Below, piece after piece: positions 1-64,000 of a DNA stretch of 64,000 bases (position 1 is its first letter; every line of letters begins with the position of its first letter). The stretch spans positions 731,269-795,268 of the forward strand of contig NZ_JACHJQ010000001.1 of NCBI RefSeq assembly GCF_014203735.1. The letters are read 5' to 3'. The notes beneath the pieces were generated by a model. It was not told the origin of the DNA, did no database searches, and was given only the letters and a program-made list of their open reading frames with translations. The position numbers and the translations under genes were made by a program. The DNA comes from Actinophytocola algeriensis (lineage in GTDB: Bacteria; Actinomycetota; Actinomycetes; Mycobacteriales; Pseudonocardiaceae).

Positions 1-338
1 GTGATGAAGTCCATCGTGTCCGAGGAGCCGAACTGTTCTGCCAGGGAGGCCGTCACGCGGTTCGAGACCTCGCGTTGCGCTGCCTGCACGGTCTTCATCA
101 CCAGCGGGCCCAGCTTCTCCGGGGACACCTTCGCCGCGGGCGCCGCGAACGTGATGTTCTGCAGTGCGCCCGTCGGGGACAGGGTGACCGTCACCGCGCC
201 GTCCGGGGACGTGGCCGTCGCGCTGGCGTTGGTCAGTTCCGTGCGTAGCTGCGCTGCCTTCGTCTCCAGGTCCGCTGCCTGCTGTTGCAACTGCCGCAGC
301 ACTGCGTCCGGGTCCAGGCCGTCGAGCGGGTTCGCCAT
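1..338 (-). CDS. YbaB/EbfC-family nucleoid-associated protein (3' end cut by window edge)
   Basis: Translating the minus strand from the ATG at 338 gives MANPLDGLDPDAVLRQLQQQ, a short Gln-rich coiled-coil start, followed by a beta-rich part (ATATSPDGAVTVTLSPTGAL) and an amphipathic helix, which is the YbaB/EbfC fold. Members are small dimeric DNA-binding proteins; in actinomycetes many are paralogues linked to secreted-protein or ESX-like loci rather than to recR. About 112 codons are visible and the stop lies outside the window. It lies 44 bp downstream of the glycoside hydrolase gene on the same strand, so it may be cotranscribed. The family call is good; the role is not known. Confidence 0.72.
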   Translation of the reverse strand, partial: MANPLDGLDPDAVLRQLQQQAADLETKAAQLRTELTNASATATSPDGAVTVTLSPTGALQNITFAAPAAKVSPEKLGPLVMKTVQAAQREVSNRVTASLAEQFGSSDTMDFI

Positions 339-382
339 GTCCCGCAGGCTAACGCACGAGATCACAGCGGGTGGCCGGACCG

Positions 383-3277
383 CTACGCGGCACCCAGCCC
401 GGTGAGGTTGGTGACCTCCAGTGTGCCACTCGAGGCCCGCACGCCGAGGCCGTAGTGGTGGTCCTGGGTCAGCGCGCCGCCGATCGACGCGGACCGCAGT
501 GGCAGCCAGCTGCCGTCCACCCGTGCGTACGACGTGATCGTGTCGTCGTGGTGGAGCAGGGCGAACTGGTCGCCGGGCCGCAACGTCACCGCCGCGTCGC
601 CCGGGGTTTCCAGGAACTGGCCGTGCACCCGGACGTTCAGGCCGGACGCCCCTCGGGTGTTGTTGTACCAGGCGGTGACGTAGTTGTCCTTGTCCATCAC
701 CCAGCCGACGAACACGCTGTCCTCCGCGGCGCCCGTGTTCGTGAACGCGCCCACCGTCAACAACGACACGGTGTCCCGCGACGACGGGGCCACCGGCGAC
801 GACACCAGTGCGAAGTACGGGGACGACCCGGTCGCGGTCAGGCCGTCCGCCGACGTCAGCGACGGCACCGCCTCGCCCGCGAACGGTTGGTGTGCCGTGA
901 AGTCCGTCAGTGACGCCAGGTCCACGACCGGGTAGTCCGCCGGGTCGAACGGAATCCGCGCCACCCCGTACTCGCTGGACGTGGTCGCGGTGAACGCGCG
1001 GACCGGGTAGTCGCCCGGCGGCAGCCCGTCCGGCGGCGTGACGGTCCACCGCGTGACCAGCCTCGCGCCGGGGCGCAGGACCTTGGCCGTGGCAGGAGTC
1101 CTCGGCGTCGCCCGCCAGCCCGGCGGCACGGCCAGCGACACCCGGACGTCCTTGACCGCGCGGCCGGAGTCGTTCGTGAACGTCGTCGTCGACCCGTCCA
1201 GCGCCAGCGGGGTCGACGGGGCGACCGGTGACCACACACCCAGTTCCGTCACGCCGACCTTCGCGCCCGGTGGGTTCTCGAAGAGGACGCGCACGCGGCT
1301 CGTCGTCACCGGTGGGAACGTGACGCGGTTCAGCGCGTTGCCCGCCGGCGGGCTCCGGTGCTGGTCCGGCACCACGCGCCACTCCGTGCCCGTCCAGTAC
1401 TCCAGCTCGTACGACGCCGGGGTCCGCACCCCGCCACCGTCGTCGTACAGGTACATCCGCACGTCCCGCACCGGGGTCGGCACGCCGAAGTCGACGCCGA
1501 GGTGGTCGGACGCGTTGGGGGAGTTGTAGTTCGTCCACCTGCTGTGCGGGATGTCGTCGTAGTAGATCCGGCCGTCCAGCACGTCCCACGTGTCGTCGAT
1601 CGCGTTCGTGTACGACGCGAACGGGCGTGGATAGCCGGTCCCGGCCGGGTTCGACGCGTCGTTCACCTCCGCTGGCCGCGACACCGGCACCGTGGCCACC
1701 GGCACCGACAACCGGCCCAGCCCGGAACGGGACGCCACCACGCGACCGTCCACGTACACCCGCAGCCCCGCGCCCTGCCCGTACCGCGAACCGTCGCGGT
1801 CCCACAGCACGGTCACGTTCCGCCCGCGGTACGGCACGTTCTCCAGCGCGAAGTGGTCCCATGTGGACGGTACGAGCGGGTTCACCACCAACGGGTCGCC
1901 CGGCCGCACGCCCACCAGACCGTTGATCACCAGGTCGGTGAACGTCGAGTGGTTGTAGTGCTCGCTGTGCCCGCGCCCGTCGTAGATCCACCGGTCCTCG
2001 TCCGGGTGGTGCGCCTCCGCCACGTACGGCACACCGTTCTTGTACTGCGTCAGCGCATAGCCCCGCAGCAACGAGTAGTAGTCGTCCCGCGACACGTACG
2101 GCTGCGACCGCGTGTTCAGCAGGTTCGCCAGCCCTGTCAGCGTCTGCGACGTCGAGAACGGCCAGCTCGGGCCGTTCCACCGGCAGCACCCCGTCAACGC
2201 GTCGTGCATGAACCAGTCGGAGCGCCGCTCCACCGTCGTCGGCCCGTACGGCGCCGCGAACCCCTGCGGGTCGGTCAGGGTCGACCACGCCACGTCGTCC
2301 GACGGGCGGTCCATGCCGAACATCCACGGCACGTACCCCATCTGCTCCCGGTCCGCGACCAGCGACTCCGACGGGTCGAGGTCCGCGCGTGCCTTGTGGT
2401 GGAAGAAGTCCCCGTCCCACAGGTGCTCGTGCGCCGCGTCCGACAGGGCGGCCGCCCGGGTGTCGAACCGGCGGGCCAGCGCCTGCTCACCCGCGAGCCG
2501 CGCGACCGCCGCGATGGCCTTCGCGTCCCCGTACTGGTAGGCGTTCAGCGTCGGCCGGTAGCCGTGGCCGCCGTGGTACGGGTCCGCCGGGTCGGTCTCG
2601 TACGCCGACGCCGTGTACTCCATCGCGTCCCACACCGGCACCGACCAGTACAGGCCAAGACGAGGGTTGAACTGCGGCGCCCACTTGTCGTACTGCCGCA
2701 CCAGGTCCGGCAGCAGTGCCACGACCGAGGCGCGGTCACCGGTCACCAGATAACGCTGGTAGGCGGCGGAAGCGGCCCAGAAGGCGTACTGGTGCGCCCA
2801 GTCGTCGGTGTCCTCGTTGACGTAGTCCTCTTTCGGCTTCTCACTCGCCCCGGGACCTTGCAGCCAGTAGCGCAGGTAGTCGTCGACCGGGCGGCGGTCG
2901 CGCAGCCACCGGCCCTCCGCGATGTGGTGCCCGGCCGCCGCGACGATCCCGCCCAGCGGCGCCGAGTAGCCGGGCGGGTTGTGGAACTCCGTGATGACGT
3001 GACCGTTCGCCCGGTCCGTGTAGCGCAGGTGCCGCTTGTACGTGCTCCACCGGTAGTAGTACACGTCCCGCAGCTGCTGGTCCGGGACGTCCAGGAACGG
3101 GATGTTCGCCTCGTACCACTCGGGTTCCGCCAGGTCACCCAGCAGTGCGCGGTGGTCGAGGAACGACGTTCCCCTGCCGACGGGCGGGTACGGCGCCGCA
3201 CCGGCCGTGGTGGGAACCACGGCCGGCACGAGCGTCGTCACCAGCACCGCCGCCAGCACAACAGCGGCCCGGCGCAT
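383..3277 (-). CDS. Secreted MGH1-like glycoside hydrolase with discoidin and NEW3-like domains
   Basis: The 964-residue product starts with a Sec signal peptide (MRRAAVVLAAVLVTTLVPA, cleavage near AGAA). Residues about 40-480 look like an (alpha/alpha)6 six-hairpin catalytic domain of the MGH1/GH63 type: many aromatic and acidic residues, and RWNGPSWPFSTSQTLTG near residue 365. Residues about 520-680 resemble an F5/8 type C carbohydrate-binding domain, 690-765 a NEW3-like beta-sandwich, and the last 190 residues a LamG-like jelly roll. It lies 6 bp after the GH2 gene and ends the sugar-transport operon, so it probably trims an extracellular glycan whose sugars the ABC system imports. A GGAAGG ribosome site precedes the ATG. 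The exact substrate is not readable from sequence. Confidence 0.75.
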   Translation of the reverse strand: MRRAAVVLAAVLVTTLVPAVVPTTAGAAPYPPVGRGTSFLDHRALLGDLAEPEWYEANIPFLDVPDQQLRDVYYYRWSTYKRHLRYTDRANGHVITEFHNPPGYSAPLGGIVAAAGHHIAEGRWLRDRRPVDDYLRYWLQGPGASEKPKEDYVNEDTDDWAHQYAFWAASAAYQRYLVTGDRASVVALLPDLVRQYDKWAPQFNPRLGLYWSVPVWDAMEYTASAYETDPADPYHGGHGYRPTLNAYQYGDAKAIAAVARLAGEQALARRFDTRAAALSDAAHEHLWDGDFFHHKARADLDPSESLVADREQMGYVPWMFGMDRPSDDVAWSTLTDPQGFAAPYGPTTVERRSDWFMHDALTGCCRWNGPSWPFSTSQTLTGLANLLNTRSQPYVSRDDYYSLLRGYALTQYKNGVPYVAEAHHPDEDRWIYDGRGHSEHYNHSTFTDLVINGLVGVRPGDPLVVNPLVPSTWDHFALENVPYRGRNVTVLWDRDGSRYGQGAGLRVYVDGRVVASRSGLGRLSVPVATVPVSRPAEVNDASNPAGTGYPRPFASYTNAIDDTWDVLDGRIYYDDIPHSRWTNYNSPNASDHLGVDFGVPTPVRDVRMYLYDDGGGVRTPASYELEYWTGTEWRVVPDQHRSPPAGNALNRVTFPPVTTSRVRVLFENPPGAKVGVTELGVWSPVAPSTPLALDGSTTTFTNDSGRAVKDVRVSLAVPPGWRATPRTPATAKVLRPGARLVTRWTVTPPDGLPPGDYPVRAFTATTSSEYGVARIPFDPADYPVVDLASLTDFTAHQPFAGEAVPSLTSADGLTATGSSPYFALVSSPVAPSSRDTVSLLTVGAFTNTGAAEDSVFVGWVMDKDNYVTAWYNNTRGASGLNVRVHGQFLETPGDAAVTLRPGDQFALLHHDDTITSYARVDGSWLPLRSASIGGALTQDHHYGLGVRASSGTLEVTNLTGLGAA

Positions 3278-3283
3278 GGGTTT

Positions 3284-5776
3284 CTACCTTCCGGACGTGT
3301 ACAGCTCGGTGACCTCGGTGTCGGTCAGCGCCCGGTCGTAGACGTGCACCTGGTCGATGCCGCCACGCCAGAAGTCGACCTGGTTGCCGCCGTACTTCGC
3401 CCGCCCGATCACGGTGTTGCCGTCACCGGAGGAACCGCCGCACACGGACGTGCTGCCCGCGAGCTGGCCGTCGACGTACAGCTTCAGCGAACCCGTGTCC
3501 ACGTCCCGCACACCCACCAGGTGGTACCACTGCCCGGTGTTCGGCGGTGCGGGCGCGAGCGCCCTGGCCCCGACGAAGCTGAAGGCGAACCGGTTGTCCT
3601 GCCCCGAGTACTGCAGGAAGTAGGCGCTGTTCGAGTCGCCGTCCTGGCTGACCGCGGTGGCGAACCCGCCCAGGCTGTCCAGCTTCACCCACGCGGCCAC
3701 CGAGTAGTTGGCGATCGCGGTGTCCACCAGTGAGGCGCCGGTGTCCACGTAGGCGTTGCCGCCGTTGAACTGCAGCCCCGGCCCGTTCCTGCCCTCCGTC
3801 CACACCGGACCGTTCACCAGTGTGCCGTCGTGGTCGCCGACCTCGTCGGCCGTGGTGGTGCCGGAACCCTCGGAGAGCGGGTAGTACGCGATCCCGTCCG
3901 GACCCGGCGTGCCGGGCGGTGGCGGCTCGGTGCCCTCACCGGACCCGTCCGCCTCGCGGATGATCTTCTCGTTGATCGCCTTCACCTGCGCGAAGTCCAT
4001 CTTCTCCACCTGCCGGTCATAGGTGAAGAAGCCGTTGACCTCGTGCTCGACGTCGGTGATCTGCGTGTAGATCGCGCCGGAGATGCCGCACCGCTGCGCC
4101 GAGGTGAGCACGTCCTCCTGGTTCTCCACGTAGCGCCTGGTCAGCGTCGTGGAGTCGGGCGTCATCTCGTACGCGTGGCCCTCGCCGAACCACATGTGGC
4201 CCTCGACCTCGAGACCGAAGCCACCGTGCTCGCCGTCGGCCGACACCCGCCGCCCGTCCGGCGACGGGGTCGCCGGGCCGACGTACGCGTGGTGGTCGAT
4301 CATGTCGCCGCGGCCCGAGTCGCCGTGCGAGGCACAGCAGTTCACACCGCTGTGCGCGTTGACGAGCCTGCTCGGGTCCTGCGCCTTCACGTCGTCGGCG
4401 ATGCGGCCGGTGTCCTCCTTGGCCCACTCGCCCCAGCCCTCGTTGAACGGCACCCACACCACGAGCGAGGTCCAGCTCTTGTGCTGGTCCACCATCGTGT
4501 GCAGCTCACGCTCGAACTGGGCCCGCGCGGCGGGTGGCGCCTCCTCGTTCGACGTCTTCATCGACGGCATGTCCTGCCACACCAGCAGACCGAGCTTGTC
4601 GGCGTGGTAGAACCAGCGGTCCGGTTCCACCTTGATGTGCTTGCGGACGGTGTTGAACCCGAGCACCTTGTGCTGCTCGAGGTCGAACTTCAGCGCCGCG
4701 TCCGTTGGCGCGGTGTGGATGCCGTCCGGCCAGAAGCCCTGGTCCAGTGTGGACATGTGGAACAGGATCTTGCCGTTGAGCGTCATGCGCAGCTTGCCGT
4801 CGGCGCCGGGCTTGGTGCCGATCTCCCGCATGCCGAAGTACGAGCCGACCTCGTCGACCTTCTTGCGCCCGTCGTAGAGCGTGACCTTCAGGTCGTACAG
4901 GTACGGCGAGTCCGGCGACCACAGCTTCGCCTTCGGCACCGGTACCGTCAGCTCCTGGTTGGCTGGTCCGCGGACCTTGCCGACCACGCGGCCCTTGTCG
5001 TAGGCGACCGCCTCGACCGTGCCCTCGATGGTCGAGCGCGCGGTGAGCCGCAACGTGCTGTCCGCCAGCTTCGGCGTCATGTCCAGCCTGCCGATGTGCC
5101 GGGAGGCCACCGGCTCCATCCACACCGTCTGCCAGATGCCGGAGCTGCCGGTGTAGAAGATGCCGCGGTCGGGCACCTGCCGCTGCTTGCCGACCGGCTG
5201 CCACGTCTTGTCGGTGAGGTCCTCGACCCCGACGACGATCTCCTGCTCGCCGTGCTTCTTGAGCGCGGCGGTGATGTCGACGGAGAAGGAGTCGTAGCCG
5301 CCGCGGTGCGTGGTCACCTGCTTCCCGTTGACCCACACGCGGGTGTCGTAGTCGACCGCGCCGAAGTTGAGGCGCACGCGGTCACCGCGCCACTTCGCCG
5401 GCACGTCGAACGTGCGGCGGTACCACATGCGTTCCTCGGTCCGCTGGATGCCGGACAGCGCCGACTCCACCGGGTAGGGCACGAGGATGCGTTCGTCCAG
5501 GGACTCGCCGATCGGCGGTTCCTCACCCTCCGCCGCGCCCGCGAACTCCCAGACGCCGTTGAGGTTCTTCCAGTCGGGCCGCGTGAGCTGCGGGCGAGGG
5601 TACTCGGGCAGCGCGTTGTCCGGACCGACGAGATGGGTCCAGGGGGTGGTGAGCGGCGGCGTTCCTGGCTGCCAAACGGGGTCCGCGACCGCGGGCAGCG
5701 CTGGTACCAGCGCTGCCGCGACCAAGGACGCCGCCAGGACGGCGAGCGTTCTTCGGTACACGGGTGACCTCCTCAT
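3284..5776 (-). CDS. Secreted GH2-family glycosidase with C-terminal LamG domain
   Basis: The 830-residue protein has a signal peptide (residues 1-32), a GH2 sugar-binding jelly roll (about 60-210), an Ig-like domain (about 215-310) and a TIM barrel (about 315-590). The acid/base motif FNEGWGEW places Glu near residue 445, and GEHGGFG places the likely nucleophile Glu near 516. After a Pro/Glu-rich linker, residues about 625-830 form a LamG/concanavalin domain. GH2 includes beta-galactosidases, glucuronidases and reported galactofuranosidases; here the partner ABC system is of the YtfQ type, so a furanosidase is an inference worth testing. The start was set at the ATG overlapping the upstream permease stop (ATGA), directly before the signal peptide. 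Confidence 0.85.
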   Translation of the reverse strand: MRRSPVYRRTLAVLAASLVAAALVPALPAVADPVWQPGTPPLTTPWTHLVGPDNALPEYPRPQLTRPDWKNLNGVWEFAGAAEGEEPPIGESLDERILVPYPVESALSGIQRTEERMWYRRTFDVPAKWRGDRVRLNFGAVDYDTRVWVNGKQVTTHRGGYDSFSVDITAALKKHGEQEIVVGVEDLTDKTWQPVGKQRQVPDRGIFYTGSSGIWQTVWMEPVASRHIGRLDMTPKLADSTLRLTARSTIEGTVEAVAYDKGRVVGKVRGPANQELTVPVPKAKLWSPDSPYLYDLKVTLYDGRKKVDEVGSYFGMREIGTKPGADGKLRMTLNGKILFHMSTLDQGFWPDGIHTAPTDAALKFDLEQHKVLGFNTVRKHIKVEPDRWFYHADKLGLLVWQDMPSMKTSNEEAPPAARAQFERELHTMVDQHKSWTSLVVWVPFNEGWGEWAKEDTGRIADDVKAQDPSRLVNAHSGVNCCASHGDSGRGDMIDHHAYVGPATPSPDGRRVSADGEHGGFGLEVEGHMWFGEGHAYEMTPDSTTLTRRYVENQEDVLTSAQRCGISGAIYTQITDVEHEVNGFFTYDRQVEKMDFAQVKAINEKIIREADGSGEGTEPPPPGTPGPDGIAYYPLSEGSGTTTADEVGDHDGTLVNGPVWTEGRNGPGLQFNGGNAYVDTGASLVDTAIANYSVAAWVKLDSLGGFATAVSQDGDSNSAYFLQYSGQDNRFAFSFVGARALAPAPPNTGQWYHLVGVRDVDTGSLKLYVDGQLAGSTSVCGGSSGDGNTVIGRAKYGGNQVDFWRGGIDQVHVYDRALTDTEVTELYTSGR

Positions 5777-6786
5777 CGTGACGCGCGACTGAGATATGCC
5801 TGGACGGCAACGACAACGGCCAGGAACGCGCCGCTGACCACCGACTGGTAGTGCGAGGACAGGGTGCCGATCTGGTTGATGACGTTCTGGATCACGCGCA
5901 GCAGGAGGACGCCAGCGAGCGTGCCGGCGACGGTGCCCGCACCGCCGGTGAGGAGCGTGCCGCCGATCACGACGGCCGCGATCGCGTCCAGCTCGAGGCC
6001 TTCGCCGACGATCGTCACGCCGGACGCGGAGTACGCGGCGGCCAGCGCACCAGCGAGCCCAGCGCACAACCCGCTGCCCAGGTACAGCAGCATGGTGTTG
6101 CGGGCGACGGGGAGCCCCATGAGCGTGGCGGCCTCGCGGCTGCCACCGATCGCGAACGTCGCGTGGCCGAACCTGGTGCGCTGCAACACGACCATGCCGA
6201 TCGCGAACAGCACGACCGTGATCCACACCGGGATGCCGAGCCCGAGGAACGTGCCCTGCCCGAGCTTCGTCAGCCAGTCGTCACGCGGCATCAGGCGGGT
6301 GGTCGAGCCCTCGTCGGTGATGGCGAGCAGCAGACCGCGCGCGCCGAGCAGCGTCGCCAGGGTCACGATGAACGGCGCGAGCCTGCCGTAGGCGACGAGC
6401 CAGCCGTTGAGCAGCCCGATCGCGCCGCACACCACCAGCGGCAACAGCAACCCGACGAGGCTGCCCCACTGGATGCCGTACGCGGCAAGCACCCCGCCGA
6501 GCGCGTACACCGAGCCCACGGACAGGTCGATGCCACCGGAAATGATGACGAACGTCATGCCCAGTGCGACGATCGCGAGAAACGAACTCTGGATCGCGAT
6601 GTTCTGGGCGTTGCCCACGGTGGCGAACGAGTCGAACGAGAACGACGCGATCACCACCACGAGCGCCAGCACCACGATCGAGCCGCGCCGCTGCACCTGG
6701 CTCGCGAACCGTTCCCGCCTGGTCGTCCGGTTGGCCGCGACCGAGTCGGCGGCGTGTTCCTCGGTCGGCCGTTCCGTCGCTGTCAT
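5773..6786 (-). CDS. Sugar ABC transporter permease (RbsC/YjfF-like)
   Basis: This 337-residue integral membrane protein has about ten hydrophobic segments after a hydrophilic N-terminus of about 35 residues. It carries the signature of CUT2-class sugar permeases: FVIISGGIDLSVGSVYALGG, and AIGGSREAATLMGLPV in the cytoplasmic coupling loop. With the second permease it should form a heterodimeric channel, as in the E. coli YtfT-YjfF galactofuranose transporter. The ATG at 6786 overlaps the stop of the preceding permease by four bases, and its own stop overlaps the GH2 start, so the operon is translationally coupled. Confidence 0.9.
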   Translation of the reverse strand: MTATERPTEEHAADSVAANRTTRRERFASQVQRRGSIVVLALVVVIASFSFDSFATVGNAQNIAIQSSFLAIVALGMTFVIISGGIDLSVGSVYALGGVLAAYGIQWGSLVGLLLPLVVCGAIGLLNGWLVAYGRLAPFIVTLATLLGARGLLLAITDEGSTTRLMPRDDWLTKLGQGTFLGLGIPVWITVVLFAIGMVVLQRTRFGHATFAIGGSREAATLMGLPVARNTMLLYLGSGLCAGLAGALAAAYSASGVTIVGEGLELDAIAAVVIGGTLLTGGAGTVAGTLAGVLLLRVIQNVINQIGTLSSHYQSVVSGAFLAVVVAVQAYLSRASR

Positions 6787-7754
6787 GCCACACCAGCCGA
6801 TCGCGAGCGCTGCAGGTACACGGCGACGACGATGATCGCGGCCTGCACGATCTGGGCCGTCGAGTCGGGCAGGTCGTGTTTGATCAGGGTCGCCGCGATC
6901 AGCTGCATGAGCACCGCACCCGCGACCGTGCCGAGGATCCGCACCCGCCCACCGGACAGCGGCGTGCCGCCGACGACGACCGCGGTGATCGCGGACAGCT
7001 CGAACAGGTTGCCGATCGCGGACGGGTCGGACGCGGTGAGCCGCGCGGTCGCCAGCACACCGGCGATCGCCGCGAGCACGCCGGAGATCACGTAGGTCAG
7101 CATCAGCACCCGGCGCACCGGCAGGCCCGCGAGCGCGCTCGCCGACCGGTTGCCGCCGATCGCGACCAGCTGCCGCCCGAACGTCGTGTACCGGACGAGC
7201 AGCCACACCAGCACCGACAGCAGCGCGGCGATCAGCACGATGTACGGGATGCCGAGTGCCTTGCCGGCACCCAGCTCCAGCATCTCGGGGTTGCGGATGT
7301 CCTTGAGCTGCCCGTCGGCGAACACCAGCGCGAGCCCGCGCCCGCCGACCAGCAGCGCGAGCGTCGCGACGATCGGCTGGATCCCGACGACCGCGACCAG
7401 CGTCCCGTTCGCCATCCCGCACAACGCGCCGGCCACCAGCGCGAGCGCGAGGGCCGGGAAGAGCCCGTAACCCAGGTACAGCGGCAGGGTCGCGGCGGCG
7501 ATCGCCATGACCGAGCCGACCGACAGATCCACGCCCTCGGTGCCAATCACGAGCGCCATGCCCAGCGCGACGATCAGCACCGGCGCGACCTGCACGAGCT
7601 GCGTGTTCAGGTTCGCGAGCGTCGCGAAGTTCTCGGTGAACGCCAGGTTGTAGACCACGAGCACGGCGATCGCGACGTAGACGCCGTTGTCCCGCAGCCA
7701 GATCCTGGTGTCGGTGCGCCTCCTGGCCTGCGGCGCCTTGATGTCAGTGGTCAT
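6783..7754 (-). CDS. Sugar ABC transporter permease (RbsC/YtfT-like)
   Basis: The 323-residue membrane protein is the second CUT2 permease of the operon. It has the same landmarks as its neighbour (LVIGTEGVDLSVGSVMAIAA; AIGGNRSASALAGLPV), but the two differ enough to be distinct subunits rather than a recent duplication. Two different permeases with one ATPase and one binding protein match the ytfQ-ytfR-ytfT-yjfF layout. It overlaps the ATPase gene by 11 bp upstream and the next permease by 4 bp downstream. Confidence 0.9.
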   Translation of the reverse strand: MTTDIKAPQARRRTDTRIWLRDNGVYVAIAVLVVYNLAFTENFATLANLNTQLVQVAPVLIVALGMALVIGTEGVDLSVGSVMAIAAATLPLYLGYGLFPALALALVAGALCGMANGTLVAVVGIQPIVATLALLVGGRGLALVFADGQLKDIRNPEMLELGAGKALGIPYIVLIAALLSVLVWLLVRYTTFGRQLVAIGGNRSASALAGLPVRRVLMLTYVISGVLAAIAGVLATARLTASDPSAIGNLFELSAITAVVVGGTPLSGGRVRILGTVAGAVLMQLIAATLIKHDLPDSTAQIVQAAIIVVAVYLQRSRSAGVA

Positions 7755-9279
7755 CGGCGGGTTCCTCAGCGAGCGCGGACAGCAGCGTGTTCTCGTTGAC
7801 GTCAGCGCCGTGCAGTTCGGTGACCACGCGGCCCTCCCGGAGCACGACGATCGAGTCGGACCCTTCGATCACCTCGTCGAACTCCGAGGAGATCAGCACG
7901 ACACCGAGACCTTCCGCGGCCAGTTCGTCGACCAGGCCCTGTACCTCGGCCTTCGCGCCGACGTCGATGCCGCGGGTCGGCTCGTCGAGCAGCAGCACCA
8001 ACGGGCGCGTGCACAGCAGCCGCGCGAGCAGCACCTTCTGCTGGTTGCCGCCGGAGAGGTCGCCGACGCGCTGGTCCGGGCTGGACGCCTTGATGCGCAG
8101 GCGTTTCATGAAGGTGTCGACGATGGCGTCCTGCCGCTTGCGGGACACGACGCCGGCGGCGGACAGCCGGGGGAGCGCGGCCAGCACGATGTTCTCCCGC
8201 ACGGACAGGTCCGGCAGGATGCCGTCGGCCTTGCGGTCCTCGGGCAGCATCACGACCCCGGCCCGCATCGCGGCGGCGACGGAACCGGTCCGCAAACGCT
8301 TGCCTGCCACGACGACAGTGCCGGAGTCGAGCGGCAGCGCACCCGCGATCGCCATCGCGGTCTCGCTGCGGCCCGCGCCGAGCAGCCCGCCGAGCCCGAC
8401 GATCTCGCCCGGCCGGACCGTGACGTCGACGCCGTCGAGCCGGTGCTTGCTGGTCAGCCCGGTCGCGGCGAGCACAGGACCGGTGTCGGCCGCGGTGCGT
8501 TCGCCGTCGAACTTGGTCGCGCCCTCGCGGCGGACCTCCTCGAGGTCCCTGCCGAGCATGAGCGCGACCAGCCGCAGCCGTGGCAGGTCGGCCATCGGCC
8601 CGGAGTGCACGACCCGCCCGTCCCGCAGGACGGTGACGCGGTCGCAGATCCGGTACAGCTCGTCGAGCCGGTGGCTCACGTACAGCACGGCGACCCCGTC
8701 GGCCTTGAGGCGCTCGACGATCCCGAACAGCGTGTCGACCTCACGGGGTTCGAGCGAGGAGGTCGGCTCGTCGAGGATCACGACCCGCGCCGACGTGGCC
8801 GCGGCCCGCGCGACGGCGACCATCTGCTGCACACCCATGCCGAGTGTCCGCAGCGGCCGCGTCACGTCGACCTCGACGCCGTAGGAGGTGAGGAGGTCCC
8901 TGGCCTGGTCCCGCATGGCGCGGAAGTCGACGAGTCCGAAGGAGTTCCTCGGCTCGCGGCCGAGGAACAGGTTGCTGGCGACCGACTGCAGCGGCACCAG
9001 GTTGACCTCCTGGTACACGGTCGCGATGCCGGACTGCTGGGCCTCCATGGGCGTGCCGAACGACACCGGCTCGCCCTGGTAGGTCAGGTCGCCGCCGTCC
9101 GGGGAGTACACCCCGGTCAGCACCTTGATCAGTGTCGACTTCCCGGCGCCGTTCTCGCCGACCAGCGCGTGCACCTCACCGGGTGCGAGCTCGAAGTCGA
9201 CCTCGGACAGCGCGACGACACCGGGAAACCGCTTGCCGACACCCCGCGCGGACAACACAGAGGAGAGTGCGGCCGCCAT
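7744..9279 (-). CDS. Sugar ABC transporter ATP-binding protein (RbsA/YtfR-like, two NBDs)
   Basis: The 511-residue protein has two fused nucleotide-binding domains. The first has Walker A GENGAGKST (residues 41-49) and Walker B VVILDEPTSSL. The second has the degenerate P-loop GLLGAGRSE typical of CUT2 ATPases, with an intact LSGGNQQK signature and LLLDEPTRGID. It energises uptake of a mono- or small saccharide with the two permeases. Its ATG shares one base with the stop of the binding-protein gene (TGATG), so translation is coupled. Confidence 0.92.
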   Translation of the reverse strand: MAAALSSVLSARGVGKRFPGVVALSEVDFELAPGEVHALVGENGAGKSTLIKVLTGVYSPDGGDLTYQGEPVSFGTPMEAQQSGIATVYQEVNLVPLQSVASNLFLGREPRNSFGLVDFRAMRDQARDLLTSYGVEVDVTRPLRTLGMGVQQMVAVARAAATSARVVILDEPTSSLEPREVDTLFGIVERLKADGVAVLYVSHRLDELYRICDRVTVLRDGRVVHSGPMADLPRLRLVALMLGRDLEEVRREGATKFDGERTAADTGPVLAATGLTSKHRLDGVDVTVRPGEIVGLGGLLGAGRSETAMAIAGALPLDSGTVVVAGKRLRTGSVAAAMRAGVVMLPEDRKADGILPDLSVRENIVLAALPRLSAAGVVSRKRQDAIVDTFMKRLRIKASSPDQRVGDLSGGNQQKVLLARLLCTRPLVLLLDEPTRGIDVGAKAEVQGLVDELAAEGLGVVLISSEFDEVIEGSDSIVVLREGRVVTELHGADVNENTLLSALAEEPADDH

Positions 9280-10358
9280 CAGTACGCGTTCGCGACCTCG
9301 GCGGTGGCGTTGTCCTTGTCGTACAGCTTGTCGCTGATGACGACGTTCTGGGACACCGCCTCGCCGCCCAGGAACTTCTGCAGCGTCTCGAAGGCCAGTG
9401 GCCCGAAGCGCGGGTTGGACTCGACGACCGCGTACATCTCGCCGTCGACGATCTTCTGCACGGCGTTGCGGGTCCCGTCGATCGACACGACGTGGATGTC
9501 GGTGCCGGGCGTCTTGCCCGCGCTCTTCAGCGCCACCAGGGCACCCAGCGCCATCTCGTCGTTCTCCGCGTACACGCCGGTGAGGTCCGGCTGCGCCTGG
9601 ATCAGCTGCTCCATGACCTGCTGGCCCTTGTCCCGGGCGAAGTCACCGGTCTGCTGCGCGGCGATCTCGATGTCCGGCGCGATGTTCGCCATCTCGTCGA
9701 CGAAGCCCTTGGTCCGGTCGGTGGTCACGTTGTTGCCGGAGCTGCCGAGCAGGATCGCGACCTTGCCCTTGTTGCCCATGGCCTCGGCCATCTCCTGCGC
9801 GGCCCGCTTGCCCTGCTCGACGAAGTCGGAGCCGAGGAAGGCCACGTAGTCCTTGCAGGGCTCGGAGTTCACCTTGCGGTCCACGGTGAGGACGGGGATG
9901 TTCTTGTCCCGCGCGGCCTGCAGCGCCGGCTCGAGCCCGTCGGAGTTCAGCGGTGCGACGATCAACGCCTGCGCACCCTTGTTGATCATGTCCTGGATGT
10001 CGGAGATCTGCTTCGACAGCTGCGAGTTCGCGTTGGTCGTCAGCAGCTGCTTGACGCCGAGTTTCTCGGCCTCGTCCTTGATCGACTGGGTCTCCGCGAT
10101 CCGGAAGGGGTTGGCTTCCTTCTCCGACTGGGAGAACCCGACGATGGCGTTCTTCAGGTCGATCTTCTCGCCGCCGTACTGGTCCAACGTGCAGGTGGGA
10201 CCACTCGAGTCCTCCTGCGCGACCTGCTCGCCACCGGTGCCTTGCGTGCTACCGGTGCCGGAGTCCTCGGACTTGGTGCAGCCGGCAAGCGTGAGGGCCG
10301 TGCACACCACGGCCACACCGGCGAACTGAACAGGGCGAAGTAAACGGGATGCCGCCAT
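9279..10358 (-). CDS. Sugar-binding lipoprotein of ABC transporter (YtfQ-like)
   Basis: The 359-residue protein has a lipoprotein signal with lipobox LAGC near residue 28, then a Ser/Thr/Gly linker and a Peripla_BP_4 domain. Segments such as VGFSQSEKEANPFR, a Gly-Ala-Gln-Ala-Leu-Ile-Val-Ala-Pro stretch and VVSIDGTRNAVQ are typical of YtfQ/RbsB-type receptors; the close parallel to YtfQ suggests a furanose ligand (galactofuranose or arabinofuranose), which is an inference. The ATG at 10358 is preferred because GGGAG lies 8 nt upstream; the GTG at 10364 has only a 2-nt spacing. First gene of the operon. Confidence 0.88.
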   Translation of the reverse strand: MAASRLLRPVQFAGVAVVCTALTLAGCTKSEDSGTGSTQGTGGEQVAQEDSSGPTCTLDQYGGEKIDLKNAIVGFSQSEKEANPFRIAETQSIKDEAEKLGVKQLLTTNANSQLSKQISDIQDMINKGAQALIVAPLNSDGLEPALQAARDKNIPVLTVDRKVNSEPCKDYVAFLGSDFVEQGKRAAQEMAEAMGNKGKVAILLGSSGNNVTTDRTKGFVDEMANIAPDIEIAAQQTGDFARDKGQQVMEQLIQAQPDLTGVYAENDEMALGALVALKSAGKTPGTDIHVVSIDGTRNAVQKIVDGEMYAVVESNPRFGPLAFETLQKFLGGEAVSQNVVISDKLYDKDNATAEVANAY

Positions 10359-10439
10359 TGGCACAACTCCCAGCCGATCAGAGGTCGCGCCCTCGCCGGC
10401 GACCTAGCCGATCAAATTCAGTCACATCCGAAACTTATC

Positions 10440-10445
10440 TGTCAA
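10440..10445 (-). promoter_or_regulatory. Possible -35 element of the sugar-transport operon
   Basis: On the minus strand TTGACA lies about 80 bp before the binding-protein start, followed by the AT-richer stretch GATAAGTTTCGGATGTG and then ACTGAATTTG. No textbook -10 is present, so only the -35 part is offered. The AT-rich block 10410-10445 is unusual for this genome and probably contains the operon promoter and the DeoR binding site. Confidence 0.35.
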
Positions 10446-10519
10446 GACACCGCACGATCCGCACAAGTTCGTGCGGTGGCCATACGAAGTGCCGCATTCG
10501 TAACCGCCACCGGTTTGCG

Positions 10520-10596
10520 ATGAAGGGGTCCTTCGGCACGGTGGGCGTGATGAAGGGCCCCTTCGTCGCGTTCAACGTGATGAAGGGGCCCTTCAT
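10520..10596. repeat. 30-bp-period palindromic array, locus 1 (3 units)
   Basis: Three cores of form GAAGG-NNN-CCTTC start at 10522, 10552 and 10582, exactly 30 bp apart; the centres are GGT, GCC and GGC. The 17-bp linkers vary but end in a GTGAT-like block. The array fills most of the gap between the sugar operon promoter and the DeoR stop codon, so it lies just downstream of the DeoR gene. Unlike loci 3 and 4 it has no recognisable inverted flanks. Each core can form a short hairpin in RNA from either strand. Confidence 0.85.
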
Positions 10597-10630
10597 CGCC
10601 AGGAGGCGGGGGCGTCCGGGCGGGCGGCGG

Positions 10631-11425
10631 TCAGGACGCGTTGGCAGCCGTCGCCGCCACGTGCACCATGATCCCCAGTTCCCGCAACGCCTCCAGCTCG
10701 GCGGGATCGGAAGCGTCGTCGGTCACGACGTGCTGGATGTCCTCGGGCGCCACGGTCTGCAACAACGCCTCAGTCCCGATCTTGGTGTGGTCGGCCAGCA
10801 CGATCACCTCGTCGGCGGCCGCCGCCAACGCCCGGTCCACGCCGGCGACGGTCAGGTTCGGCGTCGACAACCCCCTGGCGGCGGTGAGCCCGTTGCCGGA
10901 GATGAACGCCCGGGTCCCCTGCACGGTCGCCAGAGCCTGCTCGGTGGTCCCCCCGACCAGCGCGTGGATGGACCCCCGCAACGACCCGCCGGTCATGACG
11001 ACGTCCACCCCCCGGGCCCCGGCCAGGCCGGTGGCCACCAGCAAGGAGTTCGTCACCACCGTCAGCTCCGCATGCCGGGTCAGCCGGGCGGCGAAGGCCT
11101 GCGTGGTGGTCCCGGCGCCGACCACGATCGCGTCCCCGTCGGAGACCAGGTCCGCGGCCAGCCCGGCGATCGCGGCCTTCGCGTCGGCCGCCACCAGCGC
11201 CTTCTCCGAGTACGTCGGCTCATGCGACAGCCCGCCGGGCAACGCCGCTCCGCCGTGGTGCCGATCGAGCAGCCCCTGTGCGGCAAGGGCGCGCAGGTCC
11301 CGGCGCACGGTGACCTCGGACGTCTCGACCTGGCGCGCGAGTTCGCGCAGGGAGATGGCCCCGCTGGACCGGACGAGATCGAGGATGCGTTGGCGACGTT
11401 CGGCGGCGAACACGAACATGACCAT
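10631..11425 (-). CDS. DeoR-family transcriptional regulator
   Basis: The 264-residue protein has an N-terminal DeoR helix-turn-helix (RRQRILDLVRSSGAISLREL, then TSEVTVRRDLRALAAQG) and a C-terminal DeoRC sugar-phosphate sensor domain (GAGTTTQAFA, VVTNSLLVA, FISGNGLTAARGLSTPN). Such regulators usually repress a sugar-uptake operon and release DNA on binding a phosphorylated intermediate. It lies upstream of, and in the same direction as, the sugar ABC/glycosidase operon, which is the likely target. Two ATG codons (11425, 11419) are close together; the first is used here. Confidence 0.9.
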   Translation of the reverse strand: MVMFVFAAERRQRILDLVRSSGAISLRELARQVETSEVTVRRDLRALAAQGLLDRHHGGAALPGGLSHEPTYSEKALVAADAKAAIAGLAADLVSDGDAIVVGAGTTTQAFAARLTRHAELTVVTNSLLVATGLAGARGVDVVMTGGSLRGSIHALVGGTTEQALATVQGTRAFISGNGLTAARGLSTPNLTVAGVDRALAAAADEVIVLADHTKIGTEALLQTVAPEDIQHVVTDDASDPAELEALRELGIMVHVAATAANAS

Positions 11426-11514
11426 AACCCGAACAATGGCCGGGATTGACCGAACCTGGCCGAGTTTGATCGAACCGGTCGGAGCCTTGCGTGCGGGTGG
11501 AAGCCGTCGGTAGG

Positions 11515-11550
11515 GTCAGGAAAGCGCTTGCCGGAAAGCGCTTTCCTGAC
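11515..11550. promoter_or_regulatory. LacI-type operator-like dyad upstream of the dehydrogenase gene
   Basis: A perfect inverted repeat has 13-bp arms (GTCAGGAAAGCGC at 11515-11527 and its complement at 11538-11550). Inside it is the perfect palindrome GGAAAGCGCTTTCC (11533-11546), with a second half copy GGAAAGCGCTT at 11519-11529. This matches the general shape of LacI/CcpA-type operators, whose CG centre is flanked by AA and TT. It lies 31 bp before the ATG of the sugar dehydrogenase gene, where a repressor would block transcription. No LacI gene is in the window, so the cognate regulator would act in trans. Confidence 0.7.
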
Positions 11551-11580
11551 CACGCTGAACCCACAGGGAAGTGGGCGGAT

Positions 11581-13641
11581 ATGTCGAAACCCAGACGGTG
11601 GCTGGTAGCGATCGCCGGTGCGGTGGTCGCGGCAGGCCTCGCGGTGCCGCCGAGTGCGGTGGCACAAGCCGACGAACCGATCCAAGACCCGTTGCCGGAC
11701 CCGGTCCCGTCGAGCCTCGGGCTCACGGTCGCGGAGTTCGCGCAGTTCCCCAAGACCGAGCTCACCCCGCCGCCGCCCGACCCGCCGCCGGACCTCCGGC
11801 TGATCAGACACGCGCGGATCAACCACCTCGGTGAGGTGCCCGACGGCTCCGGCCGCCTGTACGTGCCCGACCTCAACGGCCGCGTCTACCTGGTGGAGAA
11901 CGGCACCCAGCACATCTACGTCGACTTCAAGGCCCAGTTCCCCGACTTCTTCTCCGGTCGCGGGCTCGGCAGCGGCTCCGGGTTCGTCACGTTCCACCCG
12001 GACTTCAAGCGCAACGGCAAGTTCTACACGGTGCACACCGAGAACGGCGCCGGCCTGACCAAGCCGACGACCTGGCCGTCGCACTCCGCGAACCCGTTCC
12101 TGCACTCGATCATCACCGAGTGGACCGCGACCGACCCGTCGGCCGACACGTTCAGCGGCACCCGCCGCCAGGTCATGCGCATCGCGGAGGCCCGCCAGGT
12201 CCACGCGATCCAGCAGATCGACTTCAACCCGTACGCGCGCAAGGGCAGCCGCGACTACGGCGTCCTCTACGTCGCGTCCGGTGACGGCGGCCAGGGCGCC
12301 ACGACGACCGAGCCGCAGCAGCTCGGCAACCCGTACGGCAAGATCCTGCGGATCAACCCGACGGGCACCAACGGGACCGGCGGCCAGTTCGGCATCCCCT
12401 CGGACAACCCGTTCGTCGGCACGCCGGGCGCGCTCGGCGAGATCTACGCGATCGGCATGCGCGACCCGCACCGGTTCAGCTGGGACCGGGCGACCGGCCG
12501 GATGTACCTCGGCCACATCGGTGAGCACCGGATCGAGGCGGTCTACGACGTCCGGGCGGGCGACAACTACGGCTGGAGTGAACGCGAAGGCGAGTTCCTG
12601 TACAAGCGGAACGACCCCCAGTGCTCGGTCTACCCGCTGCCGCCGGACGACGCGCAGTACGGCTACGACTACCCGGTCGCCGCGTTCGACCACAACCCGC
12701 CGCCGGGGCACCCGCTGTGCTCCGACTCCGGGCACGCGATCAGCGGTGGGTTCGTCTACCGGGGCAGCATCGCCGAGCTGCGCGGCAAGTACGTGTTCAC
12801 CGACCTCGTCGACGGCCGGATCTTCTACACCGAGGCGAGTGAGATGCGCCGCGGTCGCCCGGCCGCGCAGATCCACCAGTTCCAGGTGTACGCGAACGGC
12901 CAGCGGACCGACTTCCGGCAGCTCGTCGGCGACGCACGGGTGGACCTGCGGTTCGGCCAGGACGCGCGGGGTGAGCTGTACCTGGTCGCCAAGGCCAACG
13001 GCAAGGTCTACAAGGTGACCGGCATCAAGCGGTTCGCGAGCTGCGCGGTCGGGCACACGCGGGTGACCGGGTCGGGTGGCGCGGACTCGTGGTCGCCGGT
13101 GACGCCGGACAAGTGGCAGTTCCGCGGCGACAGCGTGATCCTGGCCGAGGCGGGCGAGGCCCGTCCCGGCCCGCGTAGGCCGTTCGAGTACGCGGTGCTG
13201 GACAAGGGCCCGGCGTTCACCAACGCCCGCGTGGACACGAAGGTCCGGCTCGACACCCCGGTCGAGGTGACGAACCGGGACGTGATCGTGGTGTTCGGGT
13301 ACGCGAGCGACACGGAGTTCTACTACGCGCACGTGTCGACGGACAACACGATCTACCCACACAACGGGATCTTCGCGGTGAACAACGCCGACCGGCTGCG
13401 GATCGACGACCAGTGGAACGAGGTCATGTCCCGCGGCGCGCCGCCCGCGATCACCGACACGGCGTGGCACGACGTGAGCGTCACCCACTGCGCGGACACG
13501 GGGGAGATCTCGGTCCGGGTGGACGGTGAGCTGCTGATGACGGCCGTGGACCACACGTTCGGCGCCGGCAGGACCGGGTTCGGCTCCTTCGACAACATCG
13601 GGCGGGCGCGGGACTTCCGAGCCACCGGTACGGCGGCGTGA
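11581..13641 (+). CDS. Secreted PQQ-type sugar (glucose/sorbosone) dehydrogenase-like protein
   Basis: The 686-residue protein has a signal peptide (MSKPRRWLVAIAGAVVAAGL, cleavage after AVAQA). Residues about 60-480 look like a GSDH six-bladed propeller: repeated beta strands, GSGFVTFHPDF, a VLYVASGDGGQG motif, IGMRDPHRFSWD and HAISGGFVYRGS. The last 190 residues form a separate LamG/3-keto-disaccharide-hydrolase-like beta-sandwich. Family members oxidise aldoses outside the cell using PQQ, but some are binding or lectin-like proteins, and cofactor residues cannot be confirmed here. The ATG at 11581 is chosen because the signal peptide begins there. It is followed 2 bp later by the LamG gene, so the two form an operon. 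Confidence 0.75.
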   Translation: MSKPRRWLVAIAGAVVAAGLAVPPSAVAQADEPIQDPLPDPVPSSLGLTVAEFAQFPKTELTPPPPDPPPDLRLIRHARINHLGEVPDGSGRLYVPDLNGRVYLVENGTQHIYVDFKAQFPDFFSGRGLGSGSGFVTFHPDFKRNGKFYTVHTENGAGLTKPTTWPSHSANPFLHSIITEWTATDPSADTFSGTRRQVMRIAEARQVHAIQQIDFNPYARKGSRDYGVLYVASGDGGQGATTTEPQQLGNPYGKILRINPTGTNGTGGQFGIPSDNPFVGTPGALGEIYAIGMRDPHRFSWDRATGRMYLGHIGEHRIEAVYDVRAGDNYGWSEREGEFLYKRNDPQCSVYPLPPDDAQYGYDYPVAAFDHNPPPGHPLCSDSGHAISGGFVYRGSIAELRGKYVFTDLVDGRIFYTEASEMRRGRPAAQIHQFQVYANGQRTDFRQLVGDARVDLRFGQDARGELYLVAKANGKVYKVTGIKRFASCAVGHTRVTGSGGADSWSPVTPDKWQFRGDSVILAEAGEARPGPRRPFEYAVLDKGPAFTNARVDTKVRLDTPVEVTNRDVIVVFGYASDTEFYYAHVSTDNTIYPHNGIFAVNNADRLRIDDQWNEVMSRGAPPAITDTAWHDVSVTHCADTGEISVRVDGELLMTAVDHTFGAGRTGFGSFDNIGRARDFRATGTAA

Positions 13642-13643
13642 CC

Positions 13644-14564
13644 ATGCGCAAGGTGCTGATCGGGCTGTCGTGCGTGGCACTCGCCGCGACTCTGTCCGGC
13701 ACGGTGCCCGCCGCCGCCAACCCGGCGGCGGGTCACCGCCCGGACGTGGTCCCGTCGATGGCGCGGAACCTCGTCGCCTACTACGACTTCGAGCACCCGG
13801 CGCAGGGTGGCGCGGTCGAGCGGGACCGGGGCCGGTCGGGCACGGACCTGTGGCTGGTCAACGGCGCACCCCGGGTGCGCGACGGGATCCGGCACGCGTT
13901 GCAGACCGGGCAGAACTCGGCGGTCGCGAGCAACGACGACTGGAAGGCCGGCGTGTACTCGGACACCGGCGTGCCGTCGCTGCGTGCGTTCAACGCGGCC
14001 CGCGAGATCACCGTGATGGGCTGGTTCAAGCCGACCGGCGTCAACCCCAGCCCCAACACGGTGACCGAGAACCCGGACGACCACTACAACGCGATCGGGC
14101 TGGCCGGTGTGCTCACCGGTGACTCCGACGGGCACGCGGTGCGTGCGCTGCTCGAGGTCATCAACGTGAACGGCGAGCTGAAGGTGGTCGCACTGGGCCG
14201 CCGGGTCGACGGCGCAGCGTCGCAGACGTTCGCGGCATCGGCGCCGTGGCAGGAGGTCCTGCCGCCGGGCCGGTGGACGCACCTGGCGGCGACGTTCGAC
14301 TTCGACACGGGCGAGATGGCGTTGTACCGCGACGGCCGCGCGCTGGACGGCTTCTACACGGTCACCGGTGACCCGTGGTCGCTGGAAGGCGAGCCGGAAC
14401 CGGACGTGACGACGGCGTCGGACCCGCGCGGCATCAAGATCGGCGGCAGCTTCCCGCAGAACAACGTCGAACGGAACCCGTGCAACTGCCGCATGGACGA
14501 GCTGATCTTCCTCGACCGGGTGGCGACCCCGAAGGAGATCAAGGCGCAGTACAAGCGCAGGTAG
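13644..14564 (+). CDS. Secreted LamG/concanavalin-domain protein
   Basis: The 306-residue protein has a Sec signal peptide (residues about 1-28, cleavage near AAANPA). The remainder is one LamG-like jelly roll: LVAYYDFEHP at the first strand, ITVMGWFKPTG, GRWTHLAATFDFDTGEMALY and a final IKIGGSF block. It has no catalytic domain, so it is probably a carbohydrate-binding or cell-surface accessory to the preceding dehydrogenase. The ATG at 13644 follows the previous stop by two bases; a GTG at 13638 overlapping that stop is an alternative. Confidence 0.75.
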   Translation: MRKVLIGLSCVALAATLSGTVPAAANPAAGHRPDVVPSMARNLVAYYDFEHPAQGGAVERDRGRSGTDLWLVNGAPRVRDGIRHALQTGQNSAVASNDDWKAGVYSDTGVPSLRAFNAAREITVMGWFKPTGVNPSPNTVTENPDDHYNAIGLAGVLTGDSDGHAVRALLEVINVNGELKVVALGRRVDGAASQTFAASAPWQEVLPPGRWTHLAATFDFDTGEMALYRDGRALDGFYTVTGDPWSLEGEPEPDVTTASDPRGIKIGGSFPQNNVERNPCNCRMDELIFLDRVATPKEIKAQYKRR

Positions 14565-14574
14565 GCGAACACCT

Positions 14575-14608
14575 CGCGAGCCCGCCGTTCACGGACGGCG
14601 GGCTCGCG
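14575..14608. terminator. Strong bidirectional hairpin between convergent genes
   Basis: A perfect 14-bp stem (CGCGAGCCCGCCGT at 14575-14588 and its complement at 14595-14608) encloses a 6-nt loop. It lies between the LamG gene and the convergent kinase gene and contains the kinase stop codon. There is no U tract, which is usual for actinobacterial terminators. Confidence 0.75.
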
Positions 14609-15500
14609 GCGTGTGCAGGGCAGCGGCGATCGCGACCTGGCTGACCTCCAGGGTGTGTTTGCCGTCCTCGATGTCCCACAGGGCGTTCTGCAGCACGCGG
14701 CCCAGCGTCCAGACCGTCGCACGGGTGCGGTCCAGGCCGAGCCGGTCGGTGAGCAGGTCGAAGCGGTACCGCACGGCCCCGGCAACGTCACCGGTCGCGA
14801 CGATCGCGGCCCAGCGCTCGTTCAGTGCGGGCAGCAGGTCGAAGCCGGGGTCCCCGGCCAGCGGCTGCGGGTCGATGGCGAGCCACGGCTCCCGTGTACC
14901 GGCGAGGACGTTGCCGTCGTGCAGGTCCCAGTGCAGCAGCCGGTCACCGGCCTCGCCGACCAGCTCGGCCACCGCCGCCGCACACGTCCGCACCAGCTCC
15001 TGCTCCGCCGGGTCGCGCAGCAGCGGCACCGCAGACGGGACCTGGTCGAGCATCGCCGTCGCCACGTCCGCGAGCCAGCGCACCCCGGCCGGTGCCCGCA
15101 CCGCCGTCAGCCGCGCCAGCAGGTCCGCGATGACGGCCAGCCGATCGAGGTCGTCCTCGAGCGCGAACAGCGGGCGGGTCGCGTCGAGACGTTCCAGCAG
15201 CACCGCGCCCGTCGGCTCGTCGTGGTCGAGCAGCAGGACCGCGCCGTCGCCGTGCCACGTGCGCAGCCCGGCGGCCGTGTCGGCGTTGTCCTCCTCGACC
15301 GGCTGCAGCTTCAGCACCGCGGGCACGCCGTCGCGGACCACCGGCAGCACGAGCCCGGCCATGCCGTGCGCGACCGGGCCGTCGAACCGCAGCGACCACT
15401 GGCCGACCATCCGGTCGACCAGCGCGGGCAGGTCGCGCACCCACGCGCCGCCTTCCGCGCGCTGCGTGTCCGCGAGCGCGGGCGGGATCTCGATCGGCAT
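14589..15500 (-). CDS. Aminoglycoside/hydroxyurea antibiotic-resistance-type kinase (APH(6)-like)
   Basis: The 303-residue protein belongs to the APH fold of the streptomycin 6-kinase/hydroxyurea kinase group. The catalytic loop is HWDLHDGNVLAG (Asp base and Asn metal ligand) and the metal-binding segment is AIDPQPLAGDPGFDLLPAL. The N-terminus has a nucleotide-lid beta sheet (VLKLQPVEEDN). Such kinases phosphorylate aminoglycosides or small nucleophiles with ATP; whether this one confers resistance cannot be told from sequence. The ATG at 15500 lies 22 bp after a small hypothetical gene on the same strand. Confidence 0.8.
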   Translation of the reverse strand: MPIEIPPALADTQRAEGGAWVRDLPALVDRMVGQWSLRFDGPVAHGMAGLVLPVVRDGVPAVLKLQPVEEDNADTAAGLRTWHGDGAVLLLDHDEPTGAVLLERLDATRPLFALEDDLDRLAVIADLLARLTAVRAPAGVRWLADVATAMLDQVPSAVPLLRDPAEQELVRTCAAAVAELVGEAGDRLLHWDLHDGNVLAGTREPWLAIDPQPLAGDPGFDLLPALNERWAAIVATGDVAGAVRYRFDLLTDRLGLDRTRATVWTLGRVLQNALWDIEDGKHTLEVSQVAIAAALHTPRARRP

Positions 15501-15522
15501 GACGTGGCCTTTCCGGAATGTG

Positions 15523-15804
15523 TCATCCGGGTAGTGCGAGCAGTTCCCGGACAATATCGGCGACTCGCCCGGAACTGTGCCAGACGGGTGTTTCCCGGGC
15601 ACCTGTTTTTCGCAACCGGGACGCCACCGCCCATTCTTCCCACACCTGGATGTTGTCCTCGAGGTCACCGTGCGTCCGCAACCCGAAAAGCGCGTCGACG
15701 GTGCGGCGGCTGGTCGGCGCGGCGAGTGTCGTGGGCACGAAGACCCAGCCGGCCGCCCGGAGCGGCGCGACCACCGCGAGAAGCCGTTCGTGCTCAACAC
15801 TCAC
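15523..15804 (-). CDS. Small conserved-looking hypothetical protein
   Basis: The 93-residue product begins MSVEHERLLAVVAPLRAAGW from a GTG codon and is not Arg/Pro-biased as antisense frames in this GC-rich DNA are; third positions are mostly G or C. It has a predicted helix-strand-helix pattern and no signal peptide or membrane segment. It precedes the kinase gene by 22 bp, so the two are probably cotranscribed. No family is recognised. Confidence 0.6.
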   Translation of the reverse strand: MSVEHERLLAVVAPLRAAGWVFVPTTLAAPTSRRTVDALFGLRTHGDLEDNIQVWEEWAVASRLRKTGARETPVWHSSGRVADIVRELLALPG

Positions 15805-16050
15805 TTATGCCCCAAGAGATTCCGGAGGCGGACGGCACGCCGGAGCGCAACGGGGAGGACCGCTCTACGACGTGCCGCCCGCCAGTGTGCCCGGTCCGTC
15901 GAAGGGTGGGAGCGGGGACCGGGCTGGTGTGGCGACAGCGTGCCCGGAATCGAATGCCGCGCGCAAGTTGCAACAGTGGTATTCGGAAATGACCACCTGA
16001 TCAGGGGAGCTGGGTAACTTCCGGAAATCTGCGTATAACTTCGACAAGAA
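15805..16050. other. Intergenic region without a supported gene
   Basis: This stretch lies upstream of the 93-residue hypothetical gene and presumably contains its promoter. Parts (15950-16050) are clearly richer in A/T than the surroundings. No reading frame with coding character and no repeat was found. Confidence 0.5.
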
Positions 16051-16087
16051 AATGCCCTCGCACCAGGGCATCCGGTGCGAGGGCATT
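16051..16087 (-). terminator. Terminator hairpin after the histidine phosphatase gene
   Basis: A perfect 14-bp stem (AATGCCCTCGCACC at 16051-16064, complement at 16074-16087) has a 9-nt loop. On the minus strand it is followed by TTTCTTGTCG, a short U-rich tail, so it reads as a rho-independent terminator for the phosphatase gene and its short downstream frame. Confidence 0.8.
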
Positions 16088-16132
16088 CCCTCTGCGGCAG
16101 CTCGTGCCTGTCGGAGCGTCGAACCGCCAGGC

Positions 16133-16192
16133 TTACGTCCCGCGCGCCTCGTCGAACCGGCGCGCCACGTCAGTCCAGTGGGGCTGGGTCAC
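16133..16192 (-). CDS. Possible 19-residue overlapping micro-ORF
   Basis: The GTG start shares its first base with the TAG stop of the phosphatase gene, and the frame reads MTQPHWTDVARRFDEARGT before TAA. Codon choice is like that of real genes (GC third positions, balanced residues), and the terminator hairpin lies only beyond its stop. It could be a translationally coupled leaderless peptide or simply the decayed C-terminus of an older, longer phosphatase. Confidence 0.3.
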   Translation of the reverse strand: MTQPHWTDVARRFDEARGT

Positions 16193-16887
16193 TAGTTCAG
16201 CGGTTCCGTCCGCACGGTGAAACGCGGGTCCAGGTGGGCGGTGTCGTTGAAGCGGCGGATCACCCAGCGCTCATCCCACACGACGAGCTGCGTGATCGAC
16301 GCGTTGTCGGCGTCGATGAACGCGAACGGTCGCGACCCGGTGGCCATCGAGACCACCTGGCCGATCGTGCCGCCGTGGGTGAACACGGCGACCCGCCGGT
16401 CGGTGTGGGCCGCGGCGATGCGGGTCAGCGACTCGCGGATGCGCGCGGCGAAGTCGTCCGTCGACTCGGCGCCCGGGATGACGTCCCAGCGCTCCTTCGT
16501 GAACATCTCCTGCGCGACCGGGTGCTGCTGCGCGACGCGGATGCGGAACAGCCCGCCCTCCCACTCACCGAGGTTGATCTCCCGCATGCCCGGCTCCACG
16601 ACCGGCGTGACGCCCAGCCGCTTGGCCAGCGGCTCCGCGGTCTGGTGGGTGCGGCGCAGGGTGGTCACGTAGAGGCCGTCCAGTTCCTCGTGTTCCAGGC
16701 GCTTCGCGACCAGTTCTGCCTGCTCCTCGCCGACCTCCGCGAGCGGCGGGTCGCCCTGGCCGTCGACCTTCGGAAACGGCCGGTCCTCGCGGGCCGGCTG
16801 GGACTCACCATGCCTGACCAGCAGGATCTCGGTCGCGCCCGGCGGCAGGGTGAAGCGGAACTGGCGGTACTCCTCTGAGTTGGTCAC
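16192..16887 (-). CDS. Histidine phosphatase family protein
   Basis: The 231-residue protein has the catalytic LVRHGES motif near residues 23-29 and the second histidine in VAVFTHGGTIG, the hallmarks of the phosphoglycerate-mutase-like phosphatase branch. The acid Glu lies in the INLGEWEGG region. Substrates in this family range from phosphosugars to cofactors. The GTG at 16887 is chosen; a TTG four codons upstream has no ribosome site. It is divergent from the PadR gene, with the operator between them. Confidence 0.85.
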   Translation of the reverse strand: MTNSEEYRQFRFTLPPGATEILLVRHGESQPAREDRPFPKVDGQGDPPLAEVGEEQAELVAKRLEHEELDGLYVTTLRRTHQTAEPLAKRLGVTPVVEPGMREINLGEWEGGLFRIRVAQQHPVAQEMFTKERWDVIPGAESTDDFAARIRESLTRIAAAHTDRRVAVFTHGGTIGQVVSMATGSRPFAFIDADNASITQLVVWDERWVIRRFNDTAHLDPRFTVRTEPLN

Positions 16888-16902
16888 GACCCCATTCAAG
16901 CG

Positions 16903-16922
16903 AATACTCGAACCAGAGTATT
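16903..16922. promoter_or_regulatory. PadR-type operator
   Basis: A perfect inverted repeat, AATACTC-GAACCA-GAGTATT, lies 18 bp before the PadR start and 15 bp before the phosphatase start. ATAC-N-GTAT dyads are typical of PadR-like repressors, so autoregulation and possibly control of the phosphatase gene are likely. Confidence 0.75.
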
Positions 16923-16940
16923 TGAGCTATGGTAATCACC

Positions 16941-17615
16941 ATGGGCAAGCGGAAGGTCTCCAACCCGCTCGCGCTCGCGGTGCTCGCGCTCCTCGCGGAG
17001 AAGCCGATGCACCCGTACGAGATGTCGAGCACGCTGCGGGAACGGGCCAAGGAGCAGAGCATCAAGCTCAACTACGGCTCGCTGTACTCGGTCGTCGACT
17101 CGCTGCTGCGGCACAAGCTGATCGACGTGCAGGAGACCGTTCGCGAGGGCAGGCGCCCGGAACGCACCATCTACGCGATCACCGACCCCGGCCGGATCGA
17201 AATGGTCGACTGGCTGTCGGACCTGCTCGCGGTGCCGGTGAAGGAGTACCTGCAGTTCGAGGCGGCCATGTCGCTGATGCCGGTGCTGTCGCCGGACGTG
17301 GTGATCCGCCTGCTGGAGGTCCGGCGTACCCGGCTGGACGCGGAGATCGCGTCCAACGACGGGATCATGTCCGCGATGGCCGACCACGGGATGCCCTACC
17401 TGTGGACCATCGAGGTCGACTACGTGCAGACCCTCCGGCGGGCCGAGCGGGAGTTCGTGCAGACCACGATCGACCGGCTGACCAAGGCCGAGCTGCCCGA
17501 GATCCAGGCCTGGCGGCGGGCCCACGAGCTCGCCGACGGCGTGCCGAGCGAGTCCGACTGGGACCGCGCGGTGCGTGAGCTGCCGGAGAGCGAGGTGAAC
17601 TGGCGGCAGGACTGA
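16941..17615 (+). CDS. PadR-family transcriptional regulator
   Basis: The 224-residue protein has an N-terminal winged helix (NPLALAVLALLAEKPMHPYE, then YGSLYSVVDSLLRHKLI and RTIYAITDPGRIEM), and a C-terminal helical dimerisation domain, so it is a subfamily-1 PadR. Such regulators often repress an adjacent multidrug exporter and release on ligand binding. The DrrAB-like ABC genes follow on the same strand after a terminator-like hairpin. The ATG at 16941 starts the conserved MGKRKV segment; an in-frame ATG at 16929 is possible. Confidence 0.88.
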   Translation: MGKRKVSNPLALAVLALLAEKPMHPYEMSSTLRERAKEQSIKLNYGSLYSVVDSLLRHKLIDVQETVREGRRPERTIYAITDPGRIEMVDWLSDLLAVPVKEYLQFEAAMSLMPVLSPDVVIRLLEVRRTRLDAEIASNDGIMSAMADHGMPYLWTIEVDYVQTLRRAEREFVQTTIDRLTKAELPEIQAWRRAHELADGVPSESDWDRAVRELPESEVNWRQD

Positions 17616-17631
17616 CCAGGACGGCACACAG

Positions 17632-17663
17632 CACTGGCCGGGTGCGGCAACACCCGGCCAGTG
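17632..17663 (+). terminator. Hairpin between PadR and ABC exporter genes
   Basis: CACTGGCCGGGTG (17632-17644) pairs perfectly with 17651-17663 around a 6-nt loop. It could terminate the padR transcript and leave the exporter to its own promoter, or attenuate readthrough. Confidence 0.65.
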
Positions 17664-17765
17664 ACCAGAAACCCAGGCTCGTCCCGCGAAGGCACGGCAC
17701 CAGGCGCGTGTCCAGAATAGCCGTGCCCGCGGACGCACCTGGCCATCAACCAGGAGGAACGTCCG

Positions 17766-18764
17766 ATGACACACGTCAGGGGGACGGCCATCGAGGCCGT
17801 CGCGCTCGTCAAGAGGTACGGGGAGGTCACGGCTCTCGACGGGCTGAGCTTCACCGTCCCGGCCGGCACCGTGTTCGGCCTGCTCGGCCCGAACGGGGCA
17901 GGCAAGTCCACCACCATCAAGATCCTGACCACGCTGTCCACGCCGACCAGCGGGGCCGCGACCGTCGCGGGGATCGACGTGCTCGCGCACCCGAACGCCG
18001 TGCGCCGCGCGATCGGCGTCGTCACCCAGGGCTCTGGCACCGACCGGCAGGCCACCGGCCGCGAGAACCTGCTGCTGGCGGCGCACATCCACGGCATGCG
18101 CGGGCGCGCGGCCACCGCGCGGGTCGACGAGCTGCTCGAGCTGTTCGACCTCACCGGCGCGGCGAAACGCCTGGTCAAGGCGTACTCCGGCGGTATGCAG
18201 CGCAAGCTCGACGTCGCCATGGGCCTCGTGCACCGGCCGTCCGTGCTGTTCCTGGACGAGCCGACCACCGGCCTCGACCCGCAGGCCCGCAGCGAGATGT
18301 GGGCCGAGATCGCGCGGCTCGCCACGCAGGAGCGGCTGACGATCCTGCTCACCACGCACTACCTGGAGGAGGCCGACCACCTGGCCGACCACCTCGTGAT
18401 CGTCGATCGCGGCAGGCTCGTCGCACAGGGCAGCCCGGAGGAGCTGAAGAGCGAGCTGCGCGGCGACGCCGTGGTGGTCGAGCTGGCGCCGGACGCGTCG
18501 GTGGACTCCGCCAGGACGGCCGTCGAGGCGATGGCCAGGGAGGTCACGGTGACCGGCCGGACCATCCGCGCCCGCGTCGACAACGGCGCGTCGGCGGTCC
18601 CGGCGGTGCTGGCCGAACTGGAACGCGCCGCCGTCGCGGTCGCCGCGGTGACCGTCGCCCGGCCCGCGCTCGACGACGTCTACCTGCGCCACACCGGCCG
18701 CACGTTCGCGGCGGCCTCGGCCTCGGCATCGGGATCGGGATCGGAGGAGGTGGCGGTGGCATGA
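17766..18764 (+). CDS. ABC exporter ATP-binding protein (DrrA-like)
   Basis: The 332-residue protein has Walker A GPNGAGKST (residues 41-49), signature YSGGMQRKLD, Walker B VLFLDEPTTGLDP and H-loop TTHYLEEAD. It matches the daunorubicin-resistance DrrA type, with a C-terminal domain of about 100 residues that ends in an Ala/Ser/Gly-rich tail. It drives export with the permease encoded next. AGGAGGA lies 8 nt before the ATG. The substrate is unknown; the PadR gene next door suggests a toxic small molecule. Confidence 0.9.
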   Translation: MTHVRGTAIEAVALVKRYGEVTALDGLSFTVPAGTVFGLLGPNGAGKSTTIKILTTLSTPTSGAATVAGIDVLAHPNAVRRAIGVVTQGSGTDRQATGRENLLLAAHIHGMRGRAATARVDELLELFDLTGAAKRLVKAYSGGMQRKLDVAMGLVHRPSVLFLDEPTTGLDPQARSEMWAEIARLATQERLTILLTTHYLEEADHLADHLVIVDRGRLVAQGSPEELKSELRGDAVVVELAPDASVDSARTAVEAMAREVTVTGRTIRARVDNGASAVPAVLAELERAAVAVAAVTVARPALDDVYLRHTGRTFAAASASASGSGSEEVAVA

Positions 18765-19537
18765 CCACGCTCACCCCCCACACCGGTTACCTCACCGGGC
18801 GGCTGCTGATGGCCACGCTGCGCCAGCCCGCGTTCGTGGTGATCATGCTGATCCAGCCGATGATCTGGCTCCTGCTGTTCGGCCAGCTGTTCAAGCGGAT
18901 CGTGGAGCTGCCCGGCTTCGCGACCGGGTCCTACATCGACTTCCTCACCCCCGGCGTGGTCGTCATGACCGTCCTGTTCACCAGTGGCTGGGCGGGCATG
19001 GCGTTCATCGACGACATGGACCGCGGCGTCATGGACCGCATGCTCGCGTCCCCGGCCAGCCGCGGCGCGATGATGCTCGCCTCGGTGCTGAACCAGGCGG
19101 TCACGGTCGTCGTGCAGGGCGTCATCGTGGTGCTCGTCGGGCTCGCGCTCGGCGCCGAGTTCCCCGGCGGTATCGCGGGGATCCTCGTGATGTTCCTCGC
19201 GTCGGTGCTGCTCGCGGCCGCGTTCTCCTGCCTGTCCAACGGGATGGCACTGATCGTGCGGACGTCCGAGTCGCTGATCGGCTTCTCCACGATGCTCACG
19301 CTGCCGCTGTCGTTCCTGTCCTCGGCGATGATCGCCCGCGAGGCGGCGCCGGAGTGGATCCAGACCGTGTCGTCGTACAACCCGGTCGACTGGACTGTCG
19401 TCGCGTCCCGCGAGGCGCTGTCGGCGGACCCGGACTGGGGTGCGGTGCTCCTGCGCCTGGCCGGGCTGTTCGTGGTCGCGGTGGTGACCGGGTTCATCGC
19501 GACCAGGGCGTTCCGCGCCTATCAGAAGTCGCTATGA
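18761..19537 (+). CDS. ABC-2 type exporter permease (DrrB-like)
   Basis: The 258-residue protein has six hydrophobic segments and the ABC-2 permease layout (WLLLFGQLFKRIVELPGF; FLTPGVVVMTVLF; SYNPVDWTVVASREAL near the end). Its ATG overlaps the ATPase stop (ATGA). With DrrA-like subunits it should make a homodimeric exporter. Confidence 0.9.
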   Translation: MTTLTPHTGYLTGRLLMATLRQPAFVVIMLIQPMIWLLLFGQLFKRIVELPGFATGSYIDFLTPGVVVMTVLFTSGWAGMAFIDDMDRGVMDRMLASPASRGAMMLASVLNQAVTVVVQGVIVVLVGLALGAEFPGGIAGILVMFLASVLLAAAFSCLSNGMALIVRTSESLIGFSTMLTLPLSFLSSAMIAREAAPEWIQTVSSYNPVDWTVVASREALSADPDWGAVLLRLAGLFVVAVVTGFIATRAFRAYQKSL

Positions 19538-19548
19538 CCGGTCATAGC
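19531..19548. promoter_or_regulatory. 18-bp perfect palindrome at the permease stop codon
   Basis: GCTATGACC and its complement form a perfect 18-bp palindrome that includes the permease TGA stop; a further CTATGA copy follows at 19555. It lies about 60 bp before the YeiH start and could be the operator of a regulator of that gene. Confidence 0.45.
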
Positions 19549-19563
19549 CACAAGCTATGAGGT

Positions 19564-19599
19564 GGTGTCCCGTTGGTGGCTAGCCACCGGCGGGACACC
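19564..19599 (+). promoter_or_regulatory. Long hairpin immediately before the YeiH start
   Basis: GGTGTCCCG (19564-19572) pairs with 19591-19599, the next two positions form T-G wobbles, and GGTGGC (19575-19580) pairs with 19583-19588 around a 2-nt loop: a stem of about 17 pairs ending 5 nt before the ATG. It would block the ribosome site, so it may act as a terminator for the ABC genes or control YeiH translation. Confidence 0.55.
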
Positions 19600-19604
19600 G
19601 GGCG

Positions 19605-20585
19605 ATGCTCGTTACCGTGCTTCCCGGACTTGTGCTCGTCGCCGTCGCGACCGCGGTCGGCCGCGTGGTCGGCTCGCTCGTGCCCGCCGCGAGCGCGCTG
19701 ATCGTGGGCATCCTGCTCGGGGTGGCGTGGCGGTCCTTCGCAGGCGTGCGCCCGGAGTTCGCGCCGGGACTGCGGTTCGCGCAGACCTGGCTGCTGCGCG
19801 CGGGTGTGATGCTGCTGGGACTGCAGCTCGCGGTCGCGCACGTCGTCCACTTCGGACCTGCGCTGCTCGCGGTCGTGTTCTTCTCGGTGGCGGTCACGTT
19901 CGCCGTCACGTGGCGGCTCGGCCGCCGCCTCGGGCGGTCCAGGTCACTGCTGCTGGCGACGGGCGTGTCGATCTGCGGCGCGTCGGCGGTCGCGGCGGTG
20001 AACACGGTGGCCGACGGCGACGAGGAGGACGTCGCCACGGCCGTCACCGCCGTGACGGTCCTGGGGACCGTCGCGATCGGCGCCGTGCCGCTGGTTGCGT
20101 GGCTGTTCGGACTGTCCGACCAGGACTTCGGCGTGCTCGCGGGCGCCAGCGTGCACGAGGTGGGTCAGGTCGTCGCGATCGGCGGCGCGGCAGGCGGGCT
20201 GGTGCTGCAGGTGGCGGTGGTGATCAAGCTGGCGCGCGTGGTGCTGCTGGCACCGCTCGTGATCGGGCTGGGGGTGTACCTGCGGCAGCCTGCTGTGGTG
20301 GGTGGTGCCGCGCTCGCGCCGCGGGCCCGGCCGCCGCTCGTGCCGTGGTTCGTCACCGGGTTCGTCGTGCTGGTCGTGGCGCGGGCGCTCGGAGCCGTGC
20401 CCGCACCGGTGCTCGACCTGTCCACTGTGGTCACGAACCTGCTGCTGGGCGCGGGCATGTTCGCCCTCGGCGCCGCGGTCGACCTGCGTGCCGTGGTTCG
20501 TTCCGGCGGGCCGTCGCTGGCGGTCGCCGGGGTGGGCAGTGCGTGCCTGTTGACACTGACGACGGTGGGCGTTCTGATCATCTAG
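19605..20585 (+). CDS. YeiH/UPF0324-family putative exporter
   Basis: The 326-residue protein has about ten membrane segments and the family motifs VSICGASAVAAVNTV and GASVHEVGQVVAIGGA, with a conserved Gly/Ala-rich LLLGAGMFALG segment. YeiH-family proteins are annotated as putative sulfate exporters and are often paired with a LysR regulator; a LysR gene lies 1.6 kb downstream on the opposite strand. The start codon is preceded directly by a long hairpin. The gene is followed without a gap by a binding-protein homologue. Confidence 0.85.
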   Translation: MLVTVLPGLVLVAVATAVGRVVGSLVPAASALIVGILLGVAWRSFAGVRPEFAPGLRFAQTWLLRAGVMLLGLQLAVAHVVHFGPALLAVVFFSVAVTFAVTWRLGRRLGRSRSLLLATGVSICGASAVAAVNTVADGDEEDVATAVTAVTVLGTVAIGAVPLVAWLFGLSDQDFGVLAGASVHEVGQVVAIGGAAGGLVLQVAVVIKLARVVLLAPLVIGLGVYLRQPAVVGGAALAPRARPPLVPWFVTGFVVLVVARALGAVPAPVLDLSTVVTNLLLGAGMFALGAAVDLRAVVRSGGPSLAVAGVGSACLLTLTTVGVLII

Positions 20586-21650
20586 GTGAGCACCACACCT
20601 GTCCGGATCGGCGCCCTCGTTCCGCTGACCCGGCCCGGCTGGGCCGAGGCGGGGCGGCACCTGCTCGCCGGACTCGAGCTGGCCGTGCGCGACGTCAACG
20701 ACGCGGGCGGGATCGCCGGAAGTACCCTCGAGCTGGTGGTCCGGGACACCGCGGCCGACCCACAGCGGGCCGCCGCGGCCATGGACGAACTGGCCCGTCT
20801 TGGCGTGGCCGCCGTGGCCGGGGAGTACCACAGCGTCGTCGCGCGCGCCGCTGCCGCGCGTGCCGACGCACTCGGCCTGCCGTTCCTCTGCTCGTCGGCG
20901 GTGCTCGACGCGCTCACCGACGAGCCGACGGACTGGGTCGCGCGCCTCGCCCCCGCACAGTCCCTCGGCTGGCGGCTCTACGCCGACTTCCTCCTCGGGG
21001 CGGGGCACAGCCGCATCGCCGTGGTGGCCCAGCCGAGTGTCTACTGGGCCTCGGGGACCAGCATCCTGCGTGACCACCTGGAGTCGCGCGGTGGCACCGT
21101 CATCGACCTCGACCTGCGTGCGGACGTGTGCGACCAGCTCGTCGACCACCGTGCGACCGCCCTGCTCCTCCTGGTCGGCACCCCGGAACCGGCGGTGCCG
21201 ATCGTCCAGTCCGTCCGCCGCGACCCGCGCCTCGCCGAGGTCCTGATCGGTGCGCCAGCCGGGCAACCGGAGTTCGCCGAATGGGCGGCGTCGCTGGGCA
21301 CCGACGGCGCCGCGATCCCGTTCCTGCGTTACCTGCCCGAGCGCCTCACCCCACTCGGCGCCCGGGTGGGGACGGCACTGCGCGAACGGCTGGCCGAGGC
21401 GCCCTCCTTCGTCGCCTTCGAGGGCTACGACACGGTCGCCGTCCTCGCCGAGGTGCTGCGTGCGCACGGCACCGACCGGGCGCACATCGCCGCATCCTGG
21501 CCGCGCGTCGCGGTCGACGGCACCCGAGGGCGGATCCGGTTCTCCCGCACACCGGGCATCGGCGTGTGGCAGTGGGCGTGGCCGCCGATCCAGATCGTCG
21601 ACCGGGATCCGGCGGATCCTGGTCGCTTCCGGCTCCGCTACGTTGGCTGA
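20586..21650 (+). CDS. Cytosolic ABC substrate-binding-protein-like (Peripla_BP_6) protein
   Basis: The 354-residue protein has the Leu/Ile/Val-type receptor fold: IGALVPLTRPGWAEAGRH, then LAGLELAVRDVNDAGGIAGS, and a second lobe with FVAFEGYDTVAVLAEVL. It begins directly with the first beta strand and has no signal peptide or lipobox, and no transporter genes adjoin it. It may be an intracellular ligand sensor. The GTG start follows the YeiH TAG without a gap, so the two are coupled. Confidence 0.75.
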   Translation: MSTTPVRIGALVPLTRPGWAEAGRHLLAGLELAVRDVNDAGGIAGSTLELVVRDTAADPQRAAAAMDELARLGVAAVAGEYHSVVARAAAARADALGLPFLCSSAVLDALTDEPTDWVARLAPAQSLGWRLYADFLLGAGHSRIAVVAQPSVYWASGTSILRDHLESRGGTVIDLDLRADVCDQLVDHRATALLLLVGTPEPAVPIVQSVRRDPRLAEVLIGAPAGQPEFAEWAASLGTDGAAIPFLRYLPERLTPLGARVGTALRERLAEAPSFVAFEGYDTVAVLAEVLRAHGTDRAHIAASWPRVAVDGTRGRIRFSRTPGIGVWQWAWPPIQIVDRDPADPGRFRLRYVG

Positions 21651-21685
21651 TAGCTGTGGGTGCTTTGTCCTCGCCGGACGGGCTT

Positions 21686-21713
21686 CCCCTCCGGCGGCTC
21701 CTCGCCGGAGGGG
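21686..21713 (+). terminator. Hairpin after the binding-protein-like gene
   Basis: CCCCTCCGGCG (21686-21696) pairs perfectly with 21703-21713 around a 6-nt loop, 35 bp after the stop codon. Its right half is part of dispersed repeat family 2. Confidence 0.6.
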
Positions 21714-21775
21714 CAGGTCTCTGGGATGGCTCCCTGGGTTGGCATCTTCGGTTCTTTGGCGAGGGTCGGTCTGCC
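21700..21775 (+). repeat. Dispersed repeat family 2, copy A
   Basis: About 75 bp running from CCTCGCCGGAGGGGCAGGTC to GGCGAGGGTCGGTCTGCC. A near-identical copy (a few substitutions and two small gaps) lies inverted at 35360-35433, and the first 31 bp recur at 27774-27804. It is non-coding and lies in the 3' gap between the binding-protein-like and LysR genes. Confidence 0.8.
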
Positions 21776-21913
21776 TGCCATCCCGTCGACCTCCCTGCGG
21801 GCTATCACACCGGCTCAAGGAGGCGGTTCCGAGTTTTGCTGCCGGTTTTGGTTGTTGGTGCCCCCTTGATCCGGTGTGATCGGGCTTTGCCAGGTCGACG
21901 GGATGGCAGGCAG
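21771..21913. repeat. 143-bp inverted-repeat (MITE-like) element
   Basis: Outer arms are a perfect 22-bp inverted repeat (21771-21792 and 21892-21913, starting CTGCCTGCCATCCCGTCGAC). Inner arms (21804-21820 and 21864-21880) match in 16 of 17 bp. The centre (21821-21863) is T-rich and carries no gene. The shape resembles a miniature inverted-repeat element; no target duplication was identified. Confidence 0.7.
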
Positions 21914-21973
21914 CCTCGGGTGGGGTGTGGGGCTGGCGCCCCCCGCCCGCTTTCGCGGTTCTGGTGGTGTCCC

Positions 21974-22136
21974 GAAGGACCCCTTCGTTGCGTGCGGTGT
22001 GAGGAAGGGCCCCTTCGTTGTGGTCGGCGTGATGAAGGACCCCTTCGTAACGTCCGGTGTGAGGAAGGGCCCCTTCGTTGTGCTCGGCGTGATGAAGGAC
22101 CCCTTCGTAATGCCCGGTGTGAGGAAGGGGTCCTTC
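21974..22136. repeat. 30-bp-period palindromic array, locus 2 (6 units)
   Basis: Six GAAGG-NNN-CCTTC cores start at 21974, 22004, 22034, 22064, 22094 and 22124. Centres alternate ACC, GCC, ACC, GCC, ACC, then GGT. Linkers alternate between GTGAG and GTGAT endings, showing a 60-bp higher-order period. The array ends 32 bp before the LysR stop, between convergent genes. It is the largest of the four arrays. Confidence 0.9.
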
Positions 22137-22168
22137 GTTGCGTTCGGTGTGATTGGTTGCCGCACCGG

Positions 22169-23053
22169 CTAGATCACCTGCAGCAACGTGGCCGCGGGGC
22201 CGGTCAGTCGCCTGCCCTTCGGCCACACCGCGCGCAGGCGGCGGTCCAGCCGCAGGTCCGCCACCCCGATCGGCACGAGCGTCCCGGCTGTCAGCTCCGC
22301 CTCCACCGCGTGCCTGCTCAGCACCGCCGGGGCGATCCCCGCCACCGCCGCTCCCTTCACCGCGGCGTTCGAGCCCAGGGCCAGTTGCGGGGTAACGGGG
22401 TCGTGGCGTGCCAGTGCCCGGTCGAGTGTCTCCCGCGTCCCCGACCCGGCCTCGCGCACCACGAGCGGGGTCGCCGCCAGTTCGGGTGCGGTCAGCGGGC
22501 GGCGGCGCCGGGCCCACGGGTGGGCCGGGGTGACCACCACGATCAGCTCGTCCGTGCCCACCACCCGGCTCGCCAGCCCGTCCAGCACGCCGGGGCCCTC
22601 CACGAAGCCGACGTCCACGTCCGCGGCTTTCAGCACGAGCCGGGCAACCTCGGCGGAGTTCGTCACCGTCAGTCCGACATGGACCGAAGGCTCCTGGGCG
22701 CGCAGGTGCGACAGCCACCTGGGCAGCAGCGCCTCCGCGATCGTCATGCTCGCCGCGATCCGCAGCGTCGCCGCCCGGTCGGCGCGCAGTGCGGACAGGC
22801 TCGTCCGGAACTCGTCGGCGGCGGCCAGCAGCGTCACCGCCCACGCCACCACGAGCTTGCCGTCGTCGGTCAGCACCGACCCCTGCGGTGTGCGCACCAG
22901 CAGCGGCAGGCGGGCCCGCCGCTCCAGCGCGGCGAGCCGCTTGGTGGCCGACGGCTGCGCGATCCCGACGGCCCGCGCCGCCTTCCCCACGCTGCCCAGC
23001 TCCGCCACCTGCACCAACAGGCGCAATGACTCGAGATCCGGTTCGTCACTCAT
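22169..23053 (-). CDS. LysR-family transcriptional regulator
   Basis: The 294-residue protein has an N-terminal LysR helix-turn-helix (LESLRLLVQVAELGSVGKAA, then AQPSATKRLAALERR) and a two-lobed effector-binding domain (LRIAASMTIAEALLPRWLSHL; LVVREAGSGTRETLDRAL). The latter resembles the CysB/YeiE-like branch that responds to small anions or amino acids. It may control the YeiH exporter upstream, a common pairing, or the divergent methyltransferase gene. ATG at 23053. TGTCATGACA, a 10-bp palindrome, lies in the 61-bp divergent gap. Confidence 0.88.
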   Translation of the reverse strand: MSDEPDLESLRLLVQVAELGSVGKAARAVGIAQPSATKRLAALERRARLPLLVRTPQGSVLTDDGKLVVAWAVTLLAAADEFRTSLSALRADRAATLRIAASMTIAEALLPRWLSHLRAQEPSVHVGLTVTNSAEVARLVLKAADVDVGFVEGPGVLDGLASRVVGTDELIVVVTPAHPWARRRRPLTAPELAATPLVVREAGSGTRETLDRALARHDPVTPQLALGSNAAVKGAAVAGIAPAVLSRHAVEAELTAGTLVPIGVADLRLDRRLRAVWPKGRRLTGPAATLLQVI

Positions 23054-23114
23054 CAAACGGATTATGGGGGCTTGTGCGTAGTGGCAGCATCTGTCATGAC
23101 ACAGGAGGACCTCG

Positions 23115-24308
23115 TTGCCAGCAGAGCTGAACACCCTGCGCCGGCAGCTGCTCGAACACATACGCGAGCAGGGCGCTGCCACCGATCCACTCGTCGCGGA
23201 GGCGCTGCGTACCGTGCCGCGCCACCTGTTCCTGCCGGACCTGCCGCCGGACAAGGCCTACCGCGACGAGCCGATCGTGACCAAGCGCGACCCCGACGGC
23301 CGCCCGATCAGCTCGTCGTCGCAGCCGACGATCATGGCGATCATGCTGGACCAGCTGGCGGCCAAACGCGGCCAGCGGGTCCTCGAGATCGGCGCGGGCA
23401 CCGGGTTCAACGCCGCACTGCTCGCCACGATCGTCGGTGACCGGGGCGCGGTGACGAGCGTCGACCTCGACGCGGACACCGTCGAGCACGCGCGGGAGAA
23501 CCTCGACGCGGCGGGCTGCCCGAACGTGGTCGTGGTGGCCGCGGACGGCGCGCTCGGCCACCAGGACCGCGCGCCCTACCACCGGATCATCGCGACGGTC
23601 GGCGTGTGGGACCTCGCCCCGGCCTGGCTGGAGCAACTCGCACCCAAGGGCCGCCTCGTGGTGCCGCTCGACCTGAACGGTGTGCAGCGCTCGGTCGCGT
23701 TCGAGCGTGACGGTGACCACTGGACCAGCCGTTCGGTGTCGCTGTGCGGGTTCATCCGGATGCGTGGCTCCTTCGCCGGCCCCGAGCGGACCTACCTGCT
23801 CGACCCCGCCACCGATCTCACCCTCAACCTCCCCACGGCCCGCGAGGTCGACGGCGACGCGCTCACCGAGGTGCTCGGCGAGGCACCGGCCGTCCACCCC
23901 GTCGGCGACATCGGGCCGACCCCGACGCCGATGCAGCTGTTCGACGGGTTCACGCTGTGGCTCGCCGTCCAGGAACCCCGCTGGTGCGCACTGTCCGAAC
24001 AGGTCGGTGCGGACCCGGCGCGGCTCGCGGACGCACCCATGCGCGCACCGGAGTCCGTCGCCACCGCGGGCGTCCTGACCGACGACGGCCTCGCGCTGAT
24101 CGCCGTCGAGGACGAGAAGCTCACCATCCACGCGCACGGCAACACCGCGGTCGCCGACGACCTCCTCGCGCACGTCCGCGCCTGGGCCGACGCGGGCAGG
24201 CCGGGCACGGCCGGGATGCGGATCGACGCGTACCCGGCGGGGACGGCGGGTCGTGGCGGCGATGTCGTGCTGGAGAAGGGACAGTGCAGGCTCGCGCTCT
24301 CGTGGTAG
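23115..24308 (+). CDS. Isoaspartyl-methyltransferase-like protein of the FxLD type
   Basis: The 397-residue protein starts at a TTG preceded by AGGAGG at 6 nt. Residues about 1-200 form a PCMT-like class I methyltransferase with the SAM motif VLEIGAGTGFNAALLA and the substrate loop ISSSSQPTIMAIMLDQL. A C-terminal region of about 190 residues is shared with the methyltransferase of FxLD lanthipeptide loci, which converts Asp to isoAsp via a succinimide. No lanthipeptide cyclase or FxLD precursor is nearby, so the target could be another peptide or damaged proteins. Assignment to the PCMT fold is firm; the FxLD link is from recalled family features. Confidence 0.78.
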   Translation: MPAELNTLRRQLLEHIREQGAATDPLVAEALRTVPRHLFLPDLPPDKAYRDEPIVTKRDPDGRPISSSSQPTIMAIMLDQLAAKRGQRVLEIGAGTGFNAALLATIVGDRGAVTSVDLDADTVEHARENLDAAGCPNVVVVAADGALGHQDRAPYHRIIATVGVWDLAPAWLEQLAPKGRLVVPLDLNGVQRSVAFERDGDHWTSRSVSLCGFIRMRGSFAGPERTYLLDPATDLTLNLPTAREVDGDALTEVLGEAPAVHPVGDIGPTPTPMQLFDGFTLWLAVQEPRWCALSEQVGADPARLADAPMRAPESVATAGVLTDDGLALIAVEDEKLTIHAHGNTAVADDLLAHVRAWADAGRPGTAGMRIDAYPAGTAGRGGDVVLEKGQCRLALSW

Positions 24309-24355
24309 GGCCGGGGTGGACGCCGTCCGGTCGGCGACCGTAGGCTCCGCCTGCA

Positions 24356-25681
24356 ATGGCGAATACCTCTCACATTCCAGCCGAGGACCAGCTGACCGTC
24401 GGCACGCGGTTCGGGTATGCGCTCGGTTCGCTCTCGACCGGCGCGTTCGGCACCGTGCCCGGTCTGCTGCTGCTCCCGTACCTCACCGACACGCTCGGGG
24501 TCGGCGCGTCGGTGGCGGGGCTGCTCGTGCTGCTGCCCAAGGCGTGGGATGTCGTGTTCAACCCGATCGCGGGGCGGATCAGCGACCGGACCACCGGCAG
24601 GCTGGGCGCCCGGCGGCCGTACCTGCTGTACGGCGGCATCGGGCTCGCCATCACCTTCGCCGCGCTGTTCGCCGGGCCGGACACCGGCTCCGCGACCGTC
24701 GACGCGCTGTACGTCGCGTTCGTGTTCCTGGTGTGCGCCACCGCGTACGCGTTCTTCCAGGTGCCCTACAACGCGCTGCCGGCCGAGATGACCACCAGCC
24801 CGAAGGAGCGGACCAGCATCACCGCGTGGCGGATCGCGGTGCTCGCCGTCGCGATCCTGATCTGCGGCGCCGGTGCGCCCGCCGTCCGGGACGCGGTCGG
24901 TGGCCTCGCCGGTTACCGGGTCATGGGCATCGCGGTCGGCGTGCTCATCCTGCTCGGCGCGGTCGGGGTGTTCTTCGGGACCGCGCGCACCAGGGTCGCG
25001 CAGCCGCTGCCGTCGGTCGCTGGCTGGCGGGAGACGGTCGCCGCGGTGCGTGACTGCCCGCCGTTCCGGGTGCTGCTGACCGCGTTCGTGATCCAGGCGG
25101 TCGGCATCGGCACGCTGCTCGCCGGGGTCGACTACCTCGCGCGGGTCGGGCTGGGCGACAAGTCGTGGCAGCCGCTGCTGTTCGCCGCGTTCGTCGGGCC
25201 CGCGCTGCTCGTGATGCCGCTGTGGCAGCGGGTCGGGTCCCGGCACGGCAAGCGGTCCGGGTTCGTGGTCGCATCGCTCGTGTTCGCCGTCGGCCTGCTC
25301 GGTGTCCTCGGCGCGCGGGTGTTCCCGCCGGTTCTGATCGTGCTGTTCGTCGCCGTGGCCGGGATCGGGTACGCCGGCCTGCAGGTCTTCCCGCTCTCAC
25401 TGCTCGCGGACGTGATCGGGAACGAGGAGGGCCGCACCGGTCAGGTCCGGGCCGGGGTGTTCGCGGGGGTGTGGACGGCGGGGGAGACCCTCGGGCTCGC
25501 ACTGGGACCCGCGCTGTACGGCGGAATCCTCGCGCTGGGCGGATATGTGTCGTCGACGGGTGAGTCGGTGGCGCAACCGTCGAGCGCGATCACCGCGGTG
25601 ATCATCGGGGTCGCACTCGTGCCCGCGTTGTTCACCCTGGCCGCGCTGCCCCTGTTGCGGCGCAAGGAGTTGTTCTCGTGA
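24356..25681 (+). CDS. MFS transporter of the glycoside-pentoside-hexuronide (GPH/MelB) type
   Basis: The 441-residue protein has twelve membrane segments and GPH landmarks: a charged DVVFNPIAGRISDRT loop after the second helix, FFQVPYNALPAEM in the fourth to fifth helix region, and LQVFPLSLLADVI late in the protein. GPH carriers move sugars or other polar metabolites with cations. The stop overlaps the start of the next gene (GTGA), so it probably supplies or exports the substrate of the PLP enzyme encoded there. Confidence 0.82.
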   Translation: MANTSHIPAEDQLTVGTRFGYALGSLSTGAFGTVPGLLLLPYLTDTLGVGASVAGLLVLLPKAWDVVFNPIAGRISDRTTGRLGARRPYLLYGGIGLAITFAALFAGPDTGSATVDALYVAFVFLVCATAYAFFQVPYNALPAEMTTSPKERTSITAWRIAVLAVAILICGAGAPAVRDAVGGLAGYRVMGIAVGVLILLGAVGVFFGTARTRVAQPLPSVAGWRETVAAVRDCPPFRVLLTAFVIQAVGIGTLLAGVDYLARVGLGDKSWQPLLFAAFVGPALLVMPLWQRVGSRHGKRSGFVVASLVFAVGLLGVLGARVFPPVLIVLFVAVAGIGYAGLQVFPLSLLADVIGNEEGRTGQVRAGVFAGVWTAGETLGLALGPALYGGILALGGYVSSTGESVAQPSSAITAVIIGVALVPALFTLAALPLLRRKELFS

Positions 25682-27129
25682 GTCTGCCATCCACGGGCCT
25701 GCCGGCTGAGCAGGTCCTCGACGAGCTGCGCGCCCTGCGGACGGGCGACCTGCCCACCCACGGCGGCCGCACGCTCGCGTACGTGTACGACAGCGGCCGC
25801 GCGGGCCTCGACGAGCTGGCCGCGCAGGCACACGCGCTCGCCAGCGCCACCAACGGGCTCGACCCGACCGCGTTCCCCAGCCTGCTGCGCATGGAGAACG
25901 ACATCGTCGCCGCGGCGGCCGCGCTGCTCGGTGGCGGGCAGGCGACGGTCGGCAGCGTGACGTCCGGTGGCACCGAGAGCTGCATGCTCGCCGTGCACGC
26001 GGCGCGCGCCGCGCGTCCTGACGTGGACCGGCCGAAGGTCGTGCTCGCGTCGACCGCGCACGCCGCGTTCCACAAGGCAGCGCACTACTTCGGGATCGAG
26101 GCCGTGACGGTGCCGGTCGATCCCGCCACGTTCCTGGCGGACCCGGCGGCCATGGCGGCCGCCATCGACGACCGCACCGTGCTGGTGGTCGTGAGCGCGC
26201 CGTCGTACGCGCACGGCGTGGTCGACCCGGTGCCGGAGGTCGCCGCCGCGGCGGGTGAGCGCGGCGTCCGGTGCCATGTGGACGCCTGCATCGGCGGCTG
26301 GGTGCTGCCGTACTTCCGCGCGCTCGGCGAGCCGGTGCCGGACTTCGACCTGTCGGTGCCCGGCGTGACGAGCCTGTCGGTCGACCTGCACAAGTACGCC
26401 TACTGTCCGAAGGGGACGTCGGTACTGCTGCACGCGGACGCCTCGTTGCGGCGGTCGCAGTTCTTCGCCAGCGCCGCGTGGCCGGGCTACACGATGCTGA
26501 ACTCGACCATGCAGTCGACGCGGTCCGGCGGCCCGCTCGCGGCGGCGTGGGCGGTGCTGAACCACCTTGGCGACAACGGTTACCGGTCGCTCGCGCAGCA
26601 GGTGCTGTCCGCGGTGCGCACGCTCCGGTCGGGCATCGGCGCGATCGAGGGCCTGCGGATCCAGGGCGATCCGCAGTCGACACTGCTGTCGGTCGTCGCG
26701 GACGACAGCGTGGCCGACCCGGGGTTCGACGTGTTCACCGTCGCCGACGAGATGACCGAGCGCGGCTGGTACCTGCAGCCCCAGTTCGGTTTCGAGTCCT
26801 CGCCGCCGAACCTGCACCTGACCGTGACGGCCTCGAACCACGGCAGCGAGCCCGCTCTGCTGGCGGACCTCGCGTCCGCTGTGGACGCCGCCCGCCGCAG
26901 CGGGCCGGTGTCGCTGCCGGAGGAACTGACGGCCGCGATCGCCGGGCTCGACCCGTCCGGGCTCACCTCCGAGCAGTTCGCCGGACTGCTCGCGATGGCG
27001 GGCCTGGAGGGCGCGGGCACCCTGAAGCGGATGGCGGAGATCAACGCCATGCTGGGTGCCGCGCCCCCCGGCCTGCGGGAACGGCTGCTGGTCGAGTTCC
27101 TCGGCGTGATGTACACGCCGACGGTCTGA
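25678..27129 (+). CDS. PLP-dependent lyase/decarboxylase, sphingosine-1-phosphate-lyase-like
   Basis: The 483-residue protein belongs to the fold-type I group II decarboxylase family. TSGGTES binds the cofactor phosphate, HVDACIGGW carries the ring-stacking Asp, and SVDLHKYAYCPKGTS holds the Schiff-base Lys. The DLHKYAY-PKG context is closer to sphingosine-1-phosphate lyases than to aromatic amino-acid decarboxylases. The family cleaves C-C bonds next to an amine, releasing a phosphoethanolamine-like product or CO2. No other sphingolipid gene is in the window. Translationally coupled to the GPH transporter. Confidence 0.8.
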   Translation: MSLPSTGLPAEQVLDELRALRTGDLPTHGGRTLAYVYDSGRAGLDELAAQAHALASATNGLDPTAFPSLLRMENDIVAAAAALLGGGQATVGSVTSGGTESCMLAVHAARAARPDVDRPKVVLASTAHAAFHKAAHYFGIEAVTVPVDPATFLADPAAMAAAIDDRTVLVVVSAPSYAHGVVDPVPEVAAAAGERGVRCHVDACIGGWVLPYFRALGEPVPDFDLSVPGVTSLSVDLHKYAYCPKGTSVLLHADASLRRSQFFASAAWPGYTMLNSTMQSTRSGGPLAAAWAVLNHLGDNGYRSLAQQVLSAVRTLRSGIGAIEGLRIQGDPQSTLLSVVADDSVADPGFDVFTVADEMTERGWYLQPQFGFESSPPNLHLTVTASNHGSEPALLADLASAVDAARRSGPVSLPEELTAAIAGLDPSGLTSEQFAGLLAMAGLEGAGTLKRMAEINAMLGAAPPGLRERLLVEFLGVMYTPTV

Positions 27130-27148
27130 ATCGGACGGTTTCGGGCCT

Positions 27149-27180
27149 GCGGACACCCCGCGATGTGCGAGGGTGTCCGC
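27149..27180 (+). promoter_or_regulatory. Hairpin occluding the ribosome site of the next gene
   Basis: GCGGACACCC (27149-27158) pairs perfectly with GGGTGTCCGC (27171-27180), whose last base touches the ATG at 27181. The right arm includes part of the GAGGG ribosome site. It may terminate the preceding operon or limit translation of the small membrane protein. Confidence 0.5.
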
Positions 27181-27570
27181 ATGCGGATCACCTGTTTCGT
27201 CCTCGGGACGCTGTGCCTGCTGATCGCGGCGGTGTGGGTCGGTATTGGCATGATCGACCTCGCCGGTGGCAGCGAAACGTCCTCCACGCCGACGGTCGCG
27301 AATCTCCGGGTGACGCAGACCGCCGCGAACACCTCGCAGTACCTGGACGACTTCGGGCCCGCGTCGACGCTGGCACAGATCTTCGCGATCGCGGGCATCG
27401 CGTGGATGGTCGGTGCCGCGGCGTTCGCTCCGCGGCAGTCCGCATCCGCCGTGCCTGCCGCCGCCGTGCCTCCCGCCGCCGCGCCCGAGCAACGCCAGTG
27501 GCAGCCGCAGTACGCGCCGCAGTGGCAGCAGCAGGGCCAGCCCCACCAGTCCCCCGACCAGCAGGGCTGA
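27181..27570 (+). CDS. Small membrane protein with Pro/Gln-rich tail
   Basis: The 129-residue protein has two hydrophobic segments (residues about 4-24 and 65-85) separated by an exported Ser/Thr/Asn-rich loop, then a cytoplasmic tail of about 40 residues made of Ala/Pro and Gln/Trp/Pro repeats (QWQPQYAPQWQQQGQPHQ). GAGGG lies 7 nt before the ATG at 27181, which therefore is preferred over an ATG at 27163. No family is recognised. Confidence 0.7.
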   Translation: MRITCFVLGTLCLLIAAVWVGIGMIDLAGGSETSSTPTVANLRVTQTAANTSQYLDDFGPASTLAQIFAIAGIAWMVGAAAFAPRQSASAVPAAAVPPAAAPEQRQWQPQYAPQWQQQGQPHQSPDQQG

Positions 27571-27582
27571 CCGGCGCCACGC

Positions 27583-27714
27583 CTACGCCGCTGCCGCGTG
27601 CCGCGGAAAGTCCTTCCGCTTGATCTTCGCGCGCCGCCCGTCGGGGTGGTGGAACACGTTCACCACCTGGACGTTCTCGTCCCGCTCGAAGAGCGTGGGG
27701 ATCCTGGGGATCCA
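27583..27714 (-). pseudogene. Internally deleted remnant of an RNA-ligase-like gene
   Basis: The minus strand reads WIPRIPTLFERDENVQVVN, then VFHHPDGRRAKIKRKDFPR and stop. The first part resembles the N-terminal strand of small ATP-dependent RNA ligase-like proteins (IPTLFxRD) and the second their C-terminal motif (AKIKRxDF), but the whole catalytic core, including the lysine nucleophile motif, is missing between them. No start codon precedes it in frame, and dispersed repeats begin directly upstream. The ligase assignment is from recalled motifs, not a search. Confidence 0.45.
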
Positions 27715-27769
27715 CCGATGGACGGTTGTTGTCCGGTGGGGCGTTCGGCGGGTGGGTGTGCCCTCTGGG

Positions 27770-27804
27770 GGCTCCTCGCCGGAGGGGCAGGTCTCTGGGA
27801 TGGC
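27770..27804 (+). repeat. Dispersed repeat family 2, partial copy B
   Basis: Thirty-five bases, from GGCTCCTCGCCGGAGG to CTCTGGGATGGC, are identical to 21696-21730. Only the first third of the family-2 unit is present; similarity to copy A then stops. Confidence 0.75.
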
Positions 27805-27855
27805 AGGGAGCCCCTTGGTGGTCGGCTTCAGCTGCGTGCTCGGTTGGCCTTCGTG

Positions 27856-28138
27856 TCCTGAAAGACGCTTTCGGGACGTGGGCCCGATGTCATGAAGGGG
27901 TCCTTCATCACATCGGACGTAACGAAGGGGTCCTTCATGACGGTGAGCGCAACGAAGGGGTCCTTCATCGCACCGGGTGTTACGAAGGGGTCCTTCGGGG
28001 CATCCCGCGGGTGGGTGCGGGCGCTGCGCGCCCGCGCCCGCGTGGCGTGCCTGACCACGTCCGGCATCCGGCGCGGGGCAAGAAACACGGCTCGACCACC
28101 AGGGATCCAGGCTCAACGCCCCGAAGGCGCCTTCAGGG
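27856..28138. repeat. Palindromic array locus 3 (4 units) with inverted flanking motifs
   Basis: Cores GAAGG-GGT-CCTTC start at 27894, 27924, 27954 and 27984, exactly 30 bp apart and all with the same centre. The left flank is TCCTGAAAGACGCTTTCGGG at 27856; the right flank at 28118-28138 reads in inverse orientation as CCCTGAAGGCGCCTTCGGGG. The segment between the array and the right flank (28000-28117) is GC-rich and non-coding. It lies at the 3' end of the Lrp gene. Confidence 0.8.
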
Positions 28139-28158
28139 CATGCGGACTGTCCTGCTGG

Positions 28159-28662
28159 TCAGGTCGACCAGCCTTCCGCTGCTGTGGCGTGCAGGAAGTC
28201 GTCCACCGGGGGCTCGACCGGGCGGCCTTCGTACTGGGTCGACAGCACCACCGAGGTGCGCATCTCGCCGTGCTTGCCCAAACGCTCGAACAGGCCCTCC
28301 AGGTGCGCGAGCGACGCCGCGCGCACCTTGATCATCGAGCAGTGGTCGCCACTGAGCTTGTGGACTTCCACGATCTCCGGGTAGTCCGCCGCCGTGCTGG
28401 TCTTCAGCAGGCAGCTGCCCAGTGAGCACTGCATCTGCACGAACGCGAGGATCGGGTAGCCCGCCCGCCGCGCGTCGACCACCGCGCGATAGCCGGCGAG
28501 CACGCCCGTCTCCTCCAGCCTTCGCACCCGCTCCGCCACCGCGGGGGCCGACAGGTTGATCCGTCGTCCCAGTTCCTTGTACGACAGGCGGCCGTCGGCC
28601 TGTAGCTCCGCCACCAGGCGCCAGTCGACCGCGTCCAGCGGCTTTTCCGAACGAAAGGTCAT
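28159..28662 (-). CDS. Lrp/AsnC-family transcriptional regulator
   Basis: The 167-residue protein has an N-terminal AsnC helix-turn-helix (DAVDWRLVAELQADGRLSYK, SAPAVAERVRRLEETG) and a C-terminal RAM ligand-binding domain. Lrp-type regulators usually control a divergent amino-acid exporter or enzyme; here the divergent gene encodes an MFS transporter, 95 bp away, which is the likely target. Confidence 0.88.
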   Translation of the reverse strand: MTFRSEKPLDAVDWRLVAELQADGRLSYKELGRRINLSAPAVAERVRRLEETGVLAGYRAVVDARRAGYPILAFVQMQCSLGSCLLKTSTAADYPEIVEVHKLSGDHCSMIKVRAASLAHLEGLFERLGKHGEMRTSVVLSTQYEGRPVEPPVDDFLHATAAEGWST

Positions 28663-28757
28663 CCCGCCCCCTTTCCTTTCGCATGGGTGGTCCGGCGGCC
28701 AGTATGCCTTCGCCGGGCCCTTCGAACGACCGGCTCGTCTGCATACGCTGAGTCATC

Positions 28758-29945
28758 GTGAGAAGAACGACGATCTCCCTCTTCGCCGGTGTCGCGGCGA
28801 TGAACACCGCCATGGCGGGCGCCAGCACGGCGGCCACCCTCATCGCGTCGCACACCGCGGGGGACGGCTGGAGTGGCCTGCCCGGCGCGTTCGGCGTGCT
28901 CGGCACCGCGGTCGGCACGCTCGGTGCCGGACATCTGATCTCCCGCCGCGGCAGCAGAACCGCTCTGCTGCTCCTGTACGGAGCGGCCGTTGCCGGGGCC
29001 GTCGTCGCCGCAGGGACCGCCATGGCCGCCCTGCTCGTCGGGATGTTCCTGCTCGGTCTGGGCAACGGGGCCGCGCAGCTGTCCCGGTACCTCGCCGCTG
29101 AGGCGTTTCCCGTGCACCGCAAGGGGTTCGCGCTCTCGTTGATCGTGTGGGCCGGCACAGTGGGAGCGATCGTCGGGCCCAACCTGATCGCGCCCGGTGC
29201 CGGGATCGCCGGTGCGCTCGGGCTTCCCGGGCTCGCCGGGCCCATGCTGGTGGCCGTCGTCATGACTGGTGTCGCGGTGCTCGCCAGCGCCGCGTTGCGC
29301 CCTACGCCCGCGCCACCCGCCCGGCGCACCTCGTTCGCCGTGCTGCGCACGCCTGCCGTGGTGACGCCGCTCGTGTCGATGGTCTGCGCGCAGCTGACCA
29401 TGGTCGCCGTCATGACCATGGCGCCGCTCGAGCTCGAAGCCCACCACCACGGGCTCCAGGTGCTCGGCCTGGTCATCTCCGCGCACATGATCGGGATGTT
29501 CGCGCTGGCACCGGTGTCCGGCAGGCTCGCCGACCGGTTCGGTGGGCGCCCGGTCATCCGCGTCGGCATCGGGGCGCTCGTCGTCGCGTCGCTCGCGGCG
29601 TTCGGGGCCGGGGGAGTGTCCGGGCTGACGTTCGCGATGTTCCTGCTCGGGTACGGCTGGAACCTCGTGTTCGTCGGCGGATCGGCCATGCTGAGCCGGG
29701 AACTGCCCGCCGACCGGCGGATCCAGCTGCAGGGGGCCGTCGACGCGGTGGTGTGGGGCTGCTCCGCGTTCGCGAGCCTCGGTGCGGGTGTCCTGTTCGG
29801 ACTCGGCGGCTACCCGCTCGTGACCGCCGTCGGTGCGGTGCTCGCGTTGCTGCCGGTCATCGTGCTCGCGCGTCGGCCAGTGCCAGCCGCACCAGCGCCG
29901 CACCCGCGGCCTGCATCGACAGGCCCTCGATCGCCTCGGCGGTGA
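28758..29945 (+). CDS. MFS transporter
   Basis: The 395-residue protein has about twelve membrane helices, a loop-2/3 type motif LISRRGSRTALLLL and a mid-protein SGRLADRFGGRPVI motif, as in drug/H+ antiporters of the MFS. The tail of about 20 residues is Pro/Arg/Ser-rich. GTG start. Its 3' end overlaps the convergent gene by about 89 bp, so the last codons are read on both strands. Possibly controlled by the divergent Lrp regulator. Confidence 0.85.
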   Translation: MRRTTISLFAGVAAMNTAMAGASTAATLIASHTAGDGWSGLPGAFGVLGTAVGTLGAGHLISRRGSRTALLLLYGAAVAGAVVAAGTAMAALLVGMFLLGLGNGAAQLSRYLAAEAFPVHRKGFALSLIVWAGTVGAIVGPNLIAPGAGIAGALGLPGLAGPMLVAVVMTGVAVLASAALRPTPAPPARRTSFAVLRTPAVVTPLVSMVCAQLTMVAVMTMAPLELEAHHHGLQVLGLVISAHMIGMFALAPVSGRLADRFGGRPVIRVGIGALVVASLAAFGAGGVSGLTFAMFLLGYGWNLVFVGGSAMLSRELPADRRIQLQGAVDAVVWGCSAFASLGAGVLFGLGGYPLVTAVGAVLALLPVIVLARRPVPAAPAPHPRPASTGPRSPRR

Positions 29946-30831
29946 ACGGGCGGGCGGTCACCGCGCCTTCGTCGTTGACCGCCACCCGGGCGCCGAAGAT
30001 GTCGTCGAACACCGGTGCGTCGACGACCACCCGCACCAGCAGGTCCGTCGCGAACGTCAACGGGTCCACGCCGAGACCCAGGACGTGCGCCTCGATGCCG
30101 GGGGTGCCGGTCATGGCCACCGCGAACGGCCACGTCCCGTAGTCCGGCGCCTCGACCTCCGGCTCGCCGAGCACCTCCTCCGCGTACTCGCGCAGCAGGA
30201 ACCGCCACAGGTCGAAGTCGCCGGGGCCGGACGACTGGAACACGCCCACCGGCACCACCTGGTACAGGCCGCCAGCGTGGCCGACCTTGGCCGGGTCGCG
30301 CCAGTGCAGGAGGAAGGTGTCCCCGTCGCTGGCCCGGCGGATGGTCAGTGCGCTGATCGCCAGGTTCGCCGGGCGCCCGGCCAGGTCGCACGGGTTGCCG
30401 ATCGCGTCGCGCAGCGGGGTGCCCGCACCCGCCGCGTACTCGTGGGCCGCCGCCTCGCCGGTGTCGATGCTGTCGAAGTACGTGCCGTCGCCGAACACCA
30501 GGCGCGGCGAAGGGCTCGCCAGGTCGGCGTCCAGCAGCCGCCACGTGGGGCGGTTCTCGAACACGGTCGGGGCGTCGAGTGCGGCCATGGCCGCCGAGTA
30601 GGTCGGGAAGTCCGGGTGCCCGGACGCGGGCGGCAGGGCGACCGGCGGCGCCGCGTCCATCGTGATGTCCAGCGCGGACAGCGGGATCGGCGCGGGCGGC
30701 ACCCATGCCGGGGCGGTGAGCAGGGGAGTCCCGGCGACCTTCCGCACGTCCGGGAACTCGTCGACGGCCCGCACCGCCAGCTCGTAGCGGTGTGCCCGCA
30801 GGTGGGCGCGCACCCGTGCCCAGTCGCTCAC
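29857..30831 (-). CDS. Protein resembling the C-terminal domain of actinobacterial XRE-type regulators
   Basis: The 324-residue protein lacks any helix-turn-helix but contains segments I associate with the ligand domain of large actinobacterial XRE regulators: HAGGLYQVVPVGVFQSSG, DFDLWRFLLREYAEEVLGEP and DLLVRVVVDAPVFDDIFG. The REYAEEVLGEPE stretch is reminiscent of a Nudix box but does not match the full consensus. The GTG start overlaps the stop of the YqeB-like gene (GTGA), so they are coupled. Function unknown. Confidence 0.55.
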   Translation of the reverse strand: MSDWARVRAHLRAHRYELAVRAVDEFPDVRKVAGTPLLTAPAWVPPAPIPLSALDITMDAAPPVALPPASGHPDFPTYSAAMAALDAPTVFENRPTWRLLDADLASPSPRLVFGDGTYFDSIDTGEAAAHEYAAGAGTPLRDAIGNPCDLAGRPANLAISALTIRRASDGDTFLLHWRDPAKVGHAGGLYQVVPVGVFQSSGPGDFDLWRFLLREYAEEVLGEPEVEAPDYGTWPFAVAMTGTPGIEAHVLGLGVDPLTFATDLLVRVVVDAPVFDDIFGARVAVNDEGAVTARPFTAEAIEGLSMQAAGAALVRLALADARAR

Positions 30832-31499
30832 TTCACCAGCCGCCAGTACTGCCTGCCCTTCAGGTCCCGCACGATCACACCCATCCCCACCAGCTCCGCG
30901 CGCAGTTCCTTCGCGTCGTCGGAGCGCAGGTCCTTCGCCCGCGCGGTGAGCAACGCGTTCGCGCCGGCAGGCAGGCCCGGCATGTCCGGCACCCACCTGC
31001 GGTACTCGTCCGCGTGCGGGTCGCCGTCCTGCCACGGGTAACCGTTGCGGGCGAACACGTCGGCCAGCGCGGTCACGTCCAGTTCGGACGGTCGGCGCGC
31101 CAGCTCGCAGGTGTCCGCGTCCAGCAGCACGAGCTGACCCCTGTCGACGAACACGGCCGAGACGTCCGCGCGCTCGAACGACGCGTCGTACTCGTCGCCC
31201 AGCAGCCGGACCCGTTCCGGTAACACGGTCACGCCCAGCCGGTCACCGTGCGCCACCAGCGAGAGCACCAGACCGCCGACGAGCCCGATCCCGAGCGCGC
31301 CGAGCGTCGCCCACGGCTCGGGGATCGAGTCGACCAGTTCGATCGGCCCCCGGAACGGGGTCCACGACAGCGTCGCGGCCCAGTTCGCCAGCAGCTTCAA
31401 CAGCCAGACGACCAGCGCGCCCGCCAGCGGCAGGCCTGCCCATCTGACCAGCAGTGTGCCCGCGCTCTCCGTGATGCGGTCGTCCCCCATGGCGTCCAT
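30828..31499 (-). CDS. YqeB-family membrane protein
   Basis: The 223-residue protein has two membrane segments (residues about 17-45 and 65-90) joined by the loop WTPFRGPIELVDSIPEPW, characteristic of YqeB proteins in Firmicutes and Actinobacteria. The cytosolic C-terminal half is charged, with a final LRAELVGMGVIVRDLKGRQYWR that resembles a winged-helix-like end. Role unknown. Two ATG codons (31499, 31490) are possible starts. Confidence 0.65.
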   Translation of the reverse strand: MDAMGDDRITESAGTLLVRWAGLPLAGALVVWLLKLLANWAATLSWTPFRGPIELVDSIPEPWATLGALGIGLVGGLVLSLVAHGDRLGVTVLPERVRLLGDEYDASFERADVSAVFVDRGQLVLLDADTCELARRPSELDVTALADVFARNGYPWQDGDPHADEYRRWVPDMPGLPAGANALLTARAKDLRSDDAKELRAELVGMGVIVRDLKGRQYWRLVK

Positions 31500-31624
31500 T
31501 GTGCCGTTTTGTCGCTCCGTGAAATGAGCGGGTCTATTCCGAGCCGGTGAAATCTGGCGCGTTGACCCTGGTGGACGCCGGTCCCACGATCGGAGAACCG
31601 GCCCGTTCCGACGAGGGAGCAGTG

Positions 31625-32659
31625 ATGAAAGCCGTACGGCTGCACGAGTACGACAAGCGCCCGGTGGTCGAGGAGGTGCCAGAACCGGAGGTCTCCGGAC
31701 CGCTGGACGTGCTGGTGGAGATCGGCGGCGCCGGGCTGTGCCGCACCGACCTGCACATCGTCGAGGGGCAGTGGGCCGAGAAGTCCGGGGTGGCGCTGCC
31801 GTACACGATCGGGCACGAGAACGCGGGCTGGGTGCGGGCCGTCGGCACCGCGGTATCCACTGTGGCCCCTGGCGACACCGTGATCCTCCACCCGCTCGCG
31901 ACCTGCGGGCTGTGCCGTGCCTGTCGTGCGGGGGACGACGTGCACTGCGCGAACTCGCGGTTCCCCGGCATCGACTCCGACGGCGGCATGGCGGAACTGT
32001 TGCTCACCAACGCGCGCTCGGTGGTGAAGCTCGACCCGTCACTGCGACCGGCGGACGTGGCCGCGCTCGCGGACGCGGGGCTCACCGCCTACCACGCGGT
32101 GCGCAAGTCGGTGCCGATGTTGTACCCGGGCACGCAGGTCGTCGTCATCGGCGCGGGCGGGCTGGGACACATCGGCATCCAGTGCCTCGCCGCGATGGTG
32201 CCGTCGGAGGTGATCGTGGTCGACCGGTCGCAGGCCGCGCTCGACCTCGCGAAGGGCTACGGCGCCGCGCACACCGTGGTCGCGGACGGCACGCACGTCG
32301 ACGCGGTCATGGACCTGACCGGCGGCGAGGGCGCGCACATCGTGTTCGACTTCGTCGGCGAGAAGGGCACGGAGGCCGAGGGCGTGGCGATGCTGCGCCG
32401 CGCCGGTTCCTACTTCGTGATCGGCTACGGCGGCCACATCGACATCCCGACGATCGACATCATCTCCACCGAGATCAACGTGATCGGCAACCTCGTCGGC
32501 TCGTACAACGACCTCAGTGAGCTGATGACGCTTGCCGCACAGGGGAAAGTGTCGCTGCACACGAAGACCTACCCGCTCGACGCGGTGAACGAGGCCATGG
32601 ACGACCTCGACAACGGACGGCTGCGGGGCCGCGGAATCCTCGTGCCGGAACGGAGCTGA
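31625..32659 (+). CDS. Zinc-dependent, NAD(P)-linked alcohol dehydrogenase (prm-cluster type)
   Basis: The 344-residue medium-chain dehydrogenase has the catalytic zinc Cys in GLCRTDLHIVEG, GHENAGWVRAVG, a structural-zinc set of cysteines (CGLCRACRAGDDVHC) and the Rossmann motif VIGAGGLGHIGIQ. It is close in character to the 2-propanol-type dehydrogenases of propane monooxygenase clusters, where it oxidises the secondary alcohol. GAGGGAG precedes the ATG. Here it leads a three-gene set with the amidohydrolase and DUF59-type genes, but no monooxygenase subunits are present. Confidence 0.88.
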   Translation: MKAVRLHEYDKRPVVEEVPEPEVSGPLDVLVEIGGAGLCRTDLHIVEGQWAEKSGVALPYTIGHENAGWVRAVGTAVSTVAPGDTVILHPLATCGLCRACRAGDDVHCANSRFPGIDSDGGMAELLLTNARSVVKLDPSLRPADVAALADAGLTAYHAVRKSVPMLYPGTQVVVIGAGGLGHIGIQCLAAMVPSEVIVVDRSQAALDLAKGYGAAHTVVADGTHVDAVMDLTGGEGAHIVFDFVGEKGTEAEGVAMLRRAGSYFVIGYGGHIDIPTIDIISTEINVIGNLVGSYNDLSELMTLAAQGKVSLHTKTYPLDAVNEAMDDLDNGRLRGRGILVPERS

Positions 32660-32664
32660 ACGCA

Positions 32665-33705
32665 ATGTACGAAAAGGACGGTCAGAAGTACTTCGTCGTC
32701 GACAGCCACATCCACTTCTGGGACGGTCGCCCGTCCAATCAGGCCAACCGTTACGGCGAGGGCTTCATCAACTGCTTCTACGACTACCACCGCAACCTGT
32801 CACCGGAGTCCGAGGTGTGGACGCTGGAGGAGTTCTGGCAGCAGTCGGAGGAGCGGATCCTGCACGACCTGTTCGAGGTCGGCTACGTCGACAAGGCGAT
32901 CTTCCAGCCGACGTACCTCACCGACTTCTACGTCAACGGTTTCAACACGACCGAGCAGGACGGCGCGCTCGCCGAGAAACACCCGGACAGGTTCATCGTC
33001 AACGGCTCGTGGGACCCGCGCGACGGCGAGGCGGGCCTGGACAAGCTGGAAGCGTTGTCGCAGCGGTGGAACCTGCGCGGCGTGAAGCTGTACACGGCGG
33101 AGTGGAAGGGCGACTCGAAGGGCTGGAAGCTCACCGACCCGTGGTCCTACCGGTACCTGGAGAAGTGCCAGGAACTGGGGATCCGCAACGTGCACATCCA
33201 CAAGGGGCCGACGATCTACCCGCTGAACCGGGACGCGTTCGACGTGGCGGACGTGGACGACGTGGCGTCGGCGTTCCCGTCGTTGAACTTCATCGTCGAA
33301 CACGTCGGCCTGCCGAGACTGGAGGACTTCTGCTGGATAGCCACGCAGGAACCGAACGTCTACGGTGGACTCGCGGTGGCGCTGCCGTTCATCCACTCGC
33401 GGCCCAGGTATTTCGCGCAGATCATCGGCGAGCTGCTGTACTGGCTGGACGAGAACCGGATCACCTTCGCGAGCGACTACGCGATCTGGACCCCGAAATG
33501 GCTGATCGAGAGGTTCGTCGACTTCCAGATCCCGGCGGACATGATCGGCGAGTACGCCCCGCTCACCGTGGAGATCAAGAAGAAGATCCTCGGTCTCAAC
33601 GCGGCGAAGCTGTACGACATCGAGGTCCCACCGGAGCTGGCGCTGTCCTCGGCACCCGTGGATTCGGGCGAGGCCGTGGGCTCGGCGCCGAAGGTGCCCG
33701 CGTGA
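32665..33705 (+). CDS. Amidohydrolase family protein (propane-monooxygenase-associated type)
   Basis: The 346-residue TIM-barrel amidohydrolase-2 protein begins MYEKDGQKYFVVDSHIHFWD, giving the HxH metal site, with later metal or catalytic histidines in NVHIHKG and IVEHVGLP and an Asp in TFASDYAIW. This N-terminus and FNTTEQDGALAEKHPDRFIV are what is found in the amidohydrolase of prm/mim clusters, where it helps to mature or fold the hydroxylase. It lies 5 bp after the dehydrogenase gene. Confidence 0.85.
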   Translation: MYEKDGQKYFVVDSHIHFWDGRPSNQANRYGEGFINCFYDYHRNLSPESEVWTLEEFWQQSEERILHDLFEVGYVDKAIFQPTYLTDFYVNGFNTTEQDGALAEKHPDRFIVNGSWDPRDGEAGLDKLEALSQRWNLRGVKLYTAEWKGDSKGWKLTDPWSYRYLEKCQELGIRNVHIHKGPTIYPLNRDAFDVADVDDVASAFPSLNFIVEHVGLPRLEDFCWIATQEPNVYGGLAVALPFIHSRPRYFAQIIGELLYWLDENRITFASDYAIWTPKWLIERFVDFQIPADMIGEYAPLTVEIKKKILGLNAAKLYDIEVPPELALSSAPVDSGEAVGSAPKVPA

Positions 33706-34355
33706 GCGCGCTGTGGGACGCACTGGGCACGGTCATGGACCCGGAACTGGACCAGCCCGTGACCGAGCTGGGTTTCGTCAGCGAGGCGGTGGTCGTGGAC
33801 GGTCACGCCCGCGTCCGGCTGCGCCTGCCGACCTACTTCTGCGCACCGAACTTCGCCTACCTGATGGTCGCGGACGCGCACGAGGCCGTCAGCGCACTGC
33901 CGTCCGTGACGTCGGTGGACGTCCGGTTGGCGGACCACTTCGCGGCCGAGGAGATCAACGCGGGCGTGGCCGCGTCGGCGGGCTTCGCGGGCTCGTTCCC
34001 CGGCGAGGCGGTGGCCGAGCTGGACGAGCTCCGGCTCGTGTTCCAGCGCAAGGCGTACCTGGCCAGCCTGGACCGGCTGTGCGTGCGGCTGCCGGGTTCG
34101 CCGGTGGGCCTGACGCTGGCGGACGTGCCGGCGTCCCCGGCACTGGTGTCGCTGATGCGACGGCGAGCCGCGCTGGGATTGCCCTGTTCGAGTGAATCCC
34201 CGCTGCTGCTCGACGAACGCGGAGTGCCGATCACAGCGGAGGAAGCCCCGCTGCGACTGCGGTTCGCGAGGTCCGTGCGCGTGAGCATCGAAGGCAACGC
34301 CGGGTTCTGCCGTGGACTGTTGCACACGAGATACCCGCAGGCGGTGGGCAACTAA
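33702..34355 (+). CDS. DUF59/MIP18-type metal-sulfur assembly protein with C-terminal extension
   Basis: The 217-residue protein has an N-terminal DUF59 domain (VMDPELDQPVTELGFVSEA; a Cys in LPTYFCAPNF), as in PaaD/SufT-like iron-sulfur maturation factors, followed by about 120 residues not found in short family members. Longer versions are seen next to the amidohydrolase in propane monooxygenase clusters. The GTG overlaps the amidohydrolase stop. Confidence 0.75.
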   Translation: MSALWDALGTVMDPELDQPVTELGFVSEAVVVDGHARVRLRLPTYFCAPNFAYLMVADAHEAVSALPSVTSVDVRLADHFAAEEINAGVAASAGFAGSFPGEAVAELDELRLVFQRKAYLASLDRLCVRLPGSPVGLTLADVPASPALVSLMRRRAALGLPCSSESPLLLDERGVPITAEEAPLRLRFARSVRVSIEGNAGFCRGLLHTRYPQAVGN

Positions 34356-34485
34356 ATCGTTCTACATATTCGTGAATAACCGTCAGGCCGATGTCAGACC
34401 TGTTGCGGGCCGGTTCGCTGACGTAGGGTCGGCAGGGTGGCGCATGACGAGGTGTGCCGCCCTGTCGGCACGGGGAGGTGCGTCG

Positions 34486-35283
34486 GTGACCGAACCGCGC
34501 GACACCAGCGGGCTCATCGGCTCCGCGCAGCGCGCGTTGCGAGTGCTGGACATCGTGGGCTCGGCAGGCGACGGCATAACGGCCAAAGCGGTCGCACGCC
34601 GGGCGGGCTACAACCTGTCGACGACCTACCACCTGCTGAACACGTTGGTGCACGAGGGATATCTCATCCGCCTCGGCCACGGTCGCGGTTTCGGCCTCGG
34701 CTACAAGGTGGGCAGCCTGTACCAACGGCTGTGCGCTGAACTGGACGTGGGCCAGGAGTTGCAGGACGAACTGCACCACCTGCACCGCCGAGCCGAAGCA
34801 GCCGCCTACTACACGGTGTTCCGCGAGACGGACATAGTGGTGGCCGCGGTGGCCGACTCCCCGCAGTACCCCCGAGCGACTCCGCTGGACTTCGGCTTCC
34901 ACGAGGCAGCCCACGCGACGGCGTTCGGCAAGGTCCTGCTGGCGTCCATGCAGAAGCGCCAACGCCGGGACTACCTGGCGAGCGCGGGCATGCCGCGCCT
35001 GACCTCGCACACCACTGTGCGCTCGGCCGACCTGGACACGGAACTGGAACACGTCGACCGTGCGGGGATGGCGCTGGAGATCGAGGAGTTCCAACCGGAA
35101 CTGGCGTGCCTGTCGGCCCCGGTACTGGACGCACAGAACCGGGTGACGGGAGCAGTGGCGTTCTCGGTGCCCGCGTCGGAGTTCCACGCACGCCGCTGGC
35201 ACCTGGAACGAGCCGCGAGGGCCGGAGCAGCCCGCTTCGCCCACCTGCTGGCAACCCGCCCATCACTGGTAAGCGGCATCTGA
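34486..35283 (+). CDS. IclR-family transcriptional regulator
   Basis: The 265-residue protein has an N-terminal winged helix (SAQRALRVLDIVGSAGDGIT, NLSTTYHLLNTLVHEGYL) and a C-terminal effector domain ending with VTGAVAFSVPASEF. The GTG at 34486 is preferred: GGAGG lies 7 nt upstream. It follows the dehydrogenase/amidohydrolase/DUF59 set by 130 bp and is the natural candidate to control it. Confidence 0.88.
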   Translation: MTEPRDTSGLIGSAQRALRVLDIVGSAGDGITAKAVARRAGYNLSTTYHLLNTLVHEGYLIRLGHGRGFGLGYKVGSLYQRLCAELDVGQELQDELHHLHRRAEAAAYYTVFRETDIVVAAVADSPQYPRATPLDFGFHEAAHATAFGKVLLASMQKRQRRDYLASAGMPRLTSHTTVRSADLDTELEHVDRAGMALEIEEFQPELACLSAPVLDAQNRVTGAVAFSVPASEFHARRWHLERAARAGAARFAHLLATRPSLVSGI

Positions 35284-35359
35284 CCCCGGCCCCCGGCCGT
35301 GCCCGCGAAGCGGGCACCAGCACACACCCAAGCGGGGCGCAAGCCCACACCACCCCCGC

Positions 35360-35433
35360 GGCAGACCGATCCTCGCCAAAGAACCGAAGATGCCAACCGG
35401 GAAGCATCCCGGAGACCTGCCCGTCCGGCGAGG
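35360..35433 (-). repeat. Dispersed repeat family 2, copy C
   Basis: On the minus strand this reads as copy A at 21700-21775, from CCTCGCCGGACGGGCAGGTC to GGCGAGGATCGGTCTGCC, with a few substitutions and two short gaps. The flanks (35284-35359 and 35434-35695) carry short internal repeats such as GGAATCG(T/C)CCCGA but no gene. Confidence 0.8.
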
Positions 35434-35695
35434 ACATCTTTGGAATCGTCCCGAGCCCAACCGGCCGTCGAGGGCATCCCTGGAATCGCCCCGAAACCAA
35501 CCGGCAGCCGAGAACACGCGAGGACAACCACAGGCCGCCAACCGAGCCCAGATCAGCTCGCGCGCGCGTTGCCCAACCCCCACCCTATCCCGGGGGCGTC
35601 CCGCCTTGCCAGCTTACCGAACCTCACCGACATTCCCCGCGATGTCGATCTTGCCTGTGGATAACTCGCCGATCTCGCGCCAGCCCTCAAGCCTA

Positions 35696-35713
35696 TTGAC
35701 AAAAAAAACTGTC
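35696..35713 (+). promoter_or_regulatory. Promoter/operator of the ArsR-like gene: TTGACA overlapping GACA-N8-TGTC
   Basis: TTGACA (35696-35701) overlaps GACA-AAAAAAAC-TGTC (35698-35713), 17 bp before the ArsR-like start. The same 16-bp motif with an identical A-tract recurs at 38253-38268 in front of doxX. A repressor bound here would cover the -35 region. Confidence 0.7.
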
Positions 35714-35730
35714 GATTGGGACCATAGGCC

Positions 35731-36300
35731 ATGGCCACCTACCTCGACGAGCCCGACAAGGTCAGGCGCGCGCTCTCGCCGATCCGGCGGCAGCTGCTCG
35801 CCCGCCTCCGCGAGCCGGGGTCGGCCACCCAGCTGGCCGCCGAGATGGACCTCCCGAGACAGCGCGTCAACTACCACCTGCGCGCGCTGGAGGACGCCGG
35901 CCTGCTCGAGCTGGTCGAGGAACGTCCTCGCCGCGGCTGCACGGAGCGCATCCTCCGCACCAAGCCCGGCGCGCTCGTCGTCGACCCGACGGTGATCGAC
36001 AGCGAGTTCACGTACATCCACGACCAGTACGCCGCCGAGCACCTCGTCGGCGTCGCCGCCGGCACGGTCCGCGACGTCGCCCGCATGCAGGCCGCCGCCG
36101 CCGAGCAGGGGAAACGCCTGCTCACGTTCACCGTCGAGGCCGAGGTCCGGTTCGCGCAGCCGGGCGACGTGCACGCCTTCACCGACGAACTGACCGCCGC
36201 GATCCGCGAGGTCGTCGCCCGTTTCGACACACCAGACGGCCGCCGCTACCGCATGGTCGCCGGTGGCCACCCCGCCACGGAACAACGAGGAACACCATGA
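35731..36300 (+). CDS. ArsR-like winged-helix transcriptional regulator
   Basis: The 189-residue protein has a winged helix (ALSPIRRQLLARLREPGSAT, LPRQRVNYHLRALEDAGLLE) of the HTH_20/ArsR type without metal-binding cysteines in that domain, followed by a C-terminal half of about 100 residues. Its stop overlaps the SRPBCC start (ATGA). The GACA-N8-TGTC motif in its own promoter and in front of doxX suggests it represses itself, the SRPBCC gene and doxX. Confidence 0.85.
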   Translation: MATYLDEPDKVRRALSPIRRQLLARLREPGSATQLAAEMDLPRQRVNYHLRALEDAGLLELVEERPRRGCTERILRTKPGALVVDPTVIDSEFTYIHDQYAAEHLVGVAAGTVRDVARMQAAAAEQGKRLLTFTVEAEVRFAQPGDVHAFTDELTAAIREVVARFDTPDGRRYRMVAGGHPATEQRGTP

Positions 36301-36992
36301 ACGACGAACCGCCCCGCATCGAGGTCACCATCGCCGCTCCCGCCGACACCGTCTGGCATGCGTTGCGGGACAAGGAAACCATCCGCCACTGGCACGGCTG
36401 GGAGTTCGAGGGCCTCGACGACGAGATCGACCTCATCTACTTCGACCACATGACCGAGGACCCCGCCGCCCGCACCCTCAGCGTGCAGGAGGGCGACCTC
36501 ATCCGCCTCGAACCCGACGGTGACGGCACCCGCGTCACGCTCACCCGGGCGCCGCGCGGCGTCAACCCCGACTGGGACGCCTACTACGACGACATCACCG
36601 AGGGCTGGGCCACCTTCCTGCAGCAGCTGCGCTTCGCGGTCGAACGGCAGCCCGGCGCGCCGCGCCGCACCGTGTTCCTCAACGGGCACAACACAACCGG
36701 CCGCGACCTCGCTCGGGACCTCGGCCTCGGCGACGCGGGTACCGTCGACCTCGTCGGCGAGAAGGTCACCACGGAGCCGTGGTACCGGGCCGAGCACCAA
36801 CTCGGCGTCACGGTGGACGCGTGGGGTGGCGGGTTGCTCGTCGTCGCGTCCTGCGAACCCACCGAGGCCAAGCCGGACGGCGTCGCGATGGCGATCCTCT
36901 CGACCTACGGCCTGTCCGACGACCAGCTCACCGAGCTCACGAACCGCTGGCGCGCGTGGTGGACCGAACGGTACGGGCCTCTTCCGGATTGA
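36297..36992 (+). CDS. SRPBCC/AHSA1-like domain protein
   Basis: The 231-residue protein starts with a START-like (AHSA1) domain: IEVTIAAPADTVWHALRDKE, then HWHGWEF and ITEGWATFLQQLRF. A second half of about 90 residues (from DLARDLGLGDAG) may be another START-like module. Such proteins bind hydrophobic ligands, and ArsR-SRPBCC pairs are common in actinobacteria. Coupled to the regulator gene by a 4-bp overlap. Confidence 0.82.
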   Translation: MNDEPPRIEVTIAAPADTVWHALRDKETIRHWHGWEFEGLDDEIDLIYFDHMTEDPAARTLSVQEGDLIRLEPDGDGTRVTLTRAPRGVNPDWDAYYDDITEGWATFLQQLRFAVERQPGAPRRTVFLNGHNTTGRDLARDLGLGDAGTVDLVGEKVTTEPWYRAEHQLGVTVDAWGGGLLVVASCEPTEAKPDGVAMAILSTYGLSDDQLTELTNRWRAWWTERYGPLPD

Positions 36993-37325
36993 CGCCGATG
37001 TCCATGCCGCACGGGACTCAGCCGACGGTCGTCGCACTGACGTTTCCGTGACGGAACGTGAGTGTGGTGGCGATCACGCGGCCACCCGTCCGTGACGGTT
37101 GATACCTCACTCGTTCGAGGTCAGAGTGGTGACTTCGCAGGTGAACACGCACTCGACGTATGCATGTGCAGCTGCATCGGAAGCCGAAATGACTGACCGG
37201 GTGTAGCTGTCCGCTTACCGACTTATACGCACCGTTCATCGCTCATCCGGTGGGGTCACGACGTCATAACAAGATCGATAAGAGAAGATGGACGGGCGCC
37301 TGGGCTCGGAGGCGGTGTGACACGA
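36993..37325. other. Intergenic region without a supported gene
   Basis: Somewhat richer in A/T than its neighbours. It contains short dyads (for example around TGCATGTGCAGCTGCA near 37160) but no frame with coding character. Confidence 0.5.
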
Positions 37326-37357
37326 ACGTGGCTCCCTGCTGGAACAGGGAGCCACGT
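37326..37357. terminator. Hairpin terminator after the ArsR-SRPBCC operon
   Basis: A perfect 13-bp stem (ACGTGGCTCCCTG at 37326-37338, complement at 37345-37357) has a 6-nt loop. It lies 330 bp after the SRPBCC stop and before the next plus-strand gene. Confidence 0.6.
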
Positions 37358-37449
37358 GGTCCGTTTCGTGCCCCCAGGTGTTGCCCCAGTTGCATGAGGA
37401 CGAAGAGGAAAAGCACGAAACGGTGACCAGGATAAGGCTCGAGACCGCG

Positions 37450-37803
37450 ATGACACCAGAAGAAGAAAGATCAGCGGACCTGGAGCGACCGGCCCGCAGG
37501 ACCGTCCGGCTCGCGGCCGATGCCGCGCCCGAGGCTGTGTCCGGATCGGAGCTGCCTGCTCCCCGCCGCCCGGCGACGCACGCACTTCGGCCCGCGTTGC
37601 GGGACCGGGTCTTACGTGTCGCGGAACGGGTCGTCGGCGACTGGGCACCGACCTTGCGCGAGGCGCTGGTGCGGGTACTGGTGTTCGCGGTGGTGCTGGC
37701 AGTGCTCGGCGTGGCCTTCGGAGTCGAGGTGGCCGCGGCGGGTGCGGCGGTCGGGTTCGTGATGTTCCTGATCGGCCGCCGCCGCGCCGGTTCCTCGGAC
37801 TGA
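37450..37803 (+). CDS. Small hypothetical membrane protein
   Basis: The 117-residue product has a charged, Arg/Glu-rich N-terminal half and a C-terminal hydrophobic hairpin (residues about 78-112: two membrane segments, ending FVMFLIGRRRAG). Start choice is uncertain: the ATG at 37450 lacks a clear ribosome site, and GTG codons at 37423 and 37378 are in frame. It converges on doxX with a 5-bp gap. No family is recognised. Confidence 0.5.
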   Translation: MTPEEERSADLERPARRTVRLAADAAPEAVSGSELPAPRRPATHALRPALRDRVLRVAERVVGDWAPTLREALVRVLVFAVVLAVLGVAFGVEVAAAGAAVGFVMFLIGRRRAGSSD

Positions 37804-37808
37804 CCCAC

Positions 37809-38216
37809 TCACGCGCCTCGGACGAGCGCGCGGACCTTCTCATTGCGCAGGTACAACCCTGCCCACACGGCGATGCCGAGATAGACGGGGAACAACGTCG
37901 TCGAGAGCAGAGGTGACTCGGCGCGGACGTGTGCGCAGACGGCACCGCCCAGGTAGCCCGTGAGCAGCACCGCGCCGAGTACTGACGTGCGCGGAATCGC
38001 GTAGAGCGCGAGGCAGGCGAGCTCGAGGACGCCGATGGGCAGCGCCTGCCAGCCGGGGAAGCCGAGTTCTCTGAACGACTCGACCACCGGCTCGATCGCG
38101 AGCAGGTGGATGACCGCGTCGAACAGCAGAAACGCGACCGCGAGAAGGCTGATGACCTGCCCCGCGCGGGTGGCGGTGACGGTGACTGGCTGGGTGCGAG
38201 TGGCTGTGTTGTGCAT
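37809..38216 (-). CDS. DoxX family membrane protein
   Basis: The 135-residue protein has four membrane helices, with DAVIHLLAIEPVVESFRELG between the first and second and GVLELACLALYAIPRTSVLG in the middle, as in DoxX/DoxD-like proteins linked to quinone or redox-stress functions. Its promoter region carries two GACA-N8-TGTC dyads matching the one upstream of the ArsR-like regulator, so it probably belongs to that regulon although it lies on the opposite strand. Confidence 0.8.
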   Translation of the reverse strand: MHNTATRTQPVTVTATRAGQVISLLAVAFLLFDAVIHLLAIEPVVESFRELGFPGWQALPIGVLELACLALYAIPRTSVLGAVLLTGYLGGAVCAHVRAESPLLSTTLFPVYLGIAVWAGLYLRNEKVRALVRGA

Positions 38217-38234
38217 GAAGCAACTCTCACAGCC

Positions 38235-38268
38235 GACAGCTCAAGTTGTCAAGACAAAAAAAATTGTC
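38235..38268 (-). promoter_or_regulatory. Double GACA-N8-TGTC operator upstream of doxX
   Basis: Two 16-bp dyads, GACA-GCTCAAGT-TGTC (38235-38250) and GACA-AAAAAAAT-TGTC (38253-38268), lie 18 bp apart centre to centre and also create TTGTC-AA-GACAA at their junction. They lie 19-52 bp before the doxX ATG. The second is nearly identical to the site at 35698-35713. Confidence 0.72.
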
Positions 38269-38601
38269 GGTGGCCGATTCGGATGAGCCGCCTGTTTGGA
38301 GGTGGGCCGGGGTCGGGCGGCCAGGCGAGCTGGGCGAGCGGATTGACTCGGCGGGTTCGCGGAGCCGGTCGTGCGAGCGACGGGCCCGACGTGGCTTTGC
38401 GCGTCGCGAGGTGGTTTGTCAATGTCCGCCCCGAGACGAACAGGTGATTCAGTCCCCTGTGGACGGTGGGTTTGGCCCGGACCACGTCGGCCAACAGTCA
38501 CGGAGGGTGCGTTTTCCACATCTCCTGGGAAGTGGATGGTTGACAGCAGCGCGTAGTGGGTACCTGCTCAGCAACAGGGTCTTTCAAGGAGGTGCAGGAG
38601 C
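38269..38601. other. Intergenic region with a candidate promoter for the downstream gene
   Basis: No gene is supported here. TTGACA occurs at 38540-38545, about 60 bp before the next start, followed by TACCTG 15 bp later as a weak -10 candidate. Confidence 0.4.
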
Positions 38602-39105
38602 ATGCTTGTCCTCGGCTTGCTGCTGGTGGTGCTGAGCGGCGCCGTTGCCGTGCTGCTTATCGCCTACAACAACGGTGGCGACGCGCAGACCGTCACCATG
38701 TTCGGCCGCGATCTGGCCGACGTGACGATGGCGCAGGCGTTCATCGCCGGGCTCGTGGTCGCGACGGTCTTCCTGATCGGGCTGTCGATGATCATGTCCG
38801 CGGGACGCAGGGCCAAGGAGAACCGGTCCCGCTACCGCGAGGCGCGCAAGGAGGCGAAGGTCGCCGCGAAGGAGCGTGACGAGCTCGCCGAGCAGCTGCG
38901 CAAGGAAGAAGACCACCGGCACGACCCGGTGGGCGGCGGCCAGACCGACACGATGGTGACGCCACCCGCGGGCACCCAGATGCCCCACGACAACCGCATG
39001 GGCGCTCCCGCTCCCGACATGACACCGCCCCGCCACGCTGCGCCGCCGCAGCAACAGCAGCCGGTGATCACCAACATCAAGCCCGGTGACTCCCCCACCA
39101 GGTAA
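38602..39105 (+). CDS. Hypothetical two-helix membrane protein with charged cytosolic tail
   Basis: The 167-residue protein has two membrane segments (residues about 1-22 and 45-67), the layout of LapA-like proteins, then a highly charged helix (RRAKENRSRYREARKEAKVA) likely to be a coiled coil, and a Pro/Gln/Met-rich tail. AAGGAGGTG lies 7 nt before the ATG, one of the strongest ribosome sites in the window, so good expression is likely. Confidence 0.7.
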   Translation: MLVLGLLLVVLSGAVAVLLIAYNNGGDAQTVTMFGRDLADVTMAQAFIAGLVVATVFLIGLSMIMSAGRRAKENRSRYREARKEAKVAAKERDELAEQLRKEEDHRHDPVGGGQTDTMVTPPAGTQMPHDNRMGAPAPDMTPPRHAAPPQQQQPVITNIKPGDSPTR

Positions 39106-39148
39106 CCGGGCAGCGATAGCGGTCGGCCGCGGCCTGACTCGACGCGAA

Positions 39149-39179
39149 CATCGGTTTTCTGTCCCCCGGTGAACCGATG
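39149..39179. terminator. Hairpin region between convergent genes
   Basis: CATCGGTT (39149-39156) pairs with AACCGATG (39172-39179); just after it lies the 16-bp palindrome GCCGGCCGCGGCCGGC (39182-39197) followed by CTTTA. Together they fill the gap before kptA and could terminate both transcripts. Confidence 0.5.
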
Positions 39180-39202
39180 CCGCCGGCCGCGGCCGGCCGC
39201 CT

Positions 39203-39718
39203 TTATCCGTGCAGGAACTCGGCGGGAACGTGCTCGGTAAGCCACACGATCTCGTTGCCACGCAGGAACTCCACGCCCGCGGCCCGTGCCGCGGGCGTGT
39301 TCACTGTCAGCACCAGGACCCGCTCGCCCTTGCGCCTGCCGACCGACTCGGCCATCGCCGTGGTCACCGACAGGTGCACGTACTGGCGCCGCATGGGCCG
39401 CAGCCCGTCCCGCAGGATGCTCGCCGCCGCCGACTCCGCCGTGCCGTGGTACAGCTCGGCGGGCGGCGTGCCCGGCGCACGCACGATCCGGCCTGGCACG
39501 CTGTGCCCGTAGCGGGCGCGGACGCGGTCGTCCGCCAGCTCGAACCGTTGCTTCGGGCTGTCCCGCACCACATCTTCCAGCTGCGCGCGGCTCACGCCCA
39601 GCGCCGCGAGCAGGTCCGCGACCGGCGTCCAGCCCGCCTCGTCCAGCTCCAGCTCGTAGAGCCACGGTGCGTGCCGCAGCGCGTGCGACATCTTTTTGCT
39701 GAGCCGCACGTCGTGCAT
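39203..39718 (-). CDS. kptA: RNA 2'-phosphotransferase (Tpt1/KptA)
   Basis: The 171-residue protein has the KptA landmarks: an N-terminal winged domain (LSKKMSHALRHAPW, DEAGWTPVADLLAAL) and an ADP-ribosyltransferase-like C-terminal half (LYHGTAESAAASILRDGLRP, RQYVHLS, FLRGNEIVWLTEHVP). The four conserved positions Arg-His-Arg-Arg can be matched. The enzyme uses NAD+ to remove an internal RNA 2'-phosphate, giving ADP-ribose 1'',2''-cyclic phosphate. Bacteria lack the tRNA-splicing route that needs it, so the natural role is unclear. The ATG at 39718 is 31 bp from the divergent methyltransferase gene. Confidence 0.9.
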   Translation of the reverse strand: MHDVRLSKKMSHALRHAPWLYELELDEAGWTPVADLLAALGVSRAQLEDVVRDSPKQRFELADDRVRARYGHSVPGRIVRAPGTPPAELYHGTAESAAASILRDGLRPMRRQYVHLSVTTAMAESVGRRKGERVLVLTVNTPAARAAGVEFLRGNEIVWLTEHVPAEFLHG

Positions 39719-39749
39719 GACCGCGACTCTAATCGGGCAGACTCGCGGC

Positions 39750-40616
39750 ATGGACGGGATCGGGCTGGCCTTCGACCAGATCGCGGAACGGTACGACCGG
39801 GTGCGGCCCGGCTATCCGGAGCAGGTGTTCGACGACATCGCCGCGCTGACCGGAATCCCCGCCGGTGGGCGAGTGCTCGAGATCGGTCCTGGGCCGGGCA
39901 CCGCGACCAGGGACCTGCTCGGGCGTGGCTGGCGGGTGCACGGCATCGAACCCGGCGTCGCGCTCGCCGCTCGGGCCACCGAGAACCTGGCCGGGCAACG
40001 GTTCACCGTCGACGTGACCCGGTTCGACGACTGGGTCCCGGACGGCACCTACGACATGCTGTTCTCCGCCACCGCCTACCACTGGGTGGCGCCGGAGGCG
40101 CGGTGGCGGCTCGCGGCCGACGTGCTCGAACCGGGCGGCGCGCTCGCGCTCGTCACCAACCGTACGGTCGCGGGCGGCAACTTCAACGACATCTACCAGG
40201 CGTCGGCGGAACTGCACGCGCGGCACGGCCCGGAGGTCGACTTCGGGCTGTCGCCGACCGCGTCGGCGATCCTCGAGGAGGTCCGCGCGTCGGCGCACGA
40301 CATCGGCGCGCTGTGGGAGGCGATCGAGACGAAGGCAGGGCCCAGCCGCGCCGGCACGTGGTTCACACCACCCGAGATCCGTTCGTACGAGTGGGAAACC
40401 ACCTACGACGCCGATGACGCGGCCGCGCTGCTGTCCACCTACTCGCCGTACCTGCGGGTGCCGCCGGAGCGGCGCGCGCCGCTGCTGTCGGGTGTCACCG
40501 ACATCGTCCGCGCGGACTTCGGCGGGGTCGCGACCCGGCGCTACCTCGCGGTGCTGGCCGTGGCCCGGCGTGGTGCTGAGCCACGAGGTGTGGGGCCTGG
40601 ACGAACAGATGCGTGA
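39750..40616 (+). CDS. Class I SAM-dependent methyltransferase
   Basis: The 288-residue protein has SAM motif I VLEIGPGPGTATRDLLGRG, motif II YDMLFSATAYHWVAPEARWR and the post-II segment VLEPGGALALVTN. It matches the family that often begins FDQIAERYDRVRPGYP. The substrate is unknown. The last roughly 16 codons overlap, in another frame, the start of a dienelactone-hydrolase-like remnant, so the normal C-terminus may have been altered by a deletion. Confidence 0.85.
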   Translation: MDGIGLAFDQIAERYDRVRPGYPEQVFDDIAALTGIPAGGRVLEIGPGPGTATRDLLGRGWRVHGIEPGVALAARATENLAGQRFTVDVTRFDDWVPDGTYDMLFSATAYHWVAPEARWRLAADVLEPGGALALVTNRTVAGGNFNDIYQASAELHARHGPEVDFGLSPTASAILEEVRASAHDIGALWEAIETKAGPSRAGTWFTPPEIRSYEWETTYDADDAAALLSTYSPYLRVPPERRAPLLSGVTDIVRADFGGVATRRYLAVLAVARRGAEPRGVGPGRTDA

Positions 40617-40850
40617 ACACGCCGACCGGCTCACCCGCGCGGGTTACTGACGCCGGCGCCGGACCTGTGCGGCCAGGCGCCGCTGCGTGGTGTCGACGAT
40701 GTCCGGCAAGGGGGAGAGCGGTCCGCGGTGGTCGCGGCCGCTGCTCCGCGCCTCGTATTCGGGCCCGAGCCGGAGTCAGCCGCGCAGGAATGGCGCCGGA
40801 TCGACCTACCAGCCGGGGGTTTTCCTGGTCAGTCGACCGTTTCCCGGTGA
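40570..40850 (+). pseudogene. Frameshifted N-terminal remnant of a dienelactone hydrolase
   Basis: From GTG at 40570 the frame reads VVLSHEVWGLDEQMREHADR then LTRAGY and stops at 40650. Moving the frame by one base, the reading continues TPAPDLCGQAPLRGVDDVRQ, matching the usual dienelactone hydrolase order (LSHEVWGL, then RLAxxGY, then APDLxG.AP). A single-base loss near 40647 would explain it. Homology then fades and ends at 40850; the catalytic Cys, Asp and His regions are absent. Confidence 0.6.
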
Positions 40851-41041
40851 GTGGGAATCGAGGGCTCCTGGAAGAGGTTCTCGTACGCGGGCTGACCGGT
40901 GTTCGACGCGGTCTTGCCGTTCGCGTGCTGGGTGAGTGGGTGGCTGAAGAGCGACGTCGGGACCTGCTGTGCGGGCCCCTCGTTCGTGGTGGTCGTAATG
41001 GTCGTACGTCCCTTCTGGGCAGGCTGGGACCGCGTTGCCAC
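40829..41041 (-). CDS. Small Thr/Gln/Asn-rich hypothetical protein
   Basis: The 70-residue product (GTG start, MATRSQPAQKGRTTITTTTN) is rich in Thr, Gln, Asn and Ser, has no cysteine and is probably disordered. Third codon positions are mostly G or C and the composition is unlike antisense noise, which here is Arg/Ala/Pro-rich, so it looks like a real gene. No ribosome site is obvious. No family is recognised. Confidence 0.5.
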   Translation of the reverse strand: MATRSQPAQKGRTTITTTTNEGPAQQVPTSLFSHPLTQHANGKTASNTGQPAYENLFQEPSIPTHRETVD

Positions 41042-41227
41042 ACACGGCAGAAGCGGGTCGGCTCAACGGGAAATCCCCGGTGCCTCCGCAGTTCTCGTCT
41101 CCCCGGACGAGGTGCTTCCCAACTGCCATCAACCTACACCCGAACGGGCCGGAGGGGGGCGAATTTCGCGGACACCCGGCCTCCGCGTGTCCGCCGGGGC
41201 CGGCCTGCCCACCGTGTCCCACCCCGT

Positions 41228-41430
41228 GAGACACGCGAGTCTCCCGCCCGTGACCCGCGAGTCACCTGTCCCGGACCGCCGAGCGGGCGGTGCGCGTGCT
41301 CCGGCGAGGACCCGATCCAGCCGGTGCACGGATCACGAAAGGTGGACTCGCGAGTCTCGAACGGGAGACGCGCGGGTTCTGGACGGGAGACGCGCGCGTC
41401 CGGAAAGGCCGGCTCGCGGGTTCCCGTGGT
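41228..41430. repeat. Cluster of short palindromic repeats (CGCGAGTC type)
   Basis: Units of about 22-24 bp contain a CGCG-centred core: GAGACACGCGAGTCTC (41228-41243), GTGACCCGCGAGTCAC (41250-41265), GACTCGCGAGTC (41345-41356) and degenerate GGGAGACGCGCG copies after it. They fill the 400-bp gap downstream of lsr2. Sequence and spacing differ from the 30-bp arrays, so this is a separate family. Confidence 0.55.
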
Positions 41431-41439
41431 GCCGTGGAA

Positions 41440-41841
41440 TCAGCTCTTCTTGGCGCGGGGGCGGCGCTTCGGGGCCGGTTTGGCCGCCTTCTGCTCCGAC
41501 TCCGCCTTCGCGGCCCGGTAAGCCTCCACGACGTGCGACGGGATTCGGCCGCGGCCGGAGAGCCCGAATCCGTTCTCGTTCGCCCACTTGCGGACCAGGC
41601 CCGCGTCGTTCGAGGCGCTCGAGCCGTTCTGGCCTGCCTTGCCACCGCGCTTGATCCGGCCACCGACGCGCCGTGCGGCGTCGACGTACTCGGCGAGACC
41701 GTCGCGCAGCCGATCCGCGTTCGCCTCCGACAGATCGATCTCATAGGTCACGCCGTCGAGGCTGAACAAGACCGTGGAAACGTCGGAAGAAGCTGTGCCG
41801 TCGAGATCATCGACGAGTTGAACCAATACTTGCTGTGCCAT
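41440..41841 (-). CDS. lsr2: Lsr2 nucleoid-associated protein (xenogeneic silencer)
   Basis: The 133-residue protein begins MAQQVLVQLVDDLDGTASSD, the Lsr2 dimerisation domain, and ends with a DNA-binding part that contains the AT-hook-like SGRGRIPSHVVEAY preceded by VRKWANENGF. Lsr2 coats AT-rich DNA, bridges it and silences acquired genes. The C-terminal tail is Lys/Arg/Ala-rich. AGGAG lies 7 nt before the ATG. Several Lsr2 paralogues are common in this family of bacteria. Confidence 0.95.
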   Translation of the reverse strand: MAQQVLVQLVDDLDGTASSDVSTVLFSLDGVTYEIDLSEANADRLRDGLAEYVDAARRVGGRIKRGGKAGQNGSSASNDAGLVRKWANENGFGLSGRGRIPSHVVEAYRAAKAESEQKAAKPAPKRRPRAKKS

Positions 41842-42163
41842 CTATCCGCTCCTGACGTGCACGATTCGTGCATACCCGCTGGTTTGTTGCCCGCAACTGT
41901 GCAAATAATCAGCTGAATCCGTCAAAAGCGCAAGTGATCACGTGGTTTCGAGAGCTGTCCGATGTGGAGCAGTGACCGTTGACACGGCGACACGGTGTCT
42001 GAAATGAGAGTCAGCTCTCTCGATGGTCACCGGATCGCCACACCGGGGGGTGGTACACAGGGAAGCGGACCGTCACGGTCAGCCACTGCTGTTCGCCCGT
42101 GTTTGGGGTCCCATTTGTCCACCCGGTGTGGCGTTGTTCCGCCGGACCTGCTTACTTGTGCGC

Positions 42164-43123
42164 ATGGAGATGACGGCTGAGGTCGAGAACACCGGCACAC
42201 GCCCACGGGAGGTGCGCCCGCTGCACGGTCCGCCGCGCGGGACGTGGCCGCAGGTAGCAACATACATCTTCATCCTGGGCCCGTTCATCGCACTGCTGGC
42301 CGCGGTACCGCTCACCTGGGGCTGGGGCCTCGGTTGGCTGGACATCGCACTCGCGGCGTTCTTCTACACGGCCACCTGTCTCGGCGTGACCGTCGGATTC
42401 CACCGTTACTTCACCCATCGCGCCTTCAAGGCCACCCGGTCGTTGCGCGTCGGCCTCGCGATCGCGGGCAGCATGGCGCTGCAGGGCCCGATCACCCACT
42501 GGGTCGCCGACCACCGGCGCCACCACGCCTTCTCCGACCGCGACGGCGACCCGCACTCGCCGTGGGCGTTCGGCAGCTCGCCGGTGGCGCTGGTGAAGGG
42601 CTTCTGGCACGCCCACATGGGCTGGGTGTTCGACCGCAACCTCACCAACGCCGAGCGGTTCGCGCCCGACCTGCTCGCCGACCGCGACATCGTCCGCGTC
42701 CACCGCCAGTTCGGCCTGTGGACCGCCGTGACGCTCATCGCACCCGCCGTGCTCGGCGGTCTCATCAGCTGGTCGCTGTGGGGCGCGGTCACCGCGTTCT
42801 TCTGGGCCGGGCTGGTGCGGGTGTCGTTCCTGCACCACGTGACGTGGTCGGTGAACTCGATCTGCCACATGATCGGCTCCCGCCCGTTCGCCGCACGGGA
42901 CCGCTCGGCGAACTTCTGGCCGCTCGCGATCCTGTCCATGGGCGAGTCGTGGCACAACCTGCACCACGCGGACCCGACGTGCGCGCGGCACGGCGTGAAA
43001 CGCGGTCAGATCGACATCTCCGCCCGCCTCATCTGGTTCCTCGAGAAGTTCGGCTGGGCCACCGACGTGCGCTGGCCGACGCCGAAACGACTGGCGAACC
43101 TGGAGAAGCGCGCGAGCGCATGA
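42164..43123 (+). CDS. Membrane acyl-CoA/acyl-lipid delta-9-type fatty acid desaturase
   Basis: The 319-residue protein has the three histidine boxes: GFHRYFTHRAF, DHRRHHAFSDRDGDPHSP and ESWHNLHHADP, with about four membrane segments. It should place a double bond in long-chain acyl chains at a di-iron site. The ATG at 42164 is preceded by no ribosome site, so the mRNA may be leaderless; the ATG at 42170 is an alternative. A glycosyltransferase follows with an ATGA overlap, suggesting that both act on a membrane glycolipid. Confidence 0.9.
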   Translation: MEMTAEVENTGTRPREVRPLHGPPRGTWPQVATYIFILGPFIALLAAVPLTWGWGLGWLDIALAAFFYTATCLGVTVGFHRYFTHRAFKATRSLRVGLAIAGSMALQGPITHWVADHRRHHAFSDRDGDPHSPWAFGSSPVALVKGFWHAHMGWVFDRNLTNAERFAPDLLADRDIVRVHRQFGLWTAVTLIAPAVLGGLISWSLWGAVTAFFWAGLVRVSFLHHVTWSVNSICHMIGSRPFAARDRSANFWPLAILSMGESWHNLHHADPTCARHGVKRGQIDISARLIWFLEKFGWATDVRWPTPKRLANLEKRASA

Positions 43124-44229
43124 AGATCGTCCAGCTCGCCAACTTCTACAGCCCCACGTCCGGTGGGCTGCGGACCGTCGTCGACACGCTCGGCAGGGGT
43201 TACGTGGCGTCCGGGCACGAGCGGGTGCTGGTGGTGCCCGGCAGGCACCGGGCACGCCTGCGCACCGAGGCGGGCCTGGTCATCATGCTGCCCGGCGTGC
43301 CCGTGAGCGGTGGCTACCGCGTGCTGCCGCGGTCCGCCGTGGTGCGCAAGGAGCTCGCGGCCCTCGGCGACGACCTCGTGCTCGAGGTGTCGGACAAGAC
43401 CACGCTGCTCGCGGTCTGCGACTGGGCACGGGACCGCGGTGTGCCGACCGTGCTGCTGTCCCACGAACGGCTCGACCGGTGGATCGAGGCCCGCGTGCCC
43501 AGGCTGTGGCGCGCCGGGGCGGGCCGGGTGCTGGCACCCCTGGTGCGCGGCTGGAACAAGGGCCTGGTGAACCGCTTCGACGCGGTCGTGGTGACGTCGC
43601 GGTACGCGGAGCGCGAGTTCGCGGGCCTGCCGGTGCCCGGGCTGCGGCGGATCCCGCTGGGTGTCGACCTCGACACGTTCCGTCCACTGCGGACCCGGCG
43701 CGAGCGCGGCGCGGCGCGGCTCGTGTACGCCGGGCGCCTGTCGCCCGAGAAGAACCCGCGTGCGGTGGTCGGTGCCGTACGGGAACTGGTGGCCGGCGGA
43801 GTCGCCGTGCGGCTCGACGTCTACGGCGACGGCCCGGAACACACGGCGCTGCGCAAGCTCGCCCGCGGCCTGCCCGTCGACTTCCACGGGCACGTGTCCG
43901 ACCGGGTGGCGCTCGCGCGGGCGCTGTCGGCCGCGGACGTCGCGTTCGCGCCGAGCGTCGCGGAGACGTTCGGCCTGTCCATCCTCGAGGCGATGGCGTG
44001 CGGAACGCCCGTGGTCACCTCGGCCACCGGTGGTGCGCCGGAGCTGCTCGCACCGGGTGCCGGGGTCGCGGTCCCGGCCACCCCGGCGGGACTCGCGGAC
44101 GGGGTGCGCGAGGTGCTGTCGTGGCCGGTGGAGTGGCGGCAGGCGGCCGCACGCGCGCGGGCAGAGCAGTTCCCGTGGGCCTCGACCATCAGCGCGATGC
44201 TGGAGCTGCACCGCGCCGCTCGCGACTGA
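43120..44229 (+). CDS. GT4-family glycosyltransferase
   Basis: The 369-residue GT-B protein begins MKIVQLANFYSPTSGGLRTV and has the acceptor-domain VLLSHERLDRW, the donor-domain RLVYAGRLSPEKNP and the catalytic AETFGLSILEAMACGTPVV with the EX7E pair. It resembles transferases that glycosylate lipids such as phosphatidylinositol or diacylglycerol. The four-base overlap with the desaturase gene argues for a joint role in lipid modification, which is an inference. Confidence 0.88.
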   Translation: MKIVQLANFYSPTSGGLRTVVDTLGRGYVASGHERVLVVPGRHRARLRTEAGLVIMLPGVPVSGGYRVLPRSAVVRKELAALGDDLVLEVSDKTTLLAVCDWARDRGVPTVLLSHERLDRWIEARVPRLWRAGAGRVLAPLVRGWNKGLVNRFDAVVVTSRYAEREFAGLPVPGLRRIPLGVDLDTFRPLRTRRERGAARLVYAGRLSPEKNPRAVVGAVRELVAGGVAVRLDVYGDGPEHTALRKLARGLPVDFHGHVSDRVALARALSAADVAFAPSVAETFGLSILEAMACGTPVVTSATGGAPELLAPGAGVAVPATPAGLADGVREVLSWPVEWRQAAARARAEQFPWASTISAMLELHRAARD

Positions 44230-44245
44230 GCCGCACCGGACCGGG

Positions 44246-45010
44246 CTACCCGCGTCTGAGCAGTGCCGCCAGCGCGTAGGGGACGAGGTCGTGGCCGCGG
44301 CGGACCAGCCACGGCAGGCCCTTGAACACGAGCCAGCCCCACCTCGCGACCTTGCCGGGGACGCGCCCGCCCGCGCACACCAGTGAGATCTCGGTGTGGA
44401 CGGTCGTGCCGAACGCGACCAACTGGGCCGCGATCGCGCGGGCGAGCAGCCGGTGGCCCAGCTCGGACGGGTGCAGCCGGTCGACCGCCCACGCCTCCGG
44501 TGTGTAGATGCCGGGCACCTGCCCCAGGTCGACGATCCCGACGCGGTGCGTGCGGGCAACGGTGTCGAGGACGACGTTGAGCGCCGCGATGCGGGAAGCA
44601 AGCGCTCTCCTGAGCGGCCCTGGCAGCCGGAACACCCGGTGGTGGTCGTGGTACTTCGCGGTGATCACGGTCGTTCCCGCCGCGACGAGCGTGCCGACGA
44701 CGTGGTCGAGGTCGGCCAGCAGCCGCTCCGGGTCGAAGTCCGACCGCATCGTGTCGTTCATGCCGACCAGCAGCACGGCGACGTCGGGCCGCAACGCCAG
44801 CGCGGCGGGCAGCTGCGTCTCCAGGACCCCGCCGATGCGGGACCCGCTGACCGCCAGGTTCGCGAGGTGCGCACCACCGAGCGCCTCCGCGAGCAGTGGT
44901 GCGAAACCACGCCATCCCCCGCCGAGCGCGGGATCCCCGATGCCCACCCCGACCGAGTCGCCGAGCACGGCAAGTACCAGCCCCGTCGTGGGCGCCGCGT
45001 CCACCAGCAC
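44246..45010 (-). CDS. SGNH/GDSL hydrolase
   Basis: The 254-residue protein has block I VLAVLGDSVGVGIGD (catalytic Ser), block II with Gly in NLAVSGSRIG, block III LVGMNDT and block V DRLHPSELGH (Asp and His). There is no signal peptide, so it is cytosolic. The last 60 residues are rich in Arg and aromatic residues. GTG start at 45010 or 45004. It converges on the glycosyltransferase gene. Confidence 0.87.
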   Translation of the reverse strand: MLVDAAPTTGLVLAVLGDSVGVGIGDPALGGGWRGFAPLLAEALGGAHLANLAVSGSRIGGVLETQLPAALALRPDVAVLLVGMNDTMRSDFDPERLLADLDHVVGTLVAAGTTVITAKYHDHHRVFRLPGPLRRALASRIAALNVVLDTVARTHRVGIVDLGQVPGIYTPEAWAVDRLHPSELGHRLLARAIAAQLVAFGTTVHTEISLVCAGGRVPGKVARWGWLVFKGLPWLVRRGHDLVPYALAALLRRG

Positions 45011-45126
45011 GGATGCATCATCCGCGCGCCGGTCGGACAGCCGATGAGAACGCGGTGAGCGCTCGGTGGCGTGTTGGGGAACTCCCCAGGACAGTCACGA
45101 ATCCCGGCCCGGCGACAGGGACCAGC

Positions 45127-45909
45127 TCAGCCCCAGTGCGTCGGGCGGGTCAGTCCTGCCGGGAAGCGCGTGGCCTTGTCGCCCTGGGCGGCGTTCATCT
45201 GGAACTGGGTGAGGAACAGCGCGCCCGTCAGGTCGGCGCCCCGGACGTTCGCGTCCCGCAGGTCCGCGCCGAGCAGGTCCGCCTCGCGCAGGTCGGCACC
45301 GGACAGGTCGGCGCCGATGAGGTATGTCCCGCGCAGGTTCGCGCCGCGCAGTGCGGACTTGCGGAGCTGCGCGCCGACCAGGTCGGCGCCGCGGTGGTCC
45401 TTCTTGCCGCGGATCCCGGCGCGGAGTGTCTCGCTGGTGCGGGCCAGCAGTGGCCGGACGCGGTGGCGGAGTGCGTCGACGTCCGTTTCCAGAAGGGTTT
45501 TCGCGTTCGCGTGCGTGAGGTCCGTTACGTCCTTCAACGCGACGGACAGGTCGTCCGCGGGTGCCTTCGCCGACGCTTCCGTGAGGTACCAGAGGATCTC
45601 GTGCAGCTGGCGCATCACCGCGAACACGTCGAACATCTCGGTCGCGGTGTCCGGTGCGTCCCGCCAGGACACTCCGCCGTAGGTGACCTGAGCCACCTGC
45701 TGGCCCGCGCCAAGGCAGTCGAACACCGTGCAGCCGGGAAAGCCTTGCGGCCGCAGCGTTTCGTGGATGCCGCAGCGGAAGTCGGCCAGCAGGTTGGGGC
45801 ACGCCGTACCAGCCGGTTTGCTGATCGCGAAGTCGCTGGAGCGCGCGAACGCCGGTGCGACACAACACAAGCCGAAGCAGCTGCCGCAGTCGGCCCGCAA
45901 GGTGGACAT
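45127..45909 (-). CDS. Pentapeptide-repeat protein with Cys-rich N-terminal domain
   Basis: Of 260 residues, 1-75 form a Cys-rich domain (CGSCFGLCCVAPAF, then CPNLLADFRC and GCTVFDC), which could bind a metal or Fe-S cluster. A helical middle follows. Residues about 175-235 contain at least ten A(D/N)LxG-type pentapeptides (GADLVGAQLRKSALRGANLR and onward), which fold as a right-handed quadrilateral beta helix. Some such proteins protect gyrase, but most have no known role. Divergent from the beta-lactamase-like gene by 22 bp. Confidence 0.82.
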   Translation of the reverse strand: MSTLRADCGSCFGLCCVAPAFARSSDFAISKPAGTACPNLLADFRCGIHETLRPQGFPGCTVFDCLGAGQQVAQVTYGGVSWRDAPDTATEMFDVFAVMRQLHEILWYLTEASAKAPADDLSVALKDVTDLTHANAKTLLETDVDALRHRVRPLLARTSETLRAGIRGKKDHRGADLVGAQLRKSALRGANLRGTYLIGADLSGADLREADLLGADLRDANVRGADLTGALFLTQFQMNAAQGDKATRFPAGLTRPTHWG

Positions 45910-45931
45910 GACCTCACGGTAGCGTGTGCGC

Positions 45932-46933
45932 GTGAAACTGAACCGCAGGTCCGCACTCAGCCTCGGCACCGTCGCTACGGCCACTGCCGTGCTCGGTTCC
46001 GCCACCACCACCGCTGCCGCGGCGCCCGCCACGGACACGACCGCCGACCCGGCCCGGCGGGTCGGCCGCGTCTACGCCCGCGCGGTCGAGGCTTCGGGCG
46101 GCACGTGGTCGTCGCTGGTGACCGTCGGCGGCACGACCGCCGTCGAGGCCGGTGCCGACACGGTCGTCGAGGCCTACAGCGTCAACAAGATCGCGGTCGC
46201 CACCGCGGTGCTCGACAAGATCGACCGCGGGCTGCTGACGCTCGACCAGCGCGTCGACGTCACCGCCGACATCGTCATCCAGGACACCGACGGCATCTTC
46301 GCGCTCGACCGCGCCTACCCCAGCTCGATCACCCTCGGCCACGCGATGGCCAACCTGCTCACCGTGTCCGACAACACCGCCGTGCGCCTGTGCGGCCTGG
46401 TGTGCCCGGCGCTGGAGCTGAACGAGATCCTGCGCGGCAAGGGTTTCGTCCACACGCAGGTCGTGCCGGTGACCAACCCGAACCGGTTCTTCCTCGGCCA
46501 GACCACCCCGCGCGAGACGCACACGCTGCTGACGCGGCTCGTTGCCGGTGAGCTCCTGTCGCCGACGTCCACCGACTACCTGCTGAACGTGCTGCGCTCG
46601 ACGTCCGCCTTCGTCGACGGCGTCCGCCTCAAGCTCACCACGCCGGAGCGCCTCCGGGTGGCGACGAAGGCGGGCTGGTTCAACGCGGGCCGCAACGAGG
46701 CGGGCGTGGTGTTCACGGCCGACGGCGCCGCGGGTGCCGTGTACTCACTGTTCGCGGCCGGCCCGTTCACCGGCGACGCGACGGTCAACGACACCGACTT
46801 CGGTGCCACCCACCCCGCACTGCAGGCCAGGCAGAAGCTGGGCCGCGCCCTGTTCGACGCGGTGGAAGCGGCCGCCCCGGCGGCCAAGCGCGTCCAGGCG
46901 ACCCCGAAGTACCGCCCGTCGAACGGCGGCTGA
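45932..46933 (+). CDS. Class A beta-lactamase-like serine hydrolase with altered motifs
   Basis: The 333-residue protein starts with a Tat-like signal (NRRSALSLG). SVNK gives the Ser-x-x-Lys site, SDN is present in LLTVSDNTAVRLCG, but the third motif is KAG (KAGWFNAG) and the omega-loop segment VTNPNRFFLGQTT lacks the usual ExxLN glutamate. Without that Glu, deacylation would be impaired, so it may be a penicillin-binding or esterase-like relative. GTG at 45932 fits a leaderless mRNA (TAGCGT about 9 nt upstream); GTG at 45926 is possible. Confidence 0.8.
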   Translation: MKLNRRSALSLGTVATATAVLGSATTTAAAAPATDTTADPARRVGRVYARAVEASGGTWSSLVTVGGTTAVEAGADTVVEAYSVNKIAVATAVLDKIDRGLLTLDQRVDVTADIVIQDTDGIFALDRAYPSSITLGHAMANLLTVSDNTAVRLCGLVCPALELNEILRGKGFVHTQVVPVTNPNRFFLGQTTPRETHTLLTRLVAGELLSPTSTDYLLNVLRSTSAFVDGVRLKLTTPERLRVATKAGWFNAGRNEAGVVFTADGAAGAVYSLFAAGPFTGDATVNDTDFGATHPALQARQKLGRALFDAVEAAAPAAKRVQATPKYRPSNGG

Positions 46934-46937
46934 CCTG

Positions 46938-47080
46938 TCCTGAAAGACGGAGTCGGGACCGCTGCGATGCCACGAAGGGGCCCTTCGTCACGTTCAACGT
47001 GATGAAGGACCCCTTCGTAACGCCCGGTGCGATGAAGGACCCCTTCATGCCATCAGGCCGTGTCCCGAGCGTCTTCAGAG
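46938..47080. repeat. Palindromic array locus 4 (3 units) with inverted flanking motifs
   Basis: Cores start at 46974, 47004 and 47034 with centres GGC, ACC and ACC, 30 bp apart. The left flank TCCTGAAAGACGGAGTCGGG (46938) and the right flank (47060-47080, inverted: CTCTGAAGACGCTCGGGAC) form imperfect terminal inverted repeats. The right flank supplies the stop codon and final residues of the convergent SGNH gene. The left flank begins 4 bp after the beta-lactamase-like stop. Confidence 0.85.
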
Positions 47081-47851
47081 CATCGGGGTGACCGGCGCCG
47101 GGTCGGGGCGCTTGGCCACCAACCCGTCGCCGGGCTGGCGGCCGATCAGCTTGTTGCGGACCGTGTCGTGCACAGCGGGGTAGACGTGGTGGCGCAGCCA
47201 CGACCAGTGCTGAGCCGCCGAGCGCCACACCGGTTCGCGGACAGCGGGCGGGAGTGGCGCGAGCCAGGCCGGGTCCGGCGTGAGCGCCAGGCTCGTCAGC
47301 ACGTGTGCCGCAACCCGGTGGTGGCCGCGTGGGCCGAGGTGGAGCCGGTCGCCGCCGTAGAGGCGTTCGTCGTCGCAGTACTCGTCGTCGCGGACGTCGA
47401 TCAGCAGCGTGCCGTGCTTCGTGGCGGTCTCGGTGATCAGGTCGTTCAGCCGGCGCACCCGAGGGCGCAGCCTGCCGAGGCCAGGCAGACGGGCGATGTC
47501 GGGCAGCGTGAACAGCACCACCGTCTCGGCGACCCCGGCCATCGTCGTCACGATCTCGTCCAGTGACTCGGCCGTGGTCCGCCACCGGCCCTGCAGCACG
47601 TCGTTGCCGCCGCCGAACAGCGTCACCAGGTCCGGGCGGTGCGCGACCGCGTTCGGCACCTGCTCGGTGAGGATCTGGTCCAGCCGCCTGCCGCGCACGG
47701 CGAGGTTCGCGTACTCGAGCGACGGCGACACCCGCGCCAGCTCGCCCGCGACCAGGTCCGCCCACCCCCGGTAGCCGCTGCCATCGGGGTACGGGTCGTC
47801 GAGACCCTCCGCACAGCTGTCCCCGATGGCGACGTATCTCCGGTAGTGCAT
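47075..47851 (-). CDS. SGNH/GDSL hydrolase
   Basis: The 258-residue protein has YVAIGDSCAEGLDDPYPDGS (block I), NLAVRGRRLD (II), TLFGGGNDVL (III) and GGDRLHLGPRGHHRVA (V). No signal peptide is present. It differs clearly from the SGNH protein encoded at 44246-45010, so the two are not recent duplicates. Its last three codons and stop lie within the inverted flank of repeat array 4, suggesting that repeat insertion set the C-terminus. ATG at 47851. Confidence 0.87.
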   Translation of the reverse strand: MHYRRYVAIGDSCAEGLDDPYPDGSGYRGWADLVAGELARVSPSLEYANLAVRGRRLDQILTEQVPNAVAHRPDLVTLFGGGNDVLQGRWRTTAESLDEIVTTMAGVAETVVLFTLPDIARLPGLGRLRPRVRRLNDLITETATKHGTLLIDVRDDEYCDDERLYGGDRLHLGPRGHHRVAAHVLTSLALTPDPAWLAPLPPAVREPVWRSAAQHWSWLRHHVYPAVHDTVRNKLIGRQPGDGLVAKRPDPAPVTPML

Positions 47852-47946
47852 TCGTCCAAGGTAGCCCTTCCGGTACACGATCTGTTCACCTCCGGGCAAG
47901 CTCACACACCCCGGCCCGCCCGGACCCGCAACGACCATGTGCCCTC

Positions 47947-49974
47947 ATGAGAAGGCAACTGATCGGCTTGCTCGCCGGCGCTTTGCTGGTGGGTGGCACT
48001 GCGGTCACCGCCGCCACCGCCACCGCGGATCGCGGTCACGACAAGGAGTTCGACATCCAGGCCCACCGCGGTGGGCTCGGGCTCCGCTCCGAGAACACGC
48101 TCAGCTCGTTCGGCAACGCGCTCCGCCTCGGCGTCACCACGCTGGAGCTGGACCTCCAGATCACCGAGGACGGGCGGGCCGTCGTCACCCACGACCGCAG
48201 GGTCGCGGCGAACAAGTGCCTCGACACCGCGCCCGTCACGCCCGGCGACCCTGAGTTCCCGTACGTCGGCAAGTACGTGCGCGACCTGACGCTCGCCCAG
48301 GTCCGCACGCTCGACTGCGGCAGCATGAAGCTGTCCGGCAAACCGGAGCAGGCGGTCACGCCCGGCTCCCGGATGCCGCTGCTGCACGAGGTGTTCGACC
48401 TCGTCAAGCGCTACCGCGCCGACGACGTCAGGTTCAACATCGAGACGAAGGTCGAGGCGGGCGCACCGCACGAGACCGCGCCGCGCGAGCAGTTCGTGCA
48501 GGTCGCGGCGAAGGAGATCCGCGAGGCCGGGTTCCTGCGCCGCGTCACCATCCAGAGCTTCGACTGGGGCGCGCTGAAGCGGATGCGCCAGGTCGAGCCG
48601 CGGCTGCCGCTCGTCGCGCTCACCAACCACGACTTCCTGCAGACCGGGCAGCCCGGCGCGTCGCCGTGGCTCGGCGGCCTCGACATCGACGACTTCGGCG
48701 GCGACCCGATCCGCGCCATCAAGACGTTCGGTGCCACCACGTTCTCGCCCGTGCACGGCTTCCCGCAGGGCGGTTCGGTCGCCGACCCGGACTACCGGCC
48801 GTACGTCACGGCGGAGATGGTGCGGCACGCGCACCGCAACGGGATCAAGGTCGTGCCGTGGACCGTCGACGACTACCCGACGCTGCGCAAGCTCGTCGCC
48901 GACGGGGTCGACGGCATCATCACCGACTACCCGGACCGGCTGCGGGAGGTGGCGGCGGAGAACCACTTCCGGCTGCCACGCGCGTACGCGTCGCCGTTCG
49001 ACATCCAGGCCCACCGCGGTGGCCGCGCGGTCCGGCCGGAGAACACCCTCGCCGCGTTCCGCAACGCGCTGGCCATGCCGGAGGTGTCCACACTGGAGCT
49101 CGACACGGGCGTCACGCAGGACGGTGTGCTGGTCGTCAGCCACGACCGCGCGGTCAACGGCTCGCACTGCGTCGACACCGCGCCCGCCAGGCCCGGTGAC
49201 CCGGAGTTCCCGTACGTGGGCAAGCTGATCCACGACCTGACACTGCGGCAGCTGCGCACCATCGACTGCGGCTCGAAGACGCTGCCGGAGCTGCCGGAGC
49301 AGCAGCCGGTGCCGGGCGAGAAGATCCCGACGCTGCAGGAGGTGCTCGACCTCGCCACGTCGCGCGAGGACATCCGGCTGAACATCGAGACGAAGATCAG
49401 CCCGCTGGTGCGGGACACGCTGGAGTACCGCGAGTTCACGCGCAAGCTCGTGCGGGCGCTGGACCGGTGGACCGGCCGCGCCACGATCCAGTCGTTCGAC
49501 TGGCGGACGATCCGGTACGCGCGGCAGCTCAACCCGAGGATCGAGACGGTGGCGCTGGTGTGGCAGTACGGCCCGGCCGAATGCCAGACCCTCGCCGACG
49601 AGTGCTCGTTGCGGGCTTCGTACGGTGACCCGTCGGTGAAGAGCCCGTGGACCGGCGGGCTGGATTGGTGGAAGCACCAGGATCTCGGGAAGCTGGTGCG
49701 GGCCTCGGGTGCGTCGACGGTGTCGTCGAACTGGCAGGTCCACGACCCGGCGCAGAGCGCGGTGCCGTCGCAGGACTGGTACCTGCGCACGGACCCGTCG
49801 TACTACCACGGCCCGTCGGTGTCCGCGCTGCGGCAGCAGGGGCTGAAGGTCGTGCCGTACACGGTGAACGACGAGGCGACGATGGACCGCGTGATCGCGC
49901 TCGGGGTCGACGGGTTGATCTCCGACGACCCCGGCCTGCTGGTGGCGGTGGCTAAGCGGGCCGGTCTGCGCTAG
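47947..49974 (+). CDS. Secreted tandem glycerophosphodiester phosphodiesterase (two GDPD domains)
   Basis: The 675-residue protein has a signal peptide (about 1-28) and two GDPD barrels: residues about 34-340 and 350-672. Each starts FDIQAHRGG with the catalytic His-Arg, followed by ENTLxxFxNAL and LELD, and has a later SHDR/THDR. Normally one domain is enough. The two halves keep the same order of motifs and share a 26-bp identical DNA stretch at their starts (48049 and 48997). It would hydrolyse glycerophosphodiesters outside the cell to glycerol-3-phosphate. The 3' end overlaps the HdeD gene by 23 bp. Confidence 0.88.
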   Translation: MRRQLIGLLAGALLVGGTAVTAATATADRGHDKEFDIQAHRGGLGLRSENTLSSFGNALRLGVTTLELDLQITEDGRAVVTHDRRVAANKCLDTAPVTPGDPEFPYVGKYVRDLTLAQVRTLDCGSMKLSGKPEQAVTPGSRMPLLHEVFDLVKRYRADDVRFNIETKVEAGAPHETAPREQFVQVAAKEIREAGFLRRVTIQSFDWGALKRMRQVEPRLPLVALTNHDFLQTGQPGASPWLGGLDIDDFGGDPIRAIKTFGATTFSPVHGFPQGGSVADPDYRPYVTAEMVRHAHRNGIKVVPWTVDDYPTLRKLVADGVDGIITDYPDRLREVAAENHFRLPRAYASPFDIQAHRGGRAVRPENTLAAFRNALAMPEVSTLELDTGVTQDGVLVVSHDRAVNGSHCVDTAPARPGDPEFPYVGKLIHDLTLRQLRTIDCGSKTLPELPEQQPVPGEKIPTLQEVLDLATSREDIRLNIETKISPLVRDTLEYREFTRKLVRALDRWTGRATIQSFDWRTIRYARQLNPRIETVALVWQYGPAECQTLADECSLRASYGDPSVKSPWTGGLDWWKHQDLGKLVRASGASTVSSNWQVHDPAQSAVPSQDWYLRTDPSYYHGPSVSALRQQGLKVVPYTVNDEATMDRVIALGVDGLISDDPGLLVAVAKRAGLR

Positions 49975-50530
49975 CCAGGGTCCGGAGGCGGAACCCGAGC
50001 ACGACCAGGGTCAGCCCCCACACGATGGCGAAGGTGGCGATCGCGATGACCAGCGCGATCGCCCCTTCGGCAGGCTGCACGATGAGCAGCAGGCCGAGCA
50101 CGAGCGCGACGATGCCGGACAACGCGAGGAACCACTCGTTGCTGATGACCTTCCGCAGCCGCACGGCCGCCGCGATCTGCATGACCCCCGCGATGATCGC
50201 CCACACGGCGATGATCACGAGCAACACGATCACGGTGATCTGCGGCCAGATCAGCGCGATGGCGCCGGCGACCACGCCGAGGATGCCGAGCGTGATCAGG
50301 TAGACCCGGTCGGTCCCCTGCCCGATCCCCATGACGATCGACGTGATCCCGTCGAGCAGCGTGTAGACACCGAACAGCAGCGCGAGCGCGAGAACGGTGA
50401 TCCCGGGCCACGCGATGGCGAGGATCCCGAACAGAACGGCGACGACACCGCGCAGCACGATGAGGTGCCACCGGCGGGCGAGGAGTTCCAGCACACTCGA
50501 AATGGTCGACCTGTCGCGGGGATCCGGCAA
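49952..50530 (-). CDS. HdeD-family membrane protein (DUF308)
   Basis: The 192-residue protein has six membrane segments in three hairpins, with the DUF308 pattern VLRGVVAVLFGILAIAWPG and LLFGVYTLLDGITSIVMGIG. HdeD proteins are linked to acid or membrane stress. The start is uncertain: TTG at 50530 gives a short hydrophilic N-terminus, and a GTG 11 codons in is possible. Confidence 0.8.
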   Translation of the reverse strand: MPDPRDRSTISSVLELLARRWHLIVLRGVVAVLFGILAIAWPGITVLALALLFGVYTLLDGITSIVMGIGQGTDRVYLITLGILGVVAGAIALIWPQITVIVLLVIIAVWAIIAGVMQIAAAVRLRKVISNEWFLALSGIVALVLGLLLIVQPAEGAIALVIAIATFAIVWGLTLVVLGFRLRTLASADRPA

Positions 50531-50563
50531 CGCGGTACCAGCAGATTCCGCCGTCCGGGTGCC

Positions 50564-51154
50564 TCAGGGCGGTGTGGGGGCCGGGTGCCGCGCCAGGAGC
50601 CCGGCGGCCGCGAACCCCAGCACCGCGCCCGCGAACGCGATGGCGATCCCCGTCCAGCACGTGAACCCGAACCGCACGACGCCGAGCACCAGGGGAGCCG
50701 CGAGGACCGGCGCCCACCAGCGGCGGCCGGGGTAGACCGCCGCGCTCAGGCCGAACGCGGCGAACCCGGCGAGCACCACCACCGCCTGCAAGCCCGTCAC
50801 GCACGCGTTCCTGGGCGCGTCGGCCACGAACCACGTGGGCACCACACTGGCCACGGCACACGCGGAACCGAACGCGAACGCCGCCTGGGCGGCCCGGCCG
50901 GACCGCCCAGCCGACACACGTGCGACGACCAGGACGAGCACGAGGACACCGACGAAGGTCAGCACCGCGGGCACGGGGTTCCAGACCGGCATCGCCGACC
51001 CGGCCTCCCGCATCCGTTCGCCGGTCCAGTAGTCGTCGCCGGTCGATGGGCTGTGCACCGGAGTGCCCGCCGCGCCGTCGTCCGGCTCGAGCAGCAGGTA
51101 CGCGCACAAGCCGCCGAAGACGAGCAGGGCGAGCACTCCGACTGTGCGCCTCAC
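50564..51154 (-). CDS. Membrane protein carrying a protease-pro-region-like motif
   Basis: The 196-residue protein has an N-terminal signal anchor, a loop of about 30 residues predicted to lie outside the membrane that contains DDYWTGERMREAGSAMP (residues 40-56), and four further membrane helices. The YWTxERMREA motif also occurs at residues 61-70 of the serine protease encoded directly upstream, 12 bp away on the same strand. Shared motif and operon suggest a functional pair, for example membrane tethering or substrate recognition. No known family otherwise. Confidence 0.65.
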   Translation of the reverse strand: MRRTVGVLALLVFGGLCAYLLLEPDDGAAGTPVHSPSTGDDYWTGERMREAGSAMPVWNPVPAVLTFVGVLVLVLVVARVSAGRSGRAAQAAFAFGSACAVASVVPTWFVADAPRNACVTGLQAVVVLAGFAAFGLSAAVYPGRRWWAPVLAAPLVLGVVRFGFTCWTGIAIAFAGAVLGFAAAGLLARHPAPTPP

Positions 51155-51166
51155 CGACGGTGATCC

Positions 51167-52171
51167 TTATCCGTTCGCGAACGTGCGGTACATGTTGCCC
51201 TCCGCGTCCGGGGTGTAATACGGCGAACGGAGGTTGCCGAAGATGTCGTTGTTGCTGGTGCCACCGTGCACCATGCCGACCCCGGTGCCATCCGGCCAGT
51301 CATCGTAGTCGAGCAGCCAGGGTCCGCCACTGGAACCGCCGCCGAGTCCGCAGGACATGGTTATCTGGCGGGGAAAGAAGACCGTGGCCTGTTCTGACGG
51401 GCCTTCGCAGTAGTACTGGTTCTGGCCGTCTTCCTGGTCACCCGGGTAGCCGATGACCACGTGGTGCTGTTCGAACGGGCCGCCGGTGGTCAACCCGTTG
51501 GCATAACCACCGACCGCGTCGATCAGGCGTTGCCCGTTGTCGTTGGTGTTCAGCAGGATGAGCGCCGAGTCGTAGCCGAAGCTGTCGTCGATGGTCCAGC
51601 CCTGCAGACTGACCAGGTTGTACGCCTCGAACTCGCCGTACGGCTGATCACCGTGGAAGTACCCGGGAACGAACAGGACGTTGTCGTGCCAGGTGTTGTC
51701 CTCGCCGCCACCGTGCACGCAGTGGCCCGCGGTGAACGCCATGTTCCGTGCCGGGCTGTTGACCACGCTGCCGGAACAGACGTAGTTCTCACCGTCCGAC
51801 ACGTCGGTGAAGAAGATCTTGCCGACGGTCCGGGTCCGGTAGATGTTGGTGCCGACGTCCCCGGTCGGCGCCAGCGGTGCCACCACATCCTGGGCCGGTG
51901 CGGCGGGCACCGGCTTCTGCTCCGGTTTTCCTTCCGTGGTGCGGAGTCGGTCCGCCGGCTTTGCCTCCCGCATCCGTTCCGGCGTCCAGTAGTCCGCCGC
52001 TCGGTTCGCCTCCGCCTGCGGAACCCGGTGCTGTACCACGGTGTTCGCGGAACCGGGTGCTTCCGCCGAGGAACCGGTGGCGGTGATCGTCAGCAACACA
52101 CCGACGGCGACCAGGCTCGTACCGAGTCTTCGCGCGGTGCGCAACGTGCTGGATGTCAAGTGAACCCCCAT
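51167..52171 (-). CDS. Secreted trypsin-like (V8/S1-type) serine protease with propeptide
   Basis: The 334-residue protein has a signal peptide (about 1-36), a propeptide with AADYWTPERMREAKPADR (residues 58-75), then the protease domain: CSGSVVNSPARNMAFTAGHC holds the catalytic His, GYDSALILLN the Asp, and MSCGLGGGSSGGPWLLDYDD the Ser. The YWTPERMR segment is common before this type of actinobacterial protease. The membrane protein gene downstream shares it. ATG at 52171. Confidence 0.85.
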   Translation of the reverse strand: MGVHLTSSTLRTARRLGTSLVAVGVLLTITATGSSAEAPGSANTVVQHRVPQAEANRAADYWTPERMREAKPADRLRTTEGKPEQKPVPAAPAQDVVAPLAPTGDVGTNIYRTRTVGKIFFTDVSDGENYVCSGSVVNSPARNMAFTAGHCVHGGGEDNTWHDNVLFVPGYFHGDQPYGEFEAYNLVSLQGWTIDDSFGYDSALILLNTNDNGQRLIDAVGGYANGLTTGGPFEQHHVVIGYPGDQEDGQNQYYCEGPSEQATVFFPRQITMSCGLGGGSSGGPWLLDYDDWPDGTGVGMVHGGTSNNDIFGNLRSPYYTPDAEGNMYRTFANG

Positions 52172-52333
52172 GTCGGCGACCGGGGTGCGGGCACGACGAA
52201 ACAGCCGCGACGCGGCTCGGGTAATCGAGATACCGGCCCCCCAGGCGCAATTGCCGATTACCGTTTCAAGCTAGCACGCCGAGCCCGGCTGGTCCGGTCC
52301 ATCACCTGATCGGCGCAGTCCGGTGGCGGTGGC

Positions 52334-52978
52334 TCACACCAGGCCCGCGTCGTGGACCAGCAGGGCTATCTGGGTGCGGTTGCCAGCGTCCAATTTGGTC
52401 AGTACGCGGGTGATGTGGGACTTCACCGTCGCCACGCTCACGTGTAGTTCCTCGGCTATTTCCGCGTTCGTGCGGCCTTTGCCCACCGCCACCGCCACGT
52501 CGTGTTCGCGCGCAGACAGTGCCGCCAGCGCGGCGCGGGCGCGGGTGTACGCGCCTGCCTCCGTTGCGGCGCGGTCCATCAGGCGGCGGGTGATCGTCGG
52601 GGACAGCATCGGGTCGCCTGCCGCCACGCGCCGGACCGCGGCCGCTATCTCCGCCGGGGGCGCGTCCTTCAGCAGGAAGCCGCTCGCGCCCGCGCGTAGT
52701 GCGCGTAGCACGTTCTCGTCCGTGTCGAAGGTGGTGAGGACTATGACTTCCGGGGCGTTCGTCCTGGCCCGCACCTTCGCCGTCGCCGCGATGCCGTTGA
52801 CCCTCGGCATGCGGATGTCCATCAGCACCACGTCGGTCGGGTGGGCGTCCAGGGCCGCGGTGACCTGGTCGCCGTCGCCTGCTTCGCCCACCACTCGCAG
52901 GCCGTCTGCGCCGTCCAGCATCATCGTCAGGCCGGAGCGGACCAAGGCGTCGTCGTCGACGATCAGGACCCGGATCAT
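52334..52978 (-). CDS. NarL/FixJ-type response regulator
   Basis: The 214-residue protein has a receiver domain (IRVLIVDDDALVRSGL; phospho-Asp in VVLMDIRMP; Lys in GFLLKDAPP) and a LuxR-type DNA-binding domain (LSAREHDVAVAVGKGRTNAE, SVATVKSHITRVLTKL). It pairs with the histidine kinase encoded 46 bp upstream on the same strand. Targets are unknown; the serine protease gene lies immediately downstream. Confidence 0.92.
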   Translation of the reverse strand: MIRVLIVDDDALVRSGLTMMLDGADGLRVVGEAGDGDQVTAALDAHPTDVVLMDIRMPRVNGIAATAKVRARTNAPEVIVLTTFDTDENVLRALRAGASGFLLKDAPPAEIAAAVRRVAAGDPMLSPTITRRLMDRAATEAGAYTRARAALAALSAREHDVAVAVGKGRTNAEIAEELHVSVATVKSHITRVLTKLDAGNRTQIALLVHDAGLV

Positions 52979-53024
52979 GGCCGCTCCTCGCGGGCCCCGG
53001 ACGGTCGCGGTGTCCCTGATTCGC

Positions 53025-54143
53025 TCATGCCGGCCACGGTAGTGACGCCGACACCTGGAACTCCGTCGCGGTCGTGCGGTGGTCCAGCCTGCCGCCTGCC
53101 AGCCGCACCCGTTCTGTCAGGCCGACCAGACCCGTTCCCGTTCCCGGGATCGACGACGTGGTGCCCAGCGGGTTCGACACGTCGATCCGCAGCTTCGCGC
53201 CGGGGGTGCCGTCCAGCGCGATGCGCACCGGCTGGCCCGGGGCGTGTTTCCGCGCGTTCGTCAGTGCCTCCTGCACCACCCGGTACGCGGTCCTGCCGGT
53301 GGTGCCCGGGACCTCGGTGAGGCCCACGTCCCCGTTCAGCTCGACCGGGGTGCCGGTCGCTCGCGACTCCTCCACCAGCGTCGGCAGGTCCGCCAGCGCG
53401 GGTACCGGGCGGGCCAGGTCGTCCGGTTCCTCGCGTAGCAGGACGATCACGTCGCGCAGTTCGTCCAGTGCCTGGCGCACCGTCGTCCTGATCACGCCCG
53501 CCGCCTGTGACAGCCGCTCCGGGGGCTGGTCCGGGCGGTACTCCAGCGCACCGGCGTACGTCGCCAGCAGCGACAGCCGGTGCGCCAGCACGTCGTGCAT
53601 CTCCCTGGCGATCGCCGCGCGTTCCGCCGCCCTCGCCTCCGCGACCCGCCTGCCCTGCTCGGCTTCGGCGCGTTCCGCCCGTTCCTGCAGGGACGTGATC
53701 ACCGCCGCCCTCGCCGCGGCCAGCTGGCCCCAGCCGACCAGGCCCGCGTGCATGACGACCATCAGCGTCAGCCACCAGCCGAACGACAGGCCACTGGTCG
53801 GGTGCCACAGCCCCCGGACCGCGTGCGCGGCCACACCCGCGACCGCCACGCCCACCGCTGTCCACAGCGGACGGGTGCGCGCGATGTGCAGCGTCGCGAT
53901 GTTGGCCACCGGGGTGCCCGTGCCCGCGAGTGCGGCCAGCACCGTCAGCACCAGCGCGACCGGCATCGGCCGGGAGAACAGCAGCGGGAACAGCGCCAGC
54001 CCGATGGCGCCCGCCGTGATCTCCAGCGCCGTCATCGACGGCGAGTTCCCGGCCTGGGCGTCGCCGTACACGATCGCCGCCATGAACACGGCGACCGTCG
54101 TCATGGTGAGCCACAGTTTGAGGCCGCACAGCCGGTCGTACAC
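53025..54143 (-). CDS. Sensor histidine kinase (DesK/NarL-type)
   Basis: The 372-residue protein has five or six membrane segments (residues 1-170), a coiled-coil linker, the HisKA_3 phosphorylation site AREMHDVLAHRLSLLATYAG, and an HATPase domain with an N box VVQEALTNARKHA and G box GTGTGLVGLTERV. It phosphorylates the adjacent response regulator. The GTG at 54143 is used because the first membrane helix begins just after. Confidence 0.9.
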   Translation of the reverse strand: MYDRLCGLKLWLTMTTVAVFMAAIVYGDAQAGNSPSMTALEITAGAIGLALFPLLFSRPMPVALVLTVLAALAGTGTPVANIATLHIARTRPLWTAVGVAVAGVAAHAVRGLWHPTSGLSFGWWLTLMVVMHAGLVGWGQLAAARAAVITSLQERAERAEAEQGRRVAEARAAERAAIAREMHDVLAHRLSLLATYAGALEYRPDQPPERLSQAAGVIRTTVRQALDELRDVIVLLREEPDDLARPVPALADLPTLVEESRATGTPVELNGDVGLTEVPGTTGRTAYRVVQEALTNARKHAPGQPVRIALDGTPGAKLRIDVSNPLGTTSSIPGTGTGLVGLTERVRLAGGRLDHRTTATEFQVSASLPWPA

Positions 54144-54251
54144 GGACCCGAGCGTACGAGCCGGACGGCGCGACGACCATCGACCAAAGTCGAGTTCGAA
54201 CCCACCAGCCGGTCGATGTGCGACTCCACTCCGGCGCGCGACGCTACCGCC

Positions 54252-54848
54252 ATGACCACGACAGTTCCGCGGACCTCCCTCTGGCCTGCGCTCGTCGGCG
54301 CGGTGCGCGGCACCGTGCTCGAGCTGGGGCCCGGCGACGGCGCCAACCTGCGGTACTACCACCCGGACGTGCGGCTGGTGGCCGTCGAACCCGACACCGC
54401 CGCACGGACGCGCACCAGCGCCGCCGCGGCCCGCCTCGGGCTGCGCGCACAGGTGCTCGACGGGCGTGCCGAGGCGCTGGCGCTGCCCGACGGCAGTGTC
54501 GACGCGGTCGTCTGCTCGTTCGTGCTGTGCTCGGTCGCCGACCAGGCCGCCGCGCTCGCCGAGGTACACCGCGTGCTGCGGCCCGGCGGCCGGTTCCTGT
54601 TCGCCGAGCACGTCGCCGCGCAGGCCGGCACCTGGGTGCGCCGAGGTCAGAACCTCGTCGCCGGGGTCACCGGGCTGGTCGGCGCACGTTGCCGGCCGAA
54701 CCGGGAGACCGGCGCCGCCATCACCCGTGCCGGCTTCGACGTCGTCGACCTGCACCGCTTCGACCTGCCCGGGCCGCTCGGCGCCGGGATCCCGCACCTC
54801 GCCGGCGCCGCGGAGCGCCGGTGCGACCTGAAAGGACACATCGCATGA
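54252..54848 (+). CDS. Class I SAM-dependent methyltransferase
   Basis: The 198-residue protein has the SAM motif VLELGPGDGANLRYYHPDV, acidic loop VAVEPDTAA, SVDAVVCSFVLCSVADQAAAL and VLRPGGRFLFAEHVAA, as in Methyltransf_11 proteins and UbiE-like enzymes. A small lipid or quinone substrate is possible. Coupled to yceI by an ATGA overlap. Confidence 0.85.
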   Translation: MTTTVPRTSLWPALVGAVRGTVLELGPGDGANLRYYHPDVRLVAVEPDTAARTRTSAAAARLGLRAQVLDGRAEALALPDGSVDAVVCSFVLCSVADQAAALAEVHRVLRPGGRFLFAEHVAAQAGTWVRRGQNLVAGVTGLVGARCRPNRETGAAITRAGFDVVDLHRFDLPGPLGAGIPHLAGAAERRCDLKGHIA

Positions 54849-55384
54849 CCAGCCGCATGACCAGTACCGAGACCGTGGAGGTCCCGGCCGCGGGCACGTA
54901 CCGCATCGAGCCGGACGAGTCGACGGTCTCGTTCGCGACCCGGCACATGTTCGGGCTCGCCCCGGTCCGCGGCACGTTCGCGCTCCGGGAGGGCGTCGTG
55001 CACGTCGCCGACCCCGTGCAGACCTCGGCGGTGCGCGCCACCATCGCCGCGGACAGCTTCGACACCGGCCTCGCCGCACGCGACAACACCGTGCGGTCCG
55101 GCCAGTACCTCGACGTCGCGAAGCACCCCGACATCACGTTCACGGCGAACGGGGTGGCCCATGACGGCGGCTGGGTGCTGCGCGGCACGCTGACCGTGCG
55201 CGGCCGCACCGAACCGCTCGACGTGCGCGTCGACGAGGTACGCGTGCTCGACGGCACGCTGCGGCTGCGGGCCACCGCCGAGGTGGACCGCTATGCGTGG
55301 GACATCACCGCGATGAAGGGCATGACCGGCAGGCGGCTGCGCTTCACGCTGTCGCTCTCCGCCACTCAGGTCGCTATCGCATAG
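54845..55384 (+). CDS. YceI-family lipocalin-like protein
   Basis: The 179-residue protein has the YceI pattern: YRIEPDESTVSFATRHMFGL, ATIAADSFDTGLAARDNTVR, then FTANGVAHDG and a late AMKGMTGRRLRFTLSLSATQ. It has no signal peptide, so it is a cytosolic version. YceI proteins bind isoprenoid-type lipids. Its pairing with a methyltransferase gene is suggestive of an isoprenoid pathway. Confidence 0.88.
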   Translation: MTSRMTSTETVEVPAAGTYRIEPDESTVSFATRHMFGLAPVRGTFALREGVVHVADPVQTSAVRATIAADSFDTGLAARDNTVRSGQYLDVAKHPDITFTANGVAHDGGWVLRGTLTVRGRTEPLDVRVDEVRVLDGTLRLRATAEVDRYAWDITAMKGMTGRRLRFTLSLSATQVAIA

Positions 55385-55734
55385 GCCTCGATCTCCACCG
55401 TCATGCGCGGGTCGACCAGCGCGCGGACCTCGACGAGTGTGGCCGCCGGGCGCACGTCACCGAACATCTCGGCGTGCGCCCTGGCGACCTGTAACTTGTC
55501 GCCGATGTCGGTCACGTACGTCACCGTCCGCACCACCGCCGCGGGGCCGCTGCCCGCCTCCTTCAGCGCCGTCTCGATGATCGACAGCGCCTCCTTCGCC
55601 TGCGTGTAGGTGTCCGTGCCGTCGAGGGCACGGGCACAGGTCCCGGCCACGTGGATGTGGTCGCCGACGCGGACGGCCCGGCTGTAGCCGTACACGTCCT
55701 CGAAGTCGCCACCGGAGGCGTAGTTCTCGCGCAT
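55366..55734 (-). CDS. RidA/YjgF-family protein (enamine/imine deaminase-like)
   Basis: The 122-residue protein starts MRENYASGGDFEDVYGYSRA, then has HIHVAGTCA and a C-terminal EVRALVDPRMTVEIEAYAIA, whose Arg matches the RidA active site. RidA proteins hydrolyse reactive enamine/imine intermediates. The ATG at 55734 gives the usual family length; an ATG at 55776 would add 14 residues. It overlaps yceI by 19 bp at the 3' end and is divergent from the aldo/keto reductase. Confidence 0.85.
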   Translation of the reverse strand: MRENYASGGDFEDVYGYSRAVRVGDHIHVAGTCARALDGTDTYTQAKEALSIIETALKEAGSGPAAVVRTVTYVTDIGDKLQVARAHAEMFGDVRPAATLVEVRALVDPRMTVEIEAYAIAT

Positions 55735-55780
55735 GCCCGGCACAGTAACCGCGACCACCGACAACTCCGGATCCATTTAC

Positions 55781-55811
55781 TTGACCTGGAGTCCGCTCCA
55801 GCTCGTACCGT
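55781..55811 (+). promoter_or_regulatory. MerR-type promoter of the aldo/keto reductase gene
   Basis: TTGACC (55781-55786) and TACCGT (55806-55811) are separated by 19 bp, the long spacing used by MerR-family activators. The dyad CTGGAG-TCCG-CTCCAG sits inside the spacer. No merR-like gene is in the window. Confidence 0.75.
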
Positions 55812-55845
55812 CCCCCGGACAGCAGCGACCGAAGGGGGAGAAACC

Positions 55846-56895
55846 TTGCGCTACCGCGTACTCGGCGGCACCGGCATCGAGGTCAGCGTCCACTGCCTGG
55901 GCGCCATGATGTTCGGCTCGGTCGGCAACGCCGACCACGACGACGCCGTCCGGATCATCCACACCGCACTCGACGCGGGCATCAACTTCGTCGACACCGC
56001 CGACATGTACTCCATGGGCGAGTCCGAGGAGATCGTCGGGAAGGCGCTCAAGGGCCGCCGCGACGACGTCGTGCTCGCCACCAAGGTCCACTTCCCGATG
56101 GGCGACGGGCCGAACAAGGGCGGCAACTCGCGGCGCTGGATCGTCCACGAGGTGGAGCAGAGCCTGCGGCGGCTGGGCACGGACCGGATCGACCTGTACC
56201 AGGTCCACCGCCCGGACCACCGGACCGACATCGAGGAGACCCTGTCCGCGCTGACGGATCTCGTGCGGGCGGGCAAGATCCGCGCCTTCGGCAGCTCCGC
56301 GTTCCCCGCCTCGGACATGGTCGAGGCCTACCACGTGGCGGAACGCCGTGGCCTGCAACGGTTCCGCACCGAGCAGCCGCCGTACTCGTTGCTGGCACGC
56401 GGAATCGAGACAACCGTGTTGCCGACGGCGGCACGGCTCGGCATGGGCGTGCTGACCTGGAGCCCGCTCGCCTCCGGGTTCCTGTCCGGCAAGATCCGCC
56501 GCGGCCAGGACATCGACCTGACACGGGGGCGCGCGGCGATCACGCCGTTCCGGTTCGACCCGGCGCTGCCGGAGAACGCGGCGAAGTTCGACGCGCTCGA
56601 GCAGCTGGTCGAGGTCGCCGACGGGCTCGGCTGCACGCTGCCCGAGCTCGCGGTCGCGTTCGCCGCCGCGCACCCGGCGGTCACCTCGGTGATCATCGGC
56701 CCGCGCACCATGGCGCACCTGGAGGCCACGCTGAAGGGGGCGTCCGTGGCGCTGGACGACGCCACGCTGGACCGCATCGACGAGATCGTCGCGCCCGGTA
56801 CCGACCTGTACCGCGCGGACGGCGCGTGGCTGCCGCCGGTGCTGGCGGACGCGAGCCTGCGGCGGCGCCCGGCAGGGGAGCGCGCCGCCGCCTGA
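55846..56895 (+). CDS. Aldo/keto reductase
   Basis: The 349-residue TIM-barrel protein has the tetrad Asp and Tyr in NFVDTADMYSMGESEEIVG, Lys in VLATKVHFPMG and His in IDLYQVHRPDH. NADPH-binding residues lie in the C-terminal SVIIGPRTMAHLEATL. It reduces aldehydes or ketones. TTG start with GGGGGAG 5 nt upstream. The MerR-type promoter suggests induction by thiol or electrophile stress or by a toxic compound. Confidence 0.9.
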   Translation: MRYRVLGGTGIEVSVHCLGAMMFGSVGNADHDDAVRIIHTALDAGINFVDTADMYSMGESEEIVGKALKGRRDDVVLATKVHFPMGDGPNKGGNSRRWIVHEVEQSLRRLGTDRIDLYQVHRPDHRTDIEETLSALTDLVRAGKIRAFGSSAFPASDMVEAYHVAERRGLQRFRTEQPPYSLLARGIETTVLPTAARLGMGVLTWSPLASGFLSGKIRRGQDIDLTRGRAAITPFRFDPALPENAAKFDALEQLVEVADGLGCTLPELAVAFAAAHPAVTSVIIGPRTMAHLEATLKGASVALDDATLDRIDEIVAPGTDLYRADGAWLPPVLADASLRRRPAGERAAA

Positions 56896-56970
56896 CTCGT
56901 CACACTTCCCCGTCGGGTCAGGTCAGGTGTGGTGACATGACTCTGGCCTGACCCGAGGGGGAGGGGTGTG

Positions 56971-57816
56971 ATGCAGGAACAGCTGGCCGCGCGGTTCGAG
57001 GCCGACCGGGCCCACCTGCGGGCGGTGGCGTACCGGATGCTCGGCTCGGTGAGCGAGGCCGACGACGCCGTGCAGGAGGCGTGGCTGCGGTTCGCCCGGT
57101 CGGACACCAGCGAGGTCGAGAACCTGACGGGCTGGCTCACCACCGTCGTCGCCAGGGTCAGCCTGACCATGCTGCAGTCCAGGGCGCGCCGCGAGGAACC
57201 CGTCGAGTCGCTGCCGGAACCCGCGGCCGCGGCCGGGCCGGAGGACGAGACCGTGCTCGCCGACTCGGTGGGCCTCGCGCTGCTGGTCGTCCTCGACACG
57301 CTCGGTCCCGCCGAGCGGCTGGCGTTCGTCCTGCACGACATGTTCGCCGTGCCGTTCGAGGAGATCGCGCCCATCGTCGGGCGCACCCCGGCCGCGGCGC
57401 GGCAGCTCGCGAGCCGCGCCCGGCGGCGCGTGCAGGGTGCGGAGGCGCACGGGCACGACGTCGCCCGGCGCCGCCAGGTGGTGCGTGCGTTCCTCGCCGC
57501 GTCCCGGGGCGGCGACTTCGCGGGGCTGGTCGCCCTGCTGGACCCGAGCGCGACGCTGCGGTCCGACGACATGGCCGTCCGCATGGGCGGCAACCGCGAG
57601 GTCGTCGGTGCGGAAGCGGTCGCCCGCGACTTCTCCGGCCGGGCCCGCGACGCGCGGGCCGCGTTGCTCGACGGCCTGCCTGGTGCGGTGTGGGCGCCGC
57701 GCGGCAAGGTCCGCGTGGCCGTCCGGTTCTTCTTCGACGGCGACACCATCACGGGCATGGAACTGCTGGCCGACCCGGACCTGCTGGCCGGGCTGGACAT
57801 CACCGTCGAGGACTGA
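56971..57816 (+). CDS. ECF sigma factor of the ECF41 (SigJ-like) type with SnoaL-like extension
   Basis: The 281-residue protein has sigma region 2 (AYRMLGSVSEADDAVQEAWLR), region 4 (LAFVLHDMFAVPFEEIAPIV, AAARQLASRARRRVQ) and a C-terminal SnoaL-like domain (FLAASRGGDFAGLVALLDPS). The ECF41 linker motif appears as SLPEP, the DGGGR motif is degenerate (MGGNREVVG) and the end DPDLLAGL corresponds to NPDKL. In this group the fused domain controls sigma activity. The next gene encodes an epimerase, one of the recognised ECF41 partner types. ATG at 56971; GTG at 56968 also possible. Confidence 0.88.
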   Translation: MQEQLAARFEADRAHLRAVAYRMLGSVSEADDAVQEAWLRFARSDTSEVENLTGWLTTVVARVSLTMLQSRARREEPVESLPEPAAAAGPEDETVLADSVGLALLVVLDTLGPAERLAFVLHDMFAVPFEEIAPIVGRTPAAARQLASRARRRVQGAEAHGHDVARRRQVVRAFLAASRGGDFAGLVALLDPSATLRSDDMAVRMGGNREVVGAEAVARDFSGRARDARAALLDGLPGAVWAPRGKVRVAVRFFFDGDTITGMELLADPDLLAGLDITVED

Positions 57817-57829
57817 CCACGATCGCGGC

Positions 57830-58792
57830 ATGACACGCGTGGTGGTCCTCGGCGGCACCGGGCACATCGGCGGCTACCTCGTGCCCCGGCTGGTCGCGGC
57901 CGGGCACGAGGTGACGGTCCTGACCAGGGGCAAGGCGACGCCGTACCGGCAGGACGGGGCGTGGTCGGCGGTCACGACGGTGGTCGCGGACCGGGACGCG
58001 GAGGAGGCGGCGGGCACGTTCGGCGCCCGCGTCCGCGACCTCGGACCGGACGTGGTGATCGACCTGATCTGCTTCACCCTCGCCAGCGCGCGGCACCTGG
58101 TGGAGGCGCTCACCGGGCGCGTCCAGCACTTCCTGCACTGCGGCACGATCTGGATCCACGGCCCGAGCGTGGAGGTACCCACCACGGAGGAGGCGCCGCG
58201 CCGCCCGTTCGGCGAGTACGGCGTGCGGAAGGCCGAGATCGAGGCCTACCTGCTCGACCAGGCCCGCAGGCACGGCTTCCCCGCCACCCTGTTGCACCCC
58301 GGGCACATCAGTGGGCCTGGCTGGGTGCCGGTCAACCCGGCGGGCAACCTCGACCTCGACGTGTACCGCAGGCTCGCCGAGGGGGAGGAGGTCGCGCTGC
58401 CGAACCTCGGTCTGGAGACGCTGCACCACGTGCACGCCGACGACGTCGCCCAGTCGTTCACGGCCGCGATGGCGCGCCGGTCGGTCGCGGTCGGGGAGAG
58501 CTTCCACGTCGTCTCGCCCGCCGCGCTGACCCTGCGCGGCTTCGCCGAGCGCGTCGCGGGCTGGTACGGCAGGGAGGCCGACCTGGCGTTCCTGCCGTGG
58601 GAGTGGTGGCGGGAGACGGTGACGCCGGCGGCCGCCGACCTGACCTGGGACCACATCGCGCACAGCCCGAACAGCAGCATCGCGAAGGCGCGACGGCTGC
58701 TCGGCTACCGGCCGAGGTACAGCTCGCTCGAGGCGGTCCGGGAGGCACTGGAGTGGCTGGCGGCCCACGACCGGGTGCCGAAGATGATGTGA
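57830..58792 (+). CDS. NAD-dependent epimerase/dehydratase (ECF41 partner)
   Basis: The 320-residue extended-SDR protein starts MTRVVVLGGTGHIGGYLVPR (dinucleotide motif). A YGVRK segment gives the Tyr-x-x-x-Lys pair and LHPGHISGPGW follows. Substrate unknown. It lies 13 bp after the ECF41-type sigma gene and is probably its main target. Confidence 0.88.
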   Translation: MTRVVVLGGTGHIGGYLVPRLVAAGHEVTVLTRGKATPYRQDGAWSAVTTVVADRDAEEAAGTFGARVRDLGPDVVIDLICFTLASARHLVEALTGRVQHFLHCGTIWIHGPSVEVPTTEEAPRRPFGEYGVRKAEIEAYLLDQARRHGFPATLLHPGHISGPGWVPVNPAGNLDLDVYRRLAEGEEVALPNLGLETLHHVHADDVAQSFTAAMARRSVAVGESFHVVSPAALTLRGFAERVAGWYGREADLAFLPWEWWRETVTPAAADLTWDHIAHSPNSSIAKARRLLGYRPRYSSLEAVREALEWLAAHDRVPKMM

Positions 58793-58878
58793 CCGACGTC
58801 ACAAGAAGGGCTGTCGTGGGGCGCCGAGGCGGCCTCGACGTCCCGGGCGGAACATCGAACTCCGATGGGAGAACAGCC

Positions 58879-59295
58879 GTGAAGTACATGATCCTCCACT
58901 ACGCCTCGCAGGCCGACTACGACGCGATGGCGGGCAAGGACACCCCGGCGGGCCGCGCGTGGACGCCGGACGAGGTCGCCGCGCTCGGCGACTTCATGGG
59001 CAGGTGGGCGAACGAACTGGTCGAGTCCGGCGAGTTCGTCGCCGGGCACGGCCTGGCCGCGCCCGTGCTGACGCGCCGGGTGGCGGAGAAGGACGGCGAG
59101 ACCGTGGTGACCGACGGCCCGTACGCGGAGACCGCCGAGGTGATGGTCGGCCTCACGATCGTCGACTGCGCGAGCTACGACCGGGCCACCGAGATCGCCG
59201 CCAAGCTCGCGGCGACCCCGGCGCCCGCCCACGTCCAGGCCCGCGGGTACGTCGACATCCGGCCGCTGATCGACGGCCTGGCGGACATCGCGTGA
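58879..59295 (+). CDS. YCII-related DGPF-domain protein (ECF42 partner)
   Basis: The 138-residue protein starts MKYMILHYASQADYDAMAGK and contains VVTDGPYAETAEVMVGLTIV, the DGP(F/Y) motif that names the family. Genes for such proteins neighbour ECF42 sigma genes and are regulated by them. GTG start; its stop overlaps the sigma gene (GTGA). Confidence 0.87.
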   Translation: MKYMILHYASQADYDAMAGKDTPAGRAWTPDEVAALGDFMGRWANELVESGEFVAGHGLAAPVLTRRVAEKDGETVVTDGPYAETAEVMVGLTIVDCASYDRATEIAAKLAATPAPAHVQARGYVDIRPLIDGLADIA

Positions 59296-60539
59296 CGACC
59301 GCCGCGATCGAGGGCCTGCTGCGTGAGCTCGCGCCGCAGGTCCTCGGCGCGGTCGTCCGCCGCTACGGCCACTTCGACGCGGCCGAGGACGCGGTCCAGG
59401 AGGCGCTGATCGCGGCGGCCACGACCTGGCCGGACAGCGGTCTGCCGGAGAAGCCGAAGGCGTGGCTCATCACGGTCGCGTCCCGGCGGCTCACCGACCT
59501 GCTGCGCAACGAGCAGGCGCGGCAACGCCGCGAGGACACGTGGAAACTGTCCGCCACCGCGCCCGCTGCCGACGCGGACCAGGCCGACGACACGCTGATC
59601 CTGCTGTTCCTGTGCTGCCACCCGGCACTGCCGCGGACGCAGCAGATCGCGCTCACGCTGCGGTCGGTCGCCGGTCTCACCACGACCGAGATCGCGCGGG
59701 CGTTCCTGGTGCCCGAACCGACGATGGCGCAGCGCATCACGCGTGCCAAGCAGCGGGTCAAGGCGAGCGGCGTCCCGTTCCGCCTGCCCGCCGACCGCGA
59801 AGAACGGCTCGCGGCCGTACTGCGCGTGCTGTACCTGATCTTCACCGAGGGCTACGCGAGCACGGCGGGCCCGTCGGCCTACCGCGCCGAGCTGTCCCGG
59901 GAGGCGATACGCCTGACCCGCATCGTCCACCGCCTGATGCCGCGTGACGGCGAGGTCGGTGGGCTGCTCGCGCTGATGCTGCTGACCGACGCCCGCCGCG
60001 ACGCTCGCGTCGGCTACGACGGCGCGCTGATCCCGCTCGCCGAGCAGGACCGTTCGTTGTGGCACGGGGACTTCGTCGAGGAGGGCGTCGGGCTGGTCAC
60101 CGCGGCGATGTCGGCAGGCCCGTCCGGCCCGTACCAGCTGCAGGCCGCGATAGCCGCACTCCACGACGAGGCGCCGACGGCCGAGGAGACGGACTGGCCG
60201 CAGATCGAGGCGCTGTACCGGGTCCTCGCCGAGATGACCGGCAGTCCGATGGCGGCGCTCAACCACGCGGTGGCGGTGGCCATGGCCCGAGGTCCGGCAC
60301 CCGCGCTCGCGATGGTCGAAGAGCTGGCGCACGACAAGCGGCTGACCGGCCACCACCGGCTCCACTCGGTCCGTGCCCACCTGCTGGAGCTCTCGGGAGA
60401 CGCCGAGGGCGCGCTGGCCGAGTACCAGGAGGCCGCCCGGGGCACGCGGTCACTGCAGGAACAGCGCTACCTGCGGATGAAGGCGTCCGCTCTCGCGCAC
60501 GACACCCGCGACTCCCGTGACGGAGGCCCAGCCCGGTGA
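59292..60539 (+). CDS. ECF42-type RNA polymerase sigma factor with TPR-like C-terminal domain
   Basis: The 415-residue protein has a short region 2 (YGHFDAAEDAVQEALIAAAT), region 4 (LRSVAGLTTTEIARAFLVPE, TMAQRITRAKQRVKA) and a long helical C-terminal domain from about residue 190, with LYLIFTEGYASTAG and ALYRVLAEMTGSPMAALNHA, which is typical of ECF42 (DUF6596). It replaces an anti-sigma factor as the control element. Coupled to the DGPF gene. Confidence 0.9.
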   Translation: MTTAAIEGLLRELAPQVLGAVVRRYGHFDAAEDAVQEALIAAATTWPDSGLPEKPKAWLITVASRRLTDLLRNEQARQRREDTWKLSATAPAADADQADDTLILLFLCCHPALPRTQQIALTLRSVAGLTTTEIARAFLVPEPTMAQRITRAKQRVKASGVPFRLPADREERLAAVLRVLYLIFTEGYASTAGPSAYRAELSREAIRLTRIVHRLMPRDGEVGGLLALMLLTDARRDARVGYDGALIPLAEQDRSLWHGDFVEEGVGLVTAAMSAGPSGPYQLQAAIAALHDEAPTAEETDWPQIEALYRVLAEMTGSPMAALNHAVAVAMARGPAPALAMVEELAHDKRLTGHHRLHSVRAHLLELSGDAEGALAEYQEAARGTRSLQEQRYLRMKASALAHDTRDSRDGGPAR

Positions 60540-60543
60540 CACC

Positions 60544-60563
60544 GGCCGCCACGAGGCGGCCGA
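60544..60563 (+). terminator. Short hairpin after the ECF42 sigma gene
   Basis: CGGCCGCC pairs with GGCGGCCG around a 4-nt loop, 4 bp after the sigma stop codon. Confidence 0.55.
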
Positions 60564-60606
60564 GGAACAGCCACAGCTTCCTTCTCCTCATCCGGTCATG
60601 GAGCTG

Positions 60607-60634
60607 TTACGATCCGATCCGGTTCGGATCGTAA
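60607..60634. promoter_or_regulatory. TetR-type operator upstream of the VOC-TetR operon
   Basis: A perfect inverted repeat, TTACGATCCGA-TCCGGT-TCGGATCGTAA, has 11-bp arms and ends 16 bp before the VOC start. It is the natural autoregulatory site for the TetR regulator encoded second in this operon. Confidence 0.8.
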
Positions 60635-60650
60635 TTCTGGGAGGACAGTC

Positions 60651-61046
60651 ATGCGTGTCATGGACTTCGATCACCTGGTGCTCAACGTGGCGGACGTGGA
60701 GCGGTCGCTCGCCTTCTACACCGGCCCGCTCGGCCTCGAGCCGATGCGGGTCGAGGAGTGGCGGGCGGGGACGCTGCCGTTCCCGTCGGTCCGGGTGAAC
60801 GAGCACACGATCCTCGACCTGGTGGACAAGCCGCGCGGGGATTCCAACGTCGACCACTTCTGCCTGGTCGTGGAGCCGCTCGACTGGCAGGAGGTGATCG
60901 ACGCCGGCACGTTCACCGTGCTGGAGGGCCCGGTCGGCCGGTCCGGCGCGCGGGGTGACGCGACGTCGATCTACGTGGCCGACCCGGACGGCAACACCAT
61001 CGAGCTGCGCTGGTACCCGCAGGACGTGCGGGACGAGACGGTGTGA
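60651..61046 (+). CDS. VOC (glyoxalase/bleomycin-resistance fold) family protein
   Basis: The 131-residue protein has two beta-alpha-beta3 modules: DHLVLNVADVERSLAFYTGP and, at the end, ATSIYVADPDGNTIELRWYP. Metal ligands can be assigned to His near residue 8, His near 68 and Glu near 120. TGGGAGG precedes the ATG. It is cotranscribed with, and presumably controlled by, the TetR gene that overlaps its stop. Confidence 0.88.
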   Translation: MRVMDFDHLVLNVADVERSLAFYTGPLGLEPMRVEEWRAGTLPFPSVRVNEHTILDLVDKPRGDSNVDHFCLVVEPLDWQEVIDAGTFTVLEGPVGRSGARGDATSIYVADPDGNTIELRWYPQDVRDETV

Positions 61047-61657
61047 GCCCCGGTCGTCCCCGCGACACCGCCATCGACGCCGCGGTGCTCGACGCGACGG
61101 TCGCCGTCCTGCGGGAACGCGGCTGGTCCGGGTTCGCGCTCGAGACGGTCGCCGCCCGCGCGGGCACCACGAAGGCCGCGATCCGGCGCCGCTGGCCGGC
61201 CCGCCAGCGCCTGGTCATCGACGCCCTCGCCACCCTGCTGGCCAGCCCGCCCGCCCCGGACAACGGCTGCACCCGCTGCGACCTCATCCAGGGCGTCGGC
61301 CTGCTGACCGAGATGCTCAACGACCGCCTGCCGCCGGGAGTGCTGGCACCGCTGGTCGCGGACTGCGCGGATGCCGAGCTGCGGCGGCACCTGGTGGACA
61401 CGCTGGTCGCACCCACCAGGGAGGCGGCCTTGATCGCCGTGCGCCGGGCCGTGGACCGCGGTGAGCTGCGAGCGGAGGTCGACCCGGACCTGGTCGTCGA
61501 CCTGCTCGCGGCCACCGTCTACCAGCGCGCGTTGTTCGGCGACGCCCCGCAGGACGCGCGCACGCTGGTGGACGTGCTGCTGCGGGGCGTCGCCGTCGAC
61601 TTCGAGCGGCTGGTGTGGATCAGCAAGCAGCCGAAGGAGCTGCGGCACCGGCACTGA
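61043..61657 (+). CDS. TetR-family transcriptional regulator
   Basis: The 204-residue protein starts with a TetR DNA-binding domain (DATVAVLRERGWSGFALETV, TTKAAIRRRWPARQRLVIDA) and has a TetR_C-like ligand domain. The GTG overlaps the VOC stop. The 3' end overlaps the convergent DinB-like gene by 38 bp. It likely binds the dyad at 60607-60634. Confidence 0.9.
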   Translation: MSPGRPRDTAIDAAVLDATVAVLRERGWSGFALETVAARAGTTKAAIRRRWPARQRLVIDALATLLASPPAPDNGCTRCDLIQGVGLLTEMLNDRLPPGVLAPLVADCADAELRRHLVDTLVAPTREAALIAVRRAVDRGELRAEVDPDLVVDLLAATVYQRALFGDAPQDARTLVDVLLRGVAVDFERLVWISKQPKELRHRH

Positions 61658-62198
61658 GCGCGGCGCTCGCCCAGGCGGGGTCGCGGCCGGTCATGCCCAG
61701 GACGCGGTCGAGCAGCGGCGCGTCGGCGCGCACCGGCACCTCCGGTCCGTAGAGACCCATCTCGCGGCCCTGGCCCGCGCCTGCCGCGATCCCGTCGTAG
61801 GTGTACGCGAGCAGGTCGTCCGGCAGGTCCAGGCGCTGCCCGGTGGCACGGGCGAGGTCCCACGCGTGCACCACCAGTTCGCCGACGATCATCTCGCCGA
61901 CCACCTGGGCGGGCCCCATGCTCGTGGTGCCCTCCCACGCGGACGTGGGCGCCCACGCCTGGACCGTGCGGGTCAGCTGCGCGAGCAGGTCGCCGCGCCA
62001 GTCCGTGCTGTCCACATCGGATGGTGACGCGTTCTCCTTGCGGCCGGCGGCTTCCAGCGACGGGCCCCAGTACAGCAGGTGGTGGACCAGCTCCCGCACG
62101 TCGAACTCGGCGCAGGGCGTCGGGTTCGTGAGCTGACCGGGTTCGATGGCGCGGACGACGTCGGCCAGAGCGTCGGCCGCGGTGGACATGTGTGACAT
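61620..62198 (-). CDS. TIGR03086-type DinB-like (mycothiol-dependent-type) protein
   Basis: The 192-residue protein has a four-helix bundle with the N-terminal pattern TPCAEFDVRELVHHLLYWGP and the later VVHAWDLARATGQRLDLPDD, as in the TIGR03086 family related to mycothiol-dependent maleylpyruvate isomerase. Histidines in VHHL and VVHAWD are probable metal ligands. Function of this member unknown. ATG at 62198. Confidence 0.87.
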   Translation of the reverse strand: MSHMSTAADALADVVRAIEPGQLTNPTPCAEFDVRELVHHLLYWGPSLEAAGRKENASPSDVDSTDWRGDLLAQLTRTVQAWAPTSAWEGTTSMGPAQVVGEMIVGELVVHAWDLARATGQRLDLPDDLLAYTYDGIAAGAGQGREMGLYGPEVPVRADAPLLDRVLGMTGRDPAWASAALSAGAAAPSAAC

Positions 62199-62263
62199 GA
62201 CGGCGAGGCTAGGTCGGCGGTACGCGGGCGGTATTGAACGAACGCGACATAGACTCGGCCACC

Positions 62264-63007
62264 GTGGGAAGGGATGTCCGCGAGGTCGGGAGCGCCTGGA
62301 CGAAGTACCAGCGCCACGGCCACCCGGAACCGTCGGCGGCGCTGCGACCGTGGGTCGCGCGCTACTGGGTCGTGGACTGGGACTACGAGGAGCCCTACCG
62401 GCAGAAGATCGTGCCGTACCCGAACGTGCACCTGTCGTTCGGCGGGGGCCGCGCCGACGTGAACGGCGTGGTCAGCGGCCACCAGATCAAGGTCCTGGAC
62501 GGTGTCGGGCACGTGTTCGGCGTCGCGTTCCGGCCCGGCTGCTTCCGCCCGTGGCTCGGCGCGGCGGTCTCGACGATCACCGACCGGGTGGTACCCGCGG
62601 CCGAGGTGTTCGGGCCGGACGTGCCGGCGGACCCGGACGCCGCGACGGTCGACCGGTTCCTGCTCGGCCACCTGCCGGAGCCCGATCCGCGTGCGTTCGC
62701 CGCGGCGGACGCGGTGGCGGCCATCGCGGACCACCCGGACGTGACCAGGGTCGAGACGCTCGCCGAGCGCTTGAGGATGAGCGTGCGCGGGGTGCAGCGG
62801 CTGTTCGCCGAGTACGTCGGCATCGGGCCGAAGTGGGTGATCCGCCGCTACCGCCTGCACGAGGTGACCGAGCGGATGGCGGCCGGCGGCGACATCGACT
62901 GGGCCGCTCTCGCCGCCGACCTCGGCTACGCGGACCAGGGCCACTTCATCCGCGACTTCAAGAGCATGTTCGGCGAACCACCCACCTGGTACGCACAGCG
63001 CTACTGA
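62264..63007 (+). CDS. AraC-family transcriptional regulator
   Basis: The 247-residue protein has an N-terminal sensor part (DUF6597-like: ALRPWVARYWVVDWDYEEPY, FGVAFRPGCFRPWLG) and a C-terminal AraC domain (LAERLRMSVRGVQRLFAEYV, LAADLGYADQGHFIRDFKSM). The GTG at 62264 is preferred: TAGACT lies 8 nt upstream, fitting a leaderless mRNA. The TTG at 62234 is possible. Divergent from the DinB-like gene by 65 bp. Confidence 0.88.
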   Translation: MGRDVREVGSAWTKYQRHGHPEPSAALRPWVARYWVVDWDYEEPYRQKIVPYPNVHLSFGGGRADVNGVVSGHQIKVLDGVGHVFGVAFRPGCFRPWLGAAVSTITDRVVPAAEVFGPDVPADPDAATVDRFLLGHLPEPDPRAFAAADAVAAIADHPDVTRVETLAERLRMSVRGVQRLFAEYVGIGPKWVIRRYRLHEVTERMAAGGDIDWAALAADLGYADQGHFIRDFKSMFGEPPTWYAQRY

Positions 63008-63570
63008 CTCCGCGCGGACGGTCCGGCCAGCGCGTAGGCCACCAGACCCACCGCGCCGAGCACGCACGCGGCGACCGTCGCGGCGCCGGAGTGAGCGGGC
63101 TGGACCGGCCACGTCAGCAGCGGCGCGGGCGGGGTCCTCGCCGCGAGGATCGCGGTGACGCCGACGACCGTCCACACCATCGGCACACACCACGCGAGCC
63201 CACCACCCAGCACGACGACCCCCAGCGCGGCCAGGCCGGTCAGCCCGATCGCGTTGCGCACCACCACGTCCGCGGGCATCCCCAGTGCCGCGACGGACCC
63301 CGCCGCCACCACGCAGACCGTGACCGCGTGGACCGCCCTGCGCGGCCGCCAGTCCAGTGCCGCGGTCCGCTCCAGTGACGGGTCCGGTCCCGCGAGCGAC
63401 GTGGCCGCCACCGACACGACGACCGTGACCGCGAACAACGCGAGCACCACCCGGGTGATCTCCGCGTCGCTCCCTGCCGCGAGCAGCCCGAGCGCGGCGG
63501 CGGACACGAGGGCGATCCCCGTGCTCGCCGCCGCCCGCCGCGACCGCACGTACAGCAGGAGCCACCTCAT
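63001..63570 (-). CDS. Hypothetical multi-pass membrane protein
   Basis: The 189-residue protein begins MRWLLLYVRSRRAAASTGIA and has about six hydrophobic segments, in the style of a small ABC-exporter permease or permease fragment, but no family signature is visible. Its ATG overlaps the stop of the preceding gene (ATGA), and its 3' end overlaps the AraC gene by 7 bp. Confidence 0.65.
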   Translation of the reverse strand: MRWLLLYVRSRRAAASTGIALVSAAALGLLAAGSDAEITRVVLALFAVTVVVSVAATSLAGPDPSLERTAALDWRPRRAVHAVTVCVVAAGSVAALGMPADVVVRNAIGLTGLAALGVVVLGGGLAWCVPMVWTVVGVTAILAARTPPAPLLTWPVQPAHSGAATVAACVLGAVGLVAYALAGPSARSQ

Positions 63571-64000
63571 GCCGTGGCCAAGGTGGACAGGTCGCCGCGG
63601 CAGTCGAGCGCGGCCTCGCGGTAGGCGGCCATCCGCGCCGCCTGCTCCGCCGCGGGCAGCGACCGCAGCTCCTGCCACGTCGCGCGGATGTCGTCCTCCG
63701 CGGCGTCCCACACGTCGTCGGAGCCGGGATATGGCGCCAGTTCGCCGGTGAACCACGACGTCGCGACGATGCGGGCCCCGACCTGGCTGGTCACGGTGTC
63801 CCAGTCCGAGGTGTGCACGCACGACGGGGTTCCCGCGCCGGCGAGCAGGGTGAGCTTGAGGCGCTCCGGATCGGTGACCGGGCCTGCGAAGAAGAGCACG
63901 GGCACCACGTCCGGCGACGGTGACCGGAAGTCGTCGGCGGGTGGGTACTCGGTGACCGACGTCGGTGGCGAGGGGAGTTTTCCGAGCAGTGCCAATGCTT
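63567..64000 (-). CDS. Hypothetical protein (5' end cut by window edge)
   Basis: About 144 codons are visible and remain open to the window edge. The visible part contains VVPVLFFAGPVTDPERLKLT and SWFTGELAPYPGSDDVWDAA and is acidic and soluble. The 3' end overlaps the membrane protein gene by 4 bp, so the two are coupled, and an ABC-type ATPase or other partner may lie just outside the window. No family is recognised. Confidence 0.6.
   Translation of the reverse strand, partial: ALALLGKLPSPPTSVTEYPPADDFRSPSPDVVPVLFFAGPVTDPERLKLTLLAGAGTPSCVHTSDWDTVTSQVGARIVATSWFTGELAPYPGSDDVWDAAEDDIRATWQELRSLPAAEQAARMAAYREAALDCRGDLSTLATA

Follow-up and report, generated by a model that had tools for sequence, protein, structure and literature searches.

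Dispersed 30-bp-period palindromes at gene 3' ends of Actinophytocola algeriensis and related genera, candidate two-way transcript-end hairpins

The palindromic dyad GAAGG-N3-CCTTC occurs in 16 exact copies in the 64-kb stretch of A. algeriensis DNA analyzed here (the window), grouped as 3, 6, 4, and 3, with every spacing between neighboring copies equal to 30 bp. In 100 dinucleotide shuffles of the window the mean was 0.04 copies and the largest count 1. We give about an even chance to the reading that these dispersed, nested palindromes are U-poor, two-way 3'-end hairpins for the adjoining genes, most likely terminators or transcript-end caps. A hairpin A-B-A' would end or cap transcripts arriving from either side, with convergent genes sharing one element; in Actinophytocola the unit would have been amplified into ABABA arrays, probably via slippage or unequal exchange, often beside the modules of a mosaic repeat. 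Observed directly are the repeats, their placement at 3' ends, covariation in a 43-bp form of the unit, and, in sister species, different hairpins in its place behind ppa.

Arrays in the window, abundance and gene context

Array 1 (three dyads at a 30-bp period, 10522..10594) lies in a tandem gap with both neighbors on the minus strand, 36 bp beyond the stop codon of a gene for a DeoR-type regulator (10631-11425, -). Array 2 (six dyads, 21974..22136), the only one covered by the coordinates of the initial annotation, occupies a convergent gap between a periplasmic-binding-protein family gene (+) and a LysR-type regulator gene (-), 32 bp beyond the stop of the latter. Array 3 (four dyads, 27894..27996) is placed 162 bp beyond the stop of an AsnC/Lrp-type regulator gene (-) and faces, directly on its left, a weakly supported + strand gene that has no Pfam match; the next gene upstream is likewise on the + strand. 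Array 4 (three dyads, 46974..47046) lies between a beta-lactamase-family gene (+) and a convergent GDSL lipase gene (-), 40 and 28 bp from their respective stops. The initial annotation had reported 16 copies with intact arms and 30-bp spacing in four gaps, all of which we recovered in place, and had put the arrays at gene 3' ends, mostly between convergent genes, as is the case for three of the four, the array at 10.5 kb being tandem.

The 30-bp spacing, whose persistence elsewhere had been set as a check, holds genome-wide: the A. algeriensis genome (9.73 Mb) contains 215 forward pairs at exactly 30 bp, and the reversed control pattern (the motif read backwards) yields none in the whole genome. 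Arrays reach up to 9 units. Conservation of the arms, a second such check, is likewise seen in the genome, with perfect arms in 62 of 66 interior units (arrays of at least three units) and a single mismatch in the other 4; it is weaker in A. oryzae (17/23 perfect, 6/23 with one mismatch). The linkers do vary, as had been noted: the 87 linkers in this genome's arrays of at least three units comprise 69 distinct sequences.

Within the genus Actinophytocola, pairs are present in four of six genomes (215, 351, 12, and 1), the count of 351 belonging to A. oryzae (G299). Order-wide, at least one pair was found in 25 of 298 genomes, the source genome included (18 in Pseudonocardiaceae, 7 in one other family), a count in which some genomes' single pairs are coding hits (e.g., L024). 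One genus, taken to be Amycolatopsis from the named hits, has 101-147 pairs in seven of ten sampled genomes and 0-2 in the remaining three. Among the matches listed, named genomes hold at least 80 pair loci, from the genera Amycolatopsis, Actinophytocola, Kutzneria, Lentzea, Prauserella, Saccharomonospora, Actinomycetospora, Micromonospora, and a few others. A phage origin was rejected, as viral contigs gave 0 matches, and a known RNA family was rejected on the basis that the window gave no Rfam hit at gathering score. No published description of the element was found by titles and abstracts in open-licence PubMed Central texts, among the matches listed, nor did the element words match as full text there; the accessible portions of PMC6749651, PMC6060812, and PMC13155455 hold nothing specific to it.

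Gene context was determined from our own gene calls on genome stretches. In 1.2 Mb of A. algeriensis, the 23 arrays divide into 12 in convergent and 10 in tandem gaps, with 1 inside a gene and 0 divergent, so that placement, the third check, is not random with respect to genes. The corresponding arrays and pairs number 4 convergent, 4 tandem, and 0 divergent in an Amycolatopsis stretch, and 17, 6, and 0 in A. oryzae. Pooled over these three stretches, 53 arrays or pairs are intergenic, none of them divergent although divergent gaps make up 29-33% of intergenic length, and a further one is inside a gene. A second Amycolatopsis stretch adds 2 convergent, 2 tandem, and 1 in a gene. The 89 outside loci, each with a single exact pair, comprise 45 convergent and 33 tandem cases, 5 inside genes, and 6 at an edge, with none divergent; the distance to the stop has a median of 22 nt in Amycolatopsis (9-62 over groups). 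Single dyads are less strictly placed, with 7 convergent, 7 tandem, and 3 in genes for A. algeriensis, 5 convergent, 1 tandem, and 4 in genes for Amycolatopsis, and 3 convergent, 2 tandem, and 2 divergent for A. oryzae. A promoter or operator role was rejected because no array lies in a divergent gap, yet two of the seven A. oryzae single dyads do. A coding artefact was rejected since only 5 of the 89 outside loci are in genes (L024, L030, L070, L079, L102), Streptomyces and Geothrix hits among them.

Unit anatomy, covariation and sister dyad families

The usual unit in Amycolatopsis and its relatives is a 43-bp A-B-A' hairpin (13 + 17 + 13 bp), whose single stem of 20 bp closes on a 3-nt loop (one example folds at -44.1 kcal/mol). 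Unit A (GAAGG-N3-CCTTC, 13 bp) is itself palindromic and the 17-bp linker B roughly so; therefore A-B-A' forms one hairpin in RNA from either strand, and one element can serve both convergent genes. On either strand, the arrays of the window are predicted to fold more stably than their shuffled versions (z from -3.0 to -7.1, array 2 taken without its last dyad).

Covariation was scored on 80 loci with 72 distinct 43-mers, from which none was dropped and in which coding hits are included. Paired cells amount to 91.6%, the score is 0.396 vs 0.115 for shuffled sets and 0.05-0.08 for slid controls, and 245 cells carry a change on both sides vs 84 in shuffles. All 10 free pairs show two-sided change, a measure that does not exceed shuffles (9.8); the other ten pairs of the hairpin are set by the search pattern and carry no covariation information. 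In the arrays of A. algeriensis many of the N3 and linker pairs expected from the 43-bp form are disrupted, with pairing kept in 377 of 737 variable cells, G.T or A.C in 257, and some other mismatch in 103.

The GAAGG dyad has relatives. A screen for intergenic palindromes (5-bp arms, loops of 1-6) in 1.2 Mb of A. algeriensis ranks GAAGG-N3-CCTTC as the commonest (103 vs 0.4 simulated) and GAAAG-N3-CTTTC second, and at loop 3 the Amycolatopsis screen ranks GAAAG, GAAGG, and CAATG first to third. Same-arm pairs other than GAAGG are found 32 times at 30 bp (25 GAAAG, 6 CAATG, 1 other), and no other spacing in the range 14-80 has more than 5. The 30-bp spacing is thus common to three dyad families, GAAGG-N3-CCTTC, GAAAG-N3-CTTTC, and CAATG-N3-CATTG. 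More generally, intergenic inverted repeats with arms of at least 16 contain a 5-bp self-palindrome in the arm in 18 of 73, 30 of 76, and 11 of 21 cases (three stretches), where 2.3, 2.2, and 0.9 are expected. This fixed geometry across unlike sequences is the feature that the present explanation cannot account for.

Geometry is also what speaks for a DNA-level site, where the dyads would bind a dimeric protein or, as has been reported for BIME-2, gyrase, at positions some three helical turns apart, in places where transcription piles up supercoils. The 13-bp dyads with exact 3-bp centers at 30-bp spacing, arms far more conserved than linkers, and arrays of up to 9 copies all agree with such a site. 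We think it unlikely, though a serious rival. Against it, three dyad sequences with one geometry are not explained by a single sequence-reading protein, and the inner arms of the 43-bp form covary, which a dyad-binding protein would not need.

Gene-end hairpins, strand preference and turnover

Strand preference was examined on the premise that selection on the sense RNA would leave more G.U than A.C on the transcribed strand of hairpins in tandem gaps. Hairpins outside the dyad families behave in this way (84 G.U vs 32 A.C; 49 vs 17 hairpins, p 1e-4), whereas dyad-family hairpins have 14 G.U vs 25 A.C (7 vs 12 hairpins), and the contrast between the two groups has a hairpin-level Fisher p of 0.005. 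The deficit comes mostly from A. algeriensis (6 vs 21), the other three stretches giving 8 vs 4. Sense-strand RNA selection on the dyad family in tandem gaps was tested with no G.U preference seen, a result that fits symmetric two-way use and a DNA-level role alike, and that counts in favor of the protein-binding site described above.

Compared with a canonical intrinsic terminator, the elements share the stable GC-rich hairpin just past the stop. The dyad-family hairpins lack the U-rich tract, with a mean of 1.6 Ts in the 10 nt after the hairpin in tandem gaps vs 2.5 for other hairpins, and they lack the excess of G.U over A.C on the transcribed strand. Streptomyces terminators mapped by Term-seq are long stable hairpins with few Us (in the accessible part of PMC12207403), and hairpin clusters have been proposed as termination units (PMC8355165, likewise from the part available). 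The likeness to such U-poor or clustered terminators, as far as these partial sources go, lies in a hairpin close behind the stop codon and a weak U tract; our elements differ in their dispersed families, nested symmetry, exact 30-bp period, and missing sense-strand preference.

The ppa 3' end permits a comparison of orthologous loci, which came from 30 of the 60 Amycolatopsis genomes searched. Seventeen of the 30 (L240-L256) carry the element, a variant, or a remnant, as 12 exact pairs, 3 single exact dyads, 1 variant, and 1 interrupted element; three of them (L245, L246, L256) belong to a different sequence family. Among the remaining 13, 12 have another hairpin at +6 to +25 (L258-L269), five of these with T-runs of 4-5, and one (L257) has a long imperfect inverted repeat that scored low. 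The 17 loci are those with the most similar ppa, and all keep the element or a remnant. In Actinophytocola, the ppa ends that were read (five of six) all lack a GAAGG dyad and show hairpins or none.

Between two Amycolatopsis stretches with a median protein identity of 94%, a dyad family is present in either genome at 53 of 180 3' flanks and in both at 8, with each flank of a convergent gap counted by itself and those of the second genome left untrimmed at the next gene. Presence/absence turnover of the dyad families between these Amycolatopsis genomes is thus fast. In convergent gaps of an Amycolatopsis stretch (G090; L200-L219), further gene-end hairpin families were observed, e.g., CGTGAGTGGTAAGGACGG..., GTCCTCTGAATGCGG..., and GACGACACGCGTGATC..., which suggests that gene ends are hot spots of hairpin turnover. 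The junction that holds array 4 carries a single 43-bp element in A. oryzae, overlapping the stop codon, and none within 300 bp in the genome G298, where the adjoining gene looks different. In G300 the same junction (L279, behind the GDSL gene) has an unlike tandem repeat, GTTGGACTCGCGGGTTCTGAGT....

Fast turnover also speaks for a largely selfish or neutral repeat, in which template-switch mutation would keep the palindromes perfect, slippage would amplify them, and only gene 3' ends would tolerate them, their presence elsewhere being harmful. Purging alone could yield the 3'-end bias, linker families recur at many separate places within a genome, and, at the candidate places scored, a module pair beside the arrays was found at length in one genome of 60 (see below). 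This reading, too, is a serious rival, but improbable in our view, as elements often lie 10-20 nt beyond the stop, and as the ppa ends either keep the element or a remnant (all 17 of the most similar) or mostly have other hairpins at the same place.

The initial annotation had taken the pattern as a sign of selection on DNA or RNA structure and had named transcript ends and mRNA stability among the possible roles. Covariation in the 43-bp form and the exchange of hairpins at ppa fit selection on structure; template-switch mutation could also keep the pairing, and the claim stands in that qualified form. Its interpretation as a whole is supported in part, having survived its own tests on placement, arms, and spacing. 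Transcript ends would be the best-supported role, with mRNA stability nearly as compatible. An mRNA 3' stabilizer would block 3'-5' exonucleases after termination by another route, e.g., Rho; a position just beyond the stop and a very stable hairpin (the 43-mer cited above) suit it, but it predicts a G.U preference on the sense strand in tandem contexts that is not seen, and as the sole explanation we consider it very unlikely. For the preferred reading as terminators or caps, we infer that transcription ends at the elements and does so in both directions. Against termination stand the lack of G.U preference, the few downstream Ts, and the fast turnover, and also the variable cells that pair in only about half of cases in A. 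algeriensis arrays (377/737) and the Actinophytocola ppa ends without the dyad.

Related repeats and composite modules

Known REP/BIME repeats, of enterobacteria, Pseudomonas, and others, are short, high-copy extragenic palindromes that lie mostly in convergent or unidirectional gaps as singles, pairs, spaced arrays, and mosaics (from the available parts of PMC3733652 and PMC2817692). The GAAGG elements resemble them in being dispersed, abundant palindromes outside genes, chiefly behind gene 3' ends, that occur singly, in regular arrays, and in mosaic composites, and are REP/BIME-like in this broad sense. They differ in having neither tag nor Y1 transposase, in palindromic arms, and in several families of one 30-bp geometry. 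Within 10 bp of 59 arrays or pairs (four genome stretches), GTAG was found at none and CGTC at one, against 2-3% and 9-11%, respectively, at random intergenic places. The Y1 transposase (PF01797) was detected in one of 25 genomes (G046, itself with 0 pairs) and in none of 11 element-rich genomes tested, the E. coli control being positive. In kind, REP/BIME repeats are the nearest system, yet the elements are not filed under REP/RAYT, because these two defining features were tested and neither was found. In Neisseria and Pasteurellaceae, inverted pairs of DNA-uptake signals make gene-end hairpins (PMC1852404, in part); the likeness, as given in that portion, is a repeated genome-wide word that forms a gene-end hairpin as a complementary pair, and the difference is that GAAGG-N3-CCTTC is itself palindromic.

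A tentative and rather doubtful proposal is that the elements form a new class of mobile gene-end repeat, defined by geometry (13/17/13-bp dyads at 30-bp spacing, at least three dyad sequences, Pseudonocardiaceae and a few neighbors), which would be copied by non-RAYT machinery, act strand-symmetrically as hairpin RNA or extruded DNA, and swap with ordinary terminators. The mode of self-copying is something that we infer; should non-RAYT machinery indeed spread these palindromes, this would add a new way in which REP-like repeats arise. The genera concerned are soil actinobacteria known for antibiotics, and the 30-bp arrays might serve as strong terminators in both directions. For Streptomyces, the question of how transcripts end in GC-rich actinobacteria when U tracts are scarce has been discussed (PMC12207403, accessible part), and a symmetric, dispersed hairpin at sites where sister species have others offers many natural replicates for studying it.

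Beyond what had been annotated, the unit is elsewhere a palindrome of palindromes, other sequence families share the 30-bp period, and the arrays are part of a mosaic repeat. This directional composite begins with M1 or M1', continues with M2 (which includes a GAAAG dyad) and the array, and closes with M3; within 120 bp of the 23 arrays in 1.2 Mb, M2 is present at 12 and M3 at 10, the M3 query overlapping one dyad. M1 (27756..27812, +; GTGTGCCCTCTGGGGGCTCCTCGCCGGAGGGGCAGG...) has 28 copies in 1.2 Mb (13 convergent, 15 tandem), a second copy in the window lying left of array 2 (21674..21730, +). M2 (27813..27893, +) stands directly before array 3, includes a GAAAG-ACG-CTTTC dyad at 27860-27872, and has 15 copies in 1.2 Mb (8 convergent, 7 tandem). 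M1' (21799..21882, +) is an inverted repeat with arms of ~20 bp (TATCACACCGGCTCAAGG...CCTTGATCCGGTGTGAT), looking like a MITE; six of its 7 copies in 1.2 Mb are within 350 bp of a GAAGG dyad. M3 (46923..46973, -; GTGGCATCGCAGCGGTCCCGAC...), on the far side of array 4, was counted 11 times in 1.2 Mb with the dyad-overlapping query, at six convergent, four tandem, and one divergent site.

The M1-M2 query gave 19 matches in A. algeriensis, from 14 of 207 candidate places scored. Across 60 genomes, with up to 14 candidate places scored in each, A. algeriensis was the only one in which the pair was found at length. In 7 of the 59 others, from the same family, the query matched short pieces of 31-44 bp that belong to M1 (window 27773-27808, TCCTCGCCGGAGGGGCAGGTCTCTGGGATGG...), so some of M1 could be an older element common to these genomes. 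One M1 match, at window ~35391-35447, has no GAAGG array nearby and adjoins a 40-bp tandem repeat (35421-35516).
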